Source of the DNA: Ferroplasma sp.
GTDB taxonomy: Archaea > Thermoplasmatota > Thermoplasmata > Thermoplasmatales > Thermoplasmataceae
Length of the DNA: 64,000 nt
Assembly (NCBI RefSeq): GCF_031200575.1
Contig: NZ_CP133597.1
Span: forward strand, 1,364,001-1,428,000
Direction: 5' to 3'
Shown here: positions 1 through 64,000 of the stretch, one piece after another
Layout of the letters: every line of letters begins with the position of its first letter
Numbering within the stretch: position 1 is the stretch's first letter
Notes under the pieces: model-generated
Database searches by the model: none
The model's input: the letters and a program-made list of their open reading frames with translations, nothing else
What the model was told of the DNA's origin: nothing
Translations under genes and position numbers: made by a program

Positions 1-1085
1 ACCTGATACTTACCACAATTCCGCTAATATCAAAATATGATCTGAACTTTAACAGTGTTGAAATAGGTATACTTGCCGCAGTTGCAGTTGGAAGCACAGG
101 CATAATGAGTGCAATGATAAATTCAAGGCTCTGCCCCGGGAGGAGAAGGAAATTATTCATTTCTTCCATTATAATATACACGATTCTTGAGCCGTTATTC
201 TATTTCTCCAATACTTTCAGCATATGGTTGCTGGTTATACTGTCTGGATTCTTCTTCGGATCTGTGATGCCCAATATAATAAGCTCTGCAGGAACAATAA
301 AGGATAAAAAAACAAGGGAAAGGACGTTAACACTGTACACGCTATCATTAAGTGCAAGCCTTGTAATCGGGCCCTTAATTGAATCATTTATACTGTTATA
401 TTTTAACCTGTACCAGCTATTTTTATTTTTTATCCCTTTCGGGATTGTAGCAATAGTGTTGTCCTTTAAAATAAGATTCCCTGAGGAAGTTAGAGATAAA
501 ACAAAAAAGAATCTAAATGTTTTTAAAAATCCAGGCTTCAGGTTATCTGTTTTCAACAATATATCCTATGATACCCCATTTGCATTAATATTAACGTTCG
601 GCGGGATATTTGCAAGAACAGAATTCAATGCGCCATATTCCTTCGTTGAACTATTGCTGGCCGGTTTTTTTGGATTATCATTTTTGTCCAGGTTTTTTCT
701 TTCATACAGGCCAGCGAAAAAATTGTATGTTACAACCACTGTGTCAATAATTATAACAGTCATGGGTTTGATACTGGTATATTTTTCGACAAGTTTAATC
801 CTATATTTTGTTATTATATGCCTGCTTGGAATACCTCACGGTTTGACATTTCCTACATCGCTCACTGCATTATCAAGATCATTCAATGAGAGCGAAATAT
901 CAGTTGCAAATACATATTTTTATGCACTGATGATGTTTCTTGCTGTCATTGTCCCATCTGTGGCGGGTTTGATGGTTTATTCAGTAGGTTTGAGGTTCAC
1001 CTTTCTTCTATTTGCCATCCCTGTAATTATACTGTTCGGATTGATTCTGCGTGAATACAAACATATGCCTGAAATAAATAACTAA
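1..1085 (+). CDS. MFS-type transporter, 5' end outside the window
   Basis: The reading frame is open from base 3, upstream of the first in-window ATG at 105, so the start lies outside the window and about 360 residues are visible. The protein is a chain of hydrophobic segments separated by short basic loops, as in a major facilitator permease. A charged stretch in the middle (PEEVRDKTKKN) fits the cytoplasmic loop between the two six-helix halves. It ends with a short charged tail (REYKHMPEINN). It should act in the cytoplasmic membrane. The substrate cannot be read from the sequence, and the downstream neighbours are IS remnants that give no clue. Confidence 0.75.
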   Translation, partial: LILTTIPLISKYDLNFNSVEIGILAAVAVGSTGIMSAMINSRLCPGRRRKLFISSIIIYTILEPLFYFSNTFSIWLLVILSGFFFGSVMPNIISSAGTIKDKKTRERTLTLYTLSLSASLVIGPLIESFILLYFNLYQLFLFFIPFGIVAIVLSFKIRFPEEVRDKTKKNLNVFKNPGFRLSVFNNISYDTPFALILTFGGIFARTEFNAPYSFVELLLAGFFGLSFLSRFFLSYRPAKKLYVTTTVSIIITVMGLILVYFSTSLILYFVIICLLGIPHGLTFPTSLTALSRSFNESEISVANTYFYALMMFLAVIVPSVAGLMVYSVGLRFTFLLFAIPVIILFGLILREYKHMPEINN

Positions 1086-1221
1086 ATTAATATTGATTCC
1101 CTGAACAAATGCTTAAATCAGGATATTGTGCTGCCTGGTTTTTACCAGCAATGTGCTCCTGGCAATTCAAGAGAATAATGAAAATAAGCATGCAGTAATA
1201 ACCTATTTATATATTTTTATA

Positions 1222-1440
1222 TTATCAGGCTCTCCGCATATGTTAATCGCTGATGATGTAATACGACACTTTAACATGAAAACATCATGTTATTCCATCC
1301 ATTTGATGTATGAATTGCCATGACTGTAGTGCTATGAGTAACATATAAATGGATAGATATTTTAACCGGTTCAGGAGGAGAAACATGTTTTAGCTTCATG
1401 GCTGAAGCTATCAATGCACATCGAATGCCAGTAATTCATT
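1222..1440. repeat. Truncated left end of the ISH3-like element (copy 1 of 2)
   Basis: This stretch is nearly the same as 4360-4574, the left end of the ISH3-like element downstream. The last 125 bases (1316-1440 and 4450-4574) differ at only two positions that I can find, and identity stops exactly at 1440/4574. The start carries a terminal-repeat-like sequence (GGCTCTCCGCAT) that is repeated inverted near 5836-5850. A hairpin with 8-bp arms, tagcttcatggctgaagcta, lies at 1391-1410. Copy 1 has no attached transposase; an IS3-family remnant follows. An alternative reading is the structured right end of an IS200/IS605-type element shared by both sites. Confidence 0.75.
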
Positions 1441-1528
1441 TGGTTATGGCTCGTTTAAACTTATACACATCTAAAGAGATATATATATAACGAATAATCT
1501 ATATAAATATATAAGGGAGGCAATCTAA

Positions 1529-1792
1529 ATGCCTGGAAGAATATGGACCGGTGAGGAGTAGTACAGTATTATGATGGAATCATTCCAGAATCTTGATATT
1601 ACAATAGCAGAGATACGCAAGAACCATGGAATATCAGTACCAATGTTCTATAAATGGAAGGATCAGTTATTAGAGGGAAAGGATCCTGACAAAGCACTAA
1701 TGAAAGAGAATTAGGAACTAAAGGCAATAATAGGTGAAATGACCATAGCAAATGAGATTTTAAAAAAAAATTACATGAGGAGGAAAAGGTGA
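1529..1792 (+). pseudogene. IS3-family OrfA, broken by two in-frame stops
   Basis: Reading from the ATG at 1529, which has a GGGAGG ribosome site at 1515-1520, gives an IS3-type OrfA. It has a helix-turn-helix region (ITIAEIRKNHGISVPMFYKW) and a C-terminal coil. TAG codons interrupt it at 1559 and 1712, and the frame ends at a TGA at 1790-1792. The OrfB frame overlaps its end by 4 nt, as in IS3 elements that make OrfAB by frameshifting. The two stops make it non-functional. Confidence 0.8.
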
Positions 1793-2727
1793 GTTCTGTG
1801 GATGAAATGAATAATAAAGAAATTGAAGTAAAAAAAGCATGCTATTATTCCGGAATCAATAGAATAACATACTATTACAGGATAAAGCATGAAAGCATTG
1901 AGGACAGGATGTATATAACAAGGATTGACAGCAGCATTATTAGTAAAATAATAGATCTATGCAAAGAAAGAGTAACCTATAGCTATAACAGGATATGGGC
2001 ATTATTAAGGAATTCCGGCATAAATATAGCTAAGAAGACTGTGTATAAGATAATGAAAAATAATAATCTAACCTTGCCAGTGCATAACCATAAGAATAGA
2101 AGGGAAAGTAAACTGTTAAGAGCTGACAAGCCTGAAATGCTCCTAGAAACAGATATAACATATATTCCAACAAACAATGGAATGACCTATTTAATGTGCA
2201 TAAAGGATGTATTCTCCAGGGAATGGTATGGCTATAATTATAATACATCATGCACTTCTAGGGATGCAATAAATGCCATGGATGATTCTCTTATAAGGAA
2301 GTTCAATGGTATAATACCAGATAATATTACTTTGAGGACAGGCAATGGCTCCCAGTATATCTCTAAGGAGTTCAATAATTATTTGAAAGCAATGGGAATT
2401 AACCATGAATACATAGAAAGGGAAACACCTGAGGAGATTGGAGATATTGAATCATTCCATAATTCAATAAAGACAGATTATATCTGGATCAATTAAATCA
2501 ATAATTTCAACGATGGCAAAATAATCATAGGGAATGCGTTCTACGATTATAACAGTATAAGGCCCCATTCCACATTGGATTACTATTCACCAATGCAGTT
2601 CTTAGACAAATGGAACAATGACAGCAGCTTCAGGGAGTATTACAGAGAATTCTTAAAGAATTTAAAGGATGGCTACAGAAGGAGAAAGCATAATTATTAT
2701 AAGAGATCGATGCTCAATGTCTCATGA
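1789..2727 (+). pseudogene. IS3-family OrfB transposase, inactivated
   Basis: This is the rve-type integrase domain of an IS3-family transposase. An N-terminal HTH_21-like segment (SYNRIWALLRNSGINIAKKT) precedes the catalytic core. The first Asp (LLETDITYIPT) and the Glu (ETPEEIGDIESFHNSIK) are present. The usual SDNGSQY motif reads RTGNGSQY, so the second catalytic Asp has become Gly. A TAA at 2494-2496 stops the frame, but it stays open and homologous afterwards (NSIRPHSTLDYYSPMQF) to a TGA at 2725. With the broken OrfA it is a dead element. The start codon of OrfB is not clear. Confidence 0.88.
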
Positions 2728-2780
2728 AATGGAAAGATTTTTGTTTAAGAATCACTACCCAATATCACAACTCCTATTCA

Positions 2781-2903
2781 CCTTATTAGATATTAATAAG
2801 GTGAGAAATCGAGTCGAAAGGCGGCTATTCTTACTAACGGCCCCAAGGATCAAGTATTTCAACAGCCGCTTTCGATTCTCACAGCTATATCGTCATATAG
2901 CTG
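2781..2903. repeat. Cluster of three hairpins downstream of the IS3 remnant
   Basis: Three inverted repeats follow each other. CCTTATTA-GATAT-TAATAAGG spans 2781-2801. A long imperfect one has arms 2801-2826 (GTGAG...GGCGGCT) and 2864-2882 (AGCCGCTTTCGATTCTCAC). CAGCTATAT-CGTC-ATATAGCTG spans 2882-2903. The middle arms pair over about 19 bases with small bulges. The region has no convincing ORF. It could be the right end of the IS3 element, a structured RNA or a terminator array. Confidence 0.6.
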
Positions 2904-3087
2904 AGGGTAAATAAGGTTTTTAATGATTTCTGACTTAAAAATAAACAAATCTTTTAATAACTCACTTACAAGCAGATATTGTAAATGTTAAAAATAATAG
3001 GCATAAATTGCTATTTCTTTTAAGATATTGATACAAATATACAATAAACTAAAGTTATATTTTTATATAACTTTTGTATATCATATT

Positions 3088-3744
3088 ATGAAACTCCCGA
3101 TAATCAGGCAATTAAAAAATAGGAACCAAGTAGAAGTAGCGAAATTACAGGATGAATTGATAATTATATTATATAATACAGATAATTCTATGGTTATACA
3201 TGGAGGCACTTCACTGTGGAGATGTTATTCCGGAAATCGATTCTCAGAAGATATTGATTTATATTCTCTTAGTTTTCCTAATTATTTAGATGAGTTTAAG
3301 AACGAGATTAAATCTCACGAACTTAAATTATTGAAATTAAAGGATACTGGCAATATATTATTTTCAAACATATCAGATGGAAACGTAAATGTGAAAATAG
3401 AAATAAATCATAAATATTATCCTGAAAATCCCGTGGAGAGGGAATATGAACTTACTGACGGTAATTCTGTAAATGTGCTAACATTATCGCCTGAAGATCT
3501 CATCAAAGAAAAAATACTGGCATACATTGATAGAAGGTATATAAGGGATTTATATGATATATACATATTAATAAAATATATTCAACATCCTGAATATATA
3601 ACGGAAAATTTAGTAAGTTTTATAAATAATATGCAGAAGCCGGTTGATGAAGATGTCTTAAAGTCTATAGTATACATAGGATTAGCACCTTCATATAGCA
3701 GAATGCTTGATTACATTAAACAATATATAAATTCATTTAAATGA
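3088..3744 (+). CDS. AbiEii-family nucleotidyltransferase toxin
   Basis: This is a DNA polymerase-beta-fold nucleotidyltransferase of the AbiEii/AbiGii toxin family. The diagnostic core is HGGTSLWRCYSGNRFSEDIDLYS: the GG-S/T motif followed by D-x-D (DID), which binds metal and NTP. The later LSPEDLIKEKILAYIDRRYIRDLYDIY matches the family's conserved K/R-D-hydroxy-D region. The frame is open upstream to 3028, but that extra N-terminus is low-complexity, so I place the start at the ATG at 3088. Toxins of this family are thought to modify tRNA acceptor ends or similar substrates; the target here is unknown. The gene overlaps the antitoxin gene by 4 nt (ATGA). Confidence 0.85.
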   Translation: MKLPIIRQLKNRNQVEVAKLQDELIIILYNTDNSMVIHGGTSLWRCYSGNRFSEDIDLYSLSFPNYLDEFKNEIKSHELKLLKLKDTGNILFSNISDGNVNVKIEINHKYYPENPVEREYELTDGNSVNVLTLSPEDLIKEKILAYIDRRYIRDLYDIYILIKYIQHPEYITENLVSFINNMQKPVDEDVLKSIVYIGLAPSYSRMLDYIKQYINSFK

Positions 3745-4334
3745 TACTTATGAAATATATGGAACAATTTTTTGATACCTTTCAGGGTAAATACATATTT
3801 TCGGCAAACGATGTTAAAAGATTCCTCTCCTTTAGAAAGGCAAATAGGGGTTATTACAAAATATTTCTATACAAACTAATTAAAGAAAAGAAAATACATA
3901 AAATTAGGTTTGGTTATTACAGTTTTTATGATGATATTGTATTAACTGGATTCTCATATTATCCCTTTTATTATGGCCTTGAAAATGCATTATCAATATT
4001 AAAATTTTGGGAACAGGAAACGAATCCTATCATAATTACACCTCTGCATGTTAGAACCGGCTTAATGCAGTTTAATGGGAGGAATTATATTGTCAGAAAA
4101 ATTTCAAGGGAAATGTTTTTTGGCTATACGTATGTGAAATATTATGATTTTTTTATCCCTGTTTCTGATATTGAAAAGACTCTTATAGATTTGATTTATT
4201 ATAATGAAAAAATACCTATAGAATTATTTAATGAACTCAAGAAAAGTGCAAATAAAAAGTTGTTAAAAACATATATTTATAGAATAACAGAGAATAGAAT
4301 AAAAAGTAAAATATTAAAATATCTTGAAATTTAG
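3741..4334 (+). CDS. AbiEi-like antitoxin (winged-helix transcriptional regulator)
   Basis: The ATG overlaps the toxin stop codon. The 197-aa basic protein has an N-terminal winged-helix-like region (FSANDVKRFLSFRKANRGYYKIFLYKLIKEKKIHKIRFGYY). Its C-terminal part resembles AbiEi antitoxins (YDFFIPVSDIEKTLIDLIYY is the typical conserved block). In AbiE systems the antitoxin represses the promoter and neutralises the nucleotidyltransferase toxin. In the classical bacterial operon abiEi comes first; here the toxin gene is upstream. The pair is flanked on both sides by IS material, which suggests horizontal transfer. Confidence 0.75.
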   Translation: MILMKYMEQFFDTFQGKYIFSANDVKRFLSFRKANRGYYKIFLYKLIKEKKIHKIRFGYYSFYDDIVLTGFSYYPFYYGLENALSILKFWEQETNPIIITPLHVRTGLMQFNGRNYIVRKISREMFFGYTYVKYYDFFIPVSDIEKTLIDLIYYNEKIPIELFNELKKSANKKLLKTYIYRITENRIKSKILKYLEI

Positions 4335-4359
4335 AGTTAACTTAATCTTTATCTTTATA

Positions 4360-5860
4360 ATAGACTCTCCCATGTGTTAATAGCTGATGATGTAATACAG
4401 CCCTTTAACATGAAAACATCATATTATTCAATCTATTAGATGCATGAACTGCCATGACTGTAGTGCTATGAGTAACACATAAATGGATAGATATTTCAAC
4501 CGGTTCAGGAGGAGAAACATGTTTTAGCTTCATGGCTGAAGCTATCAATGCACATCGAATGCCAGTAATTCATTGCCTCCCCCTTACCATTACTCATCCA
4601 TTGCCGTTCATAATTATATTCAATTTACCCCTGCCCATGGGGATGATAAAGTCCATGAGAGTAATCCTTCCAGATCCTGCTGCCCTTCTAATAAGATTAA
4701 GAAGAACCCACGTATTATACAGCAGCACTGAGCGGTAGAAGAGAAAATACCTTACGCCCATATCAGGTGAATGTGTCTTCTCCTTTACATCCTTCTTCTC
4801 CAGGCAGCAGTTCTCTATTCCCCAACTCTCCCTGTATGTTTCAGCTATTTCCCTTACATTGTCTTCATTTACATTTATATTTGTGTAAAAGGAGAAATCA
4901 TGCCTCTTCCTGTCAGGATAACATATTATATGAACAAATTCTGTTTCTGCTGATTCCTTTCCCGATGATATTTTATCATTTATAATAGGATATGATATTC
5001 CATTATCACAGTGCTCCATCTCCATATTCTTATATTTAAGTACCTTTTTATTATCCTTTGCTGGCATTATGTATTTCAGCTTAAGGGATTCAACCCTTAT
5101 TATAACTCCTGCATTCATGTATCCACGATCCATTAAAACTATATTTATAGCAATTCCAAAGGCCATTGCATGTTTCAGAAGGTAATCAACCCCATTTGCA
5201 CTGTCAATCTCTCACCATTCTTAACAGATTCCAGAGTTGCAAACCTGTATACCAGAGAAGTTCCACCGAACTTATGGAATGGTGCATTGATAAGGCATCT
5301 GCTGTCGATGCCATAGTATGGAACATCATGATCATCCATTGCAACATTCACAGGATGTGAAAATGCATTATTTGCTATGGCTATCTGTACAGTACTATCA
5401 ATGATCATGCTTATATGTTAAACCCCATCATGAATAGTATGCCTCTTCAGGTTTTCAGAACCACTGCGTATATATGCTCCTGATTCTAATGCAACATCCT
5501 TTATCCTCCTGAATACTGTGTCTGCTGAGGGAATATGATTATGATTGCTGTTCATTGCATATGTTTCAATAGATTCCTTTGAGGATATTGCATTTCTTAT
5601 TACATGAATAATGTCCCCTGATGAATGACCGGACTGTGGCTTAAGAGGGAATATACTCTTCAGTGAGGAAGAGAAAAACTTTTTAACTGCATTAACATTA
5701 TTTATGCAGGGATTGTTTTGTTTGCCATAACTAAGAATTAATTCTCACGATTTTAACTCTGGCTGACACTATAATTTTATTAGTTCTAATTATTACGGGA
5801 TTCAACAATTATAGTTACTGCTATTAGTCTGACATGCGGAGAGTCTGGATAATAAGATAG
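4360..5860. mobile_element. ISH3-like insertion sequence (degenerate)
   Basis: An approximately 1.5-kb element bounded by imperfect terminal inverted repeats. The left end reads ATAATAGACTCTCCCATGTG (about 4362-4381). The right end, read on the minus strand, is ATTATCCAGACTCTCCGCAT (about 5836-5858). Inside lies a decayed DDE transposase on the minus strand and about 230 bp of non-coding left-end sequence with the hairpin tagcttcatggctgaagcta at 4525-4544. A clear target-site duplication is not visible. A truncated copy of the left end is at 1222-1440. Confidence 0.75.
4594..5744 (-). pseudogene. ISH3-family DDE transposase, frameshifted
   Basis: Three consecutive minus-strand pieces together make one transposase. 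The N-terminal part (about 5427-5744) contains SADTVFRRIKDVALESGAYI. The middle part (5175-5408) contains DDHDVPYYGID, the first catalytic Asp region, and FHKFGGTSLVYRFATLES. The C-terminal part (4594-5166) contains LMDRGY and YRESWGIENCC, followed by a hydrophobic block ending RYFLFYRSVLLYNTWVLLNL. That order and the YRxxWGIE motif are typical of ISH3/IS4-group transposases. Frame changes between 5166 and 5175 and near 5410-5426 inactivate it. The exact start is uncertain. Confidence 0.82.
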
Positions 5861-6062
5861 AGTTCAATGAAATTCCTAAAAAGGCGGAATTACTGTTAAA
5901 GACGATTAACATGGACATATTACCTAAGAATTAGCGGGTTAAGATATAAAAATTATATTTGTATTCTCTAAATTTCTATCATCTCAAAATTATGAATATT
6001 TTTTGGGGATAATTCATTATCATGCTCACAAATAATTTATATAACTTATCGTTAGCCTTTCA

Positions 6063-7223
6063 ATGACGTTTTCCGTTTTAAAATGCCCTAATTGCGGGAA
6101 AGAATTCAGCATAAACAGGAATAAGTATACCTGCGACAGATGCGGGAACATACTGGATGTTTACCATCATGACATGGAGTACAGCACCACAGCCATGAAA
6201 GGAGTCTGGAAATATAAAAATATGATACACCCGGAAATTCCCCATAGCAAAATAATAACAAGGGGCGAGGGCGATACAAATCTATACAGAAGCCAGAGGA
6301 TATCAGAATATGCTGGAATTCAGAACATACATCTCAAGCATGAGGGGGAAAATCCTACAGGTTCCTTCAAAGACAGAGGCATGACTGTTGCGGTTTCAGA
6401 GGCGGTTAGGCTGGAATTTAATAAAACACTGTGTGCATCAACGGGAAATACCTCTGCAGCTGCCGCCAGCTACAGTGCCCTTGCCGGCATAGATAGCTAT
6501 GTTATGATACCTGGAAAAAACATATCTTCAAACAAGTTATTTCAGGCAGTTTCATACGGAGCAAATATAGTCGACATAGAGGGAGACTTCGACACTGCCA
6601 TGGCGGATGTGAAGCAGGCGCTTGAAAAGACCAGAGATTTTTACGTGCTGAACTCCCTGAACCCCTGGAGGATAGAGGGGCAGAAAACCATAATATATGA
6701 AATAATGGAAAAGTTAAAACCTGATTTCATATCTTTTCCTGCAGGTAACCTTGGTAATACATCCGCGTTTGGAAAGGCATTGATGGATTTGAAGTCCCTG
6801 GGAAAGATAGAATATGTGCCGAGACTGGTGGCCATACAGGCCGAGGGAGCATCTCCCTTCTATGAATATATGCATGGAGATAAGAATTCCATTACTCCTG
6901 TCAGGGCAGAAACCATCGCATCAGCAATCAGGATAGGAAACCCGGTAAACTATAAGAAGGCAAGAAGATCCATAGAGTTCAGCAATGGAATAGTGGAAAG
7001 GGTTTCTGATGATGAAATAATGTCTGCAAAGAGGGTGATAGATAGATCGGGGATTGGATGTGAGCCGGCATCTGCCGCGGCGCTTGCCGGTGTACTGAAA
7101 CTCAGAAATTCAGGTGTAATAGATTCCAGTGATACGGTTGCATCCATCTTAACCGGGCATCTCCTGAAGGATGTAAGCTTCATGCCAGAATATAAAACTC
7201 TGGGAGTATCTGACATATTTTAG
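6063..7223 (+). CDS. thrC: Threonine synthase
   Basis: A PLP-dependent enzyme converting O-phosphohomoserine to threonine. It begins with a four-Cys zinc ribbon (CPNCGKEF...CDRCGNIL, residues 8-28) typical of archaeal and type II threonine synthases. The PLP lysine is K103 in ENPTGSFKDRG. The phosphate-binding region is PAGNLGNTSAFGKAL, and a Ser/Thr-rich STGNTSAAAASY loop follows the lysine. The length of 386 aa is normal. A TATA box (TTTATATAA, 6036-6044) lies about 23 nt before the ATG, so the mRNA is probably leaderless. It stands alone next to the IS region. Confidence 0.93.
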   Translation: MTFSVLKCPNCGKEFSINRNKYTCDRCGNILDVYHHDMEYSTTAMKGVWKYKNMIHPEIPHSKIITRGEGDTNLYRSQRISEYAGIQNIHLKHEGENPTGSFKDRGMTVAVSEAVRLEFNKTLCASTGNTSAAAASYSALAGIDSYVMIPGKNISSNKLFQAVSYGANIVDIEGDFDTAMADVKQALEKTRDFYVLNSLNPWRIEGQKTIIYEIMEKLKPDFISFPAGNLGNTSAFGKALMDLKSLGKIEYVPRLVAIQAEGASPFYEYMHGDKNSITPVRAETIASAIRIGNPVNYKKARRSIEFSNGIVERVSDDEIMSAKRVIDRSGIGCEPASAAALAGVLKLRNSGVIDSSDTVASILTGHLLKDVSFMPEYKTLGVSDIF

Positions 7224-7401
7224 TTTAGATGCCACCGCATATAGGGATTTATTAATAGTGCATTACCACTCCGGCATCCGGGGAATCATTCAGGCATATG
7301 GTCAGATAAATTTAACTTCCCAGAAAAAGAGAAATTATGGGTTAATCTGGTAATGGGGCATATAATATGAAATATTTATTTTAATAAAATTGACCGGGAC
7401 A

Positions 7402-8595
7402 TCAGTTATAGATCATCTCTTCATATATCCTAACATCCTGAAGTATATGTGGGATCAGGCAGAATTCATCAGGCATATGTGCATTTTCGATTGCTGTAGT
7501 AGACCAGACAGCGACCCTGTAGCCACTGGTTCTGAGGAATGATGCGAAGGTTTCTCCACCGATCCCGACTGTTACTGCATCCTTTCCTGTTACTGCCTTT
7601 ATAGCTTTTTTGAGTTTTATAATTATTTCTGAATCGTCTGGAGTGGGGGAAGGAGCATCAACACGGTCCGTAACCTTATATGAGATCTTTACATCTGAAT
7701 TCTTAGAATAGGATGATATAATATTATTGATTTCCTCCAGCACCTGATCTGCAGGGTATTCTGGAAGTATTCTGAAATCCCAGTAAAATACCTCCCTCCC
7801 CGGTATGGTATTAATGTTATCAATATTTTTCTCATGCTTGGTGGGCTCAAAGGTTGAATATGGAGGCACAAACAGTGGGTTCTCCCTGCTGAATGTCCCG
7901 TGAAGTGCCGAATCCATGGCATTGACGAATTTGCAGGATTCCCTGAAGGCGTTTATGGAATTTGCGGGCATACTGGCATGCCCCTGCCTTCCCAGTACCT
8001 CAAATTTAAGCTGCATTGCCGTTTTCTCTGCGGTCTCTATTATAAACCCTTCATTGGTGCCGGCATCCGGGACAATTATCAGATCATCCGGCTTGAAAAT
8101 ATTCTGCCTGATTAAATGCTTTATGCCATAATCATTTCCAGTTTCCTCATCTGATACGAATGCCATTCCCAGGTTAATTTTTAGCCTGGATTCATCAAGA
8201 TTTTTTAAAAGTAGAAGGGTTGTAAATATAGACTGGCCATTGTCCTCCGATCCCCTTCCATATATTTTATCCCCCTCCACTGTTGCACTGAAGGGTTCAT
8301 GCTTCCATAGCTCTGGATCTCCCTCTGGAACAGTATCCAGGTGTGATATGATCCATAAAGTTTTCTGGAAATTGCCCAGCATTAGAATAATATTGGGCCT
8401 TATATGACCTGAACTATCCTCTACATTGTATTCCATCAAATTATCATAACCAAGTCCCTTCAGTATTTTTATTAAAGCCCTGCTCTTTTTATATTCTCCC
8501 TCTCCGCCGGATAACGGGGAAATAGCCCTGATAGATAGCAGTTTATTGGCAGAATTAATTATAAATTCTCTGTCTGCGTTTTCATCATATGACAT
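7402..8595 (-). CDS. M20-family metallopeptidase (ArgE/DapE type)
   Basis: A cytosolic di-zinc hydrolase of the M20 family (deacetylases, desuccinylases, dipeptidases). The metal and catalytic residues are visible: H85 and D87 in ISHLDTVP, D118 in GRGSEDNGQ, E150/E151 in SDEETGNDYG, D177 in PDAGT, and the C-terminal His in ENAHMPDE. The lid domain begins around residue 195 (RQGHASMPANSINA). At 397 aa it has the usual length. The substrate is not evident: an N-acyl amino acid (Lys or Orn pathway) or a peptide are both possible. Confidence 0.88.
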   Translation of the reverse strand: MSYDENADREFIINSANKLLSIRAISPLSGGEGEYKKSRALIKILKGLGYDNLMEYNVEDSSGHIRPNIILMLGNFQKTLWIISHLDTVPEGDPELWKHEPFSATVEGDKIYGRGSEDNGQSIFTTLLLLKNLDESRLKINLGMAFVSDEETGNDYGIKHLIRQNIFKPDDLIIVPDAGTNEGFIIETAEKTAMQLKFEVLGRQGHASMPANSINAFRESCKFVNAMDSALHGTFSRENPLFVPPYSTFEPTKHEKNIDNINTIPGREVFYWDFRILPEYPADQVLEEINNIISSYSKNSDVKISYKVTDRVDAPSPTPDDSEIIIKLKKAIKAVTGKDAVTVGIGGETFASFLRTSGYRVAVWSTTAIENAHMPDEFCLIPHILQDVRIYEEMIYN

Positions 8596-8641
8596 ATGTG
8601 CTAATTGTCATACATAATATAAGGATTACCGGTTGAATGAT

Positions 8642-9319
8642 CTAATGGCATCTTTCCACTGTATGTGAAAAGTTAACAGAACCATTGTCTGAAGAAAAGA
8701 CGAGGAACCTGAATTTCACACCGTAGTCTAAAGCCCTGTAATATGCCCAAGAGAATGCTGGGTCTCTCGACTCATTTGGGCTAAAACACCTTGCATTTTC
8801 ATTGAAAATTAGGAAAAGAACGTATGAACTGTAGCCTTCATCAATCAGGTGCATAAGTGTTTCAAGATGCTTTTTGCCCCTGGCGGTTGGTGCATCCGGG
8901 AATAATGCCCTTCCATCCTCAACCAGTGTGGCTGATTTAACTTCTATAAATGATCGTTCGTACTGAAAGTCTATCCTGCTATCACCCACGGTTACCTCTC
9001 TTTTAAATCCTTCCTTTATGAATAGGGCAGCAATGTTTGAATGAAATCTGGAATCGTTAAAGGTCCATACATTATTATTCCTGCAGAAGGTGACTGAATA
9101 CATTGTTTTCTTTCCCTGGGCCATCCTTATCTTTATGGCGTTGCCGGGGTATATCAGCTCCTCAAGCCTGCCCGGGTCATGCATATGCACCGGGATTTCC
9201 CTGCCATCAACTGATGCCATCACCAGAAATCGATTTGGTCGGGATATAACCCTGGCATCTATTAATTCTGGAAAATTAATTACAGAAAAACCCGGTTTTC
9301 TTTGGATAAACGGCGTCAT
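8642..9319 (-). CDS. sfsA: SfsA family protein (sugar fermentation stimulation protein homolog)
   Basis: This matches the SfsA family over its full 225-aa length. It has an N-terminal OB-like region (ARVISRPNRFLVMASVDGREIPVHMHDPGRLEEL) and a C-terminal nuclease-like fold with RSFIEVKSATLVEDGRALFPDAPTARG. E-x-K in FIEVKS is the PD-(D/E)XK-like signature, and FPDAPTxRGxxHL is the family hallmark. Members bind DNA non-specifically and have been proposed to be nucleases; the role in archaea is unknown. The divergent side at 9320-9415 carries no gene. Confidence 0.9.
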   Translation of the reverse strand: MTPFIQRKPGFSVINFPELIDARVISRPNRFLVMASVDGREIPVHMHDPGRLEELIYPGNAIKIRMAQGKKTMYSVTFCRNNNVWTFNDSRFHSNIAALFIKEGFKREVTVGDSRIDFQYERSFIEVKSATLVEDGRALFPDAPTARGKKHLETLMHLIDEGYSSYVLFLIFNENARCFSPNESRDPAFSWAYYRALDYGVKFRFLVFSSDNGSVNFSHTVERCH

Positions 9320-9415
9320 TTATAATAATTGGGAAATTATATTTAATTGCTATGACATGGATCTGGCATTTACCCCGTTTTATATTCCAGCACACTGTGT
9401 TAATTAATCTTAGCG

Positions 9416-10522
9416 TTATTCCAGGTACAGTTCACTGAACCCATAAACCATTGGATTATCAAGCATTTTAGATTTTTTTCTGTTGACCTTTATGCTGTCA
9501 AATTTTCCCAGTATGTCTCCAAGTCCTATTTCTGCCTCGAGCCTTGCAAGTGGGGCCCCAAGGCACATATGGACACCCATGCCAAAGGCAAGATGGTTAT
9601 TTTTTCTCCGGTTTATCATGAACTCTTCTGGATTGTCAAACGCCTTTTCATCCCTGTTGGCTGAACCCAGCCATATGGAAACTTTATCTCCTTTCTTTAT
9701 CTGCCTTCCATGCAGAACATGGTTCTCTGCTGCGAACCTGTGTGGAAGAAACTGTATGGGGGAATAATATCTCAATGTCTCCTCTATAAAATTTTTGTAA
9801 TACTCCCTATTCTCCCTCAGGAGTTCCTGGATGCCTGGATTTTCTGAAAGTACCTTTACCATATTGCCAAGTAGATTTGTTGTGGTTTCATTTCCGCCTA
9901 TTACCAGAAGCATGACATAGCCGATTTTTTGTTCGTTGCTGAGTGGTGCAGATTTGAATGACCCGCGGTTTATCACAGACATAATGTCATCTCCCTGTTT
10001 ATCTGAAAAGATTTCTGACATTTTTGCGTACATATACCTGTTAATTTGATCAAATCCACCATCACGGCGGTTCCCAATAATATAATCAGACCAGGTCTTG
10101 AACATCTGCCTCTCAGATTCAGGCACGCCAAGCAGATCGGATATAACATTGACCGGAAGCCCAACAGCATATCCCGAGATAAAATCCTGATCTGGCTTCA
10201 GGCTGGATATGATCCCAGAGGATATTTTCTTTATATGTTCAGAATATTTTTCAATGCTGGAGGGCAGGAAAAATGGGGCAGAAATATTTCTCAGCTCCTT
10301 ATGGTCAGGATTATCAATGGTGATGAAACTTGCCCCGGGACCTCTCCTGCCATCTGGAACTCTTCCGGAATATGATGGATCAGAGGAAAAAATTTCGTTA
10401 TGCATGAGGACATAGTACACATCCTCATAATCAAAAACATCCCATGATCCGGATTCCCTGTTGAAGCTGACCGGATCTTCACAGCGCATCTTACTGTAAT
10501 AGCTGAATATATCCTGTGTCAT
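9416..10522 (-). CDS. Cytochrome P450 (soluble thermophilic CYP119/CYP231 type)
   Basis: A short soluble P450 without a membrane anchor. Counting from the longer frame beginning at the TTG at 10531, the I-helix oxygen-binding motif is IGGNETTT (211-218), the ExxR pair is E251/R254 in EETLRYYSP, and the heme-ligand loop is FGMGVHMCLGAPLAR with C323. The overall length of about 368 aa matches CYP119 from Sulfolobus and the Picrophilus CYP231. I choose the ATG at 10522 (MTQDIF) over the TTG at 10531 because a TATA-like sequence lies about 25 nt upstream. It catalyses a monooxygenation; its substrate and redox partner cannot be told, and no ferredoxin gene is adjacent. Confidence 0.93.
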   Translation of the reverse strand: MTQDIFSYYSKMRCEDPVSFNRESGSWDVFDYEDVYYVLMHNEIFSSDPSYSGRVPDGRRGPGASFITIDNPDHKELRNISAPFFLPSSIEKYSEHIKKISSGIISSLKPDQDFISGYAVGLPVNVISDLLGVPESERQMFKTWSDYIIGNRRDGGFDQINRYMYAKMSEIFSDKQGDDIMSVINRGSFKSAPLSNEQKIGYVMLLVIGGNETTTNLLGNMVKVLSENPGIQELLRENREYYKNFIEETLRYYSPIQFLPHRFAAENHVLHGRQIKKGDKVSIWLGSANRDEKAFDNPEEFMINRRKNNHLAFGMGVHMCLGAPLARLEAEIGLGDILGKFDSIKVNRKKSKMLDNPMVYGFSELYLE

Positions 10523-10600
10523 AATAATCAATTATATTATAATATTAGAAAGATAACTAAATACCAAAACAACCAATAGATTATATAATGATGCAGCTTA

Positions 10601-10768
10601 TTAAACTGGCCAGAAAACCTTTGCAAGTTCTACAATAACACCCATGGCTATTCCAATATATATTATTAGTTTGGGATCTATGGCCGGACCTTTTATCTCC
10701 TCCTCATTAAAATAACGTATTAAACCTGCTCCTGACTGAAAGTTTTCATTCTGGTTGTCCTTTGCCAT
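10601..10768 (-). CDS. Preprotein translocase subunit Sec61-beta (SecG-type)
   Basis: A 55-aa ORF that a length cut-off would miss. It starts MAKDNQNENFQSGAGLIRYF and continues with the signature N-E-E-E-I-K-G-P-A-I-D-P-K. One transmembrane helix follows (LIIYIGIAMGVIVELAKVFW). This is the archaeal Sec61-beta layout: a polar cytoplasmic N-terminus, the G-A-G-L-[IM]-R-[YF] and GP-x-[ID]-[DN]-P-[KR] motifs, and one C-terminal membrane anchor. It is the small stabilising subunit of the SecYE translocon. It lies upstream of a P450 gene on the same strand, with no obvious functional link. Confidence 0.92.
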   Translation of the reverse strand: MAKDNQNENFQSGAGLIRYFNEEEIKGPAIDPKLIIYIGIAMGVIVELAKVFWPV

Positions 10769-10807
10769 TAATCACATTAATTTAATTAAGCAATTTAAAG
10801 ATTTTGG

Positions 10808-11404
10808 TTATGCGTTTCTCCCTGCCAGCATTGCGGCAATAAATTCATCGGTGCTCCTCTGCTCCACTATCATTCTGTATGCATGGCCCTCACTCATTAT
10901 ACTGAAATAATTGCATTTTATAATGGATGGCAATCCCGGTGCATCAATGGCATATGACCTCCTGCCCTGCGATATTCCCACAACATATTTCAGGTTTATT
11001 TTGAGAAATGGTGAATATGAAAGAACCCATGGTGAGGCGTACTGATAGAATTCCAGATAATGCCCGAGGAATACTGCCTTCGCCTCAATGTATTTTTCAA
11101 CTATAAGCCCCGGGATTGTGTCAAATCCATCGTCATGTATTGCAACGTTGAATTTTTCTTTTGAATCCATTATATTGATAACCTGATCCGGGGAATACTT
11201 AGGAATTCTATTCAGGATTTTCATCTCAGAGAAATGATTATAATATACAAATGGGAAAACTGTGAGAGAAATTCCCAATATAAAGAAAATCGCTGTGTAG
11301 ATCAGGAATGTAAGGATAAAACTGGCTGATTTTAATGACACTATAATAGATAGAAATGCAGAGAACAGAAAGACTGAAAGAAAGTAATACCTTCTCCTGA
11401 TCAT
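10808..11404 (-). CDS. Membrane protein of unknown function, two N-terminal helices
   Basis: I do not recognise this 198-aa protein. Residues about 7-24 and 30-53 are two strongly hydrophobic segments forming an N-terminal hairpin. The rest is a soluble domain of about 145 residues, probably cytoplasmic, with SPDQVINIMDSKEKFNVAIHDDG near its start. The arrangement resembles a small PH-like (bPH) or sensor domain behind a membrane hairpin, but no motif is decisive. It precedes sec61-beta on the same strand, separated by about 40 nt. The opposite-strand neighbour is the signal peptidase gene, so two of its neighbours serve protein export. Confidence 0.6.
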   Translation of the reverse strand: MIRRRYYFLSVFLFSAFLSIIVSLKSASFILTFLIYTAIFFILGISLTVFPFVYYNHFSEMKILNRIPKYSPDQVINIMDSKEKFNVAIHDDGFDTIPGLIVEKYIEAKAVFLGHYLEFYQYASPWVLSYSPFLKINLKYVVGISQGRRSYAIDAPGLPSIIKCNYFSIMSEGHAYRMIVEQRSTDEFIAAMLAGRNA

Positions 11405-11495
11405 AAAATAATATTCATAGAAATTTATTAACCGTTTTGGTTTTCAACAAGGAATTCCAAAATACAGTTATATATAACATAGATATCTGCAAACC

Positions 11496-12320
11496 ATGAG
11501 AAGTGCCGTCCATGGCAGGAAAAGCCTTTTCGCATCACTGGCGTTTATCATTGCTGTTATTTTTATTCTTGTTTCAATAACAGCCTATTCAGGTGTTTTC
11601 CCACCGGCCAGTGTTGTTGAGTCCTACAGCATGGAACATTCAGACAAATGGCAGTACGGATTGATAGACGAGGGTACAGTTGTAATGGTAAAGAAGGTAA
11701 ACAGCATAAATGATATCACAACTTATATAAAGGGCAGGGAGGTTAATTATTCAACATACGGTGAATTCGGAAATGTAATATTATACCACAATTCCGCTCT
11801 TGGTGTTGTTACAATCCACAGGGCAATGTTCTATCTTTACTGGAATGGCACATCTCCGGAGATCAGGGGTTACCATGGGCAGCCATACATTCATGTATAC
11901 GGGGATTCCATCCTGCTGGATAACATCGGCTATGCACACAGGAACCTTATTGTAAATGTTTCAGGTTACACTGGTGATTCTGGATTCATAACGGTTGGTG
12001 ACCATAACCTTGCATGCCTTCCAGAGGATTCCAGGTACTATAACAAAACCTATAACGCATATTATGCCTCCGATCAGAACATCTGGGGAATAAAGCCAGT
12101 GAACCTCACCACAATAGTGGGAAAGGCCTACGGCTACATTCCATGGGTCGGATTAATAAAGCTGAATATGCTAAGAATGGAGGGAAAATGGCCAAGGGAG
12201 TATTACACACATGTGCCTGAGTATTCCTATTATGGATTGTTCCTTTCAATCATGGCTTTACTTGCGGTAATTTTCTTCCCATACAGAAAGGCCTGCAGCA
12301 AATTCAAGGGAAAAACCTAA
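11496..12320 (+). CDS. Signal peptidase I, archaeal type (S26B)
   Basis: A membrane serine peptidase removing signal peptides on the outer face. The N-terminal anchor is residues 11-33. The catalytic serine is S45 in VVESYSMEHS, the box corresponding to the family SGSM-P motif. The box D counterpart is GNVILYHNS...VVTIHRA with H108, a His instead of the bacterial Lys, as in ER and archaeal Sec11 enzymes. GFITVGDHN supplies Asp169, and KAYGYIPWVGLIKL matches the conserved VxGKAxxxIPxxGxxxL segment. A second C-terminal helix (about 246-262) follows. A TATA box (TTATATATAA) lies about 25 nt before the ATG, so it is probably leaderless. Confidence 0.85.
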   Translation: MRSAVHGRKSLFASLAFIIAVIFILVSITAYSGVFPPASVVESYSMEHSDKWQYGLIDEGTVVMVKKVNSINDITTYIKGREVNYSTYGEFGNVILYHNSALGVVTIHRAMFYLYWNGTSPEIRGYHGQPYIHVYGDSILLDNIGYAHRNLIVNVSGYTGDSGFITVGDHNLACLPEDSRYYNKTYNAYYASDQNIWGIKPVNLTTIVGKAYGYIPWVGLIKLNMLRMEGKWPREYYTHVPEYSYYGLFLSIMALLAVIFFPYRKACSKFKGKT

Positions 12321-12322
12321 AA

Positions 12323-13291
12323 TCAGAAGTTTTTGGAAATTACATCAGGCTTTCCGGCAACTTTCAGGTACACAGGATCACAGTTAAATTCCTTTGCAGC
12401 ATCCTTTACCCTTTCCTTATCGCCTTTCTCCACTGCCACGAAAACATTTGTTCCACCGGTAACTATGTATGAATTCCAGAATTCCTGTTTAAGCCCGGAA
12501 ATTTTATCGATAAATTTCTGCATTTCCTCCGTAATAATGTTTACGCCAACCTCACGGAGCATGGAATGGTATTCCAGTGTATCTCTTTCCCCGGCCTCGA
12601 ATATGCCCTTTATATCTCCACTGTCGGCAAGTTTCTCCAGTTCCTTGGCACGTATTTCAGAATTTTTCACCCTCTCCTGGTACTTTTCGTGCCTGATAAT
12701 GTTCTCATGGATTACGTCTGATGGTTTCCTCTCATCTGAAAATTTGCATCCCACGATGACAAAATCCTGGAAATCTTCCGGTCCAAGAATTTCATCTGTA
12801 AGTGATTCCCTGCCATTTGCATGATTAATTGTAAACCCGCCATAAAGGCTTCTGCCGGCACTTTCAGATATTTTCTGAAGATCGTTCTCAAAATTGAATA
12901 TATTAATGTTGTACTCAAATATTGATTCTATGCATTCACCTATTGCGGCCGCACCGGCATCTGAACTCCCGCTCAGGACATTCTTATTCTCAGATATAAA
13001 GGATACCTCACTGTACTCGGGATGCCTTTTGATTATGTCATTTTTATACTTGTCTATAACAATAAATGGAGACCTGCTGGAATCCTCCGGGATTTTCTTT
13101 CCATTAATTATTCCTGACCTCTCATTGGAAAGGTAGAGATCGGTTTTAACATATATTTCATCGTTAAGCCCTGTATAGGCTATTCCTGCAGTGGTATGCC
13201 TGGGGAGCCTTTTTAGGCTATCAGATACACCACCAAGTAGAAGTATTCCTATTGTAGGATATGCTTTGACCTCAACGTAATATTTTTCCAT
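12323..13291 (-). CDS. Mevalonate 3-kinase (GHMP-fold, Thermoplasma type)
   Basis: This protein closely follows the Thermoplasma acidophilum mevalonate 3-kinase pattern: AYPTIGILLLGG near the N-terminus, RHTTAGIAYTG, the glycine-rich LSGSSDAGAAAIGE, SESAGRSLYGGF, KPSDVIHENIIRHEKY, RDTLEYHSMLREVGVNIITEEM and SYIVTGGTNVFVAVEKG. Mevalonate 3-kinase is the first step of the acidophile mevalonate route, in which mevalonate-3-phosphate is phosphorylated at C5 and then decarboxylated. It belongs to the mevalonate decarboxylase fold family, so a decarboxylase role is the main alternative. The frame is open to 13312, but the ATG at 13291 is better placed behind a TATA-like sequence. Confidence 0.82.
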   Translation of the reverse strand: MEKYYVEVKAYPTIGILLLGGVSDSLKRLPRHTTAGIAYTGLNDEIYVKTDLYLSNERSGIINGKKIPEDSSRSPFIVIDKYKNDIIKRHPEYSEVSFISENKNVLSGSSDAGAAAIGECIESIFEYNINIFNFENDLQKISESAGRSLYGGFTINHANGRESLTDEILGPEDFQDFVIVGCKFSDERKPSDVIHENIIRHEKYQERVKNSEIRAKELEKLADSGDIKGIFEAGERDTLEYHSMLREVGVNIITEEMQKFIDKISGLKQEFWNSYIVTGGTNVFVAVEKGDKERVKDAAKEFNCDPVYLKVAGKPDVISKNF

Positions 13292-13375
13292 ATTCTGAAA
13301 TTGCATATACAATAAAATGATTTTGCTAGGATTTGTAGAGCTTCATCTACAGTATAAATACATGGTCCTGCACAT

Positions 13376-14275
13376 ATGTCCAGAATTTATGTACCTAAAG
13401 AATTATTTATAAGGAAAACATTAACTGGCATGGATTATAAAGTTTCAGATATAATGACAAAGAATCCACTGTGCTACACAGTTCCCAGTTCTATTTCAGA
13501 GGTTATAAAAATACTCATTAAAAACAACGTAACAGGAATACCAATAAAAAATAGCCAGAACAAATACCAGGGCATAATAACCAGGAGGGATATTTTTTAC
13601 AATCCAGATGAAACCCAGACTGCACTTGTAATGAGAAAGGCACCGCCGGTGAACCAGAATGACCCGGTTGAGGCCGCAGCAATACAGCTTTACACACAGA
13701 AGAAAAGGCACGTTGCAGTTGTAAATGACGATAACGAAATTGTGGGAATACTTACACCACAGAACTTCCTGAACCTGATAAAGGAAAAATATGGAAAGGT
13801 CAAGGTTAAAAACGTCATGGAATACAGCTCTGTGCCGTGCTGGGAGGATACACCCCTGTCAGTGGCTCTCCTGATGATGAATCTGTCACAGATATATTCT
13901 TTCCCTGTGGTTGATAAAAATGCCAAATTCACTGGACTTGTTACGGACAGGGATATATTTGACAGGGTAAAAATGTATGAAACTATTGAATCCAGTGAGG
14001 CTGGCATAGCAGATGACGAGGATCCATGGTCCTGGGACGGAATCAAAAATGTGTTCACCTATTTCATAGCAAAATCAAACATAACTGTACCGGATATACC
14101 TGTAAAAAAACTGCTGGTAAAGGATCCGCAGGTAATATACCTTGAATCGGATCTGGAGGATGCGGTAAAGCTCATGGCACAGAGAAATTACAACCAGCTT
14201 CCGGTGCTGACCGGCCATGGTGACATATACGGCATGCTGTACGATATCGAGATCATGAAAATATTCAAGGATTAA
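13376..14275 (+). CDS. Protein with four CBS domains
   Basis: A 299-aa soluble protein made almost only of two CBS pairs. The repeats begin at VSDIMTKNPLCYTV, VMRKAPPVNQNDPV, VKNVMEYSSVPCW and VKKLLVKDPQVIYL; each ends in the [IV]-x-[GA]-[IM][VI]-T/D-x-[RD]-D/Q pattern such as GIITRRDIF and GLVTDRDIF. CBS pairs bind adenosyl ligands such as AMP, ATP or SAM and regulate partners. A TATA box (GTATAAATA, about 13349-13357) lies at the right distance for a leaderless mRNA. The glycyl-tRNA synthetase start follows the stop by one base, so the two are cotranscribed. Confidence 0.88.
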   Translation: MSRIYVPKELFIRKTLTGMDYKVSDIMTKNPLCYTVPSSISEVIKILIKNNVTGIPIKNSQNKYQGIITRRDIFYNPDETQTALVMRKAPPVNQNDPVEAAAIQLYTQKKRHVAVVNDDNEIVGILTPQNFLNLIKEKYGKVKVKNVMEYSSVPCWEDTPLSVALLMMNLSQIYSFPVVDKNAKFTGLVTDRDIFDRVKMYETIESSEAGIADDEDPWSWDGIKNVFTYFIAKSNITVPDIPVKKLLVKDPQVIYLESDLEDAVKLMAQRNYNQLPVLTGHGDIYGMLYDIEIMKIFKD

Positions 14276-14276
14276 T

Positions 14277-15710
14277 ATGTACGAGGAGGCTGTTGAACTT
14301 GCAAAGAGAAGGGGCTTTTTCTGGCCATCATTCTCCATCTACGGTGGTTTTGCCGGCTTATATGATTACGGTCCCCTGGGGGTTCTTCTCAAGGACAATA
14401 TAGTAAGGATATGGAAGGAAGAGTACCTGAACGATGGTGCCATATTCCTGGATTCACCCAATGTTACACCAGAACCGGTGTTCAGGGCGTCAGGCCATCT
14501 AGCCAGGTTTTCTGATCTTGCTGCTGAGTGCGAACACTGCAAAAATAAATTCAAGCTTGAGACAGTGCTTGAGTTCAATAAAATTAAGAATGTTCCGGCA
14601 ACATTGAATGATGCAGAGGACCTTGTTAGGGAGTCTGATCTGAAATGCCCGGTATGCGGAAGCATAATAAAGAAGGTCTATGATTTTAATTTAATGTACA
14701 GGGTTACCGGGGATTACTACCTCAGGCCCGAAACTGCACAGGGAATTTTTGTGAATTTCAAACTTCTGGCCAACTATAACCGGGGGAAACTTCCAATGAT
14801 TGTTGGGCAGCATGGAAAGGGATTCAGAAATGAGATATCCCCCAGGCAGAGCCTCATAAGGCTGAGGGAATTCAACCAGTGTGAAACAGAGGTATTTCTT
14901 GATCCGGAGGACCTTGAATTCGGAAAACTTTATGATTTTAAAAAGATCACAATAAGGCCCAATACAGGAGAGGAACTTCACATCTCAGTGAAGGAAGCAT
15001 ATGAAATGGGAGTTATCAGCAGCCAGGCTTTCGCATACTTTGTCCTGAAAACCCAGATAATACTGGAGAAAATGGGAATATCCAACGAGAGGCTCAGATT
15101 CAGGCAGCATGATCCTGATGAAAGGGCACATTATGCTGCAGATTCCTGGGATGCTGAGGGATTGATTGACAGTGATTGGTTTGAAATAGTGGGAATAGCA
15201 AACAGGACTGATTTTGACCTGAAAAACCATGAAGGCAGCTCTGGAGAGCAGATGAGGATAAATATTAACGGAAGGGATGTGATGCCATATGTGATAGAGC
15301 CATCATACGGTATTGACCGTATCCTTCTTACACTTATATCCCAGAGCATGGACAAAAGGGACGGCAAGAATCTGCTGAGACTGCCATACTATATGGCACC
15401 ATATCATATTGCCGTTTTTCCATTAATGAAGAAGGACAATCTCAGGGAAAAGGCAGAGGAGGTTTACTCAAGCCTGAAAAATATTGACAGTTATGTGTTA
15501 TATGATGAGGCCGGAACCATTGGGAAGAGATACGCAAGGCAGGATGAGATCGGGACACCTTACTGCATTACAGTGGATTACCAGACTTTAGAGGATAATA
15601 CAGTTACACTGAGAAATAGGGATACATCAGATCAGGAGAGGATCAAAATTGAGGATCTGCTTAGGGATGGTTATATAAAAAATTTAATGGACAACAGATT
15701 AAAATTATAA
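14277..15710 (+). CDS. glyS: Glycyl-tRNA synthetase (alpha2 type, class II)
   Basis: A class II synthetase charging tRNA-Gly. The N-terminus KRRGFFWPSFSIYGGFAGLYDYGPLG is the motif 1 region of the eukaryote/archaeal dimeric enzyme. A zinc-like insert follows (CEHCKNKF...CPVCGSII). The motif 2 region is QHGKGFRNEISPRQSLIRLREFNQ(C)E, with ETAQGIF just before it. Motif 3 is EPSYGIDRILLTL. The C-terminal anticodon-binding domain starts around residue 370 (YMAPYHIAVFPL). At 477 aa it is on the short side for archaeal enzymes. It is translated directly after the CBS gene. Confidence 0.95.
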   Translation: MYEEAVELAKRRGFFWPSFSIYGGFAGLYDYGPLGVLLKDNIVRIWKEEYLNDGAIFLDSPNVTPEPVFRASGHLARFSDLAAECEHCKNKFKLETVLEFNKIKNVPATLNDAEDLVRESDLKCPVCGSIIKKVYDFNLMYRVTGDYYLRPETAQGIFVNFKLLANYNRGKLPMIVGQHGKGFRNEISPRQSLIRLREFNQCETEVFLDPEDLEFGKLYDFKKITIRPNTGEELHISVKEAYEMGVISSQAFAYFVLKTQIILEKMGISNERLRFRQHDPDERAHYAADSWDAEGLIDSDWFEIVGIANRTDFDLKNHEGSSGEQMRININGRDVMPYVIEPSYGIDRILLTLISQSMDKRDGKNLLRLPYYMAPYHIAVFPLMKKDNLREKAEEVYSSLKNIDSYVLYDEAGTIGKRYARQDEIGTPYCITVDYQTLEDNTVTLRNRDTSDQERIKIEDLLRDGYIKNLMDNRLKL

Positions 15711-15712
15711 AA

Positions 15713-16672
15713 TCAGTCGGTTATAAATATCTTCTTTCCCCTTGTATTTTTCATTGTTATGGTAGTTTTGTACCTGTTTCTGCCCCTCATGAACACTGCA
15801 TCGCTGCTGCCTGACATCTCCGATACATACTTTATCAGGTCGCGCATTGAATTTACCGGTTTTCCGCCAAATTCTGTTATGACATCCCCGGGTCTCAGCC
15901 CCGATCTGTATGCAGGCGAATCCGGGTCAATCCTTGCAACCATGACACCTCTATCTGTTCCTGTGCCATATCTTCTGGCAATGCTGCTGTTTACCTCCAT
16001 TCCTGATATGCCTATGTACTGCCTGTTGACCCTGCCGGTTGATATCATGTCATGTAATTCTTTCTTTACAGTATTTACCGGAATGGAGAAACCGATTCCG
16101 TTTGCCTGGGCAATTATTGCAGTGTTTATTCCAACAGCCCTGCCTGACATATCCACCAGTGGGCCTCCACTGTTGCCGGGATTGATTGCTGCATCAGTTT
16201 GAAGTAGACCCTCAAAGATAAAATCTGCCCAGGGCATGGGCCTGTTCTTTGCACTTATAACACCCATGGAAACCGTGTGCCCTCCTGGAAGCCCCAGGGC
16301 GTTGCCTATTGCAAGAACGAGCGATCCAGTTTTTATTGCCTCTGAATCCCCAAGTTCAAGGACAGGGAACCCACTGCCTGGTAGCTTTACTATGGCCACA
16401 TCGGTCTGCGGGTCCCTTCCTGCCACGGTTCCGGTATAACTGCTTCCATCGCTGAGTATTACCTCAACTTCCTCAGATCCCTCAACCACATGGTTATTGG
16501 TAAGCACATAGCCATCAGGAGTTATTATAAAACCTGATCCGGATCCCTTCACAGGTGCAATTCCGTAACCGTAGGACTGCACCTTCAGGGTGCTGTTAAT
16601 GCTTACAACCGCCTTGCTTGCCTTCTCTGCTATATCCACCATATTTTTATTTAATGCTTCTATTCCTTCCAT
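15713..16672 (-). CDS. HtrA/DegP-type serine protease with a PDZ domain
   Basis: A trypsin-like S1C protease followed by one PDZ domain. In the longer frame from the TTG at 16687 the triad is H66 (TNNHVVEG), D96 (QTDVAIVKLP) and S173 (AAINPGNSGGPLVD). The PDZ domain covers about 225-310 (GVMVARIDPDSPAYRSGLRPGDVITEFGG). I see no signal peptide or membrane anchor, so it is predicted to be cytosolic, unlike bacterial DegP. I take the ATG at 16672 because a TATA box (16691-16698) sits about 25 nt upstream. Its role is probably protein quality control. It is divergent from an HxlR-type regulator gene. Confidence 0.92.
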   Translation of the reverse strand: MEGIEALNKNMVDIAEKASKAVVSINSTLKVQSYGYGIAPVKGSGSGFIITPDGYVLTNNHVVEGSEEVEVILSDGSSYTGTVAGRDPQTDVAIVKLPGSGFPVLELGDSEAIKTGSLVLAIGNALGLPGGHTVSMGVISAKNRPMPWADFIFEGLLQTDAAINPGNSGGPLVDMSGRAVGINTAIIAQANGIGFSIPVNTVKKELHDMISTGRVNRQYIGISGMEVNSSIARRYGTGTDRGVMVARIDPDSPAYRSGLRPGDVITEFGGKPVNSMRDLIKYVSEMSGSSDAVFMRGRNRYKTTITMKNTRGKKIFITD

Positions 16673-16689
16673 AATTCTATAATGCAAAA

Positions 16690-16732
16690 CATATTTATAT
16701 ATCAGAAAGTTATATAAAATATACCAGGTGAA
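16690..16732. promoter_or_regulatory. Divergent promoters of htrA and the HxlR-type gene
   Basis: Two TATA boxes lie in this short gap. The one for the minus strand is TATATAAA, read from 16698 to 16691, about 25 nt before the ATG at 16672. The plus-strand one is TTATATAAAAT (16710-16720), about 25 nt before the TTG at 16739. A GGTGA ribosome-site-like sequence (16727-16731) also precedes the TTG at a normal spacing. A leaderless or a very short leadered mRNA would be possible for the plus-strand gene. Confidence 0.6.
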
Positions 16733-16738
16733 TTCAAA

Positions 16739-17074
16739 TTGACTTACCTAGAGCTAAGGGAAATCGGGAAGGGACAGGAATACGCCAGAAAATACTCAGA
16801 AATAATGAGGCAGTGGACTGTGCCGGTGTTAATAGCAATTGGAAAATTCAATGGCGCGGGCTTCAACAGAATAAAAAAGGAGGTAAAGGGAATCAATAAT
16901 ACCAGTTTATCGGCTACATTATCAATTCTGGAAAAATATGGCTTGCTGGAAAGGGTTATAATACCGGCAAAGCCTGTGAGGGTTAACTATTCATTTACTG
17001 AGAAAGGTAGAGAATTTTATAGCATGTGCGTAAGCCTTGCCTCTTTCATAGAAGATCTGCCTGATAAGCAGTGA
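16739..17074 (+). CDS. HxlR-family transcriptional regulator (winged helix), TTG start
   Basis: A 111-aa one-domain regulator. IMRQWTVPVLIAIGKFNG corresponds to the HxlR opening (gKWt-xxIL-xxL-x-G), then FNRIKKEVKGINNTSLSATLSILEKYGLLERVI is the recognition region and NYSFTEKGREFYSM the wing and last helix. Family members often sense redox or electrophile stress through an N-terminal Cys, which is absent here. The start is TTG, supported by a TATA box and a GGTGA at suitable distances. It may control the divergent htrA gene, though this is only inferred from position. Confidence 0.8.
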   Translation: MTYLELREIGKGQEYARKYSEIMRQWTVPVLIAIGKFNGAGFNRIKKEVKGINNTSLSATLSILEKYGLLERVIIPAKPVRVNYSFTEKGREFYSMCVSLASFIEDLPDKQ

Positions 17075-17275
17075 GGTTGAAAATAATAGTAAAAATTTCC
17101 TATTTTTAGACCTTAAAATATGTGCATTGCAGGTGATATATACATCCTGCAATTCTACAGATATAATAATGGCTAACCAGAATCATAATTTCCCTGTCTG
17201 CCCATAGATTTTTTTGCAGGTGCCCTGAATAAGACATACGAAAAAATTTTATATATATTTATACGTTCCTTAATT

Positions 17276-18241
17276 ATGGTTCAATTTATGAGCAGGAAAA
17301 GGTACGCGCTGATTCTGATTGCAACATTTGCATTTGTATTCATATTTACCTTTCTTGTATTATCACTTCCATCATATGAAAGAAACTTTTTTAGCCTCGC
17401 TATAGTTCCACTGGTGCTAACTGCGCTTTCTACTGGTGCAGTATATTCAGCCATAAGAAAGACAATTAAGGATACGCACAGGACTATAAAATACACAGCT
17501 ATAGTCTTCATTTTTGCCCTTATAATGTTTGAGTCCATAATGGCCCTTATTACAATACACAGCATCGCATCTATTGCACTGCTGGTTCCCATAGACCTTG
17601 TATTACTGTCACTTCCACTTTATATTACCTTCAGGAGTTCCAGAGGCATAAGAGATGGAGACGAATATAGCAACGAACTTTCAGAGAGACTGGCATCCCT
17701 TACAGGCAACAGCAATCATAAAGTATACATCAGGAATGCAGCAGGCCCGGCTCTGGGTACAGCAACAGATGGCAATGACTGGAGCATACTAATATTCAGC
17801 AGCGCATTTTCAAGGCTGAATGATGAAGAAATTGAAATGCTCATGCTGGAAAAGTATTATAACAAAGAACTGGGACGTTCATGGAATATGCTTTATGCTA
17901 TATTCGGGGCGTTTGTTATACTTACAGACCTGGTACTGGCTACCTACATACTGGGAATGAATCTCCCGCCTGCAGATGAGGCATACATAATACCCTCTCA
18001 GATAGTTATATTCATAGCAATATTCAGCCTTCCATTTATCATTATGAGAAAATCTATTTCCTCTTACAGGGATATTGATAGGAAAATACTCTCAGTAAAC
18101 GGCAACAGAATGGCATTGATTTCCCTCATTGAGAAGGAAAATGACTATGATCCACCAGGTACCATGACAAAGTACCAGTATAACAGATTCAAGGAAAGGC
18201 AGAGGCAGAATGCAGAAAGGCGTATACGGAATATAGAATGA
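17276..18241 (+). CDS. M48/HtpX-like membrane protein lacking the HExxH zinc site
   Basis: A 321-aa membrane protein with four N-terminal hydrophobic segments, a soluble middle and two more segments (about 203-222 and 237-255). The layout is that of HtpX-like M48 proteases. The stretch VYIRNAAGPALGTATDG...ILIFSSAFSRLNDEEIEMLMLEKYYNKELGRSW aligns by pattern with the HtpX block leading to the HExxH helix, but the zinc motif reads LMLEKYYNK, with no His pair. It is thus predicted to be catalytically inactive. A TATA box (TTTTATATATATTTATA) about 25 nt before the ATG suggests a leaderless mRNA. The M48 relation is a pattern judgement. Confidence 0.6.
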   Translation: MVQFMSRKRYALILIATFAFVFIFTFLVLSLPSYERNFFSLAIVPLVLTALSTGAVYSAIRKTIKDTHRTIKYTAIVFIFALIMFESIMALITIHSIASIALLVPIDLVLLSLPLYITFRSSRGIRDGDEYSNELSERLASLTGNSNHKVYIRNAAGPALGTATDGNDWSILIFSSAFSRLNDEEIEMLMLEKYYNKELGRSWNMLYAIFGAFVILTDLVLATYILGMNLPPADEAYIIPSQIVIFIAIFSLPFIIMRKSISSYRDIDRKILSVNGNRMALISLIEKENDYDPPGTMTKYQYNRFKERQRQNAERRIRNIE

Positions 18242-18243
18242 AT

Positions 18244-20067
18244 TCAATCCACTACGGGCTTTTCCGTGCTTGCCAGTTTTAAGAGAACTTCCCTTTCAGT
18301 GATTGTTCCTGTGCATTTTCCTGATCCATCTACTATGGAAAGTATATTTACATTATTTTCCTTCAATATTCTTACAGCATCTGTAACCTCATCGTTGACG
18401 TTTATATTTACTACCTTCTCCAGGTGAAGCTGGTTAACCTTTCCACGCTCTATGGCCTCCTTGGGAAGAAGCAGGATATCTATGACATAAAGGGTTCCAA
18501 CCGGCTTCATATTTTCATCCACAACTATGGCATAGGGTATATTTTTTGAGAGGAGTTTCTCAAGTGCAGATTGCAATGTGTCGTTTATGCCAACAATGAC
18601 GTCCAGCCCCGGAATCCGTGCATCCATCACCTTAATATTCATGAGGTTCTCCGCCAGTATCTTACCCTCCTTGCTTATATCCAGGGTATCATCAGAGGTT
18701 TTGGTAACTATGGCCTTTACCTCTGATAATACGAATCCCACCACTATCCACACAAGGAACAATGAGGTATACCAGGAAACCGTAGAATATGCTGAATATA
18801 TAAGCACTATGGAGCTTATTATAGCCCCTACAAGGGCCAGTATAACCTCCTTAAAATCAGAAAGATATGAAAATACTCCTGCTTTTGCACGGGACATCAG
18901 CCTCTTTCCCCTTCTCAAACCTACACGTATCAGTGAAAAGTTGGCACTTACATGTATGAATAGGCCGCCCAGTGCAGATATGGTTCCAAGGAATATAAAT
19001 GCCGTCTCTGCGGTTATATAATGCAGGATGAAAAGTGGAAGTGCAATCATTATGGCACTGACAAAGCCTGTTGCTACCAATGGATTGTCCTTGACCTTCC
19101 TTGCAAATATTTGTGGGAATGATCTGTCATAGCCCATCCTGAAAAATGTCCTGGATGCCGCAGACCCGAAGGAGAGAATGGCTAGAATGGAGTCGTTTAT
19201 GGTTGCTATTGCAACAGCGAAGTAAAGATATATGCCATATTTCCCGAAATCATTGAGGATTATCCCGATAACAGGAAGCTTATCGCTTACCGGTATTATA
19301 ATATGGTTCTGAAGTATTAAATTTGCAAAGGCATATATCATAAGTGTGGCCAGGGTCCCGCCAATAAGAATCACAGAAATTACACTCCTGCCAACTACCT
19401 TCTTTGGATTTGTGATCTCACCTGAGACAGGCGCAATGGATCCATATCCTGTGGGAATTCCCATGGCAAATAGTATGCCCAGGGCGAAATCCCCACCTGA
19501 AATATGGTAAATTGCAGGATTGGGTATGTATACGGCCCCCCTGGTCATGACAAATGAGAAAAATACGATGGTTACCATAAGTGCTATTTCAATGGCAACT
19601 GCATACAATGCATATTTTGATGATAACTTGATGCCCACCAGCAGGAATGTAACAGATGGGACCATTATAAGGAGAAATGCATAATATTCAGAAATTCCCA
19701 GGACAGTTATTATAATAAATATTGCACCTGTAAGATATGCAAGTGCATATAATATAGAATAAAATATATACATCCAGCCTGTATCAAATCCGATTCTGGC
19801 AGAAAGGGCCTGGAAAGCATATGTATAATATCCTCCCGAGGAGGAGAACCGTTTTGAAAGCTGGGTAACTGACAACCCATTTATAAGTACCAGAAGCATA
19901 CCTATCACCATTACAATTGGTGCGTCAAAACCTGCAATTGTTATGGCATATGCTGCATAGGTAAGAATGCTGAGCAGTGGTGACATGCCCCCGAAGGAAA
20001 GGAAAAATACGTCCTTAAATGTTAGATGCCTTGTAAATTCACCACGGGTGGCGGACGTTTCTGTCAT
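18244..20067 (-). CDS. APC-superfamily amino acid permease fused to a CBS pair
   Basis: The first about 445 residues are an amino acid/polyamine transporter with about 12 membrane helices. The opening LTFKDVFFLSFGGMSPLLSILTY matches the helix 1 start of APC permeases, and FAMGIPTGYGSIAPVSGEITNPKKVVGRSV is the conserved helix 6 region and following loop. The C-terminal 120 residues (about 482-600) are two CBS motifs: ALEKLLSKNIPYAIVVDENMKPVGTLYVIDI and AVRILKENNVNILSIVDGSGKCTGTITEREV. The CBS tail probably regulates transport by binding an adenine nucleotide. The transported amino acid is not known. Confidence 0.88.
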   Translation of the reverse strand: MTETSATRGEFTRHLTFKDVFFLSFGGMSPLLSILTYAAYAITIAGFDAPIVMVIGMLLVLINGLSVTQLSKRFSSSGGYYTYAFQALSARIGFDTGWMYIFYSILYALAYLTGAIFIIITVLGISEYYAFLLIMVPSVTFLLVGIKLSSKYALYAVAIEIALMVTIVFFSFVMTRGAVYIPNPAIYHISGGDFALGILFAMGIPTGYGSIAPVSGEITNPKKVVGRSVISVILIGGTLATLMIYAFANLILQNHIIIPVSDKLPVIGIILNDFGKYGIYLYFAVAIATINDSILAILSFGSAASRTFFRMGYDRSFPQIFARKVKDNPLVATGFVSAIMIALPLFILHYITAETAFIFLGTISALGGLFIHVSANFSLIRVGLRRGKRLMSRAKAGVFSYLSDFKEVILALVGAIISSIVLIYSAYSTVSWYTSLFLVWIVVGFVLSEVKAIVTKTSDDTLDISKEGKILAENLMNIKVMDARIPGLDVIVGINDTLQSALEKLLSKNIPYAIVVDENMKPVGTLYVIDILLLPKEAIERGKVNQLHLEKVVNINVNDEVTDAVRILKENNVNILSIVDGSGKCTGTITEREVLLKLASTEKPVVD

Positions 20068-20139
20068 TCATCCTCTAATATATCAATGTTATAAAAGCTT
20101 GTCTTTCAATTATATGAATCTAAGATTAAAATAAAATAT

Positions 20140-21354
20140 TCATAATTTTAATATATCGTTCAGCTGCTTTTTTAGAAACTCATTATCCGTAATATCGGCT
20201 ATGTATCCTATGAATCCGTTTATGATTAGATCTTTAGACTCTTCCTCAGAAAGGCCCCTGGATCTAAGGTAAAATATCTGCTCCGGATCAAGGCTGGATA
20301 TTGCCGATGAATGCTTGGATTTCGTATCGTTGTTCTTTATGAGCAGTGCCGGCTTGGAATTGCCCTTTCCGTCCTCTGACATAAGAAGTATTGCTGAACC
20401 ATAGAATCCTGTTGATTTTATTCCATCGGGTTCTATATCTATATTGCCCCTGTGCATTGTGGAGCTTCTGTCCAGAACAACGCCCTTTATGTTTATATCG
20501 CAGTTGGAGTATTTCCCGTACTGCAGGCTGGAATCCCAGATATCCATTTCCTGGTCTGCCCTTGAAATGTTTACGCCATAGGATTTCATTGTGGTGTTGG
20601 CATGCATCTCACTTTCATGGTTGTAAAGCACCCTGCTTCCCCCTGTATTTACATCTATTATCCTGATTTCAGAGTTATCATAGAGTACCGGCCTGAGATA
20701 GGTGAGATTAACAGTATCCTCCCCCTCTGCCTGTATGTAGTTATATTTTACATGTGATCCCTCCAGGCAGAATATGTAAATATTCCTGCCATGGACTCCA
20801 TTGCCATCTCCATGTTTTCTGTATACGTCAGTGATTTCAACTGATGAATTTTTCCCAACAACTATAACATTCTTGAAGGTAAATGAGGAATTGGAATCCT
20901 GTATTGACTGGATCTTCAATTCAGTTTTTGTACTGTCCGGGACACTGATAAAATAACCATTTTCATAGGAAAAATTTATCAGGTTTTCCTTATTGTATTT
21001 GCCGAATAGCTTATCAGCGTAGTCCCGGAATAGATCTGGCTTTTCTGTAAAGGCAGCCTTCATACTGGACATGTAAACATCCTTTTTCCGGCCGCTGACA
21101 ATGAAATCTGAATCGGTAACTACAAGATCGTATTCATTATCGATCTTCTCCTCCTTCTTTATGGATACCGATAGTTCACCGAAGGCCATCCTCTCAAGGT
21201 CCTTTTCCGTGATGGTAACATAGCTTTTTTTATCTGGACTCTCCTTATAGGCAGGATCAGGGTATCTGAGATAATTTATATACGCCTGCTTTCTGTATTC
21301 TATATCGAAATCATGGAATCTTGAATTTAAAGTTTCTAAATAATTCTCTATCAT
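20140..21354 (-). CDS. sufD: Fe-S cluster assembly scaffold SufD (SufB/SufD family)
   Basis: A 404-aa beta-helix protein of the SufBD family, third in the operon sufC-sufB-sufD. The C-terminal half has the family pattern: GKYSNCDINIKGVVLDRSSTMHRGNIDIEPDGIKSTGFYGSAILLMSEDGKGNSKPALLI, then the ending SSLDPEQIFYLRSRGLSEEESKDLIINGFI. Within the complex SufB-SufC2-SufD it helps build Fe-S clusters. It begins about 33 nt after the sufB stop, and the same ending motif occurs in SufB. No intein is present. Confidence 0.92.
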   Translation of the reverse strand: MIENYLETLNSRFHDFDIEYRKQAYINYLRYPDPAYKESPDKKSYVTITEKDLERMAFGELSVSIKKEEKIDNEYDLVVTDSDFIVSGRKKDVYMSSMKAAFTEKPDLFRDYADKLFGKYNKENLINFSYENGYFISVPDSTKTELKIQSIQDSNSSFTFKNVIVVGKNSSVEITDVYRKHGDGNGVHGRNIYIFCLEGSHVKYNYIQAEGEDTVNLTYLRPVLYDNSEIRIIDVNTGGSRVLYNHESEMHANTTMKSYGVNISRADQEMDIWDSSLQYGKYSNCDINIKGVVLDRSSTMHRGNIDIEPDGIKSTGFYGSAILLMSEDGKGNSKPALLIKNNDTKSKHSSAISSLDPEQIFYLRSRGLSEEESKDLIINGFIGYIADITDNEFLKKQLNDILKL

Positions 21355-21387
21355 ATTATATCACCATAAAAATGGATAAAAATATAT

Positions 21388-23898
21388 TTATCCCACAGCG
21401 CCCATTTTGGACATTTCCAGCTTGACCAGCCTGTTCATTTCCACTGCAAATTCCATGGGTATTTCCTTCATTATGTCATCCATGAATCCGAGGACTATCA
21501 TTGAGGATGCTTCATCCTCGCTCAATCCCCTTGACCTGAGGTATGTAAGCTCGTCTGTCCCTATTTTTCCTACTGTTGCCTCATGGCTGAATTCTGCAGT
21601 TGGCTCATATATCTCATCATAGGGGTATGTATAGTTCTTTGAATCGCTGTTTATTAAGAGCGCATCGCACTGCACATGGCTTTTTGCCCTCTTGGCACCC
21701 TCGTTCATCCTTACCAGGCCACGGTATGCAGTCAACCCGTTATCCAGGCTGATAGATTTGGATACTATCCTGGATGTCGTGTCTGGCGCAAGATGAAGTG
21801 CCTTGCCTCCAGCATCCTTGAATGTATCCTTTGTTGCCAGTGTTATCTGCAGGTTAGAGGTTGATGCTCCCCTTCCCCTGAGATAGGATGAGGGATATAT
21901 CATTGTTACCTTTGATCCAAGCTCTCCTGTTACCCAGTCCATATGGGCATTTTCATCAACCCATGCTCTTTTTACGGGAAGATTGTAAACACTATCTGAC
22001 CAGTTCTGGACACTTGTATATTTTACATCGGAGTTTTTCCTTGCATATATTTCGACTATGGCTGTATGCAATGAGCTCGTGTTGTATTTTGGCGCAGTGC
22101 AGTTATGAACTGCGAATCCTTTCACCAGGTATGAGTCGTCAGTTTCCACTTCAAGGTTGTATACAATATCGTTGTATTCTTCACGCTCCACCTTTTTTAT
22201 GGGAACGTAGTAATAGTTGTTTTTATGCCTTACCCTGCTGAATTTTATATTTTCAGTATATTCTATTATGTACTGTTCTTTTCTCTGAATAGCCCTGCTG
22301 TTGATTTCATCACTGGAAGCAAGCCTGATCATTATACTGGCAAATATATTGTTCCTTGAAAGCATCTCCTGAAGCTGGAATGCAAGAGCCCTGCTCACTG
22401 TGTCTGCCCTGATCATTTTTGACTTGCCCTTTTTTACATATACGTTGCCATTTCCTTTCAGGTAATAGTCTATTAACAATTTCTGCTTTTCCGCAGGTAG
22501 TTTCATGATTTTATCTGAAAAGGCCTTCTTATCAGCGTATTTTCCACCATTTTCCAGGCAGAATTCTATCAGTGGTTTCGAGTATGTGGAAACTGTATAG
22601 TATTTGTTTCCTGCCATGAATATATCGACCTGTTCCCCTGATTCCTTTATTGTGTTATATAAATCGTATGCTATTTCTTTCTCCTTTTCCGATTTTCCGA
22701 ATGAAAAGGTCATCTGATCCACATTCAGTGCTTGGTTGAAGGATATTGAACCTTCCGCTACATACAGTCCAAGAATCTTCAGCATAGATTCATTTATGGA
22801 ATCATCATCCTCTGTAGCCACAGGCGATACATATACAATGAAGTCCCCCACAGACAATTCATCTGTTCTTCTGTACTGGGGTTCAGCTTCCATCAACTTC
22901 CTGGTTGAAATTTCATTGTGCCCGTTCCTTATCCTTGATGTGACCTCCTCCTTCTTTATGCTGAGAACTGGGTGTTCCGATGTTGCCTTGAATGCATTTC
23001 CAGGAGATAATGGTGTGATTTTGTACATGAATCCATTGTAGGGATGTACGTATTTCCTTGTGATTTTCCTTTTATTGCCGGTATTGGATACAACCTCATT
23101 GCCTGTAAGCAATTCATCGATCCTGACGAATTTGTCGCCCTGGCTGACCAGTTCGTCCTCCGGTAAACAACCTTCTATGTAGTGTACCTTTGCACCCTCG
23201 TCTGCAACAACTATTGTATGCTCGAACTGCCCACTCTGCTCGCCGTTCATCCTGAAGTATGTCTGCAATGGCATGTCTATTGTAACATTCTTTGGAACAT
23301 ACAGGAAAGACCCACCGGACCATACTGCACCGTTCAGTGCTGCAAATTTATTGTCACTGGGGGGAATTGCCCTGCAGTAGTAATCCTTTACAAGGTCAGG
23401 GTGCTCCTGGACTGCCGTATCAAGGTCAGTGAATATAACGCCCTTATCCTCCCATTCCTTTCTCAGGCTTCCGTAGACTCCCTCGCTGTCGTACTGGGCC
23501 ACAGATCCTGCAAGGTATTTCTGCTCCATCTGTGGTATTCCCAGCTTGTCGAATGTTTCCTTTATCTTGTCCGGAACCTCATCCCAGTTCTTCGCCTTGG
23601 TCTCTCCAGGCTTTGAGTAGTATGTAAGGTTTTCAAAGTCTATTCCAGACAGGTCCGGCCCCCATGTGGGCAGGGGCTTTGAAAGGAATATTTCTAAAGC
23701 CTTCAGCCTGCTCCTCCTCATCCAGTCCGGCTCATGCTTTATATCAGATATCTCCTCGACTGTTTTCCTTGTTAGCCCGGTACCGGTTGAGTACACAGGA
23801 TTTATTGTATCATGGAACTCGAAATCAGACTTTTTGCTATGTTTCAGGCTTTCCGTCAATTTTTCAATTTCCTCATCTTTATTGTAATCTTCCACCAT
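21388..23898 (-). CDS. sufB: Fe-S cluster assembly protein SufB, interrupted by an intein
   Basis: The reading frame codes for an 839-aa precursor counted from the GTG at 23907; the ATG at 23898 is the likelier start. Removing a 356-aa intein (residues 247-602) joins VHYIEG to CTAPKYNTSSLHTAIVEIYA, which reads as a normal SufB, and leaves a mature protein of about 480 aa. The C-terminus has the SufB/D ending (LTYLRSRGLSEDEASSMIVLGFM). The intein begins at the conserved cysteine region of the scaffold, so splicing is needed for function. The sufC stop overlaps the GTG. SufB is the cluster scaffold of the complex. Confidence 0.95.
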   Translation of the reverse strand: MVEDYNKDEEIEKLTESLKHSKKSDFEFHDTINPVYSTGTGLTRKTVEEISDIKHEPDWMRRSRLKALEIFLSKPLPTWGPDLSGIDFENLTYYSKPGETKAKNWDEVPDKIKETFDKLGIPQMEQKYLAGSVAQYDSEGVYGSLRKEWEDKGVIFTDLDTAVQEHPDLVKDYYCRAIPPSDNKFAALNGAVWSGGSFLYVPKNVTIDMPLQTYFRMNGEQSGQFEHTIVVADEGAKVHYIEGCLPEDELVSQGDKFVRIDELLTGNEVVSNTGNKRKITRKYVHPYNGFMYKITPLSPGNAFKATSEHPVLSIKKEEVTSRIRNGHNEISTRKLMEAEPQYRRTDELSVGDFIVYVSPVATEDDDSINESMLKILGLYVAEGSISFNQALNVDQMTFSFGKSEKEKEIAYDLYNTIKESGEQVDIFMAGNKYYTVSTYSKPLIEFCLENGGKYADKKAFSDKIMKLPAEKQKLLIDYYLKGNGNVYVKKGKSKMIRADTVSRALAFQLQEMLSRNNIFASIMIRLASSDEINSRAIQRKEQYIIEYTENIKFSRVRHKNNYYYVPIKKVEREEYNDIVYNLEVETDDSYLVKGFAVHNCTAPKYNTSSLHTAIVEIYARKNSDVKYTSVQNWSDSVYNLPVKRAWVDENAHMDWVTGELGSKVTMIYPSSYLRGRGASTSNLQITLATKDTFKDAGGKALHLAPDTTSRIVSKSISLDNGLTAYRGLVRMNEGAKRAKSHVQCDALLINSDSKNYTYPYDEIYEPTAEFSHEATVGKIGTDELTYLRSRGLSEDEASSMIVLGFMDDIMKEIPMEFAVEMNRLVKLEMSKMGAVG
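22102..23169 (-). other. Intein in SufB with a LAGLIDADG endonuclease domain, probably decayed
   Basis: The first residue is Cys247 (CLPEDELV) and the end is VHN602, followed by the splice Cys603 of the extein. Block A is CLPEDELVSQGDKFVRIDELL, block B FKATSEHPVL with the T-x-x-H motif, and block F/G YLVKGFAVHN. All splicing residues (C1, TxxH, H-N, C+1) are present. A DOD endonuclease sits between. Its first motif is KILGLYVAEGS with E385; the second reads LLIDYYLKGNGNVYV, with Asn486 where a catalytic Asp is expected in GDG. Protein splicing should work but the homing activity is probably lost. Confidence 0.93.
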
Positions 23899-23903
23899 AT
23901 TTA

Positions 23904-24647
23904 TCACTCCTTTATCCAGTCGTATCCCTCATCCTCTATTCTATCGGATACGTTTTTATCTCCATTCATTACTATTTTTCCATCCTTCAGCACATGCACG
24001 AATTCCGGTATAATATCTTTCAATATTCTCTGGTAATGGGTAATTATAAGGAATCCAACCTTCTGGTTGTACATCTTCTTTATCTCTGCAGATACAAGCT
24101 TCAGCGCATCAACATCCAGCCCGGAGTCTATTTCGTCAAGTATAACGATTTTTGGCTTCAGTATAACCATCTGGAGAACCTCAAAGCGCTTTCTCTCACC
24201 GCCAGAGAAACCATCGTTAATTGCCCTTGTTATAAAGGATTCGTCCATGTCCACGTCCTTCATTACTTCCTTTACCATATTGAAGAATTCCTTTAACGGC
24301 ATTTTTTCATTTGGATATAAATTGTTATAAGCCATCCTCAAAAAGGTTGAAATTTTGACGCCACTCACGGTTATAGGATTCTGGAATGCCAGGAATAGGC
24401 CTGCCTTTGCCCTGTCTTCGGGAGCAGCGTATGTTATATCCTTTCCATTAATGAGAATTTTGCCATCTGTGACCTTATAATTGGGATGGCCTATGAGTAC
24501 CTCTCCAAGGGTGCTTTTGCCTGCCCCATTGGGTCCCATAAGTGCATGAATTTCGCCAGAATTGACTGTAAGGTTGATTCCCTTCAATATTTCTTTGCCA
24601 TCTACCTCGGCCTTCAGGTTTTTGATCTCAAGTACTGTTTCTGTCAT
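23904..24647 (-). CDS. sufC: Fe-S cluster assembly ATPase SufC
   Basis: An ABC-type ATPase of 247 aa, first gene of the suf operon. The Walker A is GPNGAGKST, the signature FSGGERKRFEVLQM and the Walker B VILDEIDSGLDVDAL, all standard SufC sequences. It powers cluster assembly on SufB/SufD. The ATG is preceded by a TTTAAATA box (24676-24669 on the minus strand) at about 25 nt, so its mRNA is probably leaderless. The stop overlaps the sufB start. Confidence 0.96.
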   Translation of the reverse strand: MTETVLEIKNLKAEVDGKEILKGINLTVNSGEIHALMGPNGAGKSTLGEVLIGHPNYKVTDGKILINGKDITYAAPEDRAKAGLFLAFQNPITVSGVKISTFLRMAYNNLYPNEKMPLKEFFNMVKEVMKDVDMDESFITRAINDGFSGGERKRFEVLQMVILKPKIVILDEIDSGLDVDALKLVSAEIKKMYNQKVGFLIITHYQRILKDIIPEFVHVLKDGKIVMNGDKNVSDRIEDEGYDWIKE

Positions 24648-24664
24648 TATAGATTCATTACAAA

Positions 24665-24735
24665 TAGGTATTTAAACATTTTATTATGTCTATAGTAACT
24701 AAAATACGTATAAGTATAAATATTACTATATAATA
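24665..24735. promoter_or_regulatory. Divergent suf/sufR promoter with an inverted-repeat operator candidate
   Basis: The gap between sufC and the regulator holds a box for each direction: TTTAAATA on the minus strand (24669-24676) and TATAAATA on the plus strand (24715-24722). An inverted repeat TATAGTAA (24691-24698) and TTACTATA (24723-24730) spans the area, with the right arm directly downstream of the plus-strand TATA box. A repressor bound to both arms could control both operons. That the SufR-like protein binds here is inferred. Confidence 0.55.
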
Positions 24736-24750
24736 TATAATTGTGATACC

Positions 24751-25410
24751 ATGGAGGAATTAATTAACGATTATCTTGGGAATAGTAAAACAACTATACT
24801 CAGTTCACTGCTGTACGAGGATAAAACCCTTGAACAGCTTTCCGGCATAATGAAGGTAAATAAAAATGCGGTGAAGGAGCATTTGAATTATCTAGAAACC
24901 CACAGCCTGGTTTCATCATACTTTGTAAGGGCAAAGGCGGGACGGCCGAAAAAATATTATAAGCTTACAATGAAGGGTATGCAGATCTTTCCTAAGCAGT
25001 ATATAAACTTCTCATCAATGCTCCTGAAAGAGGTTGAGAATGAAATAGGAACATTAAGGCTGAATGGCATACTGATGAAAATTGCAGAGGATATGGTAAG
25101 GGAGGTTTCATCAGACAGCGTGGCCCTTGCATCTTTAACAAGGGAGGAAAAGCTGGAAAAAATTGGAGAGTATGTGAATATACTCAACCGGCTTGGCTAC
25201 TATGCAAAGATGGAGGTGGATGGTGATACTGTAAAAATTATCAGGCATAACTGTGTTTTCTATGAACTGGCAAAAAATAACAAGGATATGGTATGCGGTT
25301 CCCTTGAGAAATCCATGTTTTCAGATACAGTAAGCGATGACTTCAAGCTCATGGAAAACTTCCCGGATGGAGATAATAAATGCGTGGTTGAAATATCCAT
25401 ATCGGACTGA
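24751..25410 (+). CDS. SufR-like Fe-S-sensing transcriptional regulator
   Basis: A 219-aa protein transcribed divergently from sufCBD. The N-terminal winged helix (TILSSLLYEDKTLEQLSGIMKVNKNAVKEHLNYLETHSLVSSYF) is of the ArsR/DeoR type. The C-terminal half carries cysteines in HNCVFYELAKNNKDMVCG and KCVVEI, consistent with a labile [4Fe-4S] cluster as in SufR (Cys-x13-Cys, then a further Cys). Members repress suf genes when clusters are plentiful. Divergent position next to sufC and the shared inverted repeat support the call. A TATA box lies at the leaderless distance. Confidence 0.82.
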   Translation: MEELINDYLGNSKTTILSSLLYEDKTLEQLSGIMKVNKNAVKEHLNYLETHSLVSSYFVRAKAGRPKKYYKLTMKGMQIFPKQYINFSSMLLKEVENEIGTLRLNGILMKIAEDMVREVSSDSVALASLTREEKLEKIGEYVNILNRLGYYAKMEVDGDTVKIIRHNCVFYELAKNNKDMVCGSLEKSMFSDTVSDDFKLMENFPDGDNKCVVEISISD

Positions 25411-25475
25411 TATGCCTGATATTTAAAGTCACTATTTTTTAAAATAATTAATATAGTCCTTTGGGTTGATTATAT

Positions 25476-26705
25476 ATGCCAGGAAAAATGGTCAGGATTC
25501 CACCCTCTCTATGCGTTAAATGCAGGGGTGCAAAGATGTTATGCGGCCTATCATACTGCCCGGTGTCCATAGTTGACAGGGTTAAAAAGGTCTATACCTT
25601 CAGGGGCAACTCCATATCAGGTTCCTCACCTCCATCACTCTTTGTTGGAAGGTATGGATATCCTAAAATCAACATATATCCCTCAACTCCCCCATTCTCC
25701 GGGAACACAGGATACCTTGAGGATGAATCAAAATGGCTTTCACAGGACCTCAATGACTTCATATCCGGGAGATTATCGCTTCTCCGGGGAGGCATAAAGG
25801 TTTCTGTGGATGCAGCATCAAATCCAGATTACCGGCTGCAGGAAATACAGGTGAGTTCCCTATCTTCAAATCCGGTAGATGTTGAAATGACAGTTGAAAA
25901 ATCATTCAGGGACAACATTGTCCTGGATGAGAATATAACGCCCATGGGTCCTTCATCCCCGCTGAAAAGCATAAAATTTGGAAATTACCATATAGACAAC
26001 AGGATAGAGAAATTATACTATGATAAGGACCTTAGGGCTTCAGAGGGAGTTATAAGCCTCTATGAAAGGGGAATGGGCATCAACGGCATATCAAAGGCCC
26101 TGAGCGCAGGTTCCCTGGGAACAGGGAAGAGAAGGAGGATAGTCCCAACTAGATGGTCTATAACTGCAACCGATAAGGCCATATCTGACAGGCTGGTGGA
26201 TGAGATCAAAGATTACAGGGAAATTGACAGCTTCGAGGTATATGTAAGGAAAACTCAGGGTAATCTCTTTGTTGCAATACTTGCCCCCGGCCAGTGGATG
26301 TTCGAATGGGGTGAATCATGGTTTCCTGGAAGCACATGGAACAGCTTCGGCAGGTCTGTTGAAATAGAACTTGATTATGAAGGATACCATGGCAGGAAGA
26401 CATATCCTGAAATAGGCGGATGTTACTATTCTTCCAGGCTCGCTGTGGCGGAAAAATACAGGGACATGAAAAGGACAGGGTCTGCCATGCTCTGGAGGGA
26501 GATATACCCGGGATTCAACCTTCCTGTTGGTGTCTGGTATGTACGTGAGAATGTCCGGGAGCTCTTCAGGTCGAAACCGGAGAGGTTTGATACCGTAAAT
26601 GATGCAATAAAATATGTTTCCAGATTCACGGCCGTGGATATAAAGGCATGGAAGGCGAAATCAAACAACCTGAAGTATCTCGTGTCAAATCTGGACAATT
26701 ACTGA
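25476..26705 (+). CDS. NreA-like archaeal DNA repair protein
   Basis: A 409-aa protein of the archaeal NreA family. It opens with a Cys cluster (SLCVKCRGAKMLCGLSYCP, residues 12-30), then SSPPSLFVGRYGYPKINIYPSTPP, typical of NreA. RIVPTRWSITATDKAISDRLVDEIKDY is another hallmark. NreA proteins act in DNA damage repair and interact with PCNA in other archaea. The usual C-terminal PCNA-box is not clear here (the end is NNLKYLVSNLDNY). The stop at 26705 is 5 nt from the next start, suggesting cotranscription with the radical SAM gene. Confidence 0.85.
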   Translation: MPGKMVRIPPSLCVKCRGAKMLCGLSYCPVSIVDRVKKVYTFRGNSISGSSPPSLFVGRYGYPKINIYPSTPPFSGNTGYLEDESKWLSQDLNDFISGRLSLLRGGIKVSVDAASNPDYRLQEIQVSSLSSNPVDVEMTVEKSFRDNIVLDENITPMGPSSPLKSIKFGNYHIDNRIEKLYYDKDLRASEGVISLYERGMGINGISKALSAGSLGTGKRRRIVPTRWSITATDKAISDRLVDEIKDYREIDSFEVYVRKTQGNLFVAILAPGQWMFEWGESWFPGSTWNSFGRSVEIELDYEGYHGRKTYPEIGGCYYSSRLAVAEKYRDMKRTGSAMLWREIYPGFNLPVGVWYVRENVRELFRSKPERFDTVNDAIKYVSRFTAVDIKAWKAKSNNLKYLVSNLDNY

Positions 26706-26710
26706 TTTAT

Positions 26711-27538
26711 ATGAATAATGGCAGGAACGTTATAGAAATCGAGGCGAAGCATGCCCTCGGAAAATCCGGCATGAAGGAGCTTGATTACGCATTCAATCCA
26801 TATCTTGGATGCTTTCATGGATGCAGGTACTGCTATGCCATAGACATGTCCCCGGATGCAGTCAGGGAAAACTGGGGAACAGGGGTTATTGCAAGGACTA
26901 ATATAATCCAGCTTCTTGAAAGGGAGGCCAGGATATACAGGAAGGGGGTGGTTGGAGTTTCTACAATAACCGATCCGTACCAGTACATTGAGATGAAATA
27001 CAGGATTATTCCCGCAGCAATTGAAATTCTGTCAAGAAACGGCTTTTACATAACAATACAGACAAAGTCGCCAATGGTGCTAAGGGATATTGCAATACTT
27101 GAGAAAAATAAAAAAAACCTGGACGTGGGAATCACAATAACATCCCTGAAACCTGAGGTATCCAGATTAGTAGAGCCATATGCCCCTGCACCTGCAAAAC
27201 GGCTGGAAGCACTGCAAAAACTCTCACGCAGTGGAATTAACACATGGTTATACCTTGGACCGCTTATACAGAATGTAAACGATAACCTTGATGGCATAGA
27301 AAAAATAGTTGAGTTCTGTGGGAAAACTGGAATCAGGATTATATATGATTCGTTCCAGGATTTCAGCGGAACCCTGCCCTATATGGCAGGTACCGGATAT
27401 ATGCGGTCTGATCAGGCCTGGTGGGACAGAATGGATTATGACATAAAGAGGATATGCAGTGAATACGGGGTTTCCTGCACACTGGAAAGGGATGAATGGA
27501 AGTACGAGCTTTCAAGGAAGTATGGAAAGTTATTTTAG
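26711..27538 (+). CDS. Radical SAM protein (SplB/Rv2578c-like family)
   Basis: A 275-aa radical SAM enzyme. The cluster motif is CFHGCRYCYA, CxxxCxxC, close to the N-terminus, followed by an enclosing TIM-barrel. SVSTITDPYQ-like strands (VGVSTITDPYQYIEMKY) and TIQTKSPMVLRD match the SPL-like family. I start at the ATG at 26711 since upstream residues overlap nreA by 58 nt. The reaction is not known; the link to NreA suggests DNA or nucleotide damage repair, as for spore photoproduct lyase relatives, but that is inference from position. Confidence 0.82.
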   Translation: MNNGRNVIEIEAKHALGKSGMKELDYAFNPYLGCFHGCRYCYAIDMSPDAVRENWGTGVIARTNIIQLLEREARIYRKGVVGVSTITDPYQYIEMKYRIIPAAIEILSRNGFYITIQTKSPMVLRDIAILEKNKKNLDVGITITSLKPEVSRLVEPYAPAPAKRLEALQKLSRSGINTWLYLGPLIQNVNDNLDGIEKIVEFCGKTGIRIIYDSFQDFSGTLPYMAGTGYMRSDQAWWDRMDYDIKRICSEYGVSCTLERDEWKYELSRKYGKLF

Positions 27539-27592
27539 CCTCCCACTGACCAACCATTATATAGGTTTGCTGTATCATAAAAATGGATAATC

Positions 27593-28756
27593 ATGACACA
27601 GTTCGGAATTGATTTTCAGCTTAGGGTTTACACTGGAATGGATGAAAATTCGGATCTTCCAGTATCTTTGGAGGACTGGAGAAATGCAGCCAGGAAAGCT
27701 TTGAAGGATGGCCCCTGGGGATATATAGAGGGTGCTGCCGGGAGTGAGGACACAATGGCAGAGAATATCAGGGCATTTTCCCGCTACAGAATCCGGCCGA
27801 GGTATCTTCATAATGTGGAGGAGAGAAACCAGTCAGTCACTATTTTCGGGAAAAAGCAGGATTCCCCATTCATTCTGGCACCAATCGGCGTGCAATCCAT
27901 AATACACAGGGATGCTGAGTATGCCAGCGCAGGCGCAGCTGCCTCCATGCATGTCCCATACATTCTCAGCACCGTTTCCTCTGTCAGCATGGAGGACATA
28001 GCAAAAAAATACCCGGAGAGTGAAAAATGGTTCCAGCTTTACCCCGGCAGGGATGAGAATATAATGAAGAGCATGGTGAAAAGGGCAGAAGTTTCCGGTT
28101 ATCATGCAATAGTGGTAACTGTTGACACAACCATGCTGGGATGGAGGGAGCAGGATTTAAGGAATGCATACCTGCCGTTCCTGCAGGGCGAGGGCATAGC
28201 CAATTATATTTCAGACCCAGAATTCAGGAAGCGCCTTGATAAGCCGCCTGAGGAGGATATTAACTCTGCCATAGAGGAATTCCTCATGGTTTACGTAAAT
28301 CCAGCATTCTCCTGGAGTGATTTCAGGAAAATAAGGGGCTGGACAGATCTTCCATTGATCGTTAAGGGAATTTCATCCTGGGAGGATGTAAATGCAGCAA
28401 TAAAATACGGTGCAGACGGAGTTGTGATCTCAAACCATGGCGGAAGGCAGGTTGATGGGGCCATATCAACAATAGAAGCACTGGATGAAGTTACTGACAA
28501 CAGGAATGTAAGCTGCACGGTTCTCTTTGACAGCGGCATAAGGCACGGATCGGATGCAATGAAGGCACTGGCGCTGGGAGCTGACGCAGTTCTCATAGGA
28601 AGACCATACTGCTATGCCATGGCTGTGGCCGGCCAGAGGGGAATTGAACGCTATATCGGGGAGCTAAAGGCAGAACTTGACCTGCAGATGGCCCTTGCCG
28701 GATATGAGTCTGTAACCTCCCTGAGCAGGCGCATGATTTTCAAAAAACATCAATAA
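27593..28756 (+). CDS. FMN-dependent alpha-hydroxy acid dehydrogenase (lactate oxidase type)
   Basis: An FMN-binding TIM-barrel enzyme, 387 aa. Key elements: PVSLEDWRNAARKALKDGPWGYIEGAAGSEDT at the N-terminus, VKGISSWEDVNAAIKYGADGVVISNHGGRQVDGA with the active-site His and Arg in NHGGRQ, and DSGIRHGSDAMKALALGADAVLIGRP for phosphate binding. These belong to glycolate oxidase, lactate oxidase and lactate 2-monooxygenase. Oxidation of a 2-hydroxyacid such as lactate is likely, the exact substrate unknown. A TATA-like sequence (TTATATAGG) lies upstream of the ATG. Confidence 0.9.
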   Translation: MTQFGIDFQLRVYTGMDENSDLPVSLEDWRNAARKALKDGPWGYIEGAAGSEDTMAENIRAFSRYRIRPRYLHNVEERNQSVTIFGKKQDSPFILAPIGVQSIIHRDAEYASAGAAASMHVPYILSTVSSVSMEDIAKKYPESEKWFQLYPGRDENIMKSMVKRAEVSGYHAIVVTVDTTMLGWREQDLRNAYLPFLQGEGIANYISDPEFRKRLDKPPEEDINSAIEEFLMVYVNPAFSWSDFRKIRGWTDLPLIVKGISSWEDVNAAIKYGADGVVISNHGGRQVDGAISTIEALDEVTDNRNVSCTVLFDSGIRHGSDAMKALALGADAVLIGRPYCYAMAVAGQRGIERYIGELKAELDLQMALAGYESVTSLSRRMIFKKHQ

Positions 28757-28772
28757 AACCTAAAAATTATTT

Positions 28773-30005
28773 TTATCTGGTAAGCCATCCGGACTGCTTC
28801 CAGAATGTTGCAAGCCCGTAGAGATTCACAAAGAACAGGATCCCGAGCCCCATTGCTCCGTATCCAAGTGTCCTTAGCCTCTCCTTAGGTATATTCAGTG
28901 CAATTGCACCCACGAATATTACATCACCAACTGCACCCAGGCCATACATTATCCCGTTAATAAGGAACGCCATGAAATGCCTTGGATGATAATGGAAAAA
29001 TCTGTACATAACAAAATGTGATACGCTGGTTATGCTTAAATAATCAAGATGGCCCATAATGTGCAGGAAAAACATTGCACGGAATATAAACAGTGTAAAG
29101 CCTATTATGGGTATCAGGTATATATAAAGCATTTCAAATGTGTAGAATTTTCCCCCATTTTTTGCAGTTCCATCGCTCATATTCTTGAAGAAAAAGTACC
29201 ATCCCCTCCTGGACCATCTGATCTGCTGGTTCAAAAATTTTTTGAATCCCTGCTGTGGCTCTGTCTCCACTGTTATGTCATAGTCCTTTACCATTTTATA
29301 CTTATTTTTTATCAGATAGCTGGTAAGGAGCATATCATCCCCCAGCATTACCTTCCTGCCGAATAGTTTTTTATTGAGAAAATCGTCCGAGAGCATGAAT
29401 GGCTTTATTACATCTGTTTTGTATGCAGCGCATCTTCCATCCAGAACGTATACGTTGCCGCGCCTGGACATGGATTTTGAAATCATCTCTGTAAGCCTTT
29501 CTATAAATTCTGAGGCATATGCTACCGAGGTACCGTCATTTTTAATGTGTATGTTTACACCGACCCCCGCAATCCCCTGGGCAAAATATGAAAGCATGCT
29601 TTTTAGTGTATCTGCAGGGATCAGTGTATCGCTGTCAACAAACATCACATATTCTGTATGCACCTCCTTCAATCCCTGAACAAGGGCATTTTTCTTACCA
29701 CCCCTCTCACTCAGATATATGAATCTGCCACCGTTTTCCTCTACTATGGTCTTATATGGCTCAAGGCTGGAATCCCCCACAACAATAAAGGGTGCGCCCT
29801 GCAATTTAATTGAAACTATAACCTTCCTGAACACCTCTACGTCCTCACGAAATACAGGAATTACTATAGTAGCCCTGGACGTGTCAACATCCCCAACCCT
29901 CTGGCCCTTGCTGTAAAACGTTGAGTAATACGTATTTAGGATATAATATGTAAAGGATATGATTGTCACTGCAAGAAGGGCAAGGTATATTATGATGAAC
30001 TTCAC
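28773..30005 (-). CDS. Processive family 2 glycosyltransferase, membrane bound
   Basis: A membrane GT-A enzyme, 410 aa. One N-terminal helix precedes the catalytic domain (IVIPVFREDVEVFRKVIVSI). D124-x-D126 in VDSDTLIP binds the metal/nucleotide, and QQIRWSRRGW is the Q-x-x-R-W motif of processive enzymes such as hyaluronan and cellulose synthases. Four or so hydrophobic helices fill the C-terminus from about residue 290. It should use a nucleotide sugar to make a surface polysaccharide or glycolipid. It is convergent with the hydroxyacid oxidase gene. Confidence 0.87.
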   Translation of the reverse strand: MKFIIIYLALLAVTIISFTYYILNTYYSTFYSKGQRVGDVDTSRATIVIPVFREDVEVFRKVIVSIKLQGAPFIVVGDSSLEPYKTIVEENGGRFIYLSERGGKKNALVQGLKEVHTEYVMFVDSDTLIPADTLKSMLSYFAQGIAGVGVNIHIKNDGTSVAYASEFIERLTEMISKSMSRRGNVYVLDGRCAAYKTDVIKPFMLSDDFLNKKLFGRKVMLGDDMLLTSYLIKNKYKMVKDYDITVETEPQQGFKKFLNQQIRWSRRGWYFFFKNMSDGTAKNGGKFYTFEMLYIYLIPIIGFTLFIFRAMFFLHIMGHLDYLSITSVSHFVMYRFFHYHPRHFMAFLINGIMYGLGAVGDVIFVGAIALNIPKERLRTLGYGAMGLGILFFVNLYGLATFWKQSGWLTR

Positions 30006-30264
30006 CTATAATAATGTTTTACCACTAAATAAATATTATTATAAACATAAAAGCATAACATCATGTTTTATGGATATTTTATTAAATTTTATTTAGGCTT
30101 TGGCATTCCTATCATATATGAGATTAGGCGGCATGGTCTTTTATAATGCCGGTACAGAGGACCCATATTCAGGATAAATAAATGCATGTCGATTTGATTA
30201 AATATATGAACTTCTTTAAATATAAATTTTAAAAGGCGGGAATTTTAACAGGGTAATAATAAAT

Positions 30265-32565
30265 TCATTTCCCCTTTCTTTCATCTATTAATTTTTTTAA
30301 CCCTCCTGCCTCTATGGCAACATCAATCAGGACTATGGCAAGCAGAATAACATCTATAACTGAGAATGCAAATCCGGAGAATGTGAAAAGGACACTACCC
30401 AGGAACGAGTACTGTGAGGCTTCACTGTTGACCATGGAATTCATTGCTGAAACGTATCCCGGTTTGCCCATATCTATATATGTTGCATTTGTCTGGTAGG
30501 AGAATGGCTTTCCCAGGAAATTATATGATATGTTTGTGTATGGAATCACATAAATCCCTATTCCAGATAACTTCATTGTATAGGTAAAGTTGGCAGACTG
30601 GCCCTGTGCCAGTGTCAGGTTTGATTCCATATATTTGCCTGAAACCAGGCTTGATGCGTTATGGCTGTCGTAATTATTTACAAAGGCACCCTGTGATGCA
30701 TTGAATTCCCTTACAGTATTGTTATCATTGTTGGTAATATGGACTGTTATCCTTGCCTCACTGGATGAAACCATGGTAACAGAAGTCCTGTAGCTTATGC
30801 TGGCCGGAAAGACGGCGTTGAATGATACTGCAACATCGGAGGGCGAGAATGAGCTGTACTGCACATTGGTAAATTCAGACCCGCTGGTATTCAGTGGAGT
30901 TTTTTCAGCCAGTGTCGCATTGCTAGCATAAATATTGAATTTATAATTGCTTATGCTGGTTAAATGGGCGGTGCCATTGTTATAGCCTATTCCAAGAATT
31001 GAAAGCGTAGATGAATCCTTGAATGAAACCTTTGATTTATAGTTCATAAGTGTGGAGAGATTATATGTATGATGTGTACCTGACGAATGGAAATACTGTT
31101 CGTACCCGAAAATCCCCGCAGTGAAATACATTCCACCTGTTCCGGTTGAAATTCCGGCAGCCTTCCCTGCTATGGTGCTGTTGACATAACCCGATGCCAT
31201 GGCAAAGGGACCATAATTGTTCATCCCCTCATCCCTCGCAAATATGGATGAAATGCTATCACTGTGGCTATCAACATATGCCTTCATGAATCCAGACTTA
31301 AGGGCAGCGTTCCCCGAGGGCGAGGAATAAATGTACACATTCAGTGAATAGCCTGACAGTGTAACGTTTTTAAGTGTAATAATGTGGTTGAATGTGGTTC
31401 CCATGGTTTTTCCCAATGAACTGGAAACTACTGCAGCATTGGCTCCCCCAATTGAATTCATATATCCCAGAACCAGGATATTCTGTGGTACAAAGCCACC
31501 GAAATTACTGAGGCTTATACCGTATTCTTTTGTTATGATGGAGCTCATATTGGCTGTTATGGCCACGGATCCAAACATAAGGCCTGTACTGTCCCATGTA
31601 CTGCTTCCTGAGGTATTTTCCATGGCAAAGAAATTGTAAAGATTGCCCTGCGGGGTTATTAAGCTCAGGCCGGCATCGTTGCTTCCGTTTTCAATAGATC
31701 CAGACAGGGATGCAGGGGAGTTTGTGGCAACAGAGGCGGTTCCATTATGCACTGTCACAGGAAACAGCCCACTGAGAGCCTGTTCCGGAACTGCCTGGGC
31801 TGATCCGGACGGAGCCCCCATATCAGGCGTTGCCTGGGTATATATTCCACCGGACAGCGTCATGGCAACAAATAAGAGGGAAACAAAAATGGCAAGAGAA
31901 GCAGCCACAGCCTTTCTGGAAATCTTTTTCTTTCCATGGATCAGCCTGTACGAAACACTTCCAATTATAATGGATACTGCCACAAAAATAATGTAATTTT
32001 CCAGGGCGCTTATTGCAATTCCCTCAATCATGGGCGTAATGGATGATGAAACAGAACCGCTACTGATGGATCCTGAACCGGCTATTGATGAAATATAGGG
32101 AATAATGGTTCTGAGTACAGGCTCCATGGCTATTGTTGCAAGGTTTGTGCCGGATGGTACGAATGCTGTAGCTGCAAGCAGTGTTGACATGGTTCCTGAT
32201 ATATCTCCTGAGATGCCATGTATGCCGCCTGCCCCGAATAATGATATTCCAAGTATGCCCATTGCTGCAATTGATGCAGTTCCTGTCGTGAATGCATAAA
32301 CAAGTGATGCGGATCCCCAGGCACGGAGTCCCTTCCTGGCCGAAATTCCCACTATGATACCTATTATTACCCATGCTTCAAGAATTATGCTGTTTCGGAC
32401 AGGAGACCCTGCTATTAGATAAATTATTCCAAGAATCAGCGGAAAGCGATAGCCAAAATATGGACCAAGCCAATTTACCAGTGGCCCGTAGGCCAGAGAA
32501 AGTACAGCATATGATACGAATGTTACCGATATATAGCCCACTATTAGGGCCGTAAGTTTTCCCAT
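30265..32565 (-). CDS. Large membrane protein with an extracytoplasmic Ser/Thr-rich domain, function unknown
   Basis: I do not recognise a family for this 766-aa protein. The first 235 residues contain about six membrane helices and a polar Ser/Gly-rich loop (GSGSISSGSVSSS). Residues about 255-720 form a soluble domain rich in Ser, Thr, Asn and Gly, with many N-x-S/T sites, consistent with an external glycosylated region. The C-terminal 30-40 residues hold one more helix (about 728-752) and a basic end (KKLIDERKGK). A surface or envelope component is likely. The gene lies alone between a glycosyltransferase and an aminotransferase, each with its own spacing. Confidence 0.7.
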   Translation of the reverse strand: MGKLTALIVGYISVTFVSYAVLSLAYGPLVNWLGPYFGYRFPLILGIIYLIAGSPVRNSIILEAWVIIGIIVGISARKGLRAWGSASLVYAFTTGTASIAAMGILGISLFGAGGIHGISGDISGTMSTLLAATAFVPSGTNLATIAMEPVLRTIIPYISSIAGSGSISSGSVSSSITPMIEGIAISALENYIIFVAVSIIIGSVSYRLIHGKKKISRKAVAASLAIFVSLLFVAMTLSGGIYTQATPDMGAPSGSAQAVPEQALSGLFPVTVHNGTASVATNSPASLSGSIENGSNDAGLSLITPQGNLYNFFAMENTSGSSTWDSTGLMFGSVAITANMSSIITKEYGISLSNFGGFVPQNILVLGYMNSIGGANAAVVSSSLGKTMGTTFNHIITLKNVTLSGYSLNVYIYSSPSGNAALKSGFMKAYVDSHSDSISSIFARDEGMNNYGPFAMASGYVNSTIAGKAAGISTGTGGMYFTAGIFGYEQYFHSSGTHHTYNLSTLMNYKSKVSFKDSSTLSILGIGYNNGTAHLTSISNYKFNIYASNATLAEKTPLNTSGSEFTNVQYSSFSPSDVAVSFNAVFPASISYRTSVTMVSSSEARITVHITNNDNNTVREFNASQGAFVNNYDSHNASSLVSGKYMESNLTLAQGQSANFTYTMKLSGIGIYVIPYTNISYNFLGKPFSYQTNATYIDMGKPGYVSAMNSMVNSEASQYSFLGSVLFTFSGFAFSVIDVILLAIVLIDVAIEAGGLKKLIDERKGK

Positions 32566-32595
32566 GAAAACCCATATAAGTGTTTATATATAAAT

Positions 32596-33738
32596 TTACT
32601 GAATGCTTTTAAAATATTTATCTATCCTGGAGATGCCTTCCCTTATTGTATCCTCTGAGGCAGCGTAGGAAATCCTGAAATGCTTCCAGGCCCCAAAGGG
32701 GCTTCCCGGGGTTACTATAACGTTCTGCTTATCAAGAAGATCCATGGCAAGCTCCACATCGTTTTTATTTGAGCTGTAGCCCGGGAAGGCATAAAATGCA
32801 CCTTCAGGCTCGTAAAGGCTCAGGCCATCGATCTCACTGAGCAGGGAAACAGTGAGGTCTCTTCTCTTCATGAATTCCGCCTTCATTGTTTCAACGCTGT
32901 TCTCATCATCCAGTGCCTTAAGTGCCGCATACTGTGAAACCGATGGTGCACATGTGAGTGTTTGCTGCTGGACCTTATTTGCCGCCTTTATAATGCTCTG
33001 GTCTGCAACCATATATCCGATTCTCCATCCTGTCATGGCATAGCTCTTGGAAAAACCGCTCAGTGTAATGGTTTTCTCCCTCATCTCCTCTATAGACCCG
33101 GGAGAGAACATTTTTCCCTTATAAACCAGATCCTCATATATTTCATCAGAAAGCAGGTATAAGTCATTTTCAAGAATGAAATCTGAAAGCTTTCTCAGGG
33201 ATTTTTCACTGTATACTTTCCCGGTTGGGTTTACTGGATTGTTGAACATGAATACCTTGGTTTTCGGTGAGACAAATTTCCTCATGGAATCAAAATCCAT
33301 CTCATAGTCTTCATCTGTAGGCACTGTTACGGTCTTGCCCCCATTGAGTTTTATTATATCCGGATATGATACATAGTATGGAGATGGCAGTAAAACCTCA
33401 TCGCCAGGGTCCATTATTGAATAAAGCGCCAGGTTCAGCGAGAATTTTGTGGGGGTAACAAGGACATTTGATGCCTCTGCCTGAATGTTGTTTTTCCTCT
33501 TCATCTTCTCAGCTATCTTCTGCCTCAGCTCTATTATGCCGGCAGATGGCGTATAATGGGTTTTTCCATCCTTTGCACTCTGGAATGCATACTCTATTAT
33601 TTCCTCAGGAGTGGTGAAATCAGGTTCACCTATTCCGAAATTGTATATTGTTTTGCCTGCAGCCTTTAATTCGGCGGCCCTGTTAGACATGCTAACCGTT
33701 GCTGATTCATTGATTTCATTAACCCGGGATGATACCAT
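32596..33738 (-). CDS. Class I/II aminotransferase, aspartate aminotransferase type
   Basis: A fold-type I PLP aminotransferase of 380 aa. The N-terminus has IYNFGIGEPDFTTPEEI. The substrate/PLP region is NNPVNPTGKV, and the Schiff-base lysine is in SGFSKSYAMTGWRIGY. The C-terminal arginine that binds the alpha-carboxylate is in WKHFRISYAA. The family Igamma/beta enzymes act on aspartate, glutamate, or aromatic amino acids; the exact substrate is not settled by sequence. There is no neighbour on the same strand forming a clear operon. Confidence 0.9.
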   Translation of the reverse strand: MVSSRVNEINESATVSMSNRAAELKAAGKTIYNFGIGEPDFTTPEEIIEYAFQSAKDGKTHYTPSAGIIELRQKIAEKMKRKNNIQAEASNVLVTPTKFSLNLALYSIMDPGDEVLLPSPYYVSYPDIIKLNGGKTVTVPTDEDYEMDFDSMRKFVSPKTKVFMFNNPVNPTGKVYSEKSLRKLSDFILENDLYLLSDEIYEDLVYKGKMFSPGSIEEMREKTITLSGFSKSYAMTGWRIGYMVADQSIIKAANKVQQQTLTCAPSVSQYAALKALDDENSVETMKAEFMKRRDLTVSLLSEIDGLSLYEPEGAFYAFPGYSSNKNDVELAMDLLDKQNVIVTPGSPFGAWKHFRISYAASEDTIREGISRIDKYFKSIQ

Positions 33739-33969
33739 GCTGGATTATACCTATATGGCTTAAATATTTGTCGTGGAATATTCTGAATAAAACTGCTGCC
33801 TGTATTGCTGTTATGAACCTGATAAATGCTATGTGGGATTTCATGCCTGCAAATATACCTGAAATTTTAACTGTAAATATATGGATTCTGGTAGGTTTAC
33901 TTTAAATATTATATAATTTATAAAGTTTATAAAGTAATATATTTATTAATATCATCAGGCTTTTTAACC

Positions 33970-34608
33970 ATGGGAAAGAATGTAATAATAAGCGGAGGTT
34001 CAAGGGGACTGGGAAAGGCACTGTCAGGCAGAATCTACGAAATGGGCTACGGTGTGTCAACATTTTCTAGAACCATGGTGGATTCACAGGTAGAGGAAGA
34101 TGGGAAAAAGTATATCACAACCAGGGCAGATATCAGGTATGAAAATGACATTGTACGTGTACTGGATAGGACAAAATCCATAGCAGGAGGTGCCGATATA
34201 TTAATACTTTCAGCCGGAGTGGCGGCAAGAAAGCAGGATATTCTCAGGAGCAGTGTAATTACCATGAGAAAGGTATACGAAACAAATGTTTTCGCAAACT
34301 TCAATCTCATGTCAGAGGCAATAAGGTACTTCGGGCTCAAAATGGTTGTATTTATAACCTCTGATGTGTCATTCAACAATTATCCAGGATGGGGCGTATA
34401 CGGATCTTCCAAGGCTGCCCTGGACTATATAATAAAACAGGCGTCCATGGAGACAGTTTCTCCTGTATTTTTAAGCATAAACCCCGGGGATATGGATACA
34501 GAAATGCACAGTGAGGCAGACCCTGAGTCAGATGCATCAGATCTTATTTCTGCAGATGAGGGTGCCCGTAGGGTTATATCGGCTATCATGCAGGAGATGG
34601 AAATATGA
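33970..34608 (+). CDS. Short-chain dehydrogenase/reductase
   Basis: A Rossmann-fold SDR, 212 aa, shorter than usual (about 250). The cofactor motif is SGGSRGLGKAL (GGSxGLG). The catalytic Ser lies in VVFITSDVSFNN, and the Tyr/Lys pair in WGVYGSSKAALDYI (Y-x-x-S-K). The conserved NAG motif reads SAGVAA. Substrate unknown. The last four bases overlap the start of the QueA-like gene (ATGA), so the two make a coupled pair; the SDR may act on the same metabolite or RNA precursor, which is guesswork. Confidence 0.87.
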   Translation: MGKNVIISGGSRGLGKALSGRIYEMGYGVSTFSRTMVDSQVEEDGKKYITTRADIRYENDIVRVLDRTKSIAGGADILILSAGVAARKQDILRSSVITMRKVYETNVFANFNLMSEAIRYFGLKMVVFITSDVSFNNYPGWGVYGSSKAALDYIIKQASMETVSPVFLSINPGDMDTEMHSEADPESDASDLISADEGARRVISAIMQEMEI

Positions 34609-35624
34609 ACGGCATGAAAAATATATTTGAAATGTCCTCCGTTAGGTTTGGAATTCCAAATGAGTATAACGGCCTCGGAAGGGAACAGGTAAGGCTTCTA
34701 TCAATAAACCCTGTATCAGGAAAATATGGCAGGACCAAATTCACAGGTATCACAGCAATGATCCACCCAGGCGACGCCCTGGTATTCAACAGCAGCATCA
34801 CTGTTCCGGCATCATTCAGGCTTTATTCCCCTGATCTAAAAAAATACGCCACTGTAAACATAGGATACAGGAAAAACGGTTACATTGCCGAATTCAGGGG
34901 TATTGATAATGAGGTGGAAAATGGCATGAGATTCCTGTTTCCGGACATGGAGTACATAGATGCCGGAGAACAACTGGAAAGATTTCCCAGATACAGGAAC
35001 ATAAATGTTTCAGATAATTTTAATCTGGAAATGGAAGAAAAGTCAGCAGGCAGATATATAAAATATGATAATAATATGCCTGATTTTCCAGAATGGGTAT
35101 ACAGGAATGTATATGCCAGTGTTCCAGGATCCGTTGAGTATCCATCTGCATCCAGGCCATTCACTGGTGATATTGTCAAAGAATTAAAGCGGAATGGTGT
35201 TCATATAGTCTGCATAACATTGCACTGCAATCTGGGTTCCATGGATGCAACTGAATTTGCCGGAAAGGACAGGCTTCTTCCGGAATATTACAGTGTATCA
35301 GGCGAGTCGGCACTTGCACTGAACCGGGTTAAGGAACAGGGCGGAAGGATAATAGCCGTGGGAACCACAGCAGTAAGGGCCCTGGCAACTGTATATGATG
35401 GCAGTTTCCATTCTGGCAGCGGCTACACAGAAATATTCATAAATCGCAGCACAGAAACAGGGGTGGATGGCCTCGTTACAGGAATGCATGATCCAACAAC
35501 ATCACACATAAAGCTTCTGGAGAGTTTCGTGGATATAGGGATCCTGGAAAGCGCATATGAAACAGCAATAGACTCCGGCTTCACATGGGATGAATTCGGA
35601 GATTCTACTCTAATACTGCCCTGA
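34605..35624 (+). CDS. QueA-like protein (SAM:tRNA ribosyltransferase-isomerase family)
   Basis: A 339-aa relative of QueA, which transfers the ribosyl part of SAM to preQ1 in tRNA. Recognisable pieces are GREQVRLLSINPVSGKYGRTKF, MIHPGDALVFNSSITVPASF (QueA: GDLLVxNxSxVxPA), VYASVPGSVEYPSASRPFTGDI (QueA: GSVAAPTAGLHF), VCITLHCNLGSM, GGRIIAVGTTAVRALATV (nearly identical to the QueA motif), and TEIFINRS. The QueA segments TAGLHF, FHLP and GTF are changed to SASRPF, MHDP and GSM, so it is a divergent paralog. Archaea usually make archaeosine, not queuosine, hence the function is open. Translated with an SDR. Confidence 0.78.
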   Translation: MNGMKNIFEMSSVRFGIPNEYNGLGREQVRLLSINPVSGKYGRTKFTGITAMIHPGDALVFNSSITVPASFRLYSPDLKKYATVNIGYRKNGYIAEFRGIDNEVENGMRFLFPDMEYIDAGEQLERFPRYRNINVSDNFNLEMEEKSAGRYIKYDNNMPDFPEWVYRNVYASVPGSVEYPSASRPFTGDIVKELKRNGVHIVCITLHCNLGSMDATEFAGKDRLLPEYYSVSGESALALNRVKEQGGRIIAVGTTAVRALATVYDGSFHSGSGYTEIFINRSTETGVDGLVTGMHDPTTSHIKLLESFVDIGILESAYETAIDSGFTWDEFGDSTLILP

Positions 35625-35747
35625 ATATACAGCTATGGAATAATGCCCTGTATGCTGCAATATAAAATACAGCACACCTGTAAAGGAAAAATGGATTTAT
35701 AGGCATGATCCCTGCCGGAATCGCAAATATTAATATTGTAATATTCA

Positions 35748-36488
35748 ATGATTAACCCAGTGAAGGATATACAGATATTAAAGGATGTTTTTATTTCGGA
35801 TTTATACTGTGTCTACCTCCAGGATATCTCAGCTGTGGTGATATCTGACCTGCACCTGGGCTTCGAGGAGGAGATGAACCTGCACGGGCTCTTCCTGCCG
35901 AGACTCCAGAGGGACCATGTTGAAAAGATGGTTGACAGCATACTGGACAGGTATTCCCCTGAAAGGATAATCATCAACGGGGATTTCAAGCAGGAGTTCT
36001 CCAGAAACCTGCCACAGGAATGGGATGACGTTAACCATTTCATTGATAGGTACAGGAAGGAGACAGAACTGGTGTATATAAGGGGAAACCACGATAATTA
36101 CCTCATGACAATCCTGAAGTCCAAGGGGCTCGAACTCTATGATTACTATGAGACTGAAAAATATTACATATACCACGGTGACCGTGACATGTCATTCAGG
36201 AAGCTTACCATCCTGGGGCATGAGCATCCCTCCATTGTGCTCAGGGATGAAATAGGCAGTGTTTTCAAAATACCTGCATTTGTGTACAACAACGATGATA
36301 AAATACTGATTACCCCGGCAATGAGCTTCTTTTCATCGGGAACAGATGTGTCAGATTCATTGCTGAACAACGAACATTTTACGCCTGTGCTGAAAAATGC
36401 TTCAAAAAAATTCAGGGCGTATGGAATTACCGAGGATTTCGGCCTTCTGGATTTCGGCTATGTAACCGATCTGGCACAGAAGGTTTGA
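35748..36488 (+). CDS. Metallophosphoesterase (MJ0037-like)
   Basis: A calcineurin-like phosphoesterase, 246 aa. The metal-binding motifs are all there: VISDLHLGFEEE (D-x-H), INGDFKQEFS (G-D, with Lys-Gln in place of GNHD), RGNHDNYL (GNHD), and LGHEHPSIV (GHxH). This is the pattern of the small archaeal/bacterial phosphoesterase group often encoded next to Lhr-type helicases. A hydrolytic role on nucleic acid or nucleotide phosphoesters is likely; the exact substrate is unknown. The plus-strand gene ends 2 nt before the converging citrate synthase stop. Confidence 0.85.
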   Translation: MINPVKDIQILKDVFISDLYCVYLQDISAVVISDLHLGFEEEMNLHGLFLPRLQRDHVEKMVDSILDRYSPERIIINGDFKQEFSRNLPQEWDDVNHFIDRYRKETELVYIRGNHDNYLMTILKSKGLELYDYYETEKYYIYHGDRDMSFRKLTILGHEHPSIVLRDEIGSVFKIPAFVYNNDDKILITPAMSFFSSGTDVSDSLLNNEHFTPVLKNASKKFRAYGITEDFGLLDFGYVTDLAQKV

Positions 36489-36490
36489 TT

Positions 36491-37606
36491 TTATTCCATC
36501 CTCCGCTCTCCCGGCCCCCTGTAAATGGCCCTAGGCCTGATGAGCCTTTCCTGGGTTTCCACATATTCAGTGATATGTGCCAGTATGCCTGATACCCTTG
36601 AAAGCCCGAAGAGGGTGGTGAACATGTCCACCGGGAACCCTATTGCCCTGAAAACTATTCCGGAGTAAAAATCAGTGTTTGTGTATATGCCCCTTGAACC
36701 GAAGGCATTGACACCTGTTTCCTCGAGCTTTTTTGCTGTTGCAAGTATATTTTTGAGCTCATCTGTTGTGGCAAGCATATCAGCATATTTTTTGAAGGTT
36801 TTCAGCCTGGGGTCGTATGTCCTGTAAACCCTGTGGCCGAATCCTACCAGCCTTCTCTTCCCCTTAACTATGTTATCGCTGAACCATCTGTCAACGTTTT
36901 CAGGGCTTCCTATTTCAAGGAACTGCCTGTGTGCCCCCTCAGCCGCACCGCCGTGCAGTGGCCCCCTCAGTGCAGTTACTGCAGATGCCAGGGAAGAATA
37001 CATGTCAGAAAGTGTTGAAGCAGTAACCAGTGCTGCAGTTGTGGATGCCGGTATTTCGTGGTCCATATACAGTATAAGCGCAGAATCCATTGCCCTTATC
37101 CTGTTTTTATCAGCTGTGCCGAAGCATGCCCTGAGGAATGTTTCTGCATAGGTTTCATATGGGTCCGGGTCGATGATGCTGTTTCCCTCCTTGACCCTGT
37201 AAATGTTCGCCACCATGGAAAGCACCTGTCCCAGTATCTCTGGTATTTTTTCTACGTCGTTTTCCCTGGTGTATTTATAACTCACCTCCTCAGATGCCCT
37301 TGCTGACAGCAATGTCTGCAGCATCCCCAGTGCGTCTGACTTTTCAGGCAGTGCCAGGAGTATTTTTTTCAGATAATCATCAAGAACAAGGTGCGAGTTG
37401 ATTTTATCCCTGAACTCCATTAATTCCTTTGTGTCTGGAAACCTGCCAAAGAGCATGAGGTAGGATACAGCCTCAAAGGATGACTTTTCAGCCAGATCGT
37501 TTATGTCGTATCCGCGGTAGCGCATAATTCCCTTATTGCCGTCAATGTAGGTCAGTTCAGTATACTTTATGTAAACATTTTCCAGTCCCGGGCTTATTTC
37601 TTCCAT
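36491..37606 (-). CDS. Citrate synthase / 2-methylcitrate synthase
   Basis: A type II citrate synthase fold, 371 aa. The catalytic residues are the His of HGGAAEGAHRQFLEIG, the His of LVGFGHRVYRTYDPR, and the Asp in YTNTDFYSGIVFRAIGFP. The N-terminal GIMRYRGYDINDLAEKSSFEAVSYLMLFGRFP matches the thermophilic short-chain group. Because it follows prpD, prpB and an MBL-hydrolase gene on the same strand, it may prefer propionyl-CoA (methylcitrate synthase, PrpC). Archaeal members are often bifunctional, so the preference cannot be decided from sequence. Confidence 0.9.
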   Translation of the reverse strand: MEEISPGLENVYIKYTELTYIDGNKGIMRYRGYDINDLAEKSSFEAVSYLMLFGRFPDTKELMEFRDKINSHLVLDDYLKKILLALPEKSDALGMLQTLLSARASEEVSYKYTRENDVEKIPEILGQVLSMVANIYRVKEGNSIIDPDPYETYAETFLRACFGTADKNRIRAMDSALILYMDHEIPASTTAALVTASTLSDMYSSLASAVTALRGPLHGGAAEGAHRQFLEIGSPENVDRWFSDNIVKGKRRLVGFGHRVYRTYDPRLKTFKKYADMLATTDELKNILATAKKLEETGVNAFGSRGIYTNTDFYSGIVFRAIGFPVDMFTTLFGLSRVSGILAHITEYVETQERLIRPRAIYRGPGERRME

Positions 37607-37635
37607 GGATTGTAATGCGTTAAATATATAAAAGC

Positions 37636-38250
37636 TTAGACACTGTTCCGGAAATCCATGGGGTTTCCATGGCCCGGTAGGATCAGGTAATGCAGTGATT
37701 CTATCTCCCTGAGGGATTTCTCTGCAGTTTCACCACTGGCTGAAAATGCCCTGTTATATCCTGGGCTGCCCCTAAGGTTAACAGCCGCGTCGCCTGAAAA
37801 TATGATATTTTCACCGGATAGTATATAGGAGGTGGAGTCCCTTGTATGGCCCGGGGTTTTCAGGGGCTCAATCCCCTTAAAGGGAATTTCAGATGTGGTT
37901 TTTATTTCCCTGACATGCCCTGCATGCATGACCATTGAGGCAAACCTTGGCATGAATGGCCTGGGTGGAAATCTCTCCATCCCGGATATTATGCCGGCCT
38001 CTCCCACTGGAACATAAATATCCATGCCGAATTTTGCATGGAGTGCCATAAGCCCCCCAGTATGGTCCGGGTGGTAATGGGTAACCAGCACAGCATCCGG
38101 CTTTATCCTATTACTTTCCAGATAGGCAATGATCTTTTTCCCTGATCCAGGCGTCCCTGCATCTATAATGATTTTTTCACCATTAAGGTTAACATAGTAT
38201 GAATTGGCCATGGTGCCATCTATCCTTTCAACGCTATCAGAAATTTTCAT
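37636..38250 (-). CDS. Metallo-beta-lactamase-fold hydrolase
   Basis: A 204-aa MBL-fold hydrolase. Zinc ligands are visible in LVTHYHPDHTGGL (HxHxDH), LKTPGHTRDSTSYIL (second His), FSGDAAVN (Asp) and LPGHGNPM (last His). The compact size fits glyoxalase II-like or lactone/thioester hydrolases. It sits between the PrpB and citrate synthase genes, spaced 30-45 nt, so it may belong to the propionate/methylcitrate cluster; its substrate is unknown, a thioester such as an acyl-CoA being one possibility. Confidence 0.85.
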   Translation of the reverse strand: MKISDSVERIDGTMANSYYVNLNGEKIIIDAGTPGSGKKIIAYLESNRIKPDAVLVTHYHPDHTGGLMALHAKFGMDIYVPVGEAGIISGMERFPPRPFMPRFASMVMHAGHVREIKTTSEIPFKGIEPLKTPGHTRDSTSYILSGENIIFSGDAAVNLRGSPGYNRAFSASGETAEKSLREIESLHYLILPGHGNPMDFRNSV

Positions 38251-38293
38251 GGCTTAAATAAGAATAATATATTTATAAAGTTATCTTTCCCGA

Positions 38294-39133
38294 TCAATTC
38301 CTATCAGCTATGGTGCTGTCAAAGTTCTGGTAAAAATCGTAGTTTATGACCTCGTACTGTTCCTTTCTTGTCATCATATTATTTATTATGCCCTCCTGTG
38401 TTCCTTCCTTCATGAGTGCCTCAAGGGCGTCATCCATGGCCTTTGCAGCAATCCTGAAGAGTGTCACCGGGAATATGACTATGCGGTACCCCATCTTCCT
38501 GAATTCCTCTGCTTTTATGAAGGGGGTTTTCCCGAATTCAGTCATATTTGCAAGCAGTGGAAAATCAGTATTTTCTGCAAAATGCCTGAATTCATCACGG
38601 TCAAGCAGCGCCTCAGGAAATACTATATCAGCCCCCTCCATGACGTATGTTTTCGCCCGCTCCAGTGCATCCTCCATGCCATTTACAGCCCTTGCATCTG
38701 TCCTTGCTATTATCAGGGCATTATCCCTTGCAGCCTCAGCAGCCCGGATCTTTTCAACCATATTGTCCCTGGGCACAACCTCCTTTCCGTTCAGGTGCCC
38801 GCATCTTTTAGGGGAAACCTGGTCCTCTATCTGGATTGCAGATGCCCCGGCCTCCTCAAGGAGTTTTACTGTGCGGTATACATTCAGGGTTTCCCCGAAG
38901 CCCGTATCTGCATCAACAATTATGGGTATATCTGTTATCTCATGTATGGCCCTTACCATGGAGGAGAGCTCCGTGAGGGTTATTACCCCCAGGTCAGGAA
39001 GCCCCATAGATGCGGTAAGGCCGCCGCCAGAAAGATAAACTGCTTTGAAACCCTTCCTCTTTGCCAGGAGGGCAGAAAATGGATTGTACACCCCGGGAAC
39101 TGAGAGAAAATCATTATCCAGGATATTAGACAA
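38294..39133 (-). CDS. prpB: 2-methylisocitrate lyase
   Basis: An isocitrate lyase/PEP mutase superfamily enzyme, 279 aa. Core motifs: the metal/substrate Asp pair in PIIVDADTGFGE, the Glu-Asp in AIQIEDQVSPKRCGHLNGKEVV, with the catalytic Cys in PKRCGHL that marks isocitrate/methylisocitrate lyases, and IIARTDARAVNG. It splits 2-methylisocitrate to pyruvate and succinate. Its gene overlaps the PrpD gene by 8 nt, so the two are translationally coupled, supporting the methylcitrate reading over plain isocitrate lyase. PEP mutase is less likely given KRCGHL. Confidence 0.92.
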   Translation of the reverse strand: MSNILDNDFLSVPGVYNPFSALLAKRKGFKAVYLSGGGLTASMGLPDLGVITLTELSSMVRAIHEITDIPIIVDADTGFGETLNVYRTVKLLEEAGASAIQIEDQVSPKRCGHLNGKEVVPRDNMVEKIRAAEAARDNALIIARTDARAVNGMEDALERAKTYVMEGADIVFPEALLDRDEFRHFAENTDFPLLANMTEFGKTPFIKAEEFRKMGYRIVIFPVTLFRIAAKAMDDALEALMKEGTQEGIINNMMTRKEQYEVINYDFYQNFDSTIADRN

Positions 39134-40415
39134 GCTCGCTCACCTCCCTGCCCTCCATGGTCCAGAGGTCCTTAAGTGAATCAGTCATCCCTGTAAGCCT
39201 TACAAATTTTGATTCTATCTCCCTGTCGGTCATGGGGTTTTTGTAATGGCCCCTGGGAATTTCAACAGTGCTCTCATGGGTTTTGCCATGGCATTTAACC
39301 TCGATTCTTACTGGCAGCTTCTCCGGATACTGTTCAGTATATTCCTTTAATTCTGTAACCTTTATCTTTTCCATCATGGAAATTATCTGCTTGTTCCTTA
39401 TATCGTTGTAATTATTTACCCAGAAATCCTTATTGAGAAGGGTGGATGCAATTATAAATGGAAGGCTGTGGTCTGCTGTTTCCTTGTTTTCCGGATGCCA
39501 TTTCTCAGGATCGGCAAGAATTGAAACTGCTGCCTCGTATGTGTAAACTTTGATTGAATCCACATGGTCAATATCTATGTCATTAACAAGCTTCAGTGAT
39601 GCCTCCACCGCTGCCATGGCATGATATTCCACAGGATATTTCTTAACATAGGTCCTCATTATTCCATCGGATTTGCTACCCTCAAGCCTTGAGAAATCCA
39701 TGTCAGGTGCAACTATATTTTTGAATCCCAGCTTTCCGGACAGCGGCTCCGGCGGAGATGTGAAGCCGTATAGAGTTGCCAGTGTTCCGAAAACAGAATT
39801 CCTTGCACTGTTTGCAGCAGCACCTGCCTTCCACATGGTAAGCTCCCCAACCCGGGGCTGCCTCAGCGCAACATGGGGCACAACCGCTATTGATATGGCA
39901 TTTACTATCTGGCCCTCGCTGAAATCCAGCAGCTTTGACAGGGCTGCAGCCATGGCTATCTCGGTAAAATTAACATGGTCATAGCCCTTTGCCCTCAGTG
40001 AAGTGGAATCGCAGAGCCTTGTCCCGATCTCGTAACCCGCTGCAGCTGCTGTTATGATATCCTTTCCTGTCTTATTGAATATTGAGGATAGTGATATAAG
40101 GGGGCCGAACATGTCGCTGGGATGCAACGGCTCCTTTGAAAGATATGTGTCATTGAAGTCCATGTATCTTATAAATAGGGAATTCAGGAATGCAGAGTAA
40201 TCAGGGGATGATGTTCCCATGCCTATTATTTTTGCATTGCCCGGGTATAAGCCGATCATCTTCTTTATCCTGGATGCGGCAGGGGAATCCATGGAGGAAT
40301 ATGCAACTCCCAGTGCATCAATGAACCTCCGCTTGACCTCATGCTTAACGTCATCGCCAATATTATCATAGGATAGTTTTTTTATAAATCCTGCAATATT
40401 TTCTTCTATATACAT
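39126..40415 (-). CDS. prpD: MmgE/PrpD family 2-methylcitrate dehydratase
   Basis: A 429-aa protein of the MmgE/PrpD family. Conserved segments: KRRFIDALGVAYSSMDSPA near the start, IIGMGTSSPDYSAFLNSLFIRYMDFNDTYLSKEPLHPSDMFGPL (the family's N-x-x-x-x-R/H-x-x-D-x-x-D core followed by HPSD), and AKGYDHVNFTEIAMAAALSKLLDFSEGQIVNAIS. It dehydrates 2-methylcitrate. It is first of the PrpD-PrpB pair. Family members also include cis-aconitate-type enzymes, but the neighbours argue for the methylcitrate cycle. Confidence 0.92.
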   Translation of the reverse strand: MYIEENIAGFIKKLSYDNIGDDVKHEVKRRFIDALGVAYSSMDSPAASRIKKMIGLYPGNAKIIGMGTSSPDYSAFLNSLFIRYMDFNDTYLSKEPLHPSDMFGPLISLSSIFNKTGKDIITAAAAGYEIGTRLCDSTSLRAKGYDHVNFTEIAMAAALSKLLDFSEGQIVNAISIAVVPHVALRQPRVGELTMWKAGAAANSARNSVFGTLATLYGFTSPPEPLSGKLGFKNIVAPDMDFSRLEGSKSDGIMRTYVKKYPVEYHAMAAVEASLKLVNDIDIDHVDSIKVYTYEAAVSILADPEKWHPENKETADHSLPFIIASTLLNKDFWVNNYNDIRNKQIISMMEKIKVTELKEYTEQYPEKLPVRIEVKCHGKTHESTVEIPRGHYKNPMTDREIESKFVRLTGMTDSLKDLWTMEGREVSELV

Positions 40416-40616
40416 ATTAAATGATTACGTTTAACAATATATTGTTTTTTATAAGGAAAGAGGTGAAGTCTATGAATAACTTAAGGTTAAATATGCTGAG
40501 GAACCATTGGATAATATATGATATGATCTATATAAATGTATAAAGTGGTACTTAATCCCTGAAATAAAAATAGTTAATTCTACATATATTCCAGAATTCC
40601 AGGCAACTTTAACTAA

Positions 40617-41615
40617 TTAGAGCTCGTTTATATATTTTATGTCCTCATCTTTTAAGTTTACATTTAGGGCTTCCAGATTATCGATAAGGTGTTGCAGCTT
40701 TGTTATTCCCAGTAATGGAATTATTTTTACATCCAACTTTTTCGACATTTTGAGAAGCCATGCTATGGAAAGTTGTGAAAGGGTGATGCCCTTATCATCA
40801 GCCAATTCTTTTAGCTGTTTAACCTTTTTCTCTGTTCTTTCTATTTCAGTTTTAAGTTCGGGATAATAATATATCCTTGAACTCCTGTCATAATTAATTA
40901 AATATTTCCCTGCCAGGATGCCCTGATCCAGGGGTGTATAGGCAAGCAGTCCCAGATTGTACTTCTTTGCAGGAATCAGCTTACTGTCCTCTATACCGCG
41001 GTTTAATAGATTATATGGTTCCTGAATAGTCGAGAAGGAGTTCAGATTATGTATTTCTGATAGGTACATAAAGTCACTTATATCACTGGCATTAACATTG
41101 CTCATACCAATATATCGGGCATAATCTATATCGATAATATGGCTCATAGTTTTCAGGGTTTCCAATAAGGATACCTCATTATCTGACCAGTGGAATTGAT
41201 ACAGGTCTATATAATCTACATTCAATCTATTCAATGATTCCTTTATCTGATTCATTATATGTTTTCGGGATAACCCGGAAGAATTTGCATAACCTGCCAT
41301 GGGACCCCTTACCTTTGTTGATATAACAAGTGACTCACGTTCATAATCCTTAATAATCTTACCAAGGATTTTCTCAGAATTTCCAGTGCATTCAATGCAA
41401 TCCTCGTTATGTTCAACCCTCCCGTGGTAGATATTTGCAGTATCGAAAAAATTTATTCCTGAGTCGTAAGCCATTTTGAAAATTTTTGAAAAGGTTTCCT
41501 CATCAACATATTCAATCCCATGATCATTATATTTGCCGGAACCAGGCAGATGCCATGTTCCTATACCTAGAGTGGATACTTTTATGCCAGCATTTCCTAA
41601 ATTCACATATTTCAT
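40617..41615 (-). CDS. Aldo/keto reductase
   Basis: A 332-aa (alpha/beta)8 oxidoreductase using NAD(P)H. The active-site Asp and Tyr lie in NFFDTANIYHGRVEHN (DTAxxYG pattern, here NIYHG), the Lys in LVISTKVRGPM, and the His in YQFHWSDNEV. LGLLAYTPLDQGILAGKY is typical of the YghZ/Kvbeta-like AKR subgroup, and SIAWLLKM precedes the cofactor-binding end. Its substrate is unknown. It is preceded by a long gene-free stretch. Confidence 0.9.
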   Translation of the reverse strand: MKYVNLGNAGIKVSTLGIGTWHLPGSGKYNDHGIEYVDEETFSKIFKMAYDSGINFFDTANIYHGRVEHNEDCIECTGNSEKILGKIIKDYERESLVISTKVRGPMAGYANSSGLSRKHIMNQIKESLNRLNVDYIDLYQFHWSDNEVSLLETLKTMSHIIDIDYARYIGMSNVNASDISDFMYLSEIHNLNSFSTIQEPYNLLNRGIEDSKLIPAKKYNLGLLAYTPLDQGILAGKYLINYDRSSRIYYYPELKTEIERTEKKVKQLKELADDKGITLSQLSIAWLLKMSKKLDVKIIPLLGITKLQHLIDNLEALNVNLKDEDIKYINEL

Positions 41616-42192
41616 AGAAATTTATGCTTTACATGTATATAATATTAGTCAAAAATTGATCGGTGCTGTTACACCACTTATATTAGATGGTAAGCGATAG
41701 AACTTCTATAGGCATATGGTCCGTGCTATTGGTATTTTCTTTATATACCGTACAAACCTGTATATCTTCCTTTTTACCGCCAATTTATGTACGGTTTTAT
41801 GGGTTTTATTAACCATTAAAAGGTGCTTCCTTATTTTTTCAGGGTTAGATAGGGGCTACATATCATAACGCCGGCAACCAGATCTGTTTCACTGCCTGTT
41901 TAACCTACTGCTTCATTTTATTATTTATAATGTAATTAATATTTTCATTATACTCCCTGTAAATGTATTATACATATACAATAGTTAATTTTTTCCCGCT
42001 AGCCGCCCCTGCTGATATTCTCTATTACTGACTAAGGCCAAGTATTTTTATTTTCCTGTAATTTAACCTAATTCCTGTTTTGTATTTGCCTATTATATTT
42101 TTACCGGTTATACAGGAAAAAAGATTTACGTAAAAGTATAGAATTACTCCCAAAGCAATAAATATATATATGGAAAATAATTTATTTAGTCA
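41616..42192. other. Gene-free stretch of about 577 bp
   Basis: No convincing ORF or RNA gene is seen. It is AT-rich, with T-tracts and short inverted repeats such as GTACGG/CCGTAC (ACCGTACAAAC at about 41747 and TGTACGGTTTT at about 41788). The last 40 bases hold the promoter of the next gene (AATAAATATATATATGG). A decayed gene is possible. Confidence 0.5.
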
Positions 42193-43053
42193 TTGGCGAA
42201 TAAGAAGAGTATAAAGAAAGGAGAAAACAGGGCAGCTACAGTACCCGGCCGGCGCTCTTTAAAGCCCAGGCAGGAATTCTGGAAAAAAAAGCAGTTTATT
42301 TTAGGTATTATAGCTGCTATTGTAATAGTCATTCTTGTGGTTATAGCAATTACCAATCCTTTTTTTTCTCCACCAGCAACAATTACAGCGGATAAATATT
42401 ACAAGGTATCTGATCATGATCTGCTTTCTAATGGGAGTACAGGAATTTATTTTATTTCGTGGTACGGCTGCCCAATCGGGGCAACAGATTCGTGGGCGCT
42501 ATACTATGCAATGAATAGCACCACAAACATATACAGCCATGTGGAAGAGCATGAAGCATATAATAAGGATATTTATGCAAATGCTGCAGGCACGGAGGGA
42601 CAACCGGGGTTACTCTTTAATGGAAGCTTTAGCTTCCAGTATCATGGAAAGATGGCAACATTTTATCCCCTATATATGTATAACCAGACAATGACAGGTA
42701 CGGTTAATAATGCTCCAATAAATGAGACACTGGAATCATACGGCCTCTCGCTGATAAACTCCACGTATCCGGCTGGAGTTGCAAAAATGTTTAACAGATA
42801 CGCTTCGGATATAACTTATAAAGGCCATCTTGAGACAACCTTTATAATTACTGGCCCCCACGGGGCATATATATTAAATTCCTTTATGTACAATCCTACC
42901 GGCACTCTGGGTTCTGGTACCTGGACAGATAGTCCCTCTACAAACACATATCAACCTTATCCACCAGCAACTGTCATGTCCGAAATGGGCAGTGATAGTG
43001 CCATAATTTCTGCAGCACACAGCTTTGAAAAGAATTTGATTGCAGTGGAATAG
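42193..43053 (+). CDS. DUF929-like membrane-anchored protein with a thioredoxin-like fold, TTG start
   Basis: A 286-aa protein with a basic N-terminus (NKKSIKKGENRA), one membrane anchor (about 35-52, ILGIIAAIVIVILVVIAI) and an external domain. The segment GIYFISWYGCPIGATDSWALYYAMN looks like a thioredoxin-like strand followed by a single active-site Cys, as in the DUF929 family found in Sulfolobales and Thermoplasmatales. It has several N-x-S/T sites. The start is TTG at 42193 with a TATA box (AATAAATATATA, 42157-42168) at the leaderless distance. Role unknown; an extracytoplasmic thiol or redox role is plausible. Confidence 0.75.
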   Translation: MANKKSIKKGENRAATVPGRRSLKPRQEFWKKKQFILGIIAAIVIVILVVIAITNPFFSPPATITADKYYKVSDHDLLSNGSTGIYFISWYGCPIGATDSWALYYAMNSTTNIYSHVEEHEAYNKDIYANAAGTEGQPGLLFNGSFSFQYHGKMATFYPLYMYNQTMTGTVNNAPINETLESYGLSLINSTYPAGVAKMFNRYASDITYKGHLETTFIITGPHGAYILNSFMYNPTGTLGSGTWTDSPSTNTYQPYPPATVMSEMGSDSAIISAAHSFEKNLIAVE

Positions 43054-43088
43054 AGAAAGTAATATAATATCTAATTTTATTATGCTAT

Positions 43089-43832
43089 ATGTCCAAACTT
43101 TGTGTTGTTGGCACAGGTCCCGGAAACTATGACCTGATTACCCCGGAAGCGATTAAGGTACTTGAAAATTCCGATATAATAATGGGCTATGAAAAATATA
43201 TAAAACTGATAAGGCCGGCAATAAAAAATAAATCACTGGAAGCCGGGCCGGTAACGGAGGAGCTGGAAAGGGCAAAAAAGGCCATAGAATATGTATTATC
43301 TGGAAAAACAGTTTCAATTATATCAAGTGGTGATTCAGGCATATACGGCATGGCAGGCATAGTCATTGAGTTGGTAGCTGCACATAATTATGATATAGAC
43401 ATAGAGATAATACCTGGAATTACTGCACTGAACTCAGCAGGTTCCCTCTTAGGGGTACCGTTCATGAACGATTTCTGCTCCATAAGCTTGAGTGACAGGC
43501 TCACAGAGGAAAGGGACATAATAAAAAGAATCAGGGCAGCAGCGGAGGGAGATTTTGTAACCGCACTGTACAATCCGGTAAGTTCTAAAAGAACAGAATT
43601 AATAAAGAAAGCCAGGGAAATCATGCTGGAATACCGCAATATGAATACTCCTGTTGGTATAGTAAGGAACGCCTACAGGGATGGGCAGGAGGTGCATATA
43701 TCAACTCTGGATAAATTCCTGGATATTAAGATGGATATGGTTACAATTGTAATAATCGGGAATTCCATGACATATAGGTATGGAAAATACATGATAACAC
43801 CAAGAAATTATGGGAATAAATATGAGCTGTGA
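43089..43832 (+). CDS. cobJ: Precorrin-3B/cobalt-factor III C17-methyltransferase
   Basis: A tetrapyrrole methylase of the CobJ/CbiH group, 247 aa. The N-terminus LCVVGTGPGNYDLITPEAIKVLENSDIIMGYEKYI matches the SAM-binding beta1 and P-loop-like segment. ISSGDSGIYGMAGIVIEL is the GDSGxYGMA motif and EIIPGITALNSAGSLLGVPFMNDFCSISLSD the conserved core. TALYNPVSSKRTE is typical of CobJ. It methylates C17 and contracts the ring in B12 biosynthesis. No other cob gene is near, but a radical SAM gene overlaps its end by 4 nt. Confidence 0.92.
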   Translation: MSKLCVVGTGPGNYDLITPEAIKVLENSDIIMGYEKYIKLIRPAIKNKSLEAGPVTEELERAKKAIEYVLSGKTVSIISSGDSGIYGMAGIVIELVAAHNYDIDIEIIPGITALNSAGSLLGVPFMNDFCSISLSDRLTEERDIIKRIRAAAEGDFVTALYNPVSSKRTELIKKAREIMLEYRNMNTPVGIVRNAYRDGQEVHISTLDKFLDIKMDMVTIVIIGNSMTYRYGKYMITPRNYGNKYEL

Positions 43833-44911
43833 TCCAAATGTTTGCTGAGGAAGGAAATGGGCTTGTAAAGATCGAAATCGGGGAGAGGAGGCTTTCCCTG
43901 AATATGGATTCTGATATGGTTTATTACTCGCTTTCTGACAGGACATACAGACGAACCAGGATGAATGATATTATTGAATTGAGGTATATAGGTGGCAGGA
44001 GGAGCGCCAGGCTCCTGGAGGAAGAGGAAAAAGCTGGCATAGCATCAGCGTTCTACCGGGATGTGGAAGCCACTTCCATGCAGTATCCCTCATTAAAAAG
44101 ATATGTAAAAGATTATAGCTTTCTGGAAACCAGGGGAAAAATGCTCAGGGAAATATACGGTGGGAAAATTCCTATTGTCCCCCCTGACAGGTACTTTTCG
44201 CTTTATATTAAAATTTCTGAGGGATGCCCCTGGAATAAATGCTCTTTCTGCAATCTCTATAAGGATAGAAAGTACATGCCATTAAAGATTGAAAAGATAA
44301 AGGAGGAAGTGGATGCATTGAAGTCATTTTTCAGGAATTCCATGCCGGCAATGAACGGCATATTCCTGGGCGATGCAAATGCAGTGAGCATGAATTTTTC
44401 TGAATTAGATGAGGTTTTGCTATACCTGGGCAAAGAGTTCAGGATGCCATTCTATGCATTTTCAGATGCATTTACAACACCATTAAAAAACACTGATTTT
44501 GAAAGATTGCATAAACTGGGCATGAAAAGGATATATATCGGGATAGAGAGTGGAAACCCTGATATTTTAAGAATGCTGAATAAAAAAATGGAACTGGACA
44601 TTGCAAGAGAATTCATAGAGAAAATCAAGGAGGCCGGGATAAATGTGGGACTTATTGTTATGTCCGGCTTCGGGGAAGAACATGTAGAGAGCACAGTTGA
44701 TTTCCTTGGGTCCATGGAATACTCTAAGGGAGATATGGTATACATTTCGCCTGTAAAGGAATATGGAAATTTCCATGAGGTTCTTCTGGCTAACGGGATA
44801 AAGGACAACAGGGAAATTGCTGTAAAAGAATATGAAAACATAAGAAATTCTTTGAGGTCAAGGCTTAAAATTCCGGTGGTGGTGTACAGCCTGGATGAGG
44901 CAATGTACTGA
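43829..44911 (+). CDS. Radical SAM protein, CxxxxCxxC cluster motif
   Basis: A 360-aa protein with a radical SAM core from about residue 125. The cluster motif is GCPWNKCSFCNLYKDRKY, Cys-x4-Cys-x2-Cys, found in a group of radical SAM proteins with the sequence EGC-x-WN-x-C-x-FC. GIFLGDANAVSMNFSEL and MKRIYIGIESGNPDILRMLNKKM (GxESG) follow. The N-terminal 120 residues are separate and not recognised. The start overlaps the CobJ stop, so the two are coupled. A function in tetrapyrrole metabolism is suggested only by that position. Confidence 0.8.
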   Translation: MIQMFAEEGNGLVKIEIGERRLSLNMDSDMVYYSLSDRTYRRTRMNDIIELRYIGGRRSARLLEEEEKAGIASAFYRDVEATSMQYPSLKRYVKDYSFLETRGKMLREIYGGKIPIVPPDRYFSLYIKISEGCPWNKCSFCNLYKDRKYMPLKIEKIKEEVDALKSFFRNSMPAMNGIFLGDANAVSMNFSELDEVLLYLGKEFRMPFYAFSDAFTTPLKNTDFERLHKLGMKRIYIGIESGNPDILRMLNKKMELDIAREFIEKIKEAGINVGLIVMSGFGEEHVESTVDFLGSMEYSKGDMVYISPVKEYGNFHEVLLANGIKDNREIAVKEYENIRNSLRSRLKIPVVVYSLDEAMY

Positions 44912-44912
44912 A

Positions 44913-46004
44913 TTATTGCCCTGGGGCCAGGGAATACATGCAGGCTGGGTCTGGGGCGAATAAATCTCCATAGTGGGCATAGGCACGTGATCTGGAACCG
45001 CCGCAGGAATCGGACCAGTTGCATGTACCGCAGGCGCCCCCGAAGTTTTTGCTGTCCCTTAGTTTTATCAGGATATAGCTGTTCCGGTAGATATCCGCTA
45101 TGCTTTTCTCCCTTACGTTTCCTAGCTTATACGGGACGAAGCCGCTTGGATACACATCTCCGTTATGGCCCACAAAAATTATGCCCTTACCATCCCTTGT
45201 ATTTGAGACTCTTGGTGGTACATTCTTTCTGTCTGGAAGCCATAAAAGGTCTATGGTTTCATCAACGAGGTGATAGTAGAGTTCTCCGGAGTAGTTATCG
45301 TAACCTTCGTCCACGCATCTCCTGAATATGGGTGACTCCACAGTCCTGATTACCATGCCGTAATTCATTGCGAAGACAAGCCAGTGGTTAATATCCTCAA
45401 ATTCCTGAGGTGTGAGATCCTCTGAATCTATTGCCCTTCCTGTCTGGATGAGGAAGAATACCTCCCATGTTTTCACATTGTTATCCAGGAGCAGCTTGAG
45501 GAGCCCGGGAAGCTGGCGGATGTTTTTTCTCATGACAACAGAATTTATCTGGAGTTTCATGTGCTTTTCATTGAGAAGCTTTATTTTTTCCATGGTTTTT
45601 TCATAGACACCGGGGCCACGGAGCCAGTCATGAATTTCCATGTTGCCGTCCAGGGATAGGGATGCAGACAGGACATGATGTTCCCTGAAATAATCAACTC
45701 TTTCCGGCGTAAGAAGATCTGTTGCAGCCGGGCTTATGGATACTGGTATTCCATACTGTTCACAGGTTTCTATTATATTATCAATGTTACGTTTTCTCAT
45801 CATGTCTCCACCGGTTAGAATCAATACGGGATAGGGCTTTCCGAATTCAGTGATTGATTTGACAAATGATATTGAATCAATATCTGAAAGCTCATCTGGC
45901 AGAGGGTGCTCTAGTGCGGATGCCCTGCAGTGGCGGCATGCTAAACCGCATGCCTTTGTAGTTTCGTAAAATATTAATATGGGCTTTTCGTTATAATCTA
46001 TCAT
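44913..46004 (-). CDS. Radical SAM/SPASM protein (TIGR04053/AhbD-like)
   Basis: From the ATG at 46004, 363 aa; the frame is open to 46154 but that extra N-terminus looks non-coding. The cluster motif is KACGLACRHCRASA, CxxxCxxC. The SPASM end has GGACGTCNWSDSCGGSRSRAYA and DPACMY, with the Cys pattern of AhbD/NirJ-like and TIGR04053 proteins. VGHNGDVYPSGFVPYKLGNV is also typical. AhbD makes heme from Fe-coproporphyrin; whether this protein does is undecided, though cobJ and hemA elsewhere in the window show tetrapyrrole synthesis. It converges with the other radical SAM gene. Confidence 0.85.
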   Translation of the reverse strand: MIDYNEKPILIFYETTKACGLACRHCRASALEHPLPDELSDIDSISFVKSITEFGKPYPVLILTGGDMMRKRNIDNIIETCEQYGIPVSISPAATDLLTPERVDYFREHHVLSASLSLDGNMEIHDWLRGPGVYEKTMEKIKLLNEKHMKLQINSVVMRKNIRQLPGLLKLLLDNNVKTWEVFFLIQTGRAIDSEDLTPQEFEDINHWLVFAMNYGMVIRTVESPIFRRCVDEGYDNYSGELYYHLVDETIDLLWLPDRKNVPPRVSNTRDGKGIIFVGHNGDVYPSGFVPYKLGNVREKSIADIYRNSYILIKLRDSKNFGGACGTCNWSDSCGGSRSRAYAHYGDLFAPDPACMYSLAPGQ

Positions 46005-46082
46005 ATAATAACGATTTAAAATGAGTATAATAGAAATGGGAAAATGTGTGAATATGTTTGTAGAATGAGTTAAAGTTAAATA

Positions 46083-46927
46083 TCTTAAAGAGAGCCATAA
46101 TATGTCTATCATGGAAACCCAGCAGTCAAATGAGTTGTCAGCCTCGCACCACAATCTGCTTCAATGGAGCCATAATATTTCTATCATGGAAACTCTCATA
46201 ATATTTTGAAATATGATAAAATGCTTTTGAGCTTCAATGGAGCCATAATATTTCTATCATGGAAACTAGATAATAATACTCACCTCTGGAATATCCAGGA
46301 AAATAGCTTCAATGGAGCCATAATATTTCTATCATGGAAACCTGCCAGCCAGTATCCCATTTCTTTCTTTTGCGGATGCTTCAATGGAGCCATAATATTT
46401 CTATCATGGAAACTTTCCCCTATAATTGAAGAGGCAAAATTCTTTCTTATGCTTCAATGGAGCCATAATATTTCTATCATGGAAACTCTTACAAGCTGCT
46501 TTTCCCTTCTATGGGACCGCAAAGCTTCAATGGAGCCATAATATTTCTATCATGGAAACTTAAGAAAATCAAACGCATTCGGCGATGTTGAATTACCGCT
46601 TCAATGGAGCCATAATATTTCTATCATGGAAACTATATATAACCAATCCGTCCTATGCCGTCCAGTTCATGCTTCAATGGAGCCATAATATTTCTATCAT
46701 GGAAACATAGATAGGAGGAAAATTGTTTTAATCTCGCTTACAGATGCTTCAATGGAGCCATAATATTTCTATCATGGAAACTCTCATTTGCATGTGTGGG
46801 ATTAACACTCCCTGCTGTGCTTCAATGGAGCCATAATATTTCTATCATGGAAACCTACTGAAAGGGCAGTAAGGAGGGTAAGGTACATGTCGCTTCAATG
46901 GAGCCATAATATTTCTATCATGGAAAC
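46083..46927 (-). CRISPR. CRISPR array, 12 repeats of 36 bp, 11 spacers
   Basis: A repeat beginning GCTTCAATGGAGCC and ending CTATCATGGAAAC on the plus strand recurs with starts at 46083, 46158, 46231, 46306, 46378, 46451, 46524, 46598, 46671, 46746, 46819 and 46892. Spacers are 36-39 bp. The first repeat (46083-46118) is degenerate with about five differences, so it is the old trailer end. Read on the minus strand the repeat starts GTTTCCATGATAG and ends ATTGAAGC, a usual type I 5' tag. The new end and leader are thus on the right, next to cas2. The minus-strand repeat contains CCATGATA-GAAA-TATTATGG, a stem-loop. Confidence 0.98.
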
Positions 46928-47214
46928 AGATATTTGAACCATTCTATTTAGATTACCTCAGGTAAACATTGAATATATTAATTTTTAAGTCATATATAGG
47001 TTTAACTCTTCGAGTATTAAAAAATAAATCTACAATTACCTAAAAATGTTATGTAAAAGAAATAGATAAGAAATAAATTACCCTGCAAATAGAAAGATTC
47101 GAGTGTTCAGTGGTTAACCTTAAGGAACCTGAGCTCTCGATAGACTTGATATTATTGATAAGTATAGGGGCCTAATCCTCCTGCTATCACGGAGAGTTTT
47201 TCTATACTCACCAT
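46928..47214 (-). promoter_or_regulatory. CRISPR leader region
   Basis: About 287 AT-rich bases between the last intact repeat and the cas2 stop, with no gene. Transcription of the array should start here on the minus strand; a TATATATGACTT-like sequence (read on the minus strand near 46985-46997) could be the TATA box. An inverted repeat AGTATAG (about 47159) / CTATACT (about 47202) near cas2 may end the cas transcript or mark a hairpin. Confidence 0.6.
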
Positions 47215-47499
47215 TCACAGTATTATTGATTTTCTCTCTTTTTGTGTTTTTTTTATTCCCAAAGTTTCAATTTTGCTGTGTTTTTTCTTGCTTCCTATGT
47301 CTATAATCAAAATACTATCTTCTGATGGTTTTATAATTTCGTACAGTTCTGTAATCATTATCATTTTCTCTTTACCTGAAAGTTCGCACGAAAATACAGA
47401 ATATTGTAATGAATTGCCATACCCACGCATTAAATTATAGACATTACGAAGTCTTTTTGGTTCTGAGATATCATAGGTAACAATATAATTATTTCTCAT
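47215..47499 (-). CDS. cas2: CRISPR-associated endonuclease Cas2
   Basis: A 94-aa Cas2 with the ferredoxin-like start MRNNYIVTYDISEPKRLRNVYNLMRGYG, where the Asp of YDIS is the metal ligand, and the later QYSVFSCELSGKEK and SILIIDIG strands. It is the last gene of the cas operon, starting 7 nt after the cas4-cas1 stop. It forms the adaptation complex with Cas1. Length and motifs are normal. Confidence 0.97.
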   Translation of the reverse strand: MRNNYIVTYDISEPKRLRNVYNLMRGYGNSLQYSVFSCELSGKEKMIMITELYEIIKPSEDSILIIDIGSKKKHSKIETLGIKKTQKERKSIIL

Positions 47500-47505
47500 T
47501 ATAGA

Positions 47506-49137
47506 TCACCGTGTTGTTAGAGGTATATAGTCATTTATTTCCCCATTCACATACCTTGATAATAGCCTTGCCTGCACTTCTATTGTTCTTCTATAGCTCA
47601 CTGTATATCCAAATATTGGATGACGTATTAATGTATCCATTCTATTCTCATAGTATTGAATGACTTTTTTTCTGGCATTTTCTTCAATAGCAACGGCTTT
47701 CCCTGAACTTATAAAATCCGATTCCTTAATAATTGAATTATTAATAAGACCTAGCACAACCGAATCTCCTACAATAGCTCTGTATTCTTCCATAAGATCT
47801 AGGGCAAGGGCTGGCTTTCCGTACTTCATTCTGTGAAAAAACCCAACATAGGGATCGAGGCCCACTATGGTAAGGGAAACCAATACATCTTTGACTAATA
47901 AAGAATATATGTAAGAAAGCAAAGCATTAACTGGATCTAAAGGAGGTCTACGATTTCTATTTTCGAAATTGTATCCGAGAGGCCGCTTCAACATTGTTGA
48001 GAACTTTCCAAAATATATTCTAGCAGCACTTCCTTCCATTCCAAGTAGTTCCTGAAACGTTTCCACCATGGCTGTCTTTCCTATAAGATTCTGAAGTTCT
48101 TTGAGTGCAGTTTTATTATCGGTTTTTCCATTTCTTCTAAGCAATGTTCTTGAATTTTTAATTTTCCCAGCAACTATAGCTTTTGATATAGAAAGAGATT
48201 TTTTAAAATCTATAGATGTTTTATACTGGGCAACACGTAACTCACCATTTTTATTGTAATTACCGGCTGTTACCCCATAGAACCATCCAGAAAGGCTAAA
48301 ATAGCATATAGGGATATTTCGTTGCAATAATTCATGTAATGCTTGAGTAGTAATTTGTATATTTCCAAATATAGATAGGCTTGAAATGTCTATTAGACTT
48401 ACTGTAGAACTAGTTTCCTTTCCTCTTACTATTAATTGATTGTTTTTCTTTCCGATAGTAGCCCCCTGCTCTCTCACATACATTGGATATGTATTATCTC
48501 TAGCCGGATAGAGTCGTCTAAGGTCAACAAAATAACCCATTGAGAGATACTTTGTCTCATCTGGTAGGCATATAGCAGCAAGAGAGCAACGAATGCATTT
48601 AGGGCTATCTTCCAGAGGTTTCGGTATTACATCCTGATCTAGTAATTTCCTTATCTCAGCTATTTTTAAAAGTGTAGATTCCAACAGTTCTTCGGAAATT
48701 ATTATCTCCAACCTCTTTCTGTTCTTGTCATAGTATATGTATCCTTTGTGGCATTCATAGCCATTATCTCTTAATAAAAGGGCTTGAGCCGCAATTTGGT
48801 ACAAATCAGTATCCCATGCAGACCCATCAATATTCATACCTCCACTTTTATATTCTACAGGATAAAAAGAACCATTTTCCAGCTCTAGTAAATCTAACTT
48901 CCCAGAAAGTCCATATTTTTCACTCTGGAGGAATACTGACCTGGCCTTTCCTTTATTTTCTATTTCTTCAGTTAAGGGTTTTGGTTTGTCAACATTTCTG
49001 TGAATGAATCTGCCTCTTATTGTATCTTCAGAATCTGTGAACTGATTCTCCACAAATTCCAACCAGAACAATCTTGGGCAATAAACGAATTCGTTTAACA
49101 TTCTCAAAGGAATAAAAATATCATCCAATTTAATCAT
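47506..49137 (-). CDS. cas4-cas1: Cas4-Cas1 fusion protein
   Basis: A 543-aa fusion. The N-terminal about 200 residues are Cas4: RMLNEFVYCPRLFWLEFVE with the first cluster Cys, the RecB motif YPVEYKSGG, and the three C-terminal Cys in CIRCSLAAICLPDE. The rest is Cas1, with the metal residues Glu in LLGMEGSAARIYFGKF, His in YVGFFHRMKYGKPALALDLMEEYR and Asp in the same stretch. It selects, trims and integrates prespacers. Such fusions are typical of subtype I-G (I-U) and some I-B loci. The start overlaps the csb2 stop by 8 nt. Confidence 0.96.
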   Translation of the reverse strand: MIKLDDIFIPLRMLNEFVYCPRLFWLEFVENQFTDSEDTIRGRFIHRNVDKPKPLTEEIENKGKARSVFLQSEKYGLSGKLDLLELENGSFYPVEYKSGGMNIDGSAWDTDLYQIAAQALLLRDNGYECHKGYIYYDKNRKRLEIIISEELLESTLLKIAEIRKLLDQDVIPKPLEDSPKCIRCSLAAICLPDETKYLSMGYFVDLRRLYPARDNTYPMYVREQGATIGKKNNQLIVRGKETSSTVSLIDISSLSIFGNIQITTQALHELLQRNIPICYFSLSGWFYGVTAGNYNKNGELRVAQYKTSIDFKKSLSISKAIVAGKIKNSRTLLRRNGKTDNKTALKELQNLIGKTAMVETFQELLGMEGSAARIYFGKFSTMLKRPLGYNFENRNRRPPLDPVNALLSYIYSLLVKDVLVSLTIVGLDPYVGFFHRMKYGKPALALDLMEEYRAIVGDSVVLGLINNSIIKESDFISSGKAVAIEENARKKVIQYYENRMDTLIRHPIFGYTVSYRRTIEVQARLLSRYVNGEINDYIPLTTR

Positions 49138-50515
49138 CTGGTATAAATGAGCCCATTCCGAAATGTGAGAAACGACCTATGTTAAATGGCATTGAAATTT
49201 CACTGTTAAAAAGTAATCTGAATCCATATCCCCTGCCTGGTGCCTCATTTTTTCTACTTCGATAAAAATCAAGCCATAGAAATCTTTGCTGCCCTGTAGT
49301 TTCTTTTATTGGTAGTATTTCTATGGGAGCTGGCAATCCTATATAACAGAGCTCCTCAATTACCTGTTTTTTTAACCATTCAAAATAATCACCTCTGCCC
49401 TTTCTGTAGTGCTTGTTCAGGATAAACGGAGTCTGACTGACATATGTTTTGCTTTTAGGAAACAACGTGCTAGTCATGTCATTGAGCCATTCAACTGGAA
49501 ACATCTGAATATCAGGTTTTCCATTATCCTGATACATACTTTTCATAATGTTAAGAGCATATCTTTCTTCAAGTGTGAGTGCTGTCGACGATTTAACCAT
49601 TATATGATCTATCCTCCCATCTCCATTAATATCCAGAGTGGAAATGAAAATATGTTTATGTCCTTTCATTATGGAACTATCTGCTTCTATTCCAGAAAGG
49701 GTTGGTGAGATTTTCTTATATTTTTTCTTATAAATACCAAGTAGTTTTTTGTGGAATCTCTCAGCAATTATAATCGATTCGGTAATTAAAGGAAGCACGG
49801 AAGAGTTTAGTTCGTATATTACACCAAATTTTCGCCCCATATTAGATAATTGTTTGCTTTTATATTGCACATGCACACTATTTTCCGGTAATTGATAATA
49901 AACAAATTTCAGGGCAGGTGGATTATTTAGATGTTTTTTTAAAACTATTTCAGTAGAAATCCCCAAGTCTTGTATCCATTGACCTTGAGTTTTTGTTCCG
50001 TTATACAACTCCGGGACAGCAACTCTTATAGTATGTGTATTAGTTATTTCATTTACCGGAAAACAATTAATTGGCTTTGTTTTATCTTCAAGGCGCATTT
50101 CAATGAGTGATTCACTTCTCCCCAAATAATTTACATTACTGATAATTTTATTAAACATCTCTTTTTCAGGTTCAGTGAAAATACAATCCCATACAACATA
50201 TATTTTTTCATGAGGAAGAATAGCTGCAAAGGAATCATAAATTAAAGTACTGCTACTATTGGTTTTTAAATAATACGGTACACTGCAGTAAGAAATATTT
50301 GGAAGGTAAAATCTTGGCAGCTGACTCAGTTTTGTAAGAATGCTAATCACTACATTACTGTTACAGTAAGTTAATTTTCTTTTCCATGTATCTATAAATG
50401 CTCTCAATAGTCTATAAGGAGATGGTGGATACTCGATAGATCCCTCATTTACATTCCTATCATATGGGGTTGCATGATATTCGCCTGTGATAAAACGTAT
50501 TGAGATTGTTACCGT
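49130..50515 (-). CDS. csb2: Csb2 (Cas5-Cas6 fusion, GSU0054 family), probable ACG start
   Basis: A Csb2 protein, the Cas5-like and Cas6-like subunit of subtype I-G Cascade. Conserved parts are the N-terminal FITGEYHAT...EYPPSPYRLLRAF, NYLGRSESLIEM, and GYGFRLLFNSE. In-frame codons upstream of the TTG at 50407 contain the essential N-terminus but no ATG, GTG or TTG back to a stop at 50522-50524. An ACG at 50515-50513 lies 7-9 nt after a GAGGAG Shine-Dalgarno in the csb1 end, where an ATG is expected. From there it has 461 aa. A frameshift is unlikely since other frames have stops. It processes crRNA and forms the Cascade foot. Confidence 0.92.
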   Translation of the reverse strand, partial: TVTISIRFITGEYHATPYDRNVNEGSIEYPPSPYRLLRAFIDTWKRKLTYCNSNVVISILTKLSQLPRFYLPNISYCSVPYYLKTNSSSTLIYDSFAAILPHEKIYVVWDCIFTEPEKEMFNKIISNVNYLGRSESLIEMRLEDKTKPINCFPVNEITNTHTIRVAVPELYNGTKTQGQWIQDLGISTEIVLKKHLNNPPALKFVYYQLPENSVHVQYKSKQLSNMGRKFGVIYELNSSVLPLITESIIIAERFHKKLLGIYKKKYKKISPTLSGIEADSSIMKGHKHIFISTLDINGDGRIDHIMVKSSTALTLEERYALNIMKSMYQDNGKPDIQMFPVEWLNDMTSTLFPKSKTYVSQTPFILNKHYRKGRGDYFEWLKKQVIEELCYIGLPAPIEILPIKETTGQQRFLWLDFYRSRKNEAPGRGYGFRLLFNSEISMPFNIGRFSHFGMGSFIPDD

Positions 50516-50521
50516 ATGATA

Positions 50522-51556
50522 TCACTCCTCATTATTTGCATCTTCAATGGAACTTTTTTCTTCCTTATTGTTATCATTGTTATCATTTTTCTTATTTTCT
50601 TTTAATTGTGCAGTTATCTGTGTAACTACCATATTTGTTTTACACCTTTGTATTAATTCTTTTATATAGGATATCAATTCAGTTTTTTTGGGTAGATTAT
50701 CCAGAGAATAAGAATCAATAACCTTTAAATCGCATGCTGTCCGTAATTTGAGTTCTCCGGCAAATAGATCTCTTATTTTGTATAGAGAAAGTGCAATTAG
50801 TAGATTTGTTGGATCCTCGCCCAAATCATAGCTTTTAATTAGGCTTATATCAAGGTTGACATATGCAGTTATACGTTTAGCTGTGTAATCTGTCTTTGAA
50901 TATGGTATATTGGAATATGCTGACTTATCGGAAATTCCTTTATCCACCATATATTTTCCACCAGCATCTACTGTGGAAAATTTTACACCACCGTATGTTA
51001 CTTCTTTAATATCCTCACCCACTATATATGAACTGAGAGCCCTGGGAACCCGGAACGTTCCGCCAACATTAGACATAAATGCTCCATGAATCAATGAATT
51101 TATATCAAAATGGTAAAATGCGTATCCAATCTTTTTATAATCAGGATAAGCGAGACTAGCATAACCGGCCTCCTTTCTTAATTTCTCTACAAAGCCCTTA
51201 TCAGAAATAATATATGGAGAATTAATCCTATGGGCTTCGGTGAGTGAACTTATAGCGGCCATGTGTGTTTTATTTTTATCTTGTAAGTCTATCTTTATAT
51301 AAGAAAGACCATTGAACTCATCTATTAGATCAGGGGTGTTTTCCTTTATTATTGTTTTTTCAAAGTGGTTTGCCATAGACTGAGCACTTTCAACAACCAG
51401 CATTCTTGTACCATCAGGTCTTTCATAAGTTGCTGCACCTATTTCAGGAAAACCGGTAGGTTGAAAAAAACTACCCTGTAATGGTTCCAGTGGTATTTCC
51501 AGTAACAATCTATTCTCTTTTTTTACGTTTTCTATTGTATTTTCAATACTATTCAT
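50522..51556 (-). CDS. csb1: Csb1 (Cas7, GSU0053 family)
   Basis: The backbone Cas7 subunit of subtype I-G, 344 aa. The N-terminal RLLLEIPLEPLQGSFFQPTGFPEIGAATYERPDGTRMLVVESAQSMANHFE is a near-perfect family signature (QPTGFPdLG, VESxQSMAN). Many copies bind the spacer part of crRNA. The last 25 residues are rich in Lys, Asn, Asp and Glu. It starts within the csx17 end (8-nt overlap) and its stop sits beside the ACG start of csb2. Confidence 0.96.
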   Translation of the reverse strand: MNSIENTIENVKKENRLLLEIPLEPLQGSFFQPTGFPEIGAATYERPDGTRMLVVESAQSMANHFEKTIIKENTPDLIDEFNGLSYIKIDLQDKNKTHMAAISSLTEAHRINSPYIISDKGFVEKLRKEAGYASLAYPDYKKIGYAFYHFDINSLIHGAFMSNVGGTFRVPRALSSYIVGEDIKEVTYGGVKFSTVDAGGKYMVDKGISDKSAYSNIPYSKTDYTAKRITAYVNLDISLIKSYDLGEDPTNLLIALSLYKIRDLFAGELKLRTACDLKVIDSYSLDNLPKKTELISYIKELIQRCKTNMVVTQITAQLKENKKNDNNDNNKEEKSSIEDANNEE

Positions 51557-53819
51557 TTCTTATCATCTCCTTTTCTAGCAACTTTTGCCCAAATACGGTC
51601 TCTAGTAGATTTTCATGTTTGCTAAGTGGTATAAGCAATGCGGCAGCGAGTCTGATTCCACAGTTACCATCAGCAACCGATATATTTGAATAAAGGTTTT
51701 TATTCACAAGCAGTCTTTTTTGGGCTATGTTTGCAGCATCTCTAATCCTGTTTGACTTCAATAATGGTATTATTCTCGATTCTATTACGGTCTCAGTATC
51801 TTTTTTGCCCGGCATCATTACCGATTTTAAAATAGCATATTTAATATTAACAGGATAGTCTGACCTTCTAAGGTTTCCTTCGTATCTCATATATATTAGA
51901 TGTATTTTCTGCTGATTTTCCCAGTTGATCATAGATAATCCTAGAATTAAATTTTCAATTTTGTTTTCGTCTAAATTGCCATCAATAAACATGGATATAT
52001 CCTGCATAGTTGCCCCGAATACGCTATCTAAAGGAATTGTTTTTAATCCATCCTGAGTAGCTTTTATTAGTCTACGGTAGATCAAATTTGCCATCTTATT
52101 TGGGAGGTCATTTCCAATCCATGAAGTAACCCATGTAGAGTCAACCCAGCCATTATACTTTTTGTTAACAGGTTCAAGCTGTTCTCTTATGTTTCCAACA
52201 TCCCCTCTAATGGAGGCAATTGATAGCGCTATCCTAAATTCTGGACTGTTATCGTTTGAATAGTCTATCCAGTCAGCCTGTAATTGTCCAAGCGGAGCAT
52301 ATTCTTTTCTATGGATAGATGCGTATATTTCCATTTTTCCTAAGACTGAAATAATTCTTTGCGCATTATAAGGGGATGTGTAGGCAGCAAAATTGAAAAC
52401 TGCATTATTTATTGAATTTAGAAGTTGCTTATGTGATTCTGGAATATTAGTCAGTTTTGCACGGATGAATTTCTGGATCATTCTGTTGATTTTGTTTAGC
52501 CGTAATACTTTAGGGTCATATCCTACAAATATATTTGAAACTGGAATTGAAAGGAAATTACCCTGACCCTTTCTCTGATGTGTTACATATCGAACAAAAC
52601 CAGTAATGCCTTTGTCCACACCAAGAGATTTTACAGCTTCAAGAAATTCTAATCCAGTTTTTGCATACAAACCATTGTATACCACCCTTCCATAGGAGAA
52701 TAGTGACTTTAATTCAACTAAATGGGTTGGGCGATTCCATACAGGCAACCAGGTTTCTGAAGATTTGTTATCAGGTATTTGAGATGAAGAATATCCTGCT
52801 GGGAACAATTTAACGCTGAATGGAGAAAGCATGTAGCTTCTGGCATTGATAGAATTTTTCCTACTAATAGAATTTGACCACAGGAATAGCCCTTCTATTA
52901 AAAGGATAAAATCCCATGGGTTAATATCAAAATCTTTATTCTCTATACTATTTCCCTGATTGTATCCGCCAGACCTCCCAGGATAGAACTTTCCTATTTT
53001 TTCATTTTTAAGTTTATCAGTAGAGGTTCCAAAAATGGCGGATTCCAGTAGTTCTTGGGAATTTTCCATTTTTATTAGCATCATTATGATATATTGCATA
53101 AATTTCGTACTGTATTCAAGATCGCCTTCATTGCCTCCAGTACCCAATAAAGGAGCTGTAATTTTATCAAGGTTTGTATCTAGAACCAAACATGTATCAA
53201 GCCATTCAACAAAGTTGTCACTCATAGTCCCCCTTGCTTCTGCTATAATCTCACTAGTCTTGATTATCTTCTTTTCATATACATCAACACATTCCTTTAT
53301 ATCTTTATCATATGTGTAAAGATCCACTATTTTCTCATCATTGTTTAAATTTTTATTTATTCTATTAAGAATAACTGTCAGTTTCTCTTTCTCTTTGCGG
53401 CTTTTATTTTGAATTTCCCCACGAAATCTATTGTAAAAATCTGAAACTCTTTCTGTTCTGTAAGAAAAAGCCCTTGTTTTATAAACGTTATCAATATCCA
53501 ATTTTATTTTGTTGAACCTTTGAGATTGTTGAGACATTATTGTCGAGTATATATCTCCCTTCTTTTTAGGGTGTTGTTTATGTAAGTATAGAAAATTTCC
53601 TCTGTTCCATGGTGACATCACTGATGATGGGACATATTCTTCTAAAAAGAATTTTATAATTTCCTCTTTTGTTATATTGGAGTCTAGAACAAATCTATTG
53701 TTTTCCCAATATCCCTTTATATCTTCACACTTCTGCTCAGATAATAATCTGAATATACCTAGGCTTTTCATATATGAGCTCATTGGCTCTAGGTTGCAGT
53801 TGTCTAAATATAGCTTCAT
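51549..53819 (-). CDS. csx17: Csx17 (Cas8g-type large subunit, type I-G)
   Basis: A 756-aa protein. The N-terminus LDNCNLEPMSSYMKSLGIFRLLSEQKCEDIKGYW and YVPSSVMSPWNRGNFLYL match Csx17, the large subunit of subtype I-G (formerly I-U). This family is found only in that subtype, so it settles the classification. It should recognise the PAM and recruit Cas3. It overlaps cas3 by 4 nt upstream and csb1 by 8 nt downstream. Confidence 0.93.
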   Translation of the reverse strand: MKLYLDNCNLEPMSSYMKSLGIFRLLSEQKCEDIKGYWENNRFVLDSNITKEEIIKFFLEEYVPSSVMSPWNRGNFLYLHKQHPKKKGDIYSTIMSQQSQRFNKIKLDIDNVYKTRAFSYRTERVSDFYNRFRGEIQNKSRKEKEKLTVILNRINKNLNNDEKIVDLYTYDKDIKECVDVYEKKIIKTSEIIAEARGTMSDNFVEWLDTCLVLDTNLDKITAPLLGTGGNEGDLEYSTKFMQYIIMMLIKMENSQELLESAIFGTSTDKLKNEKIGKFYPGRSGGYNQGNSIENKDFDINPWDFILLIEGLFLWSNSISRKNSINARSYMLSPFSVKLFPAGYSSSQIPDNKSSETWLPVWNRPTHLVELKSLFSYGRVVYNGLYAKTGLEFLEAVKSLGVDKGITGFVRYVTHQRKGQGNFLSIPVSNIFVGYDPKVLRLNKINRMIQKFIRAKLTNIPESHKQLLNSINNAVFNFAAYTSPYNAQRIISVLGKMEIYASIHRKEYAPLGQLQADWIDYSNDNSPEFRIALSIASIRGDVGNIREQLEPVNKKYNGWVDSTWVTSWIGNDLPNKMANLIYRRLIKATQDGLKTIPLDSVFGATMQDISMFIDGNLDENKIENLILGLSMINWENQQKIHLIYMRYEGNLRRSDYPVNIKYAILKSVMMPGKKDTETVIESRIIPLLKSNRIRDAANIAQKRLLVNKNLYSNISVADGNCGIRLAAALLIPLSKHENLLETVFGQKLLEKEMIRNE

Positions 53820-56149
53820 GGTAAGCCCCCACTCGCCCTTTGATCAGCAGAACGGAGAATATTCTCCATCAATCCCAGTTTGAAAATACCAATTTTTGAA
53901 GAGAGTTCTAGTATTCTATAGTCCCAGCTTTCTCCTGTTTGAGTTTCACCCAGTTCCATGTATGATAATTTTAAAGTTGTATCATTCATGATCTCACCAT
54001 TAAAAAATTCAAAAGATTTTATTTTATCGCCATCCCATACACCCCGCGCAAATTTTTTATTGCTATCCCGTGGAACTTTTTCATCTGGTATTGCACGTAT
54101 AGAATTTCTTACCTTGCCATGATGGGCAACAACGAGATATGCAACAAGGTCGTTTTTACCATTTTCTAATGCTGCCAAACCGGAAACGAGTTCGTGCCTG
54201 AAATATTTTCGTTCATATTTACCTATCCACTCATTTTTAGGGGCCTTAGCAATATGGTTTTTTATGCTGGAAGGCGCATCATTCTGATTTATTATTTCCT
54301 GAAAAACCTCATGTGCTTTACCAACATCGTGCCATTTAGCAGCCTCCTCAATTTCGCCCTGGTAAGTCTGAATATATGGTATGTTGGACATTATTTTCTT
54401 AACTTTTTGATAGACTTCAAAACTATGCTCTTTTATTGATTTCCACTGATTCACAGAAGAATTATTGTCTTCATATGATGTCCTATTATTATTTGACTTA
54501 CATTTTATTTTCATTAGAGGCATTACATCATTTTTAGATTTCATATCCCATCCAATATCTTTACTATAAAATCCTGAACTGGAATGTATCATATAAAAAT
54601 TACCTGGAATGATACGATCTGTTTTCACCAAAACCCATTTTCCAAGCACCCATGAATATGTATATACATCCTTAATTTTTTTAGCAATTTCCAGCTCTAA
54701 AACCGGAACTGGACAAAGCTCATCCCTCTGCGGTAAATCTTCCATGTTTGGGTCTTCGAAATTACGCCAGAACAGATATGCATTTATGTCTGTACCGCTT
54801 CTAACGAATCTTGAAATATCAATATCATCACCCAATAACCCCGGATCTGTATTATACAGGTCCAGTAAGTCTTTTTTTCTAATCACAAAATTTGTTTTTA
54901 TATCGTCCAGTTGTTTTATTGAGCTAAATTCCTCATTTATAACAGAACCAGAATCGATATCCTTTAAAATTTTATAGCTATTGATTATTTCATCCTTTTC
55001 ATATGGCTCTGGCTTATAATGCACCATATCTCTTGTATTAATAACATATATCGTGGATTCTTCAAATTCACCATACCTATTGCAACGTCCGGATCTCTGT
55101 ATAATTGATGAGAGTGGCGCTATTTCAGTAAAAAGGGAACTACTTGAAATATCTATTCCCGCCTCAATAACTTGTGTTGATATGATAATCCGACTATTGC
55201 TTTTCTCCAATATTTTCTCAGCTAAGACATCCCTATCAGGACGTCTAAAATGCGAATGCAATAAAATAATCTCTGCATGATTGTCGATTTGTTTTTTCAA
55301 TTTTGATAGAGAACAGAATAGATTTATTGACTTACTAACTGTGTTTAAAATAACAATGGAGTTACCTTTATGATTTTCTAATACAAACTTGCTTAATTTG
55401 TCCATATCCTCTATACATGCGTCTTTTACATCTGGGAATTGGATATGCTTGTTTGCCCTATATATTTTGTTTAAAGTTTTATCGGCAAGGTCAGCTTTAG
55501 ATATTTCAAGAATTTTATGTTCATCCTTGAAATCAACGCTTGAGATAGAATCTGGAGATAAACTGGCACTCATCCATAAGGATTTGGTAGAGCCGAATAC
55601 CCCGATTATATTTCTAAAACCCTGCAGTTGTGTGCCAGTTTTTAGGGCATCACCCATTAATTGTATCTCATCGAATACCCAGAAGCTGTCGTTATTAAGT
55701 AAGCCAAAGTCCATCGGCCACCTAAACTTATTTGCACCATATCCTCTATTTAATGCCCTTGAAAGCAATATGTCCTGAGTTCCAACTAACACAATGAAAT
55801 CTTCAGGGTATATGTCCCATAAAGTATTATCTTCTCCACCTTCCAGTAAATATATTCTAATGGTGGATTCTGATATCTCATTAAATTTATTTATATATTT
55901 CTTAGCTCGTTTATACGTTTGCTCTACTAAAGTTCTCATAGGTAAACAGTAGACTAAACGTTTCTGAGTATTCTCCTTATGAGAATATATTTTCCATAAC
56001 CAATCTAACAAAACAGTTTCTGTTTTTCCAGAACCTGTAAATGCATTCAGTATAGTGTAATCATCTTCAGAATATCGAATCTGAAATGGATATGGAGAGA
56101 ATTCAGTTATTGATTTAAAAAATTCACTATAATTTTTATAAGCAATCAA
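53816..56149 (-). CDS. cas3: Cas3 helicase-nuclease with C-terminal HD domain
   Basis: A 777-aa Cas3. The helicase is at the N-terminus: Walker A TGSGKTE, VFDEIQLM in place of DEAD/H, and IISTQVIEAGIDIS ... IQRSGRCNRYGE (motif VI). The HD nuclease domain is C-terminal: HSFEVYQKV, AAKWHDVGKAHEVFQ, RHELVSGLAAL and VVAHHGKVR. This order, helicase then HD, is known for subtype I-G. The start is TTG at 56149; a TATA box (56174-56188) is about 25-30 nt upstream. It is first of the operon and unwinds and shreds target DNA. Confidence 0.95.
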   Translation of the reverse strand: MIAYKNYSEFFKSITEFSPYPFQIRYSEDDYTILNAFTGSGKTETVLLDWLWKIYSHKENTQKRLVYCLPMRTLVEQTYKRAKKYINKFNEISESTIRIYLLEGGEDNTLWDIYPEDFIVLVGTQDILLSRALNRGYGANKFRWPMDFGLLNNDSFWVFDEIQLMGDALKTGTQLQGFRNIIGVFGSTKSLWMSASLSPDSISSVDFKDEHKILEISKADLADKTLNKIYRANKHIQFPDVKDACIEDMDKLSKFVLENHKGNSIVILNTVSKSINLFCSLSKLKKQIDNHAEIILLHSHFRRPDRDVLAEKILEKSNSRIIISTQVIEAGIDISSSSLFTEIAPLSSIIQRSGRCNRYGEFEESTIYVINTRDMVHYKPEPYEKDEIINSYKILKDIDSGSVINEEFSSIKQLDDIKTNFVIRKKDLLDLYNTDPGLLGDDIDISRFVRSGTDINAYLFWRNFEDPNMEDLPQRDELCPVPVLELEIAKKIKDVYTYSWVLGKWVLVKTDRIIPGNFYMIHSSSGFYSKDIGWDMKSKNDVMPLMKIKCKSNNNRTSYEDNNSSVNQWKSIKEHSFEVYQKVKKIMSNIPYIQTYQGEIEEAAKWHDVGKAHEVFQEIINQNDAPSSIKNHIAKAPKNEWIGKYERKYFRHELVSGLAALENGKNDLVAYLVVAHHGKVRNSIRAIPDEKVPRDSNKKFARGVWDGDKIKSFEFFNGEIMNDTTLKLSYMELGETQTGESWDYRILELSSKIGIFKLGLMENILRSADQRASGGLP

Positions 56150-56173
56150 ACATCATCAACTGTACTATCAGTT

Positions 56174-56188
56174 AAATATATATAAATA
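56174..56188 (-). promoter_or_regulatory. TATA box of the cas operon
   Basis: An AATATTTATATATAT-like sequence on the minus strand lies about 25-35 nt before the TTG start of cas3, the right place for a leaderless cas mRNA. The IS256-type left terminal repeat begins only about 12 bp upstream (56200). Any upstream BRE or activator site beyond that is separated by the insertion. Confidence 0.6.
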
Positions 56189-56199
56189 TTTAGTTGGTT

Positions 56200-57458
56200 G
56201 TGTACCATATTTTGTGTAAATATAAACCCCCTGTTAATAATGAAATGATCATTAAATAACAGGGAGAAATACCTCTTTTGAACAAAAAGGAGGTAATAAA
56301 ATATTGAATATGACAATATAAACATATCGAATGTAGAAGATATAATAGAACAGACAGTTAAAGAAAAGCTGGAAGCACTTATGAGAATAGAGCATGACCA
56401 ATATTTAGAGGAGAATCCAGGAATAAAGAATTGCTTCTATAAAAGGAATTTAAAGACCAAACACGGTGAATTAAAGGAATTATCAGTGCCAAGGAACAGG
56501 GATAATACATTCCACAGTGCAGTAATAGATAATAACAGGGTAGGCCTTGAGGAACTGATAACATCAATGTACTCAAATGGAGTATCCACAGGGAGGATAT
56601 CAGCTATATTGAAGGATATATTCAATAACAGGTACTCTCCATGATCAATATCCAGAATAACAGACTTAACACTGGAAGAGGTAAATAAGTTTGTCAACAG
56701 GAAGCTTGACAAAAATTACATAGCTGTAATGTTCGATGGATTGTTCTTCTACTTAAGGAGGGAAACAGTAGACAAGGATCCTGCAATATTTGCATTAGGT
56801 ATTAAGGAATCAGGAGAGTATGAGATATTGGGATTCTATTTAACAATAAAGGAGTCACATAATAACTACAAGGACGTTTTAGAAGACCTATACAGAAGGG
56901 GATTGAAGGAATCATTGTTATTCATAGCAGATGGAATTACAGATTTAGATGAGGATATAATGAAGATATACCCGGGAAGTGATTTCCAGCTGTGCACAAT
57001 ACACTATTCCAGGGGATTGAAATCCAAGGTAAAGGAAAAGGATATGGAAATAATAGAAGATGCAAATAAAATGTTTAAATGCAGCAATAAGCAGGAGGCA
57101 ATAGCAAGATTCAATGAAATTAAGGATAAATGGGAGAATAGGCATCCAAATGTAATATACAATACTGAGAAAAAGCTCGGTCAGTTATTGAGATTCTATA
57201 TTTATACCTCTAAAATAAGGAATTCATTTAAATCTACAAATGAGATAGAGAGATTGAATGGTGAGATAAGAAGGAGGGTAAAGGTAATATCATCATTCCC
57301 TGATGGGGGCTCTGCAATGAAGATGTTCTATTTGAAATCCATAGAGTTCAATTCAAAGCATGCATTCAGGAAGATGAGAGATGCTATAAATGCAATGATG
57401 AGATTAAAGAGATGTTCAATAAGAGGTACCCTTTATAAATACGCAAAATATGGTACAC
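56200..57458 (+). mobile_element. IS256-type insertion sequence
   Basis: An element of about 1.26 kb bounded by the perfect 15-bp terminal inverted repeats GTGTACCATATTTTG (56200-56214) and its complement CAAAATATGGTACAC (57444-57458). Inside lies an IS256/Mutator transposase on the plus strand. I do not see an exact 8-9-bp target duplication at the ends. It sits between cas3 and the divergent nuclease gene. Confidence 0.88.
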
Positions 57459-57505
57459 GTTCTGAAAATCTCGGTAATGCAACACTTATTATAATAGTTA
57501 TTTAA
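56303..57505 (+). pseudogene. IS256-family transposase with an in-frame stop
   Basis: One frame runs from about 56303 to 57505, interrupted by a TGA at 56642-56644. The MULE-type catalytic residues are intact: VMFDGLFF (first Asp), FIADGITDLDEDI (second Asp) and NEIERLNGEIRRRVKVISSFPDG (Glu and R-x-x-R-x-x-FP motif). A perfect Shine-Dalgarno (AAAAAGGAGGTAAT, 56285-56298) precedes the expected start by the usual distance, but there the codon is ATT, not ATG. The frame reads through the right inverted repeat, so its last residues are not original. Two lesions suggest an inactive copy. Confidence 0.87.
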
Positions 57506-57541
57506 AAAAAGATATTTATATTAAATGGAGATAATATAGTT

Positions 57542-59347
57542 ATGAGCTTAACTAGCATAATTAAGGAAAGCCCTGAAATTCAAAATTTCCTAGTCTCACG
57601 CATAAAGACTCGTCCAAAAATACCAGATACTAAAAATATAACATTTTCTAATAATGTTAATCCGTCTATGGTTGGAACTGCTTTTGATTATATGTTTAGA
57701 TTTGAGTTAAAGAGAAAATATCCATGGGCAATTGAAAGTGGATGGATTGCACAGAATGGCTTAAGTAATATGGTATTGGCTAAATTCCAAGTGGGAGATG
57801 GAGCCGACTCACCACATCACCTTTTACTTATTAATTGGGCTGACACCGGTCAACGAACAATGGATTATACAAAATCTGCAAGGGAAAAATATTACAAAAA
57901 TCCTAGCGATAAGAATTTGAGGAAACTAGTAGAGATGTGCTACAGATTAAGCTATCTGGACGTGATTTATAGAGAAGGCAAACTCCCTTCTGTTCCTGTA
58001 CCAAAGGATAAACTCATGCCTGCGCCAACTGAGGAAGAAATAGATGATATTATTTCAATGATTTCAAAATCAGAGGAATTTATTAATTCTGAAACATTTG
58101 CCAATAGCAAATTCATAGTATTAAATCCAGATTTTGGAGATTATTCAAAGTTGGTTCGTGGGGCTGATGCCGATATAATCACTTCTACCTCACTTATAGA
58201 TTTAAAAACATCCCGAAATCTACGAATAACAAATTACGACTTAGCCCAAATAGTGGGATATTACTTCCTGCTCCGGCTCTATAATGAAGAACACTCCCAT
58301 CTTCTAATACCATATGTTTTAAATGAGATGAAGATGGGGCGGAGATTTTTGCACGAAAGATATAAAGAGGGTGAATATCCCATGGAAAATTATTTCTTCA
58401 GCCAATCCGAAATATATAAATTTCCAGATATTTCTGAAATCGGGATATTTTTTTCAAGATATGGTATGGAATATACAAGTCCTGTAGATAACGTCTCTAT
58501 TAATAGAGAAGACCTTATAAAATTTGAAGAATTAATTAAAGATTTTAAAGAAACTCGGCAAATCCAAATTATAGAACTTATGAAATTGAAGGATGTTGGA
58601 TCCATACGCTCAAGAACACTTACTGATATGGGCATTAAAACTATAGAGGAACTTGCAAATTTTCCCTTAAGCAGGGGAAAGAGAGTAATGATAAATAATG
58701 TCGGCTTTGACAGACTCCACACCATTGCAAGGGAATATTTGGATCATAAAATTGAACTGAGAAAAAATGTAACTATTGATGAGGCAATTAAAACCTTTGA
58801 CTTTAGTGATGAGGTTTATCTTGATATTGAAACAACTGGGCTTTTGTCAAATTCACAAATATGGTTAATTGGAATGTGGTTCAAGAGAGAAAATAAACTC
58901 ATTTCACTATTTGCCAGTGAACCTAGTAAAGAAAAGACTATACTAAAACAATACCTGCAGATAGTATCTGGTATAAGAGGTGCAATTGTCACTTTTTCTG
59001 GGAAGGGTTTTGATAATGAACTTATTGAAAGCAGACTTAAGGAATATAGATTGTGGTACAAATCTAAACCACCAGTTTATCTAGATATTTTGCAGGTTAT
59101 AAGGAGGTCGGTATTTATACCGGCCAGTAATGGTTTAAAGAACTTGGCTGAATGGATGGGTTATACTTTCAAACATCCAGACCTAAGTGGTGCCGCAATG
59201 CCTCAATTATATAATGAATATCTTAATATGCATGATCAAAAACTATATAACAATCTTATAGAATACAATGAGGATGATGTCAAGTCTCTATCGTATGTCG
59301 TTGATTTTATAAGACATGTTTTGTTAGAGCGAAAACAACATGCTTAA
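57542..59347 (+). CDS. RecB-like nuclease fused to HhH and DEDD exonuclease domains, next to CRISPR
   Basis: A 601-aa multi-domain protein. Residues about 40-330 contain a PD-(D/E)XK nuclease: RGADADIITSTSLIDLKTSRN with D211, D220 and K222, then NYDLAQIVGYYFLL, the Q-x-x-x-Y RecB helix (Q236, Y240). Residues about 345-400 look like a helix-hairpin-helix (LKDVGSIRSRTLTDMGIKTIEELANF). Residues about 420-590 are a DEDD RNase H-like exonuclease: VYLDIETTG (D428, E430), FSGKGFDNEL (D491), YLDILQVIRR (D514) and EYNEDDVKSL (D578/D579). The layout recalls TM0106-type YprB nucleases. It is upstream of, and divergent from, the cas operon, so a CRISPR-accessory or DNA-repair role is possible. Confidence 0.8.
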   Translation: MSLTSIIKESPEIQNFLVSRIKTRPKIPDTKNITFSNNVNPSMVGTAFDYMFRFELKRKYPWAIESGWIAQNGLSNMVLAKFQVGDGADSPHHLLLINWADTGQRTMDYTKSAREKYYKNPSDKNLRKLVEMCYRLSYLDVIYREGKLPSVPVPKDKLMPAPTEEEIDDIISMISKSEEFINSETFANSKFIVLNPDFGDYSKLVRGADADIITSTSLIDLKTSRNLRITNYDLAQIVGYYFLLRLYNEEHSHLLIPYVLNEMKMGRRFLHERYKEGEYPMENYFFSQSEIYKFPDISEIGIFFSRYGMEYTSPVDNVSINREDLIKFEELIKDFKETRQIQIIELMKLKDVGSIRSRTLTDMGIKTIEELANFPLSRGKRVMINNVGFDRLHTIAREYLDHKIELRKNVTIDEAIKTFDFSDEVYLDIETTGLLSNSQIWLIGMWFKRENKLISLFASEPSKEKTILKQYLQIVSGIRGAIVTFSGKGFDNELIESRLKEYRLWYKSKPPVYLDILQVIRRSVFIPASNGLKNLAEWMGYTFKHPDLSGAAMPQLYNEYLNMHDQKLYNNLIEYNEDDVKSLSYVVDFIRHVLLERKQHA

Positions 59348-59484
59348 ATGAGTGTGTTATTATTATGACCTGTTTCTTATATGATTTATTTATATGGCAA
59401 AACCTATAATTTCTAGTATAAGACCGACCAGCAAAGACTTAACTAAAGGAATAATGTAGAAATCCATCGGGTTTTTAGAATTAG

Positions 59485-59559
59485 TTTCTAGAAAATGTCC
59501 TGGAAGAGATATTAAAGGATCCTGAAATGCTGAAGAAGTTCAGGAATGAAATGAAATAA
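59485..59559 (+). pseudogene. C-terminal fragment of an unknown gene
   Basis: In the gene-free interval 59348-59586 a short open piece ends LEEILKDPEMLKKFRNEMK at a TAA. It is amphipathic and looks coding but has no start, so it may be the remnant of a lost gene. The rest of the gap shows nothing else. Confidence 0.35.
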
Positions 59560-59586
59560 ATATATATCCCAAAATGCTTAGGCTTT

Positions 59587-60048
59587 ATGGTCAATTCAAT
59601 ATATCACAAATTACATCTTGGAAAAACATACCATATAATTAGTAAAAATGATTGCAAGTACTCAATAAAATCTGGTAATTCATCCATGGATGAATATACC
59701 TTGAAGGATTTTTATAATGATTCATTATATGATAATTATCTTGTTGTTGTTAAAACAGAAAATAATATTCCTGTAGGCGTAATTGAAATTATTATAAATG
59801 ATAAGTTTACCATAGAGATGGTTGAGGTAGATATTACAAAGCAGGGTACAGGCTTAGGCACAAGCATGATGATAAAATCAGAAAGTATAGCAAAACAACT
59901 GAATTTTAAAGAAATCTATCTGGAGGCTGTAGAGAATAAGGTAGAATTTTATAAGAACCGTGGTTTTGAAATTTATGCTGAGCCTTATTATAATGAAGAG
60001 TGGGGGCGGTTATTCCCCATGAAAAAGAAAATAGATGACAATGTTTAA
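59587..60048 (+). CDS. GNAT-family N-acetyltransferase
   Basis: A 153-aa GNAT fold protein. The acetyl-CoA loop is ITKQGTGLGTSMMIKSE (Q-x-x-G-x-G/A), preceded by the beta strand EMVEVDI and followed by the helix and IYLEAVENKVEFYKNRGFEIY (N-x-x-x-x-F-Y-x-x-x-G-F motif). An ATG follows a short AT-rich gap. A ribbon-helix-helix gene starts 23 nt after its stop, so the two may form a TacT-like toxin/antitoxin pair, with an order opposite to the usual. Alternatively it is a simple metabolic acetyltransferase. Confidence 0.82.
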   Translation: MVNSIYHKLHLGKTYHIISKNDCKYSIKSGNSSMDEYTLKDFYNDSLYDNYLVVVKTENNIPVGVIEIIINDKFTIEMVEVDITKQGTGLGTSMMIKSESIAKQLNFKEIYLEAVENKVEFYKNRGFEIYAEPYYNEEWGRLFPMKKKIDDNV

Positions 60049-60071
60049 ATAATATTACAACATGTAATACT

Positions 60072-60314
60072 ATGGTAGGAATAAAAAAGATATCTATATC
60101 AATAAATGGAGAGCTTAAAAACGCATTAGATGTTTTGTCTGATGGAGAGGGCATAAGCAGATCTAGGCTTATAGAATCCATTTTAAGCAATGATAAAAAT
60201 ATTAAAATGACAATAAATTCAATGAGGGCCGATACGGCTTCCGGGGTTTATGCAGTTCCCGGGCACAGGGAACACATTAACAAAGAAAGGGATGAAAAAA
60301 TTGTCCAGAATTGA
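60072..60314 (+). CDS. Ribbon-helix-helix (CopG-like) DNA-binding protein
   Basis: An 80-aa protein starting MVGIKKISISINGELKNALD, a beta strand and helix of the RHH fold, then EGISRSRLIESILSNDKNI as the second helix (SRSRLIE). The remaining 40 residues are basic and polar (ADTASGVYAVPGHREHINKE) and may fold upon binding a partner, as antitoxin tails do. It follows a GNAT gene and precedes the operator-like repeats at 60660-60728. It may control its own operon. Confidence 0.75.
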   Translation: MVGIKKISISINGELKNALDVLSDGEGISRSRLIESILSNDKNIKMTINSMRADTASGVYAVPGHREHINKERDEKIVQN

Positions 60315-61005
60315 ATGGTGAACCTTTGTTGTTAACCCATTGAAGTGATTTTATGATATGTTCTGAATTTTCATGTATGCATTGCTTCAATATGCATTCA
60401 TCTTAATGGGATTCCGTGAATGTTCCAGACATTTTATTCTGTGTTACACAGGCCTATCATTAAAAAATGGACATGGAATTATCTGGATAAAAATAAAGGT
60501 ATTTACAAATCTAGTTCTGAACCAGTATTTGTGGCTTAAATCTGATATCAGAACAATATCAGATATATGGAAACTCAGTGAAATCAAAGATAAAATAATG
60601 AAAATCTGATATGGCTGCCGCTGCTTTCCTACTATTATATAATTAAGAATAAATCTAAAGTGAACACCCAGTGAACACTTGCAGATATCGTAAAATAAAA
60701 GGTTTAAAAACAAAGTGTTCACGTTCACTTGTATTTAATGTATAATATTAACTAATTAAGAGTAAAAGGAAAACATGGACCAGGATTGGGAAGCGGTAAA
60801 ACAGATATCCGGATGGCCATGGGCCAAACAATGAATTGTTATATAATAACATTGAAAGTACTGGTTTTCCGTGAATTATTCTAATAATAGTTAAATATTT
60901 CACTATTTTTATATTAATAAAATCTAAATCATCAATCGCTTGGAAACCCAATAAAATATTCTTCATAGCTTAGAATTTTATAAGATTATTTTTATACTTA
61001 TAAGC
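60315..61005. other. Gene-poor stretch with operator-like repeats
   Basis: About 690 bases with no confident gene. Two weak frames appear: one coding for MFQTFYSVLHRPIIKKWTWN... (39 aa, about 60421-60540) and a 19-aa ORF MDQDWEAVKQISGWPWAKQ at 60775-60834. In another frame the latter stretch reads GPGLGSGKT, a P-loop-like sequence without further support. The GTGAACAC repeats are listed separately. Confidence 0.45.
60660..60728. repeat. GTGAACAC direct and inverted repeats around a TATA-like box
   Basis: GTGAACAC occurs at 60660-60667 and 60671-60678, and its complement GTGTTCAC at 60715-60722, followed by GTTCAC (60723-60728). A TATA-like GGTTTAAAAAC (60701-60711) lies between the arms. The symmetry is that of an operator for a dimeric repressor, with a promoter between the sites, or of iteron-like elements of a plasmid or virus. 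The nearest candidate binder is the RHH protein. Confidence 0.6.
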
Positions 61006-61191
61006 ATGCTCTTGAACTTCTTTGCAGTCCCGATCAGTCCCTACTTTGTGAAAATACCCGGGACTGAAGATGAGCTTAGAAAATACAGGCTCCAGACCTC
61101 ACGAGTCCCAGTTGCTTCCTATGTTCAAAAACATTTTAAAAATAGAAAAAGAATAAAGGATATAAGGCGGTCGGGACTGAATGGGGTTTAA
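61006..61191 (+). CDS. Small hypothetical protein
   Basis: A 61-aa ORF with a basic C-terminal half (SYVQKHFKNRKRIKDIRRSGLNGV). A TATA-like TTTTATAAG at about 60976-60984 is about 25 nt upstream of the ATG, which suits a leaderless gene. No family is recognised. The CAGTCCC-type repeats overlap it, so the ORF may be incidental. Confidence 0.35.
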   Translation: MLLNFFAVPISPYFVKIPGTEDELRKYRLQTSRVPVASYVQKHFKNRKRIKDIRRSGLNGV

Positions 61192-61245
61192 TCCTGTAAA
61201 ATAAAGGCTCAGAGTCAGTCCCTATCACTTTTTGGTACCCGACAC
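61027..61245. repeat. CAGTCCC-containing repeats (about 25 bp), one with a hairpin
   Basis: CAGTCCCTACTTTGTGAAAA followed by TACCCG (about 61033-61057) resembles CAGTCCCTATCACTTTTTGG followed by TACCCG (about 61218-61242). The first copy also forms a hairpin with GGGACTG at its end (CAGTCCC...GGGACTG). CAGTCCC and its complement occur several more times in this stretch. They may be recombinase or operator sites of an integrated element. Confidence 0.5.
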
Positions 61246-61367
61246 TGGAGTTTTAGATTTAAACGTGATTACAAATAGTAATAATCAGGAAAATAAATAT
61301 TTCATGATTTTTGAAAAAATTTATATTATTTATTTTTCAATAACTAAGGGTTAATATTTTTCTGATG

Positions 61368-61853
61368 TTAATAAAGAAAATCATCATTTATATTCGCTTT
61401 ATTTGATAATTCAAACAAGATTTTGAAGGATTCTTTATAATACCTGAATACACGTAAAATGTCAAAAGTACCAACTGTAACGTTTTTATCATTAGAATAT
61501 AAATATGTAGAGAGAAGAGGGATGTTATGCACGCAATAATGCCACTCAATTTCTAATAAAGCATACCCTATGAAAGATGAATGAAATGAAAAACCAGAAA
61601 TTATACTCTTATATTTTTCCTAGAGTTCAAGATTTTGATTAATGTCATTGAATAAAGGTGGAACTTCTAATCTATAGGTTTTTAATTTATTAGATATTCC
61701 TTTATTTTTATTCTTACTTTTCTCTTCTATAATTTTTTTAATATTTTCTACATATATATCAAACAATGTTTGATCAGCATATATCTTTTTAAGGGTATTT
61801 ATCTTATTCGCAGGTACGCTAAACCCTAATGTCTCTGTAGTTTGTACCCTCAA
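61368..61853 (-). pseudogene. ORF of about 160 codons with a single in-frame TAG
   Basis: A minus-strand frame opens at a TTG (61853) and reads RVQTTETLGFSVPANKINTL... to a TAG at 61622-61620. It then stays open and coding-like for another 83 codons (beginning EKYKSIISGFSFHSS, with LLEIEWHYCVHNIPLLSTY) to a TAA at 61370-61368. The part after the stop is rich in Tyr, Phe and Leu and has no further stop, so it looks like one gene split by an amber codon. No family is recognised. A single nonsense mutation is the simplest view; programmed readthrough is the alternative. Confidence 0.5.
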
Positions 61854-61867
61854 TAAAACAGCCTCTA

Positions 61868-62143
61868 TTGTTTTTTCCCCTCTATCCTAACAAAAAAATA
61901 AGCCTGAATACTTATGTTTTTGATAGAAAAAGTACTTTTCTTTATATACTTTCTAAAATAAAGGCACTTAGGGGTATAATTCTACCTGAAACCTATAACA
62001 TCTCTCTAAATGACAGTATTGGGAGTACTTTTCCTTTTAACATTCCATTCCATCCAGGAGAGGGGCCCGAGATTGATTACCCGGATGGACCATATGAACC
62101 GGAATACCCAGAAGAAGATCCAGGAGATGATCCGGATGATTAA
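61868..62143 (+). CDS. Small protein with an acidic proline-rich tail
   Basis: The frame ends in a striking tail, HPGEGPEIDYPDGPYEP followed by EYPEEDPGDDPDD. The TAA at 62141-62143 is followed at once by the ribosome site of the next gene, so it is probably translated as first gene of a three-gene operon. The start is not clear: TTG at 61868 is shown, but a TATA box (TTTATATA, about 61939-61947) suggests transcription from about 61970, which would need a non-ATG start inside. The frame is otherwise not recognised. Divergent from the ORF with the TAG. Confidence 0.45.
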   Translation: MFFPLYPNKKISLNTYVFDRKSTFLYILSKIKALRGIILPETYNISLNDSIGSTFPFNIPFHPGEGPEIDYPDGPYEPEYPEEDPGDDPDD

Positions 62144-62156
62144 GGAGGGGAAAATG
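62141..62156 (+). promoter_or_regulatory. Ribosome binding site setting the start of the winged-helix gene
   Basis: AAGGAGGGG (62142-62150) overlaps the upstream TAA and lies about 4 nt before the ATG at 62154. It supports this start over the longer frame beginning at 62010, which would overlap the upstream gene. Confidence 0.65.
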
Positions 62157-62348
62157 TTTTTAGACCTTCCTGAAGACTGGAAGAAAATAATAAGGACCCT
62201 TAAAGATGGACCAGCTTCCAGGGAAGAGATAGTTAAGAGATCCGGGGTAGATGAGAAGAAGGCCACTAAAATTATAAAGGCCATGAAAGATCTTGCAATA
62301 GTAGATAAGGGCCCGGACTGGATAATAACATTGAGGGATAAGAAATGA
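62154..62348 (+). CDS. Small winged-helix DNA-binding protein
   Basis: A 64-aa protein, MFLDLPEDWKKIIRTLKDG followed by PASREEIVKRSGVDEKKATKIIKAMKDLAIV: one winged helix with a recognition helix EEIVKRSGVDEKKATKIIK and a wing GPDWIITL. Archaeal viruses and plasmids commonly code for such small regulators. A GGAGGGG ribosome site precedes the ATG. The last bases overlap the next start (ATGATG). Confidence 0.65.
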   Translation: MFLDLPEDWKKIIRTLKDGPASREEIVKRSGVDEKKATKIIKAMKDLAIVDKGPDWIITLRDKK

Positions 62349-62593
62349 TGCAGGCCACATTAGAGGAGTTCAGGCCCAGGGGAAAGATCTTCCAGGAATT
62401 CGATTACCTTATCCGGGAATACATAAGATCCACTGGAACCGATAACTTTGACAAATACGATTTATATGACTTTACCTGGAAATGCCCGGGAAGAATGAGG
62501 ATTAAATCTATGCAGAGAAATGGATTCTTTGCAGTGTATCGACTGTACCTGGTGGATAAGGCCAGGAGACATGAATACAGATCTGAGGAATAA
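62345..62593 (+). CDS. Hypothetical protein, last gene of the winged-helix operon
   Basis: An 82-aa polar protein, with EFDYLIREYIRSTGTDNFDKYDLYDFTWKCPGRMRIKSMQRNGFFAVYRLYLVDKARR. It is mostly charged and aromatic with no clear motif, but its start is coupled to the winged-helix gene and its frame is clean. A function in DNA binding or as a partner of the regulator is possible. The second ATG at 62348 is an equally good start. Confidence 0.55.
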   Translation: MMQATLEEFRPRGKIFQEFDYLIREYIRSTGTDNFDKYDLYDFTWKCPGRMRIKSMQRNGFFAVYRLYLVDKARRHEYRSEE

Positions 62594-62731
62594 TAATATT
62601 TATTTTAAGTATAATATAATCCAGTAATTATATAATATTATTTTTATATTACAAAAACAGGATCGGGAGTATATAAATAGGGCTAAGATATTTCTATCAA
62701 TGTATTACAGGGAGTTTAATACTTATAAATG

Positions 62732-62804
62732 CGCCCCGAACGGGATTTGAACCCGTGTCACAGGCTCGACAGGCCTGTATGATAGGCCGCTACACTATCG
62801 GGGC
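62732..62804 (-). tRNA. tRNA-Asp (anticodon GTC)
   Basis: On the minus strand the acceptor arms GCCCCGA and TCGGGGC pair, followed by discriminator G. The anticodon stem CAGGC/GCCTG encloses CTGTCGA, so the anticodon is GTC. The T arm is ACGGG-TTCAAAT-CCCGT. CCA is not encoded. The whole is 73 nt, with no intron. The AT-rich accessory block ends next to its 3' end, so it may be an integration site. Confidence 0.96.
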
Positions 62805-62832
62805 AGCGTTGTATTCCCGTAATTCTATCGTT

Positions 62833-62841
62833 TTATATAAA
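62833..62841 (-). promoter_or_regulatory. TATA box of tRNA-Asp
   Basis: TTTATATAA on the minus strand lies about 30 nt upstream of the mature 5' end, the usual place for an archaeal tRNA promoter. Confidence 0.65.
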
Positions 62842-62847
62842 CATTTT

Positions 62848-63075
62848 TTATTTTCTGTAGAATCTGAAGAAGAACCATATAAAGAATCCAGTTATCAGTA
62901 TCCCTGAGATCGATACAAGAATCATTCTAATATAAATTACTGAGGTAAACATAGAGAGCAGAACAAGGACTGCATTGGTTCCCATAATAGATATGAGAAT
63001 AACAAGGAACTTTCCAGCAGGCATCCTTTTTTTCTCCTCGAACAGTTCCTTAATTTCCATGTCAATTTTATCCAT
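62848..63075 (-). CDS. Small membrane protein, two helices
   Basis: A 75-aa protein with a charged N-terminus (MDKIDMEIKELFEEKKRMP) and two hydrophobic segments (about 23-44 and 48-70). It ends in a basic FFFRFYRK. The reading frame is clean and it lies between the tRNA and hemA. No family is recognised; it could be a small membrane partner or a regulator. Confidence 0.55.
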   Translation of the reverse strand: MDKIDMEIKELFEEKKRMPAGKFLVILISIMGTNAVLVLLSMFTSVIYIRMILVSISGILITGFFIWFFFRFYRK

Positions 63076-63202
63076 TTATTAGATATTCCATTCAAGCTAT
63101 TACGCTTTTATTATCAATATATACTGTTTATCACAAAATACTTTATTACTATATAATTTAACTACCAATTGCTTTATATAACAATTTAGTATTCACATTC
63201 AT

Positions 63203-64000
63203 ATGGGTGATATAGAGTTATTATCCTGGAACTATAAAGATACCCCGGAAGCATTCAGTGAAATCATCAAGCATGACCCCTCGTATTTTGAAAATATCAT
63301 GGAGGAGAATGGAATAGGAAAATATGTACTTTTAATTACGTGCAACCGTGTTGAAATTTATTTTTCAGGCAATGGAAAAGTTCCTATTATTTCTAAAAAC
63401 CCCATCTATATTAAATACCCAGAATCTATCAGGCACCTGTTTATGGTCTCATCCGGGCTTGAATCCATGGCCCTGGGGGAAAACGACATTTTACGCCAGA
63501 TCAAGACTGCATACGATCTCTCCAGTAAAAGGAAGCATATGGACAAGTTCCTTTCATATACATTCCAGAAAGCACTTTCTGTGGGGAAGGATGTAAGGAC
63601 CAGGACAGATATATCACATGGTAAAACATCCCTGTCAACAATAAGCCTGGATATAGTGGAAAAGAATTATGGACTTAAAAATAAAAAAATTGCAATCGTG
63701 GGAACAGGCAAGATGGCGGTTTCCCTTCTGAATTACTTATCAGGGTCCGGATCATCAGTCACCGTGGCCGGAAGGTCACCAGAGCATGCAAGAAACCTTG
63801 CAATCCTTTACGGTGCCTCATATACAGACCTTTCAGAAGTGCATGAGCTCATAGAATCAAATGACATAATAATTACAGCCACCTCCTCTAAAAATTATAT
63901 AATCAGAAAATCACATGTAGAAAATATAGAAAAACCCAAAATAATGGTGGACCTTTCAAATCCTCCCAACATTGAAAAAAACCTTCCTGATAACATATCA
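63203..64000 (+). CDS. hemA: Glutamyl-tRNA reductase, 3' end outside the window
   Basis: First step of tetrapyrrole synthesis: glutamyl-tRNA to glutamate-1-semialdehyde. The catalytic Cys is in LLITCNRVEIYF (TCNRxE), followed by SSGLESMALGENDILRQIKTAY (GLdSmvlGExqIlgQ) and GKDVRTRTDISHGKTSLS (VRteT-i--g-vSis). The NADPH domain begins at KKIAIVGTGKMA. The last 266 codons in the window stop at 64000. A TATA box (CTTTATATA, 63172-63180) lies about 25 nt before the ATG, so the mRNA is probably leaderless. Confidence 0.95.
   Translation, partial: MGDIELLSWNYKDTPEAFSEIIKHDPSYFENIMEENGIGKYVLLITCNRVEIYFSGNGKVPIISKNPIYIKYPESIRHLFMVSSGLESMALGENDILRQIKTAYDLSSKRKHMDKFLSYTFQKALSVGKDVRTRTDISHGKTSLSTISLDIVEKNYGLKNKKIAIVGTGKMAVSLLNYLSGSGSSVTVAGRSPEHARNLAILYGASYTDLSEVHELIESNDIIITATSSKNYIIRKSHVENIEKPKIMVDLSNPPNIEKNLPDNIS

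Follow-up and report, generated by a model that had tools for sequence, protein, structure and literature searches.

The window, a stretch of 64,000 nucleotides from the chromosome of an archaeon, Ferroplasma sp., carries a complete subtype I-G CRISPR-Cas system on a variable island between a radical-SAM gene and tRNA-Asp. Its origin is an acquisition or exchange among Thermoplasmatales and not a recent arrival from bacteria. We put the probability of this reading at about 90%. The evidence consists of the gene content, intact catalytic residues, the geometry of the CRISPR repeat, an island with empty sites in relatives and a position common to the sister species. Judged by these properties the immune system is apparently working, and Ferroplasma joins the archaea with a predicted I-G immunity. 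Subtype I-G had been described before in Thermoplasmatales, in E-plasma and, under the wrong name I-C, in Cuniculiplasma S5. Unexpected is the start of csb2, which in this genome and in the sister species (genome G387) has no standard start codon.

The operon comprises six genes on the minus strand (47215-56149), with coordinates and strand exactly as assigned by the first-pass annotation. The assignment to I-G and the archaeal host were borne out as well. Five proteins were judged by the NCBIfam cut-offs for I-G, Cas2 by the general Cas2 model; Csx17, Csb1, Csb2, Cas3g and Cas4-Cas1 all exceed their I-G cut-offs. The PF09609 (Csb2) profile has no match in the window genome, but none in any control either. 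The features of the locus are:

46084..46118, minus strand: decayed terminal CRISPR repeat at the leader-distal end; its 35 nt align to the sister repeat at 88.6%
46158..46927, minus strand: CRISPR array, 11 perfect 36-nt repeats GTTTCCATGATAGAAATATTATGGCTCCATTGAAGC (minus-strand reading), spacers of 36-39 nt
46928..47214, minus strand: leader of 287 nt between cas2 and the first repeat, alignable to G387 up to its first repeat
47215..47499, minus strand: cas2; TIGR01573, 49 bits (cut-off 24.5); best PADLOC match Cas2g
47506..49137, minus strand: cas4-cas1 fusion (cas4g/cas1g); NF049935, 707 bits (cut-off 560)
49130..50515, minus strand: csb2 (cas5-6g, a Cas5-Cas6 fusion), counted from an in-frame ACG at 50515; TIGR02165, 47.6 bits (cut-off 45); PADLOC Cas56g, 243 bits
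50522..51556, minus strand: csb1 (cas7g); PF09617 and TIGR02570, the latter with 66 bits (cut-off 38)
51549..53819, minus strand: csx17 (cas8g, large subunit); TIGR04113, 485 bits (cut-off 150)
53816..56149, minus strand: cas3g, helicase with C-terminal HD domain; TIGR02621, 612 bits (cut-off 400)
56175..56192, minus strand: TATA-like and AT-rich sequence ahead of cas3, with a similar one in the sister genome; putative promoter
56200..57458, no strand assigned: decayed IS256-type element whose transposase is split and whose inverted repeats of 27 nt are 89% complementary
57542..59347, plus strand: RecB/RNase H-like nuclease (TM0106-like), partial match to the candidate defence family PDC-S61
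62731..62804, minus strand: tRNA-Asp (GTC), edge of the island

The genes are tightly packed. Overlaps of 4-8 nt, initially ascribed to the operon as a whole, exist at three of the five junctions (cas3/csx17, 4 nt; csx17/csb1, 8 nt; csb2/cas4-cas1, 8 nt). The cas4-cas1/cas2 junction is a 6-nt gap, and csb1 and csb2 are separated by about 6 nt provided that ACG is the start. The start codon of cas3 is TTG; it is aligned with a GTG in the sister genome.

The operon had been called complete. This holds for the genes, yet the array (46084-46927) and the leader (46928-47214) had been overlooked. The array has a total of 11 spacers, the 11th of which (46119-46157) adjoins the decayed repeat. The decayed repeat occupies the low-coordinate end and the leader adjoins cas2, from which it follows that array and operon share the minus-strand orientation. 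Folding of the repeat yields a hairpin of 8 bp; exactly 4 nt separate it from the handle ATTGAAGC. All four arrays from Thermoplasmatales have this 8-bp hairpin, and changes between them on one side of the stem are compensated on the other (CCATGATA/TATTATGG, CCATGATT/AATCATGG and CCATGACT/AGTCATGG); in the repeats of E-plasma and of G067, a Cuniculiplasma-like genome which we take to be Cuniculiplasma S5, it is preserved via such paired changes. Csb2 of a bacterial I-G effector cuts the repeat 4 nt past the hairpin, so that a handle of 8 nt remains (PMC9638904). Repeat length, hairpin, 4-nt gap and 8-nt handle of the Ferroplasma array are those of I-G, and the geometry matches this cleavage rule exactly.

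The residues expected of the enzymes are in place. Cas3 has Walker A, DEIQ, motif VI and HDVGK; the HD motif is located at residue 607 of 777, i.e., C-terminally as in other I-G systems. The Cas4 domain possesses its nuclease residues and cluster cysteines (C20/D82/E95/K97/C181/C184/C190), the Cas1 domain the E/H/D triad (E368/H435/D447). Csb2 has a C-terminal His in an SHFG motif, which probably is the counterpart of the catalytic H503 of Thioalkalivibrio sulfidiphilus because of its place in a C-terminal H-[FY]-G motif that Thioalkalivibrio halophilus has as well. By analogy with the characterised bacterial I-G system, from which all enzyme activities are carried over here, the array would be transcribed from the leader adjoining cas2, and Csb2 would cut each repeat 4 nt past the hairpin to yield crRNAs with the 8-nt 5' handle. 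Several copies of Csb1 together with Csb2 and Csx17 would assemble on the crRNA and locate matching DNA; the effector on its matched DNA would then recruit Cas3, which is predicted to unwind and degrade the target. New spacers would be added by the Cas4-Cas1 fusion with Cas2. No spacer targets were found in phages, plasmids, IMG/VR (searched with four exact spacer cores) or about 2.1 Mb of collected loci. This result and the shortness of the array (11 spacers) count against the reading of a working system.

The system resides in a 16.6 kb AT-rich island. At its left the island is bordered by a core radical-SAM gene, which is present in most genomes of the genus at 65-77% identity; the right flank from window position 62723 onward (tRNA-Asp, hemA) is syntenic in the genus. 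In F. acidiphilum Y the site is empty: the positions corresponding to window 46094 and 62723 are only 308 bp apart. It is likewise empty in the genome which we take to be fer1, where the flanks that are 16.6 kb apart in the window are separated by about 328 bp. No relic of the operon was seen at these empty sites. In the sister species G387, a metagenome-assembled genome (MAG) whose contig matches MAG WH5.bin18, operon and leader adjoin the same tRNA-Asp with 74.6% nucleotide identity over 9.3 kb. A further relative (G148) has at this chromosomal site a tyrosine integrase overlapping tRNA-Asp (L126:2369-3277). With the operon in two genomes, an integrase element in another and an empty site in two more, the tRNA-Asp site thus is an exchange point in the genus for defence and mobile cargo. 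Empty sites in relatives and a tRNA at the edge are properties of a genomic island; an integrase of its own was not found among the island ORFs examined, nor was a duplicate of the tRNA or of its 3' end, as left by att duplication, seen in the window. One relative, G178, was left out of the count of operon absences: in that bin the radical-SAM gene and hemA have no orthologous match, a full match for tRNA-Asp is missing, and the region may be unassembled.

The remaining content of the island differs between the two species. The IS256-type element, which ends 51 bp before cas3, and the RecB/RNase H-like nuclease are both absent from the sister locus. The nuclease is absent from nine other genomes of the genus, i.e., it is present in one of ten, the window genome. 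The island further encodes a GNAT acetyltransferase and small ORFs. At its edge, the stretch 62600-62677 recurs several times in similar form (80-97%) in other Ferroplasma genomes and may belong to a small repeat element.

A comparison of GC content had been proposed together with the original annotation, and the operon indeed is AT-rich, with about 34% against 40.6 +/- 3.3% in 208 sampled genes. The operon genes rank at the 0.5th to 7th percentile of the sampled genes, which is unusual but not extreme. Csx17 is present in 12 of 400 genomes of the class and in 6 of 77 genomes of the family. A scan of genome contigs with a single sequence found no Csx17 relatives; an alignment-based search was required. 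The first-pass annotation had reasoned that close homologs throughout the Thermoplasmata would speak against a transfer between domains; relatives do exist in several genera, but their occurrence is patchy. Taken together, the island, the empty site, the patchy presence and the AT-rich composition indicate that this locus is horizontally mobile.

Could the system be an old vertical inheritance in Thermoplasmatales, accompanied by many losses, rather than a product of exchange between lineages? In small trees the support for a group of the three Ferroplasma proteins is 100/100 for Cas4-Cas1 and 86/85 for Cas3. When the three Ferroplasma rows are held together this is not rejected for Csx17, Csb1 and Csb2 (AU p 0.17-0.30), and the window genome and G387 share the site. 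Synonymous divergence between these two genomes is 1.4-2.5 in the cas genes, which is near saturation, and about 1.06 in rpoB; these values fit, yet do not prove, an inheritance from their common ancestor. However, with the operon in 6 of the family's 77 genomes many losses would be required, and the empty sites have kept no trace of it. Further to this point, G333 (L022), which belongs to the same genus, carries a further I-G operon, which is divergent. Of its proteins Cas4-Cas1 shares 57% identity with that of the window, yet Csx17, Csb1 and Csb2 share 31-42% and are as distant as those of other genera; an exchange of effector genes in the G333 operon is possible. We thus consider purely vertical descent doubtful and favor acquisition or exchange within the Thermoplasmatales.

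The start of csb2 deserves separate consideration. The genes csb1 and csb2 are in the same frame with a single TGA between them. Neither in the window nor in G387 (L021) is there an ATG, GTG or TTG between this TGA and the Csb2 motif EYHATP..NEG..PPSP, whereas every other relative with a recognized motif possesses such a codon ahead of it. At 12 residues before the motif most relatives have ATG; window and G387 have ACG (50515-50513, in the start-less stretch 50513-50524). The conserved N-terminus of csb2 can be followed in frame back to the stop codon of csb1. Comparing the first 36 codons of window and G387 yields 17 synonymous differences and 1 nonsynonymous difference, at 75% identity of the Csb2 proteins. 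The stretch, by this measure, is under strong purifying selection, and these codons therefore are most probably translated. Ahead of the ACG is a Shine-Dalgarno-like GGAGTGAT. When the upstream sequence is paired with the 16S tail of the window genome, GGATCACCTCC, both the window and G387 reach -8.6 kcal/mol, compared to -8.9 kcal/mol for csb1; this level is reached by 4.75% of random positions and is supportive, not decisive, for initiation at ACG.

From two observations, the lack of ATG, GTG or TTG and the selection on the N-terminus, we infer a route of translation and a purpose. In our opinion csb2 rather probably uses a non-standard start, foremost the ACG at 50515-50513, or else is reached by read-through of the csb1 TGA, which would generate a Csb1-Csb2 fusion. 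ACG initiation is the simplest reading, read-through its main rival. The arrangement could have been retained since it gives fewer Csb2 than Csb1 molecules, as required for a complex with few Csb2 and about seven Cas7. Other candidates were discarded. A 425-aa ORF beginning with TTG at 50407 loses the conserved HATP..NEG..PPSP N-terminus; a sequencing error is contradicted by the same arrangement in the separately assembled sister MAG; for a -1 frameshift from a short upstream ATG ORF into csb2 no slippery site was seen. RNA structure at the csb1/csb2 junction does not go beyond chance (z 0.04). Among the papers found by literature searches on ACG or other non-canonical starts and archaea, no title or abstract describes an archaeal case. 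Should ACG prove to be the start of csb2, the gene would be a clear example of non-standard initiation that evolution has retained in an archaeal operon. Genes of this kind are shortened or overlooked by annotation.

One might alternatively view csb2 as a gene which has lost its start in a decaying locus with a dead system. The missing start codon, which could entail poor Csb2 expression, the decayed terminal repeat and the IS remnant upstream of cas3 would all suit such a view. Yet the sister species has kept the same start-less csb2 across a considerable protein divergence, its N-terminal codons have changed almost exclusively at synonymous positions, and all remaining genes have uninterrupted reading frames and have kept their catalytic residues. 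Decay is thus highly improbable, and an apparently working system is the better description.

A transfer from a bacterium had been suggested at the outset since I-G was taken to be mostly bacterial. The premise is correct: in the Csx17 tree, built like the large Cas4-Cas1 tree from the best 80 of 251 loci found, 72 of 87 rows are bacterial. The conclusion is not supported for this copy. Csx17 of the window groups with six other rows, all seven from Thermoplasmata (96, a starred branch), and this set adjoins a few deep-branching bacterial sequences, and in the Cas4-Cas1 tree all 13 archaeal fusions are on one side of a branch (support 87). These two large trees are quick ones without a mixture model; for the Thermoplasmatales part the small trees, made with more care, give the same picture. 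Among the trees' rows the nearest ones for Csx17 and Cas4-Cas1 are exclusively from Thermoplasmata, and the best bacterial Csx17 identities are about 27-32% (best 80 of 251 loci); the operon is not nested among close bacterial homologs. The Csx17 tree requires six changes of archaeal and bacterial labels, three of them forced by starred branches. Because of these changes I-G probably did cross between domains, but long ago; either direction is compatible with the trees, and the window copy has no close bacterial relative. The idea that a bacterium recently passed the complete operon to Ferroplasma, for which the bacterial predominance, the AT-rich operon on an island and the label changes might be invoked, is extremely improbable in view of the solely Thermoplasmata neighbors, the remote bacterial Csx17 and Thermoplasmatales repeats which are near-identical in form. 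The picture of a fresh bacterial gift is to be replaced by that of an archaeal I-G with an adaptation-module lineage of its own.

Within the genus, F. acidiphilum Y has a subtype I-D system in a cas island at 905,732-938,099 (PMC5473848), in which our Cas1 match at 924600-925454 of genome G034 is located; the window's genus is by this almost certainly Ferroplasma. Like the window locus it is in a predicted genomic island; it differs in subtype and in chromosomal position. The bacterial I-G system of Thioalkalivibrio sulfidiphilus shares the effector of Csb1, Csb2, Csx17 and Cas3 and a 36-nt repeat (PMC9638904). Its cleavage 4 nt past the hairpin with an 8-nt handle is fitted by the Ferroplasma repeat at the level of sequence; unlike Ferroplasma, it has extra genes between csb2 and cas4-1 (PMC9638904). 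For Cuniculiplasma divulgatum S5, a cluster that lists Csx17 and Cas4/Cas1 appeared under the name Type I-C (PMC5155288). By the family models used the G067 cluster (L018) is I-G, which suggests that the published name should be I-G instead. It has the same genes in the same order as Ferroplasma, but Cas4-Cas1 is 51% and Csx17 32% identical, csb2 starts with ATG and the repeat stem is different. Finally, the I-G system reported in E-plasma, another member of the Thermoplasmatales (PMC10354927), has the same six proteins in the order cas3-csx17-csb1-csb2-cas4/1-cas2 followed by the array, and the same repeat form. Csx17 is 32% and Cas4-Cas1 49% identical; unlike in Ferroplasma, csb2 of E-plasma starts with ATG, and 36 spacers are reported (PMC10354927).
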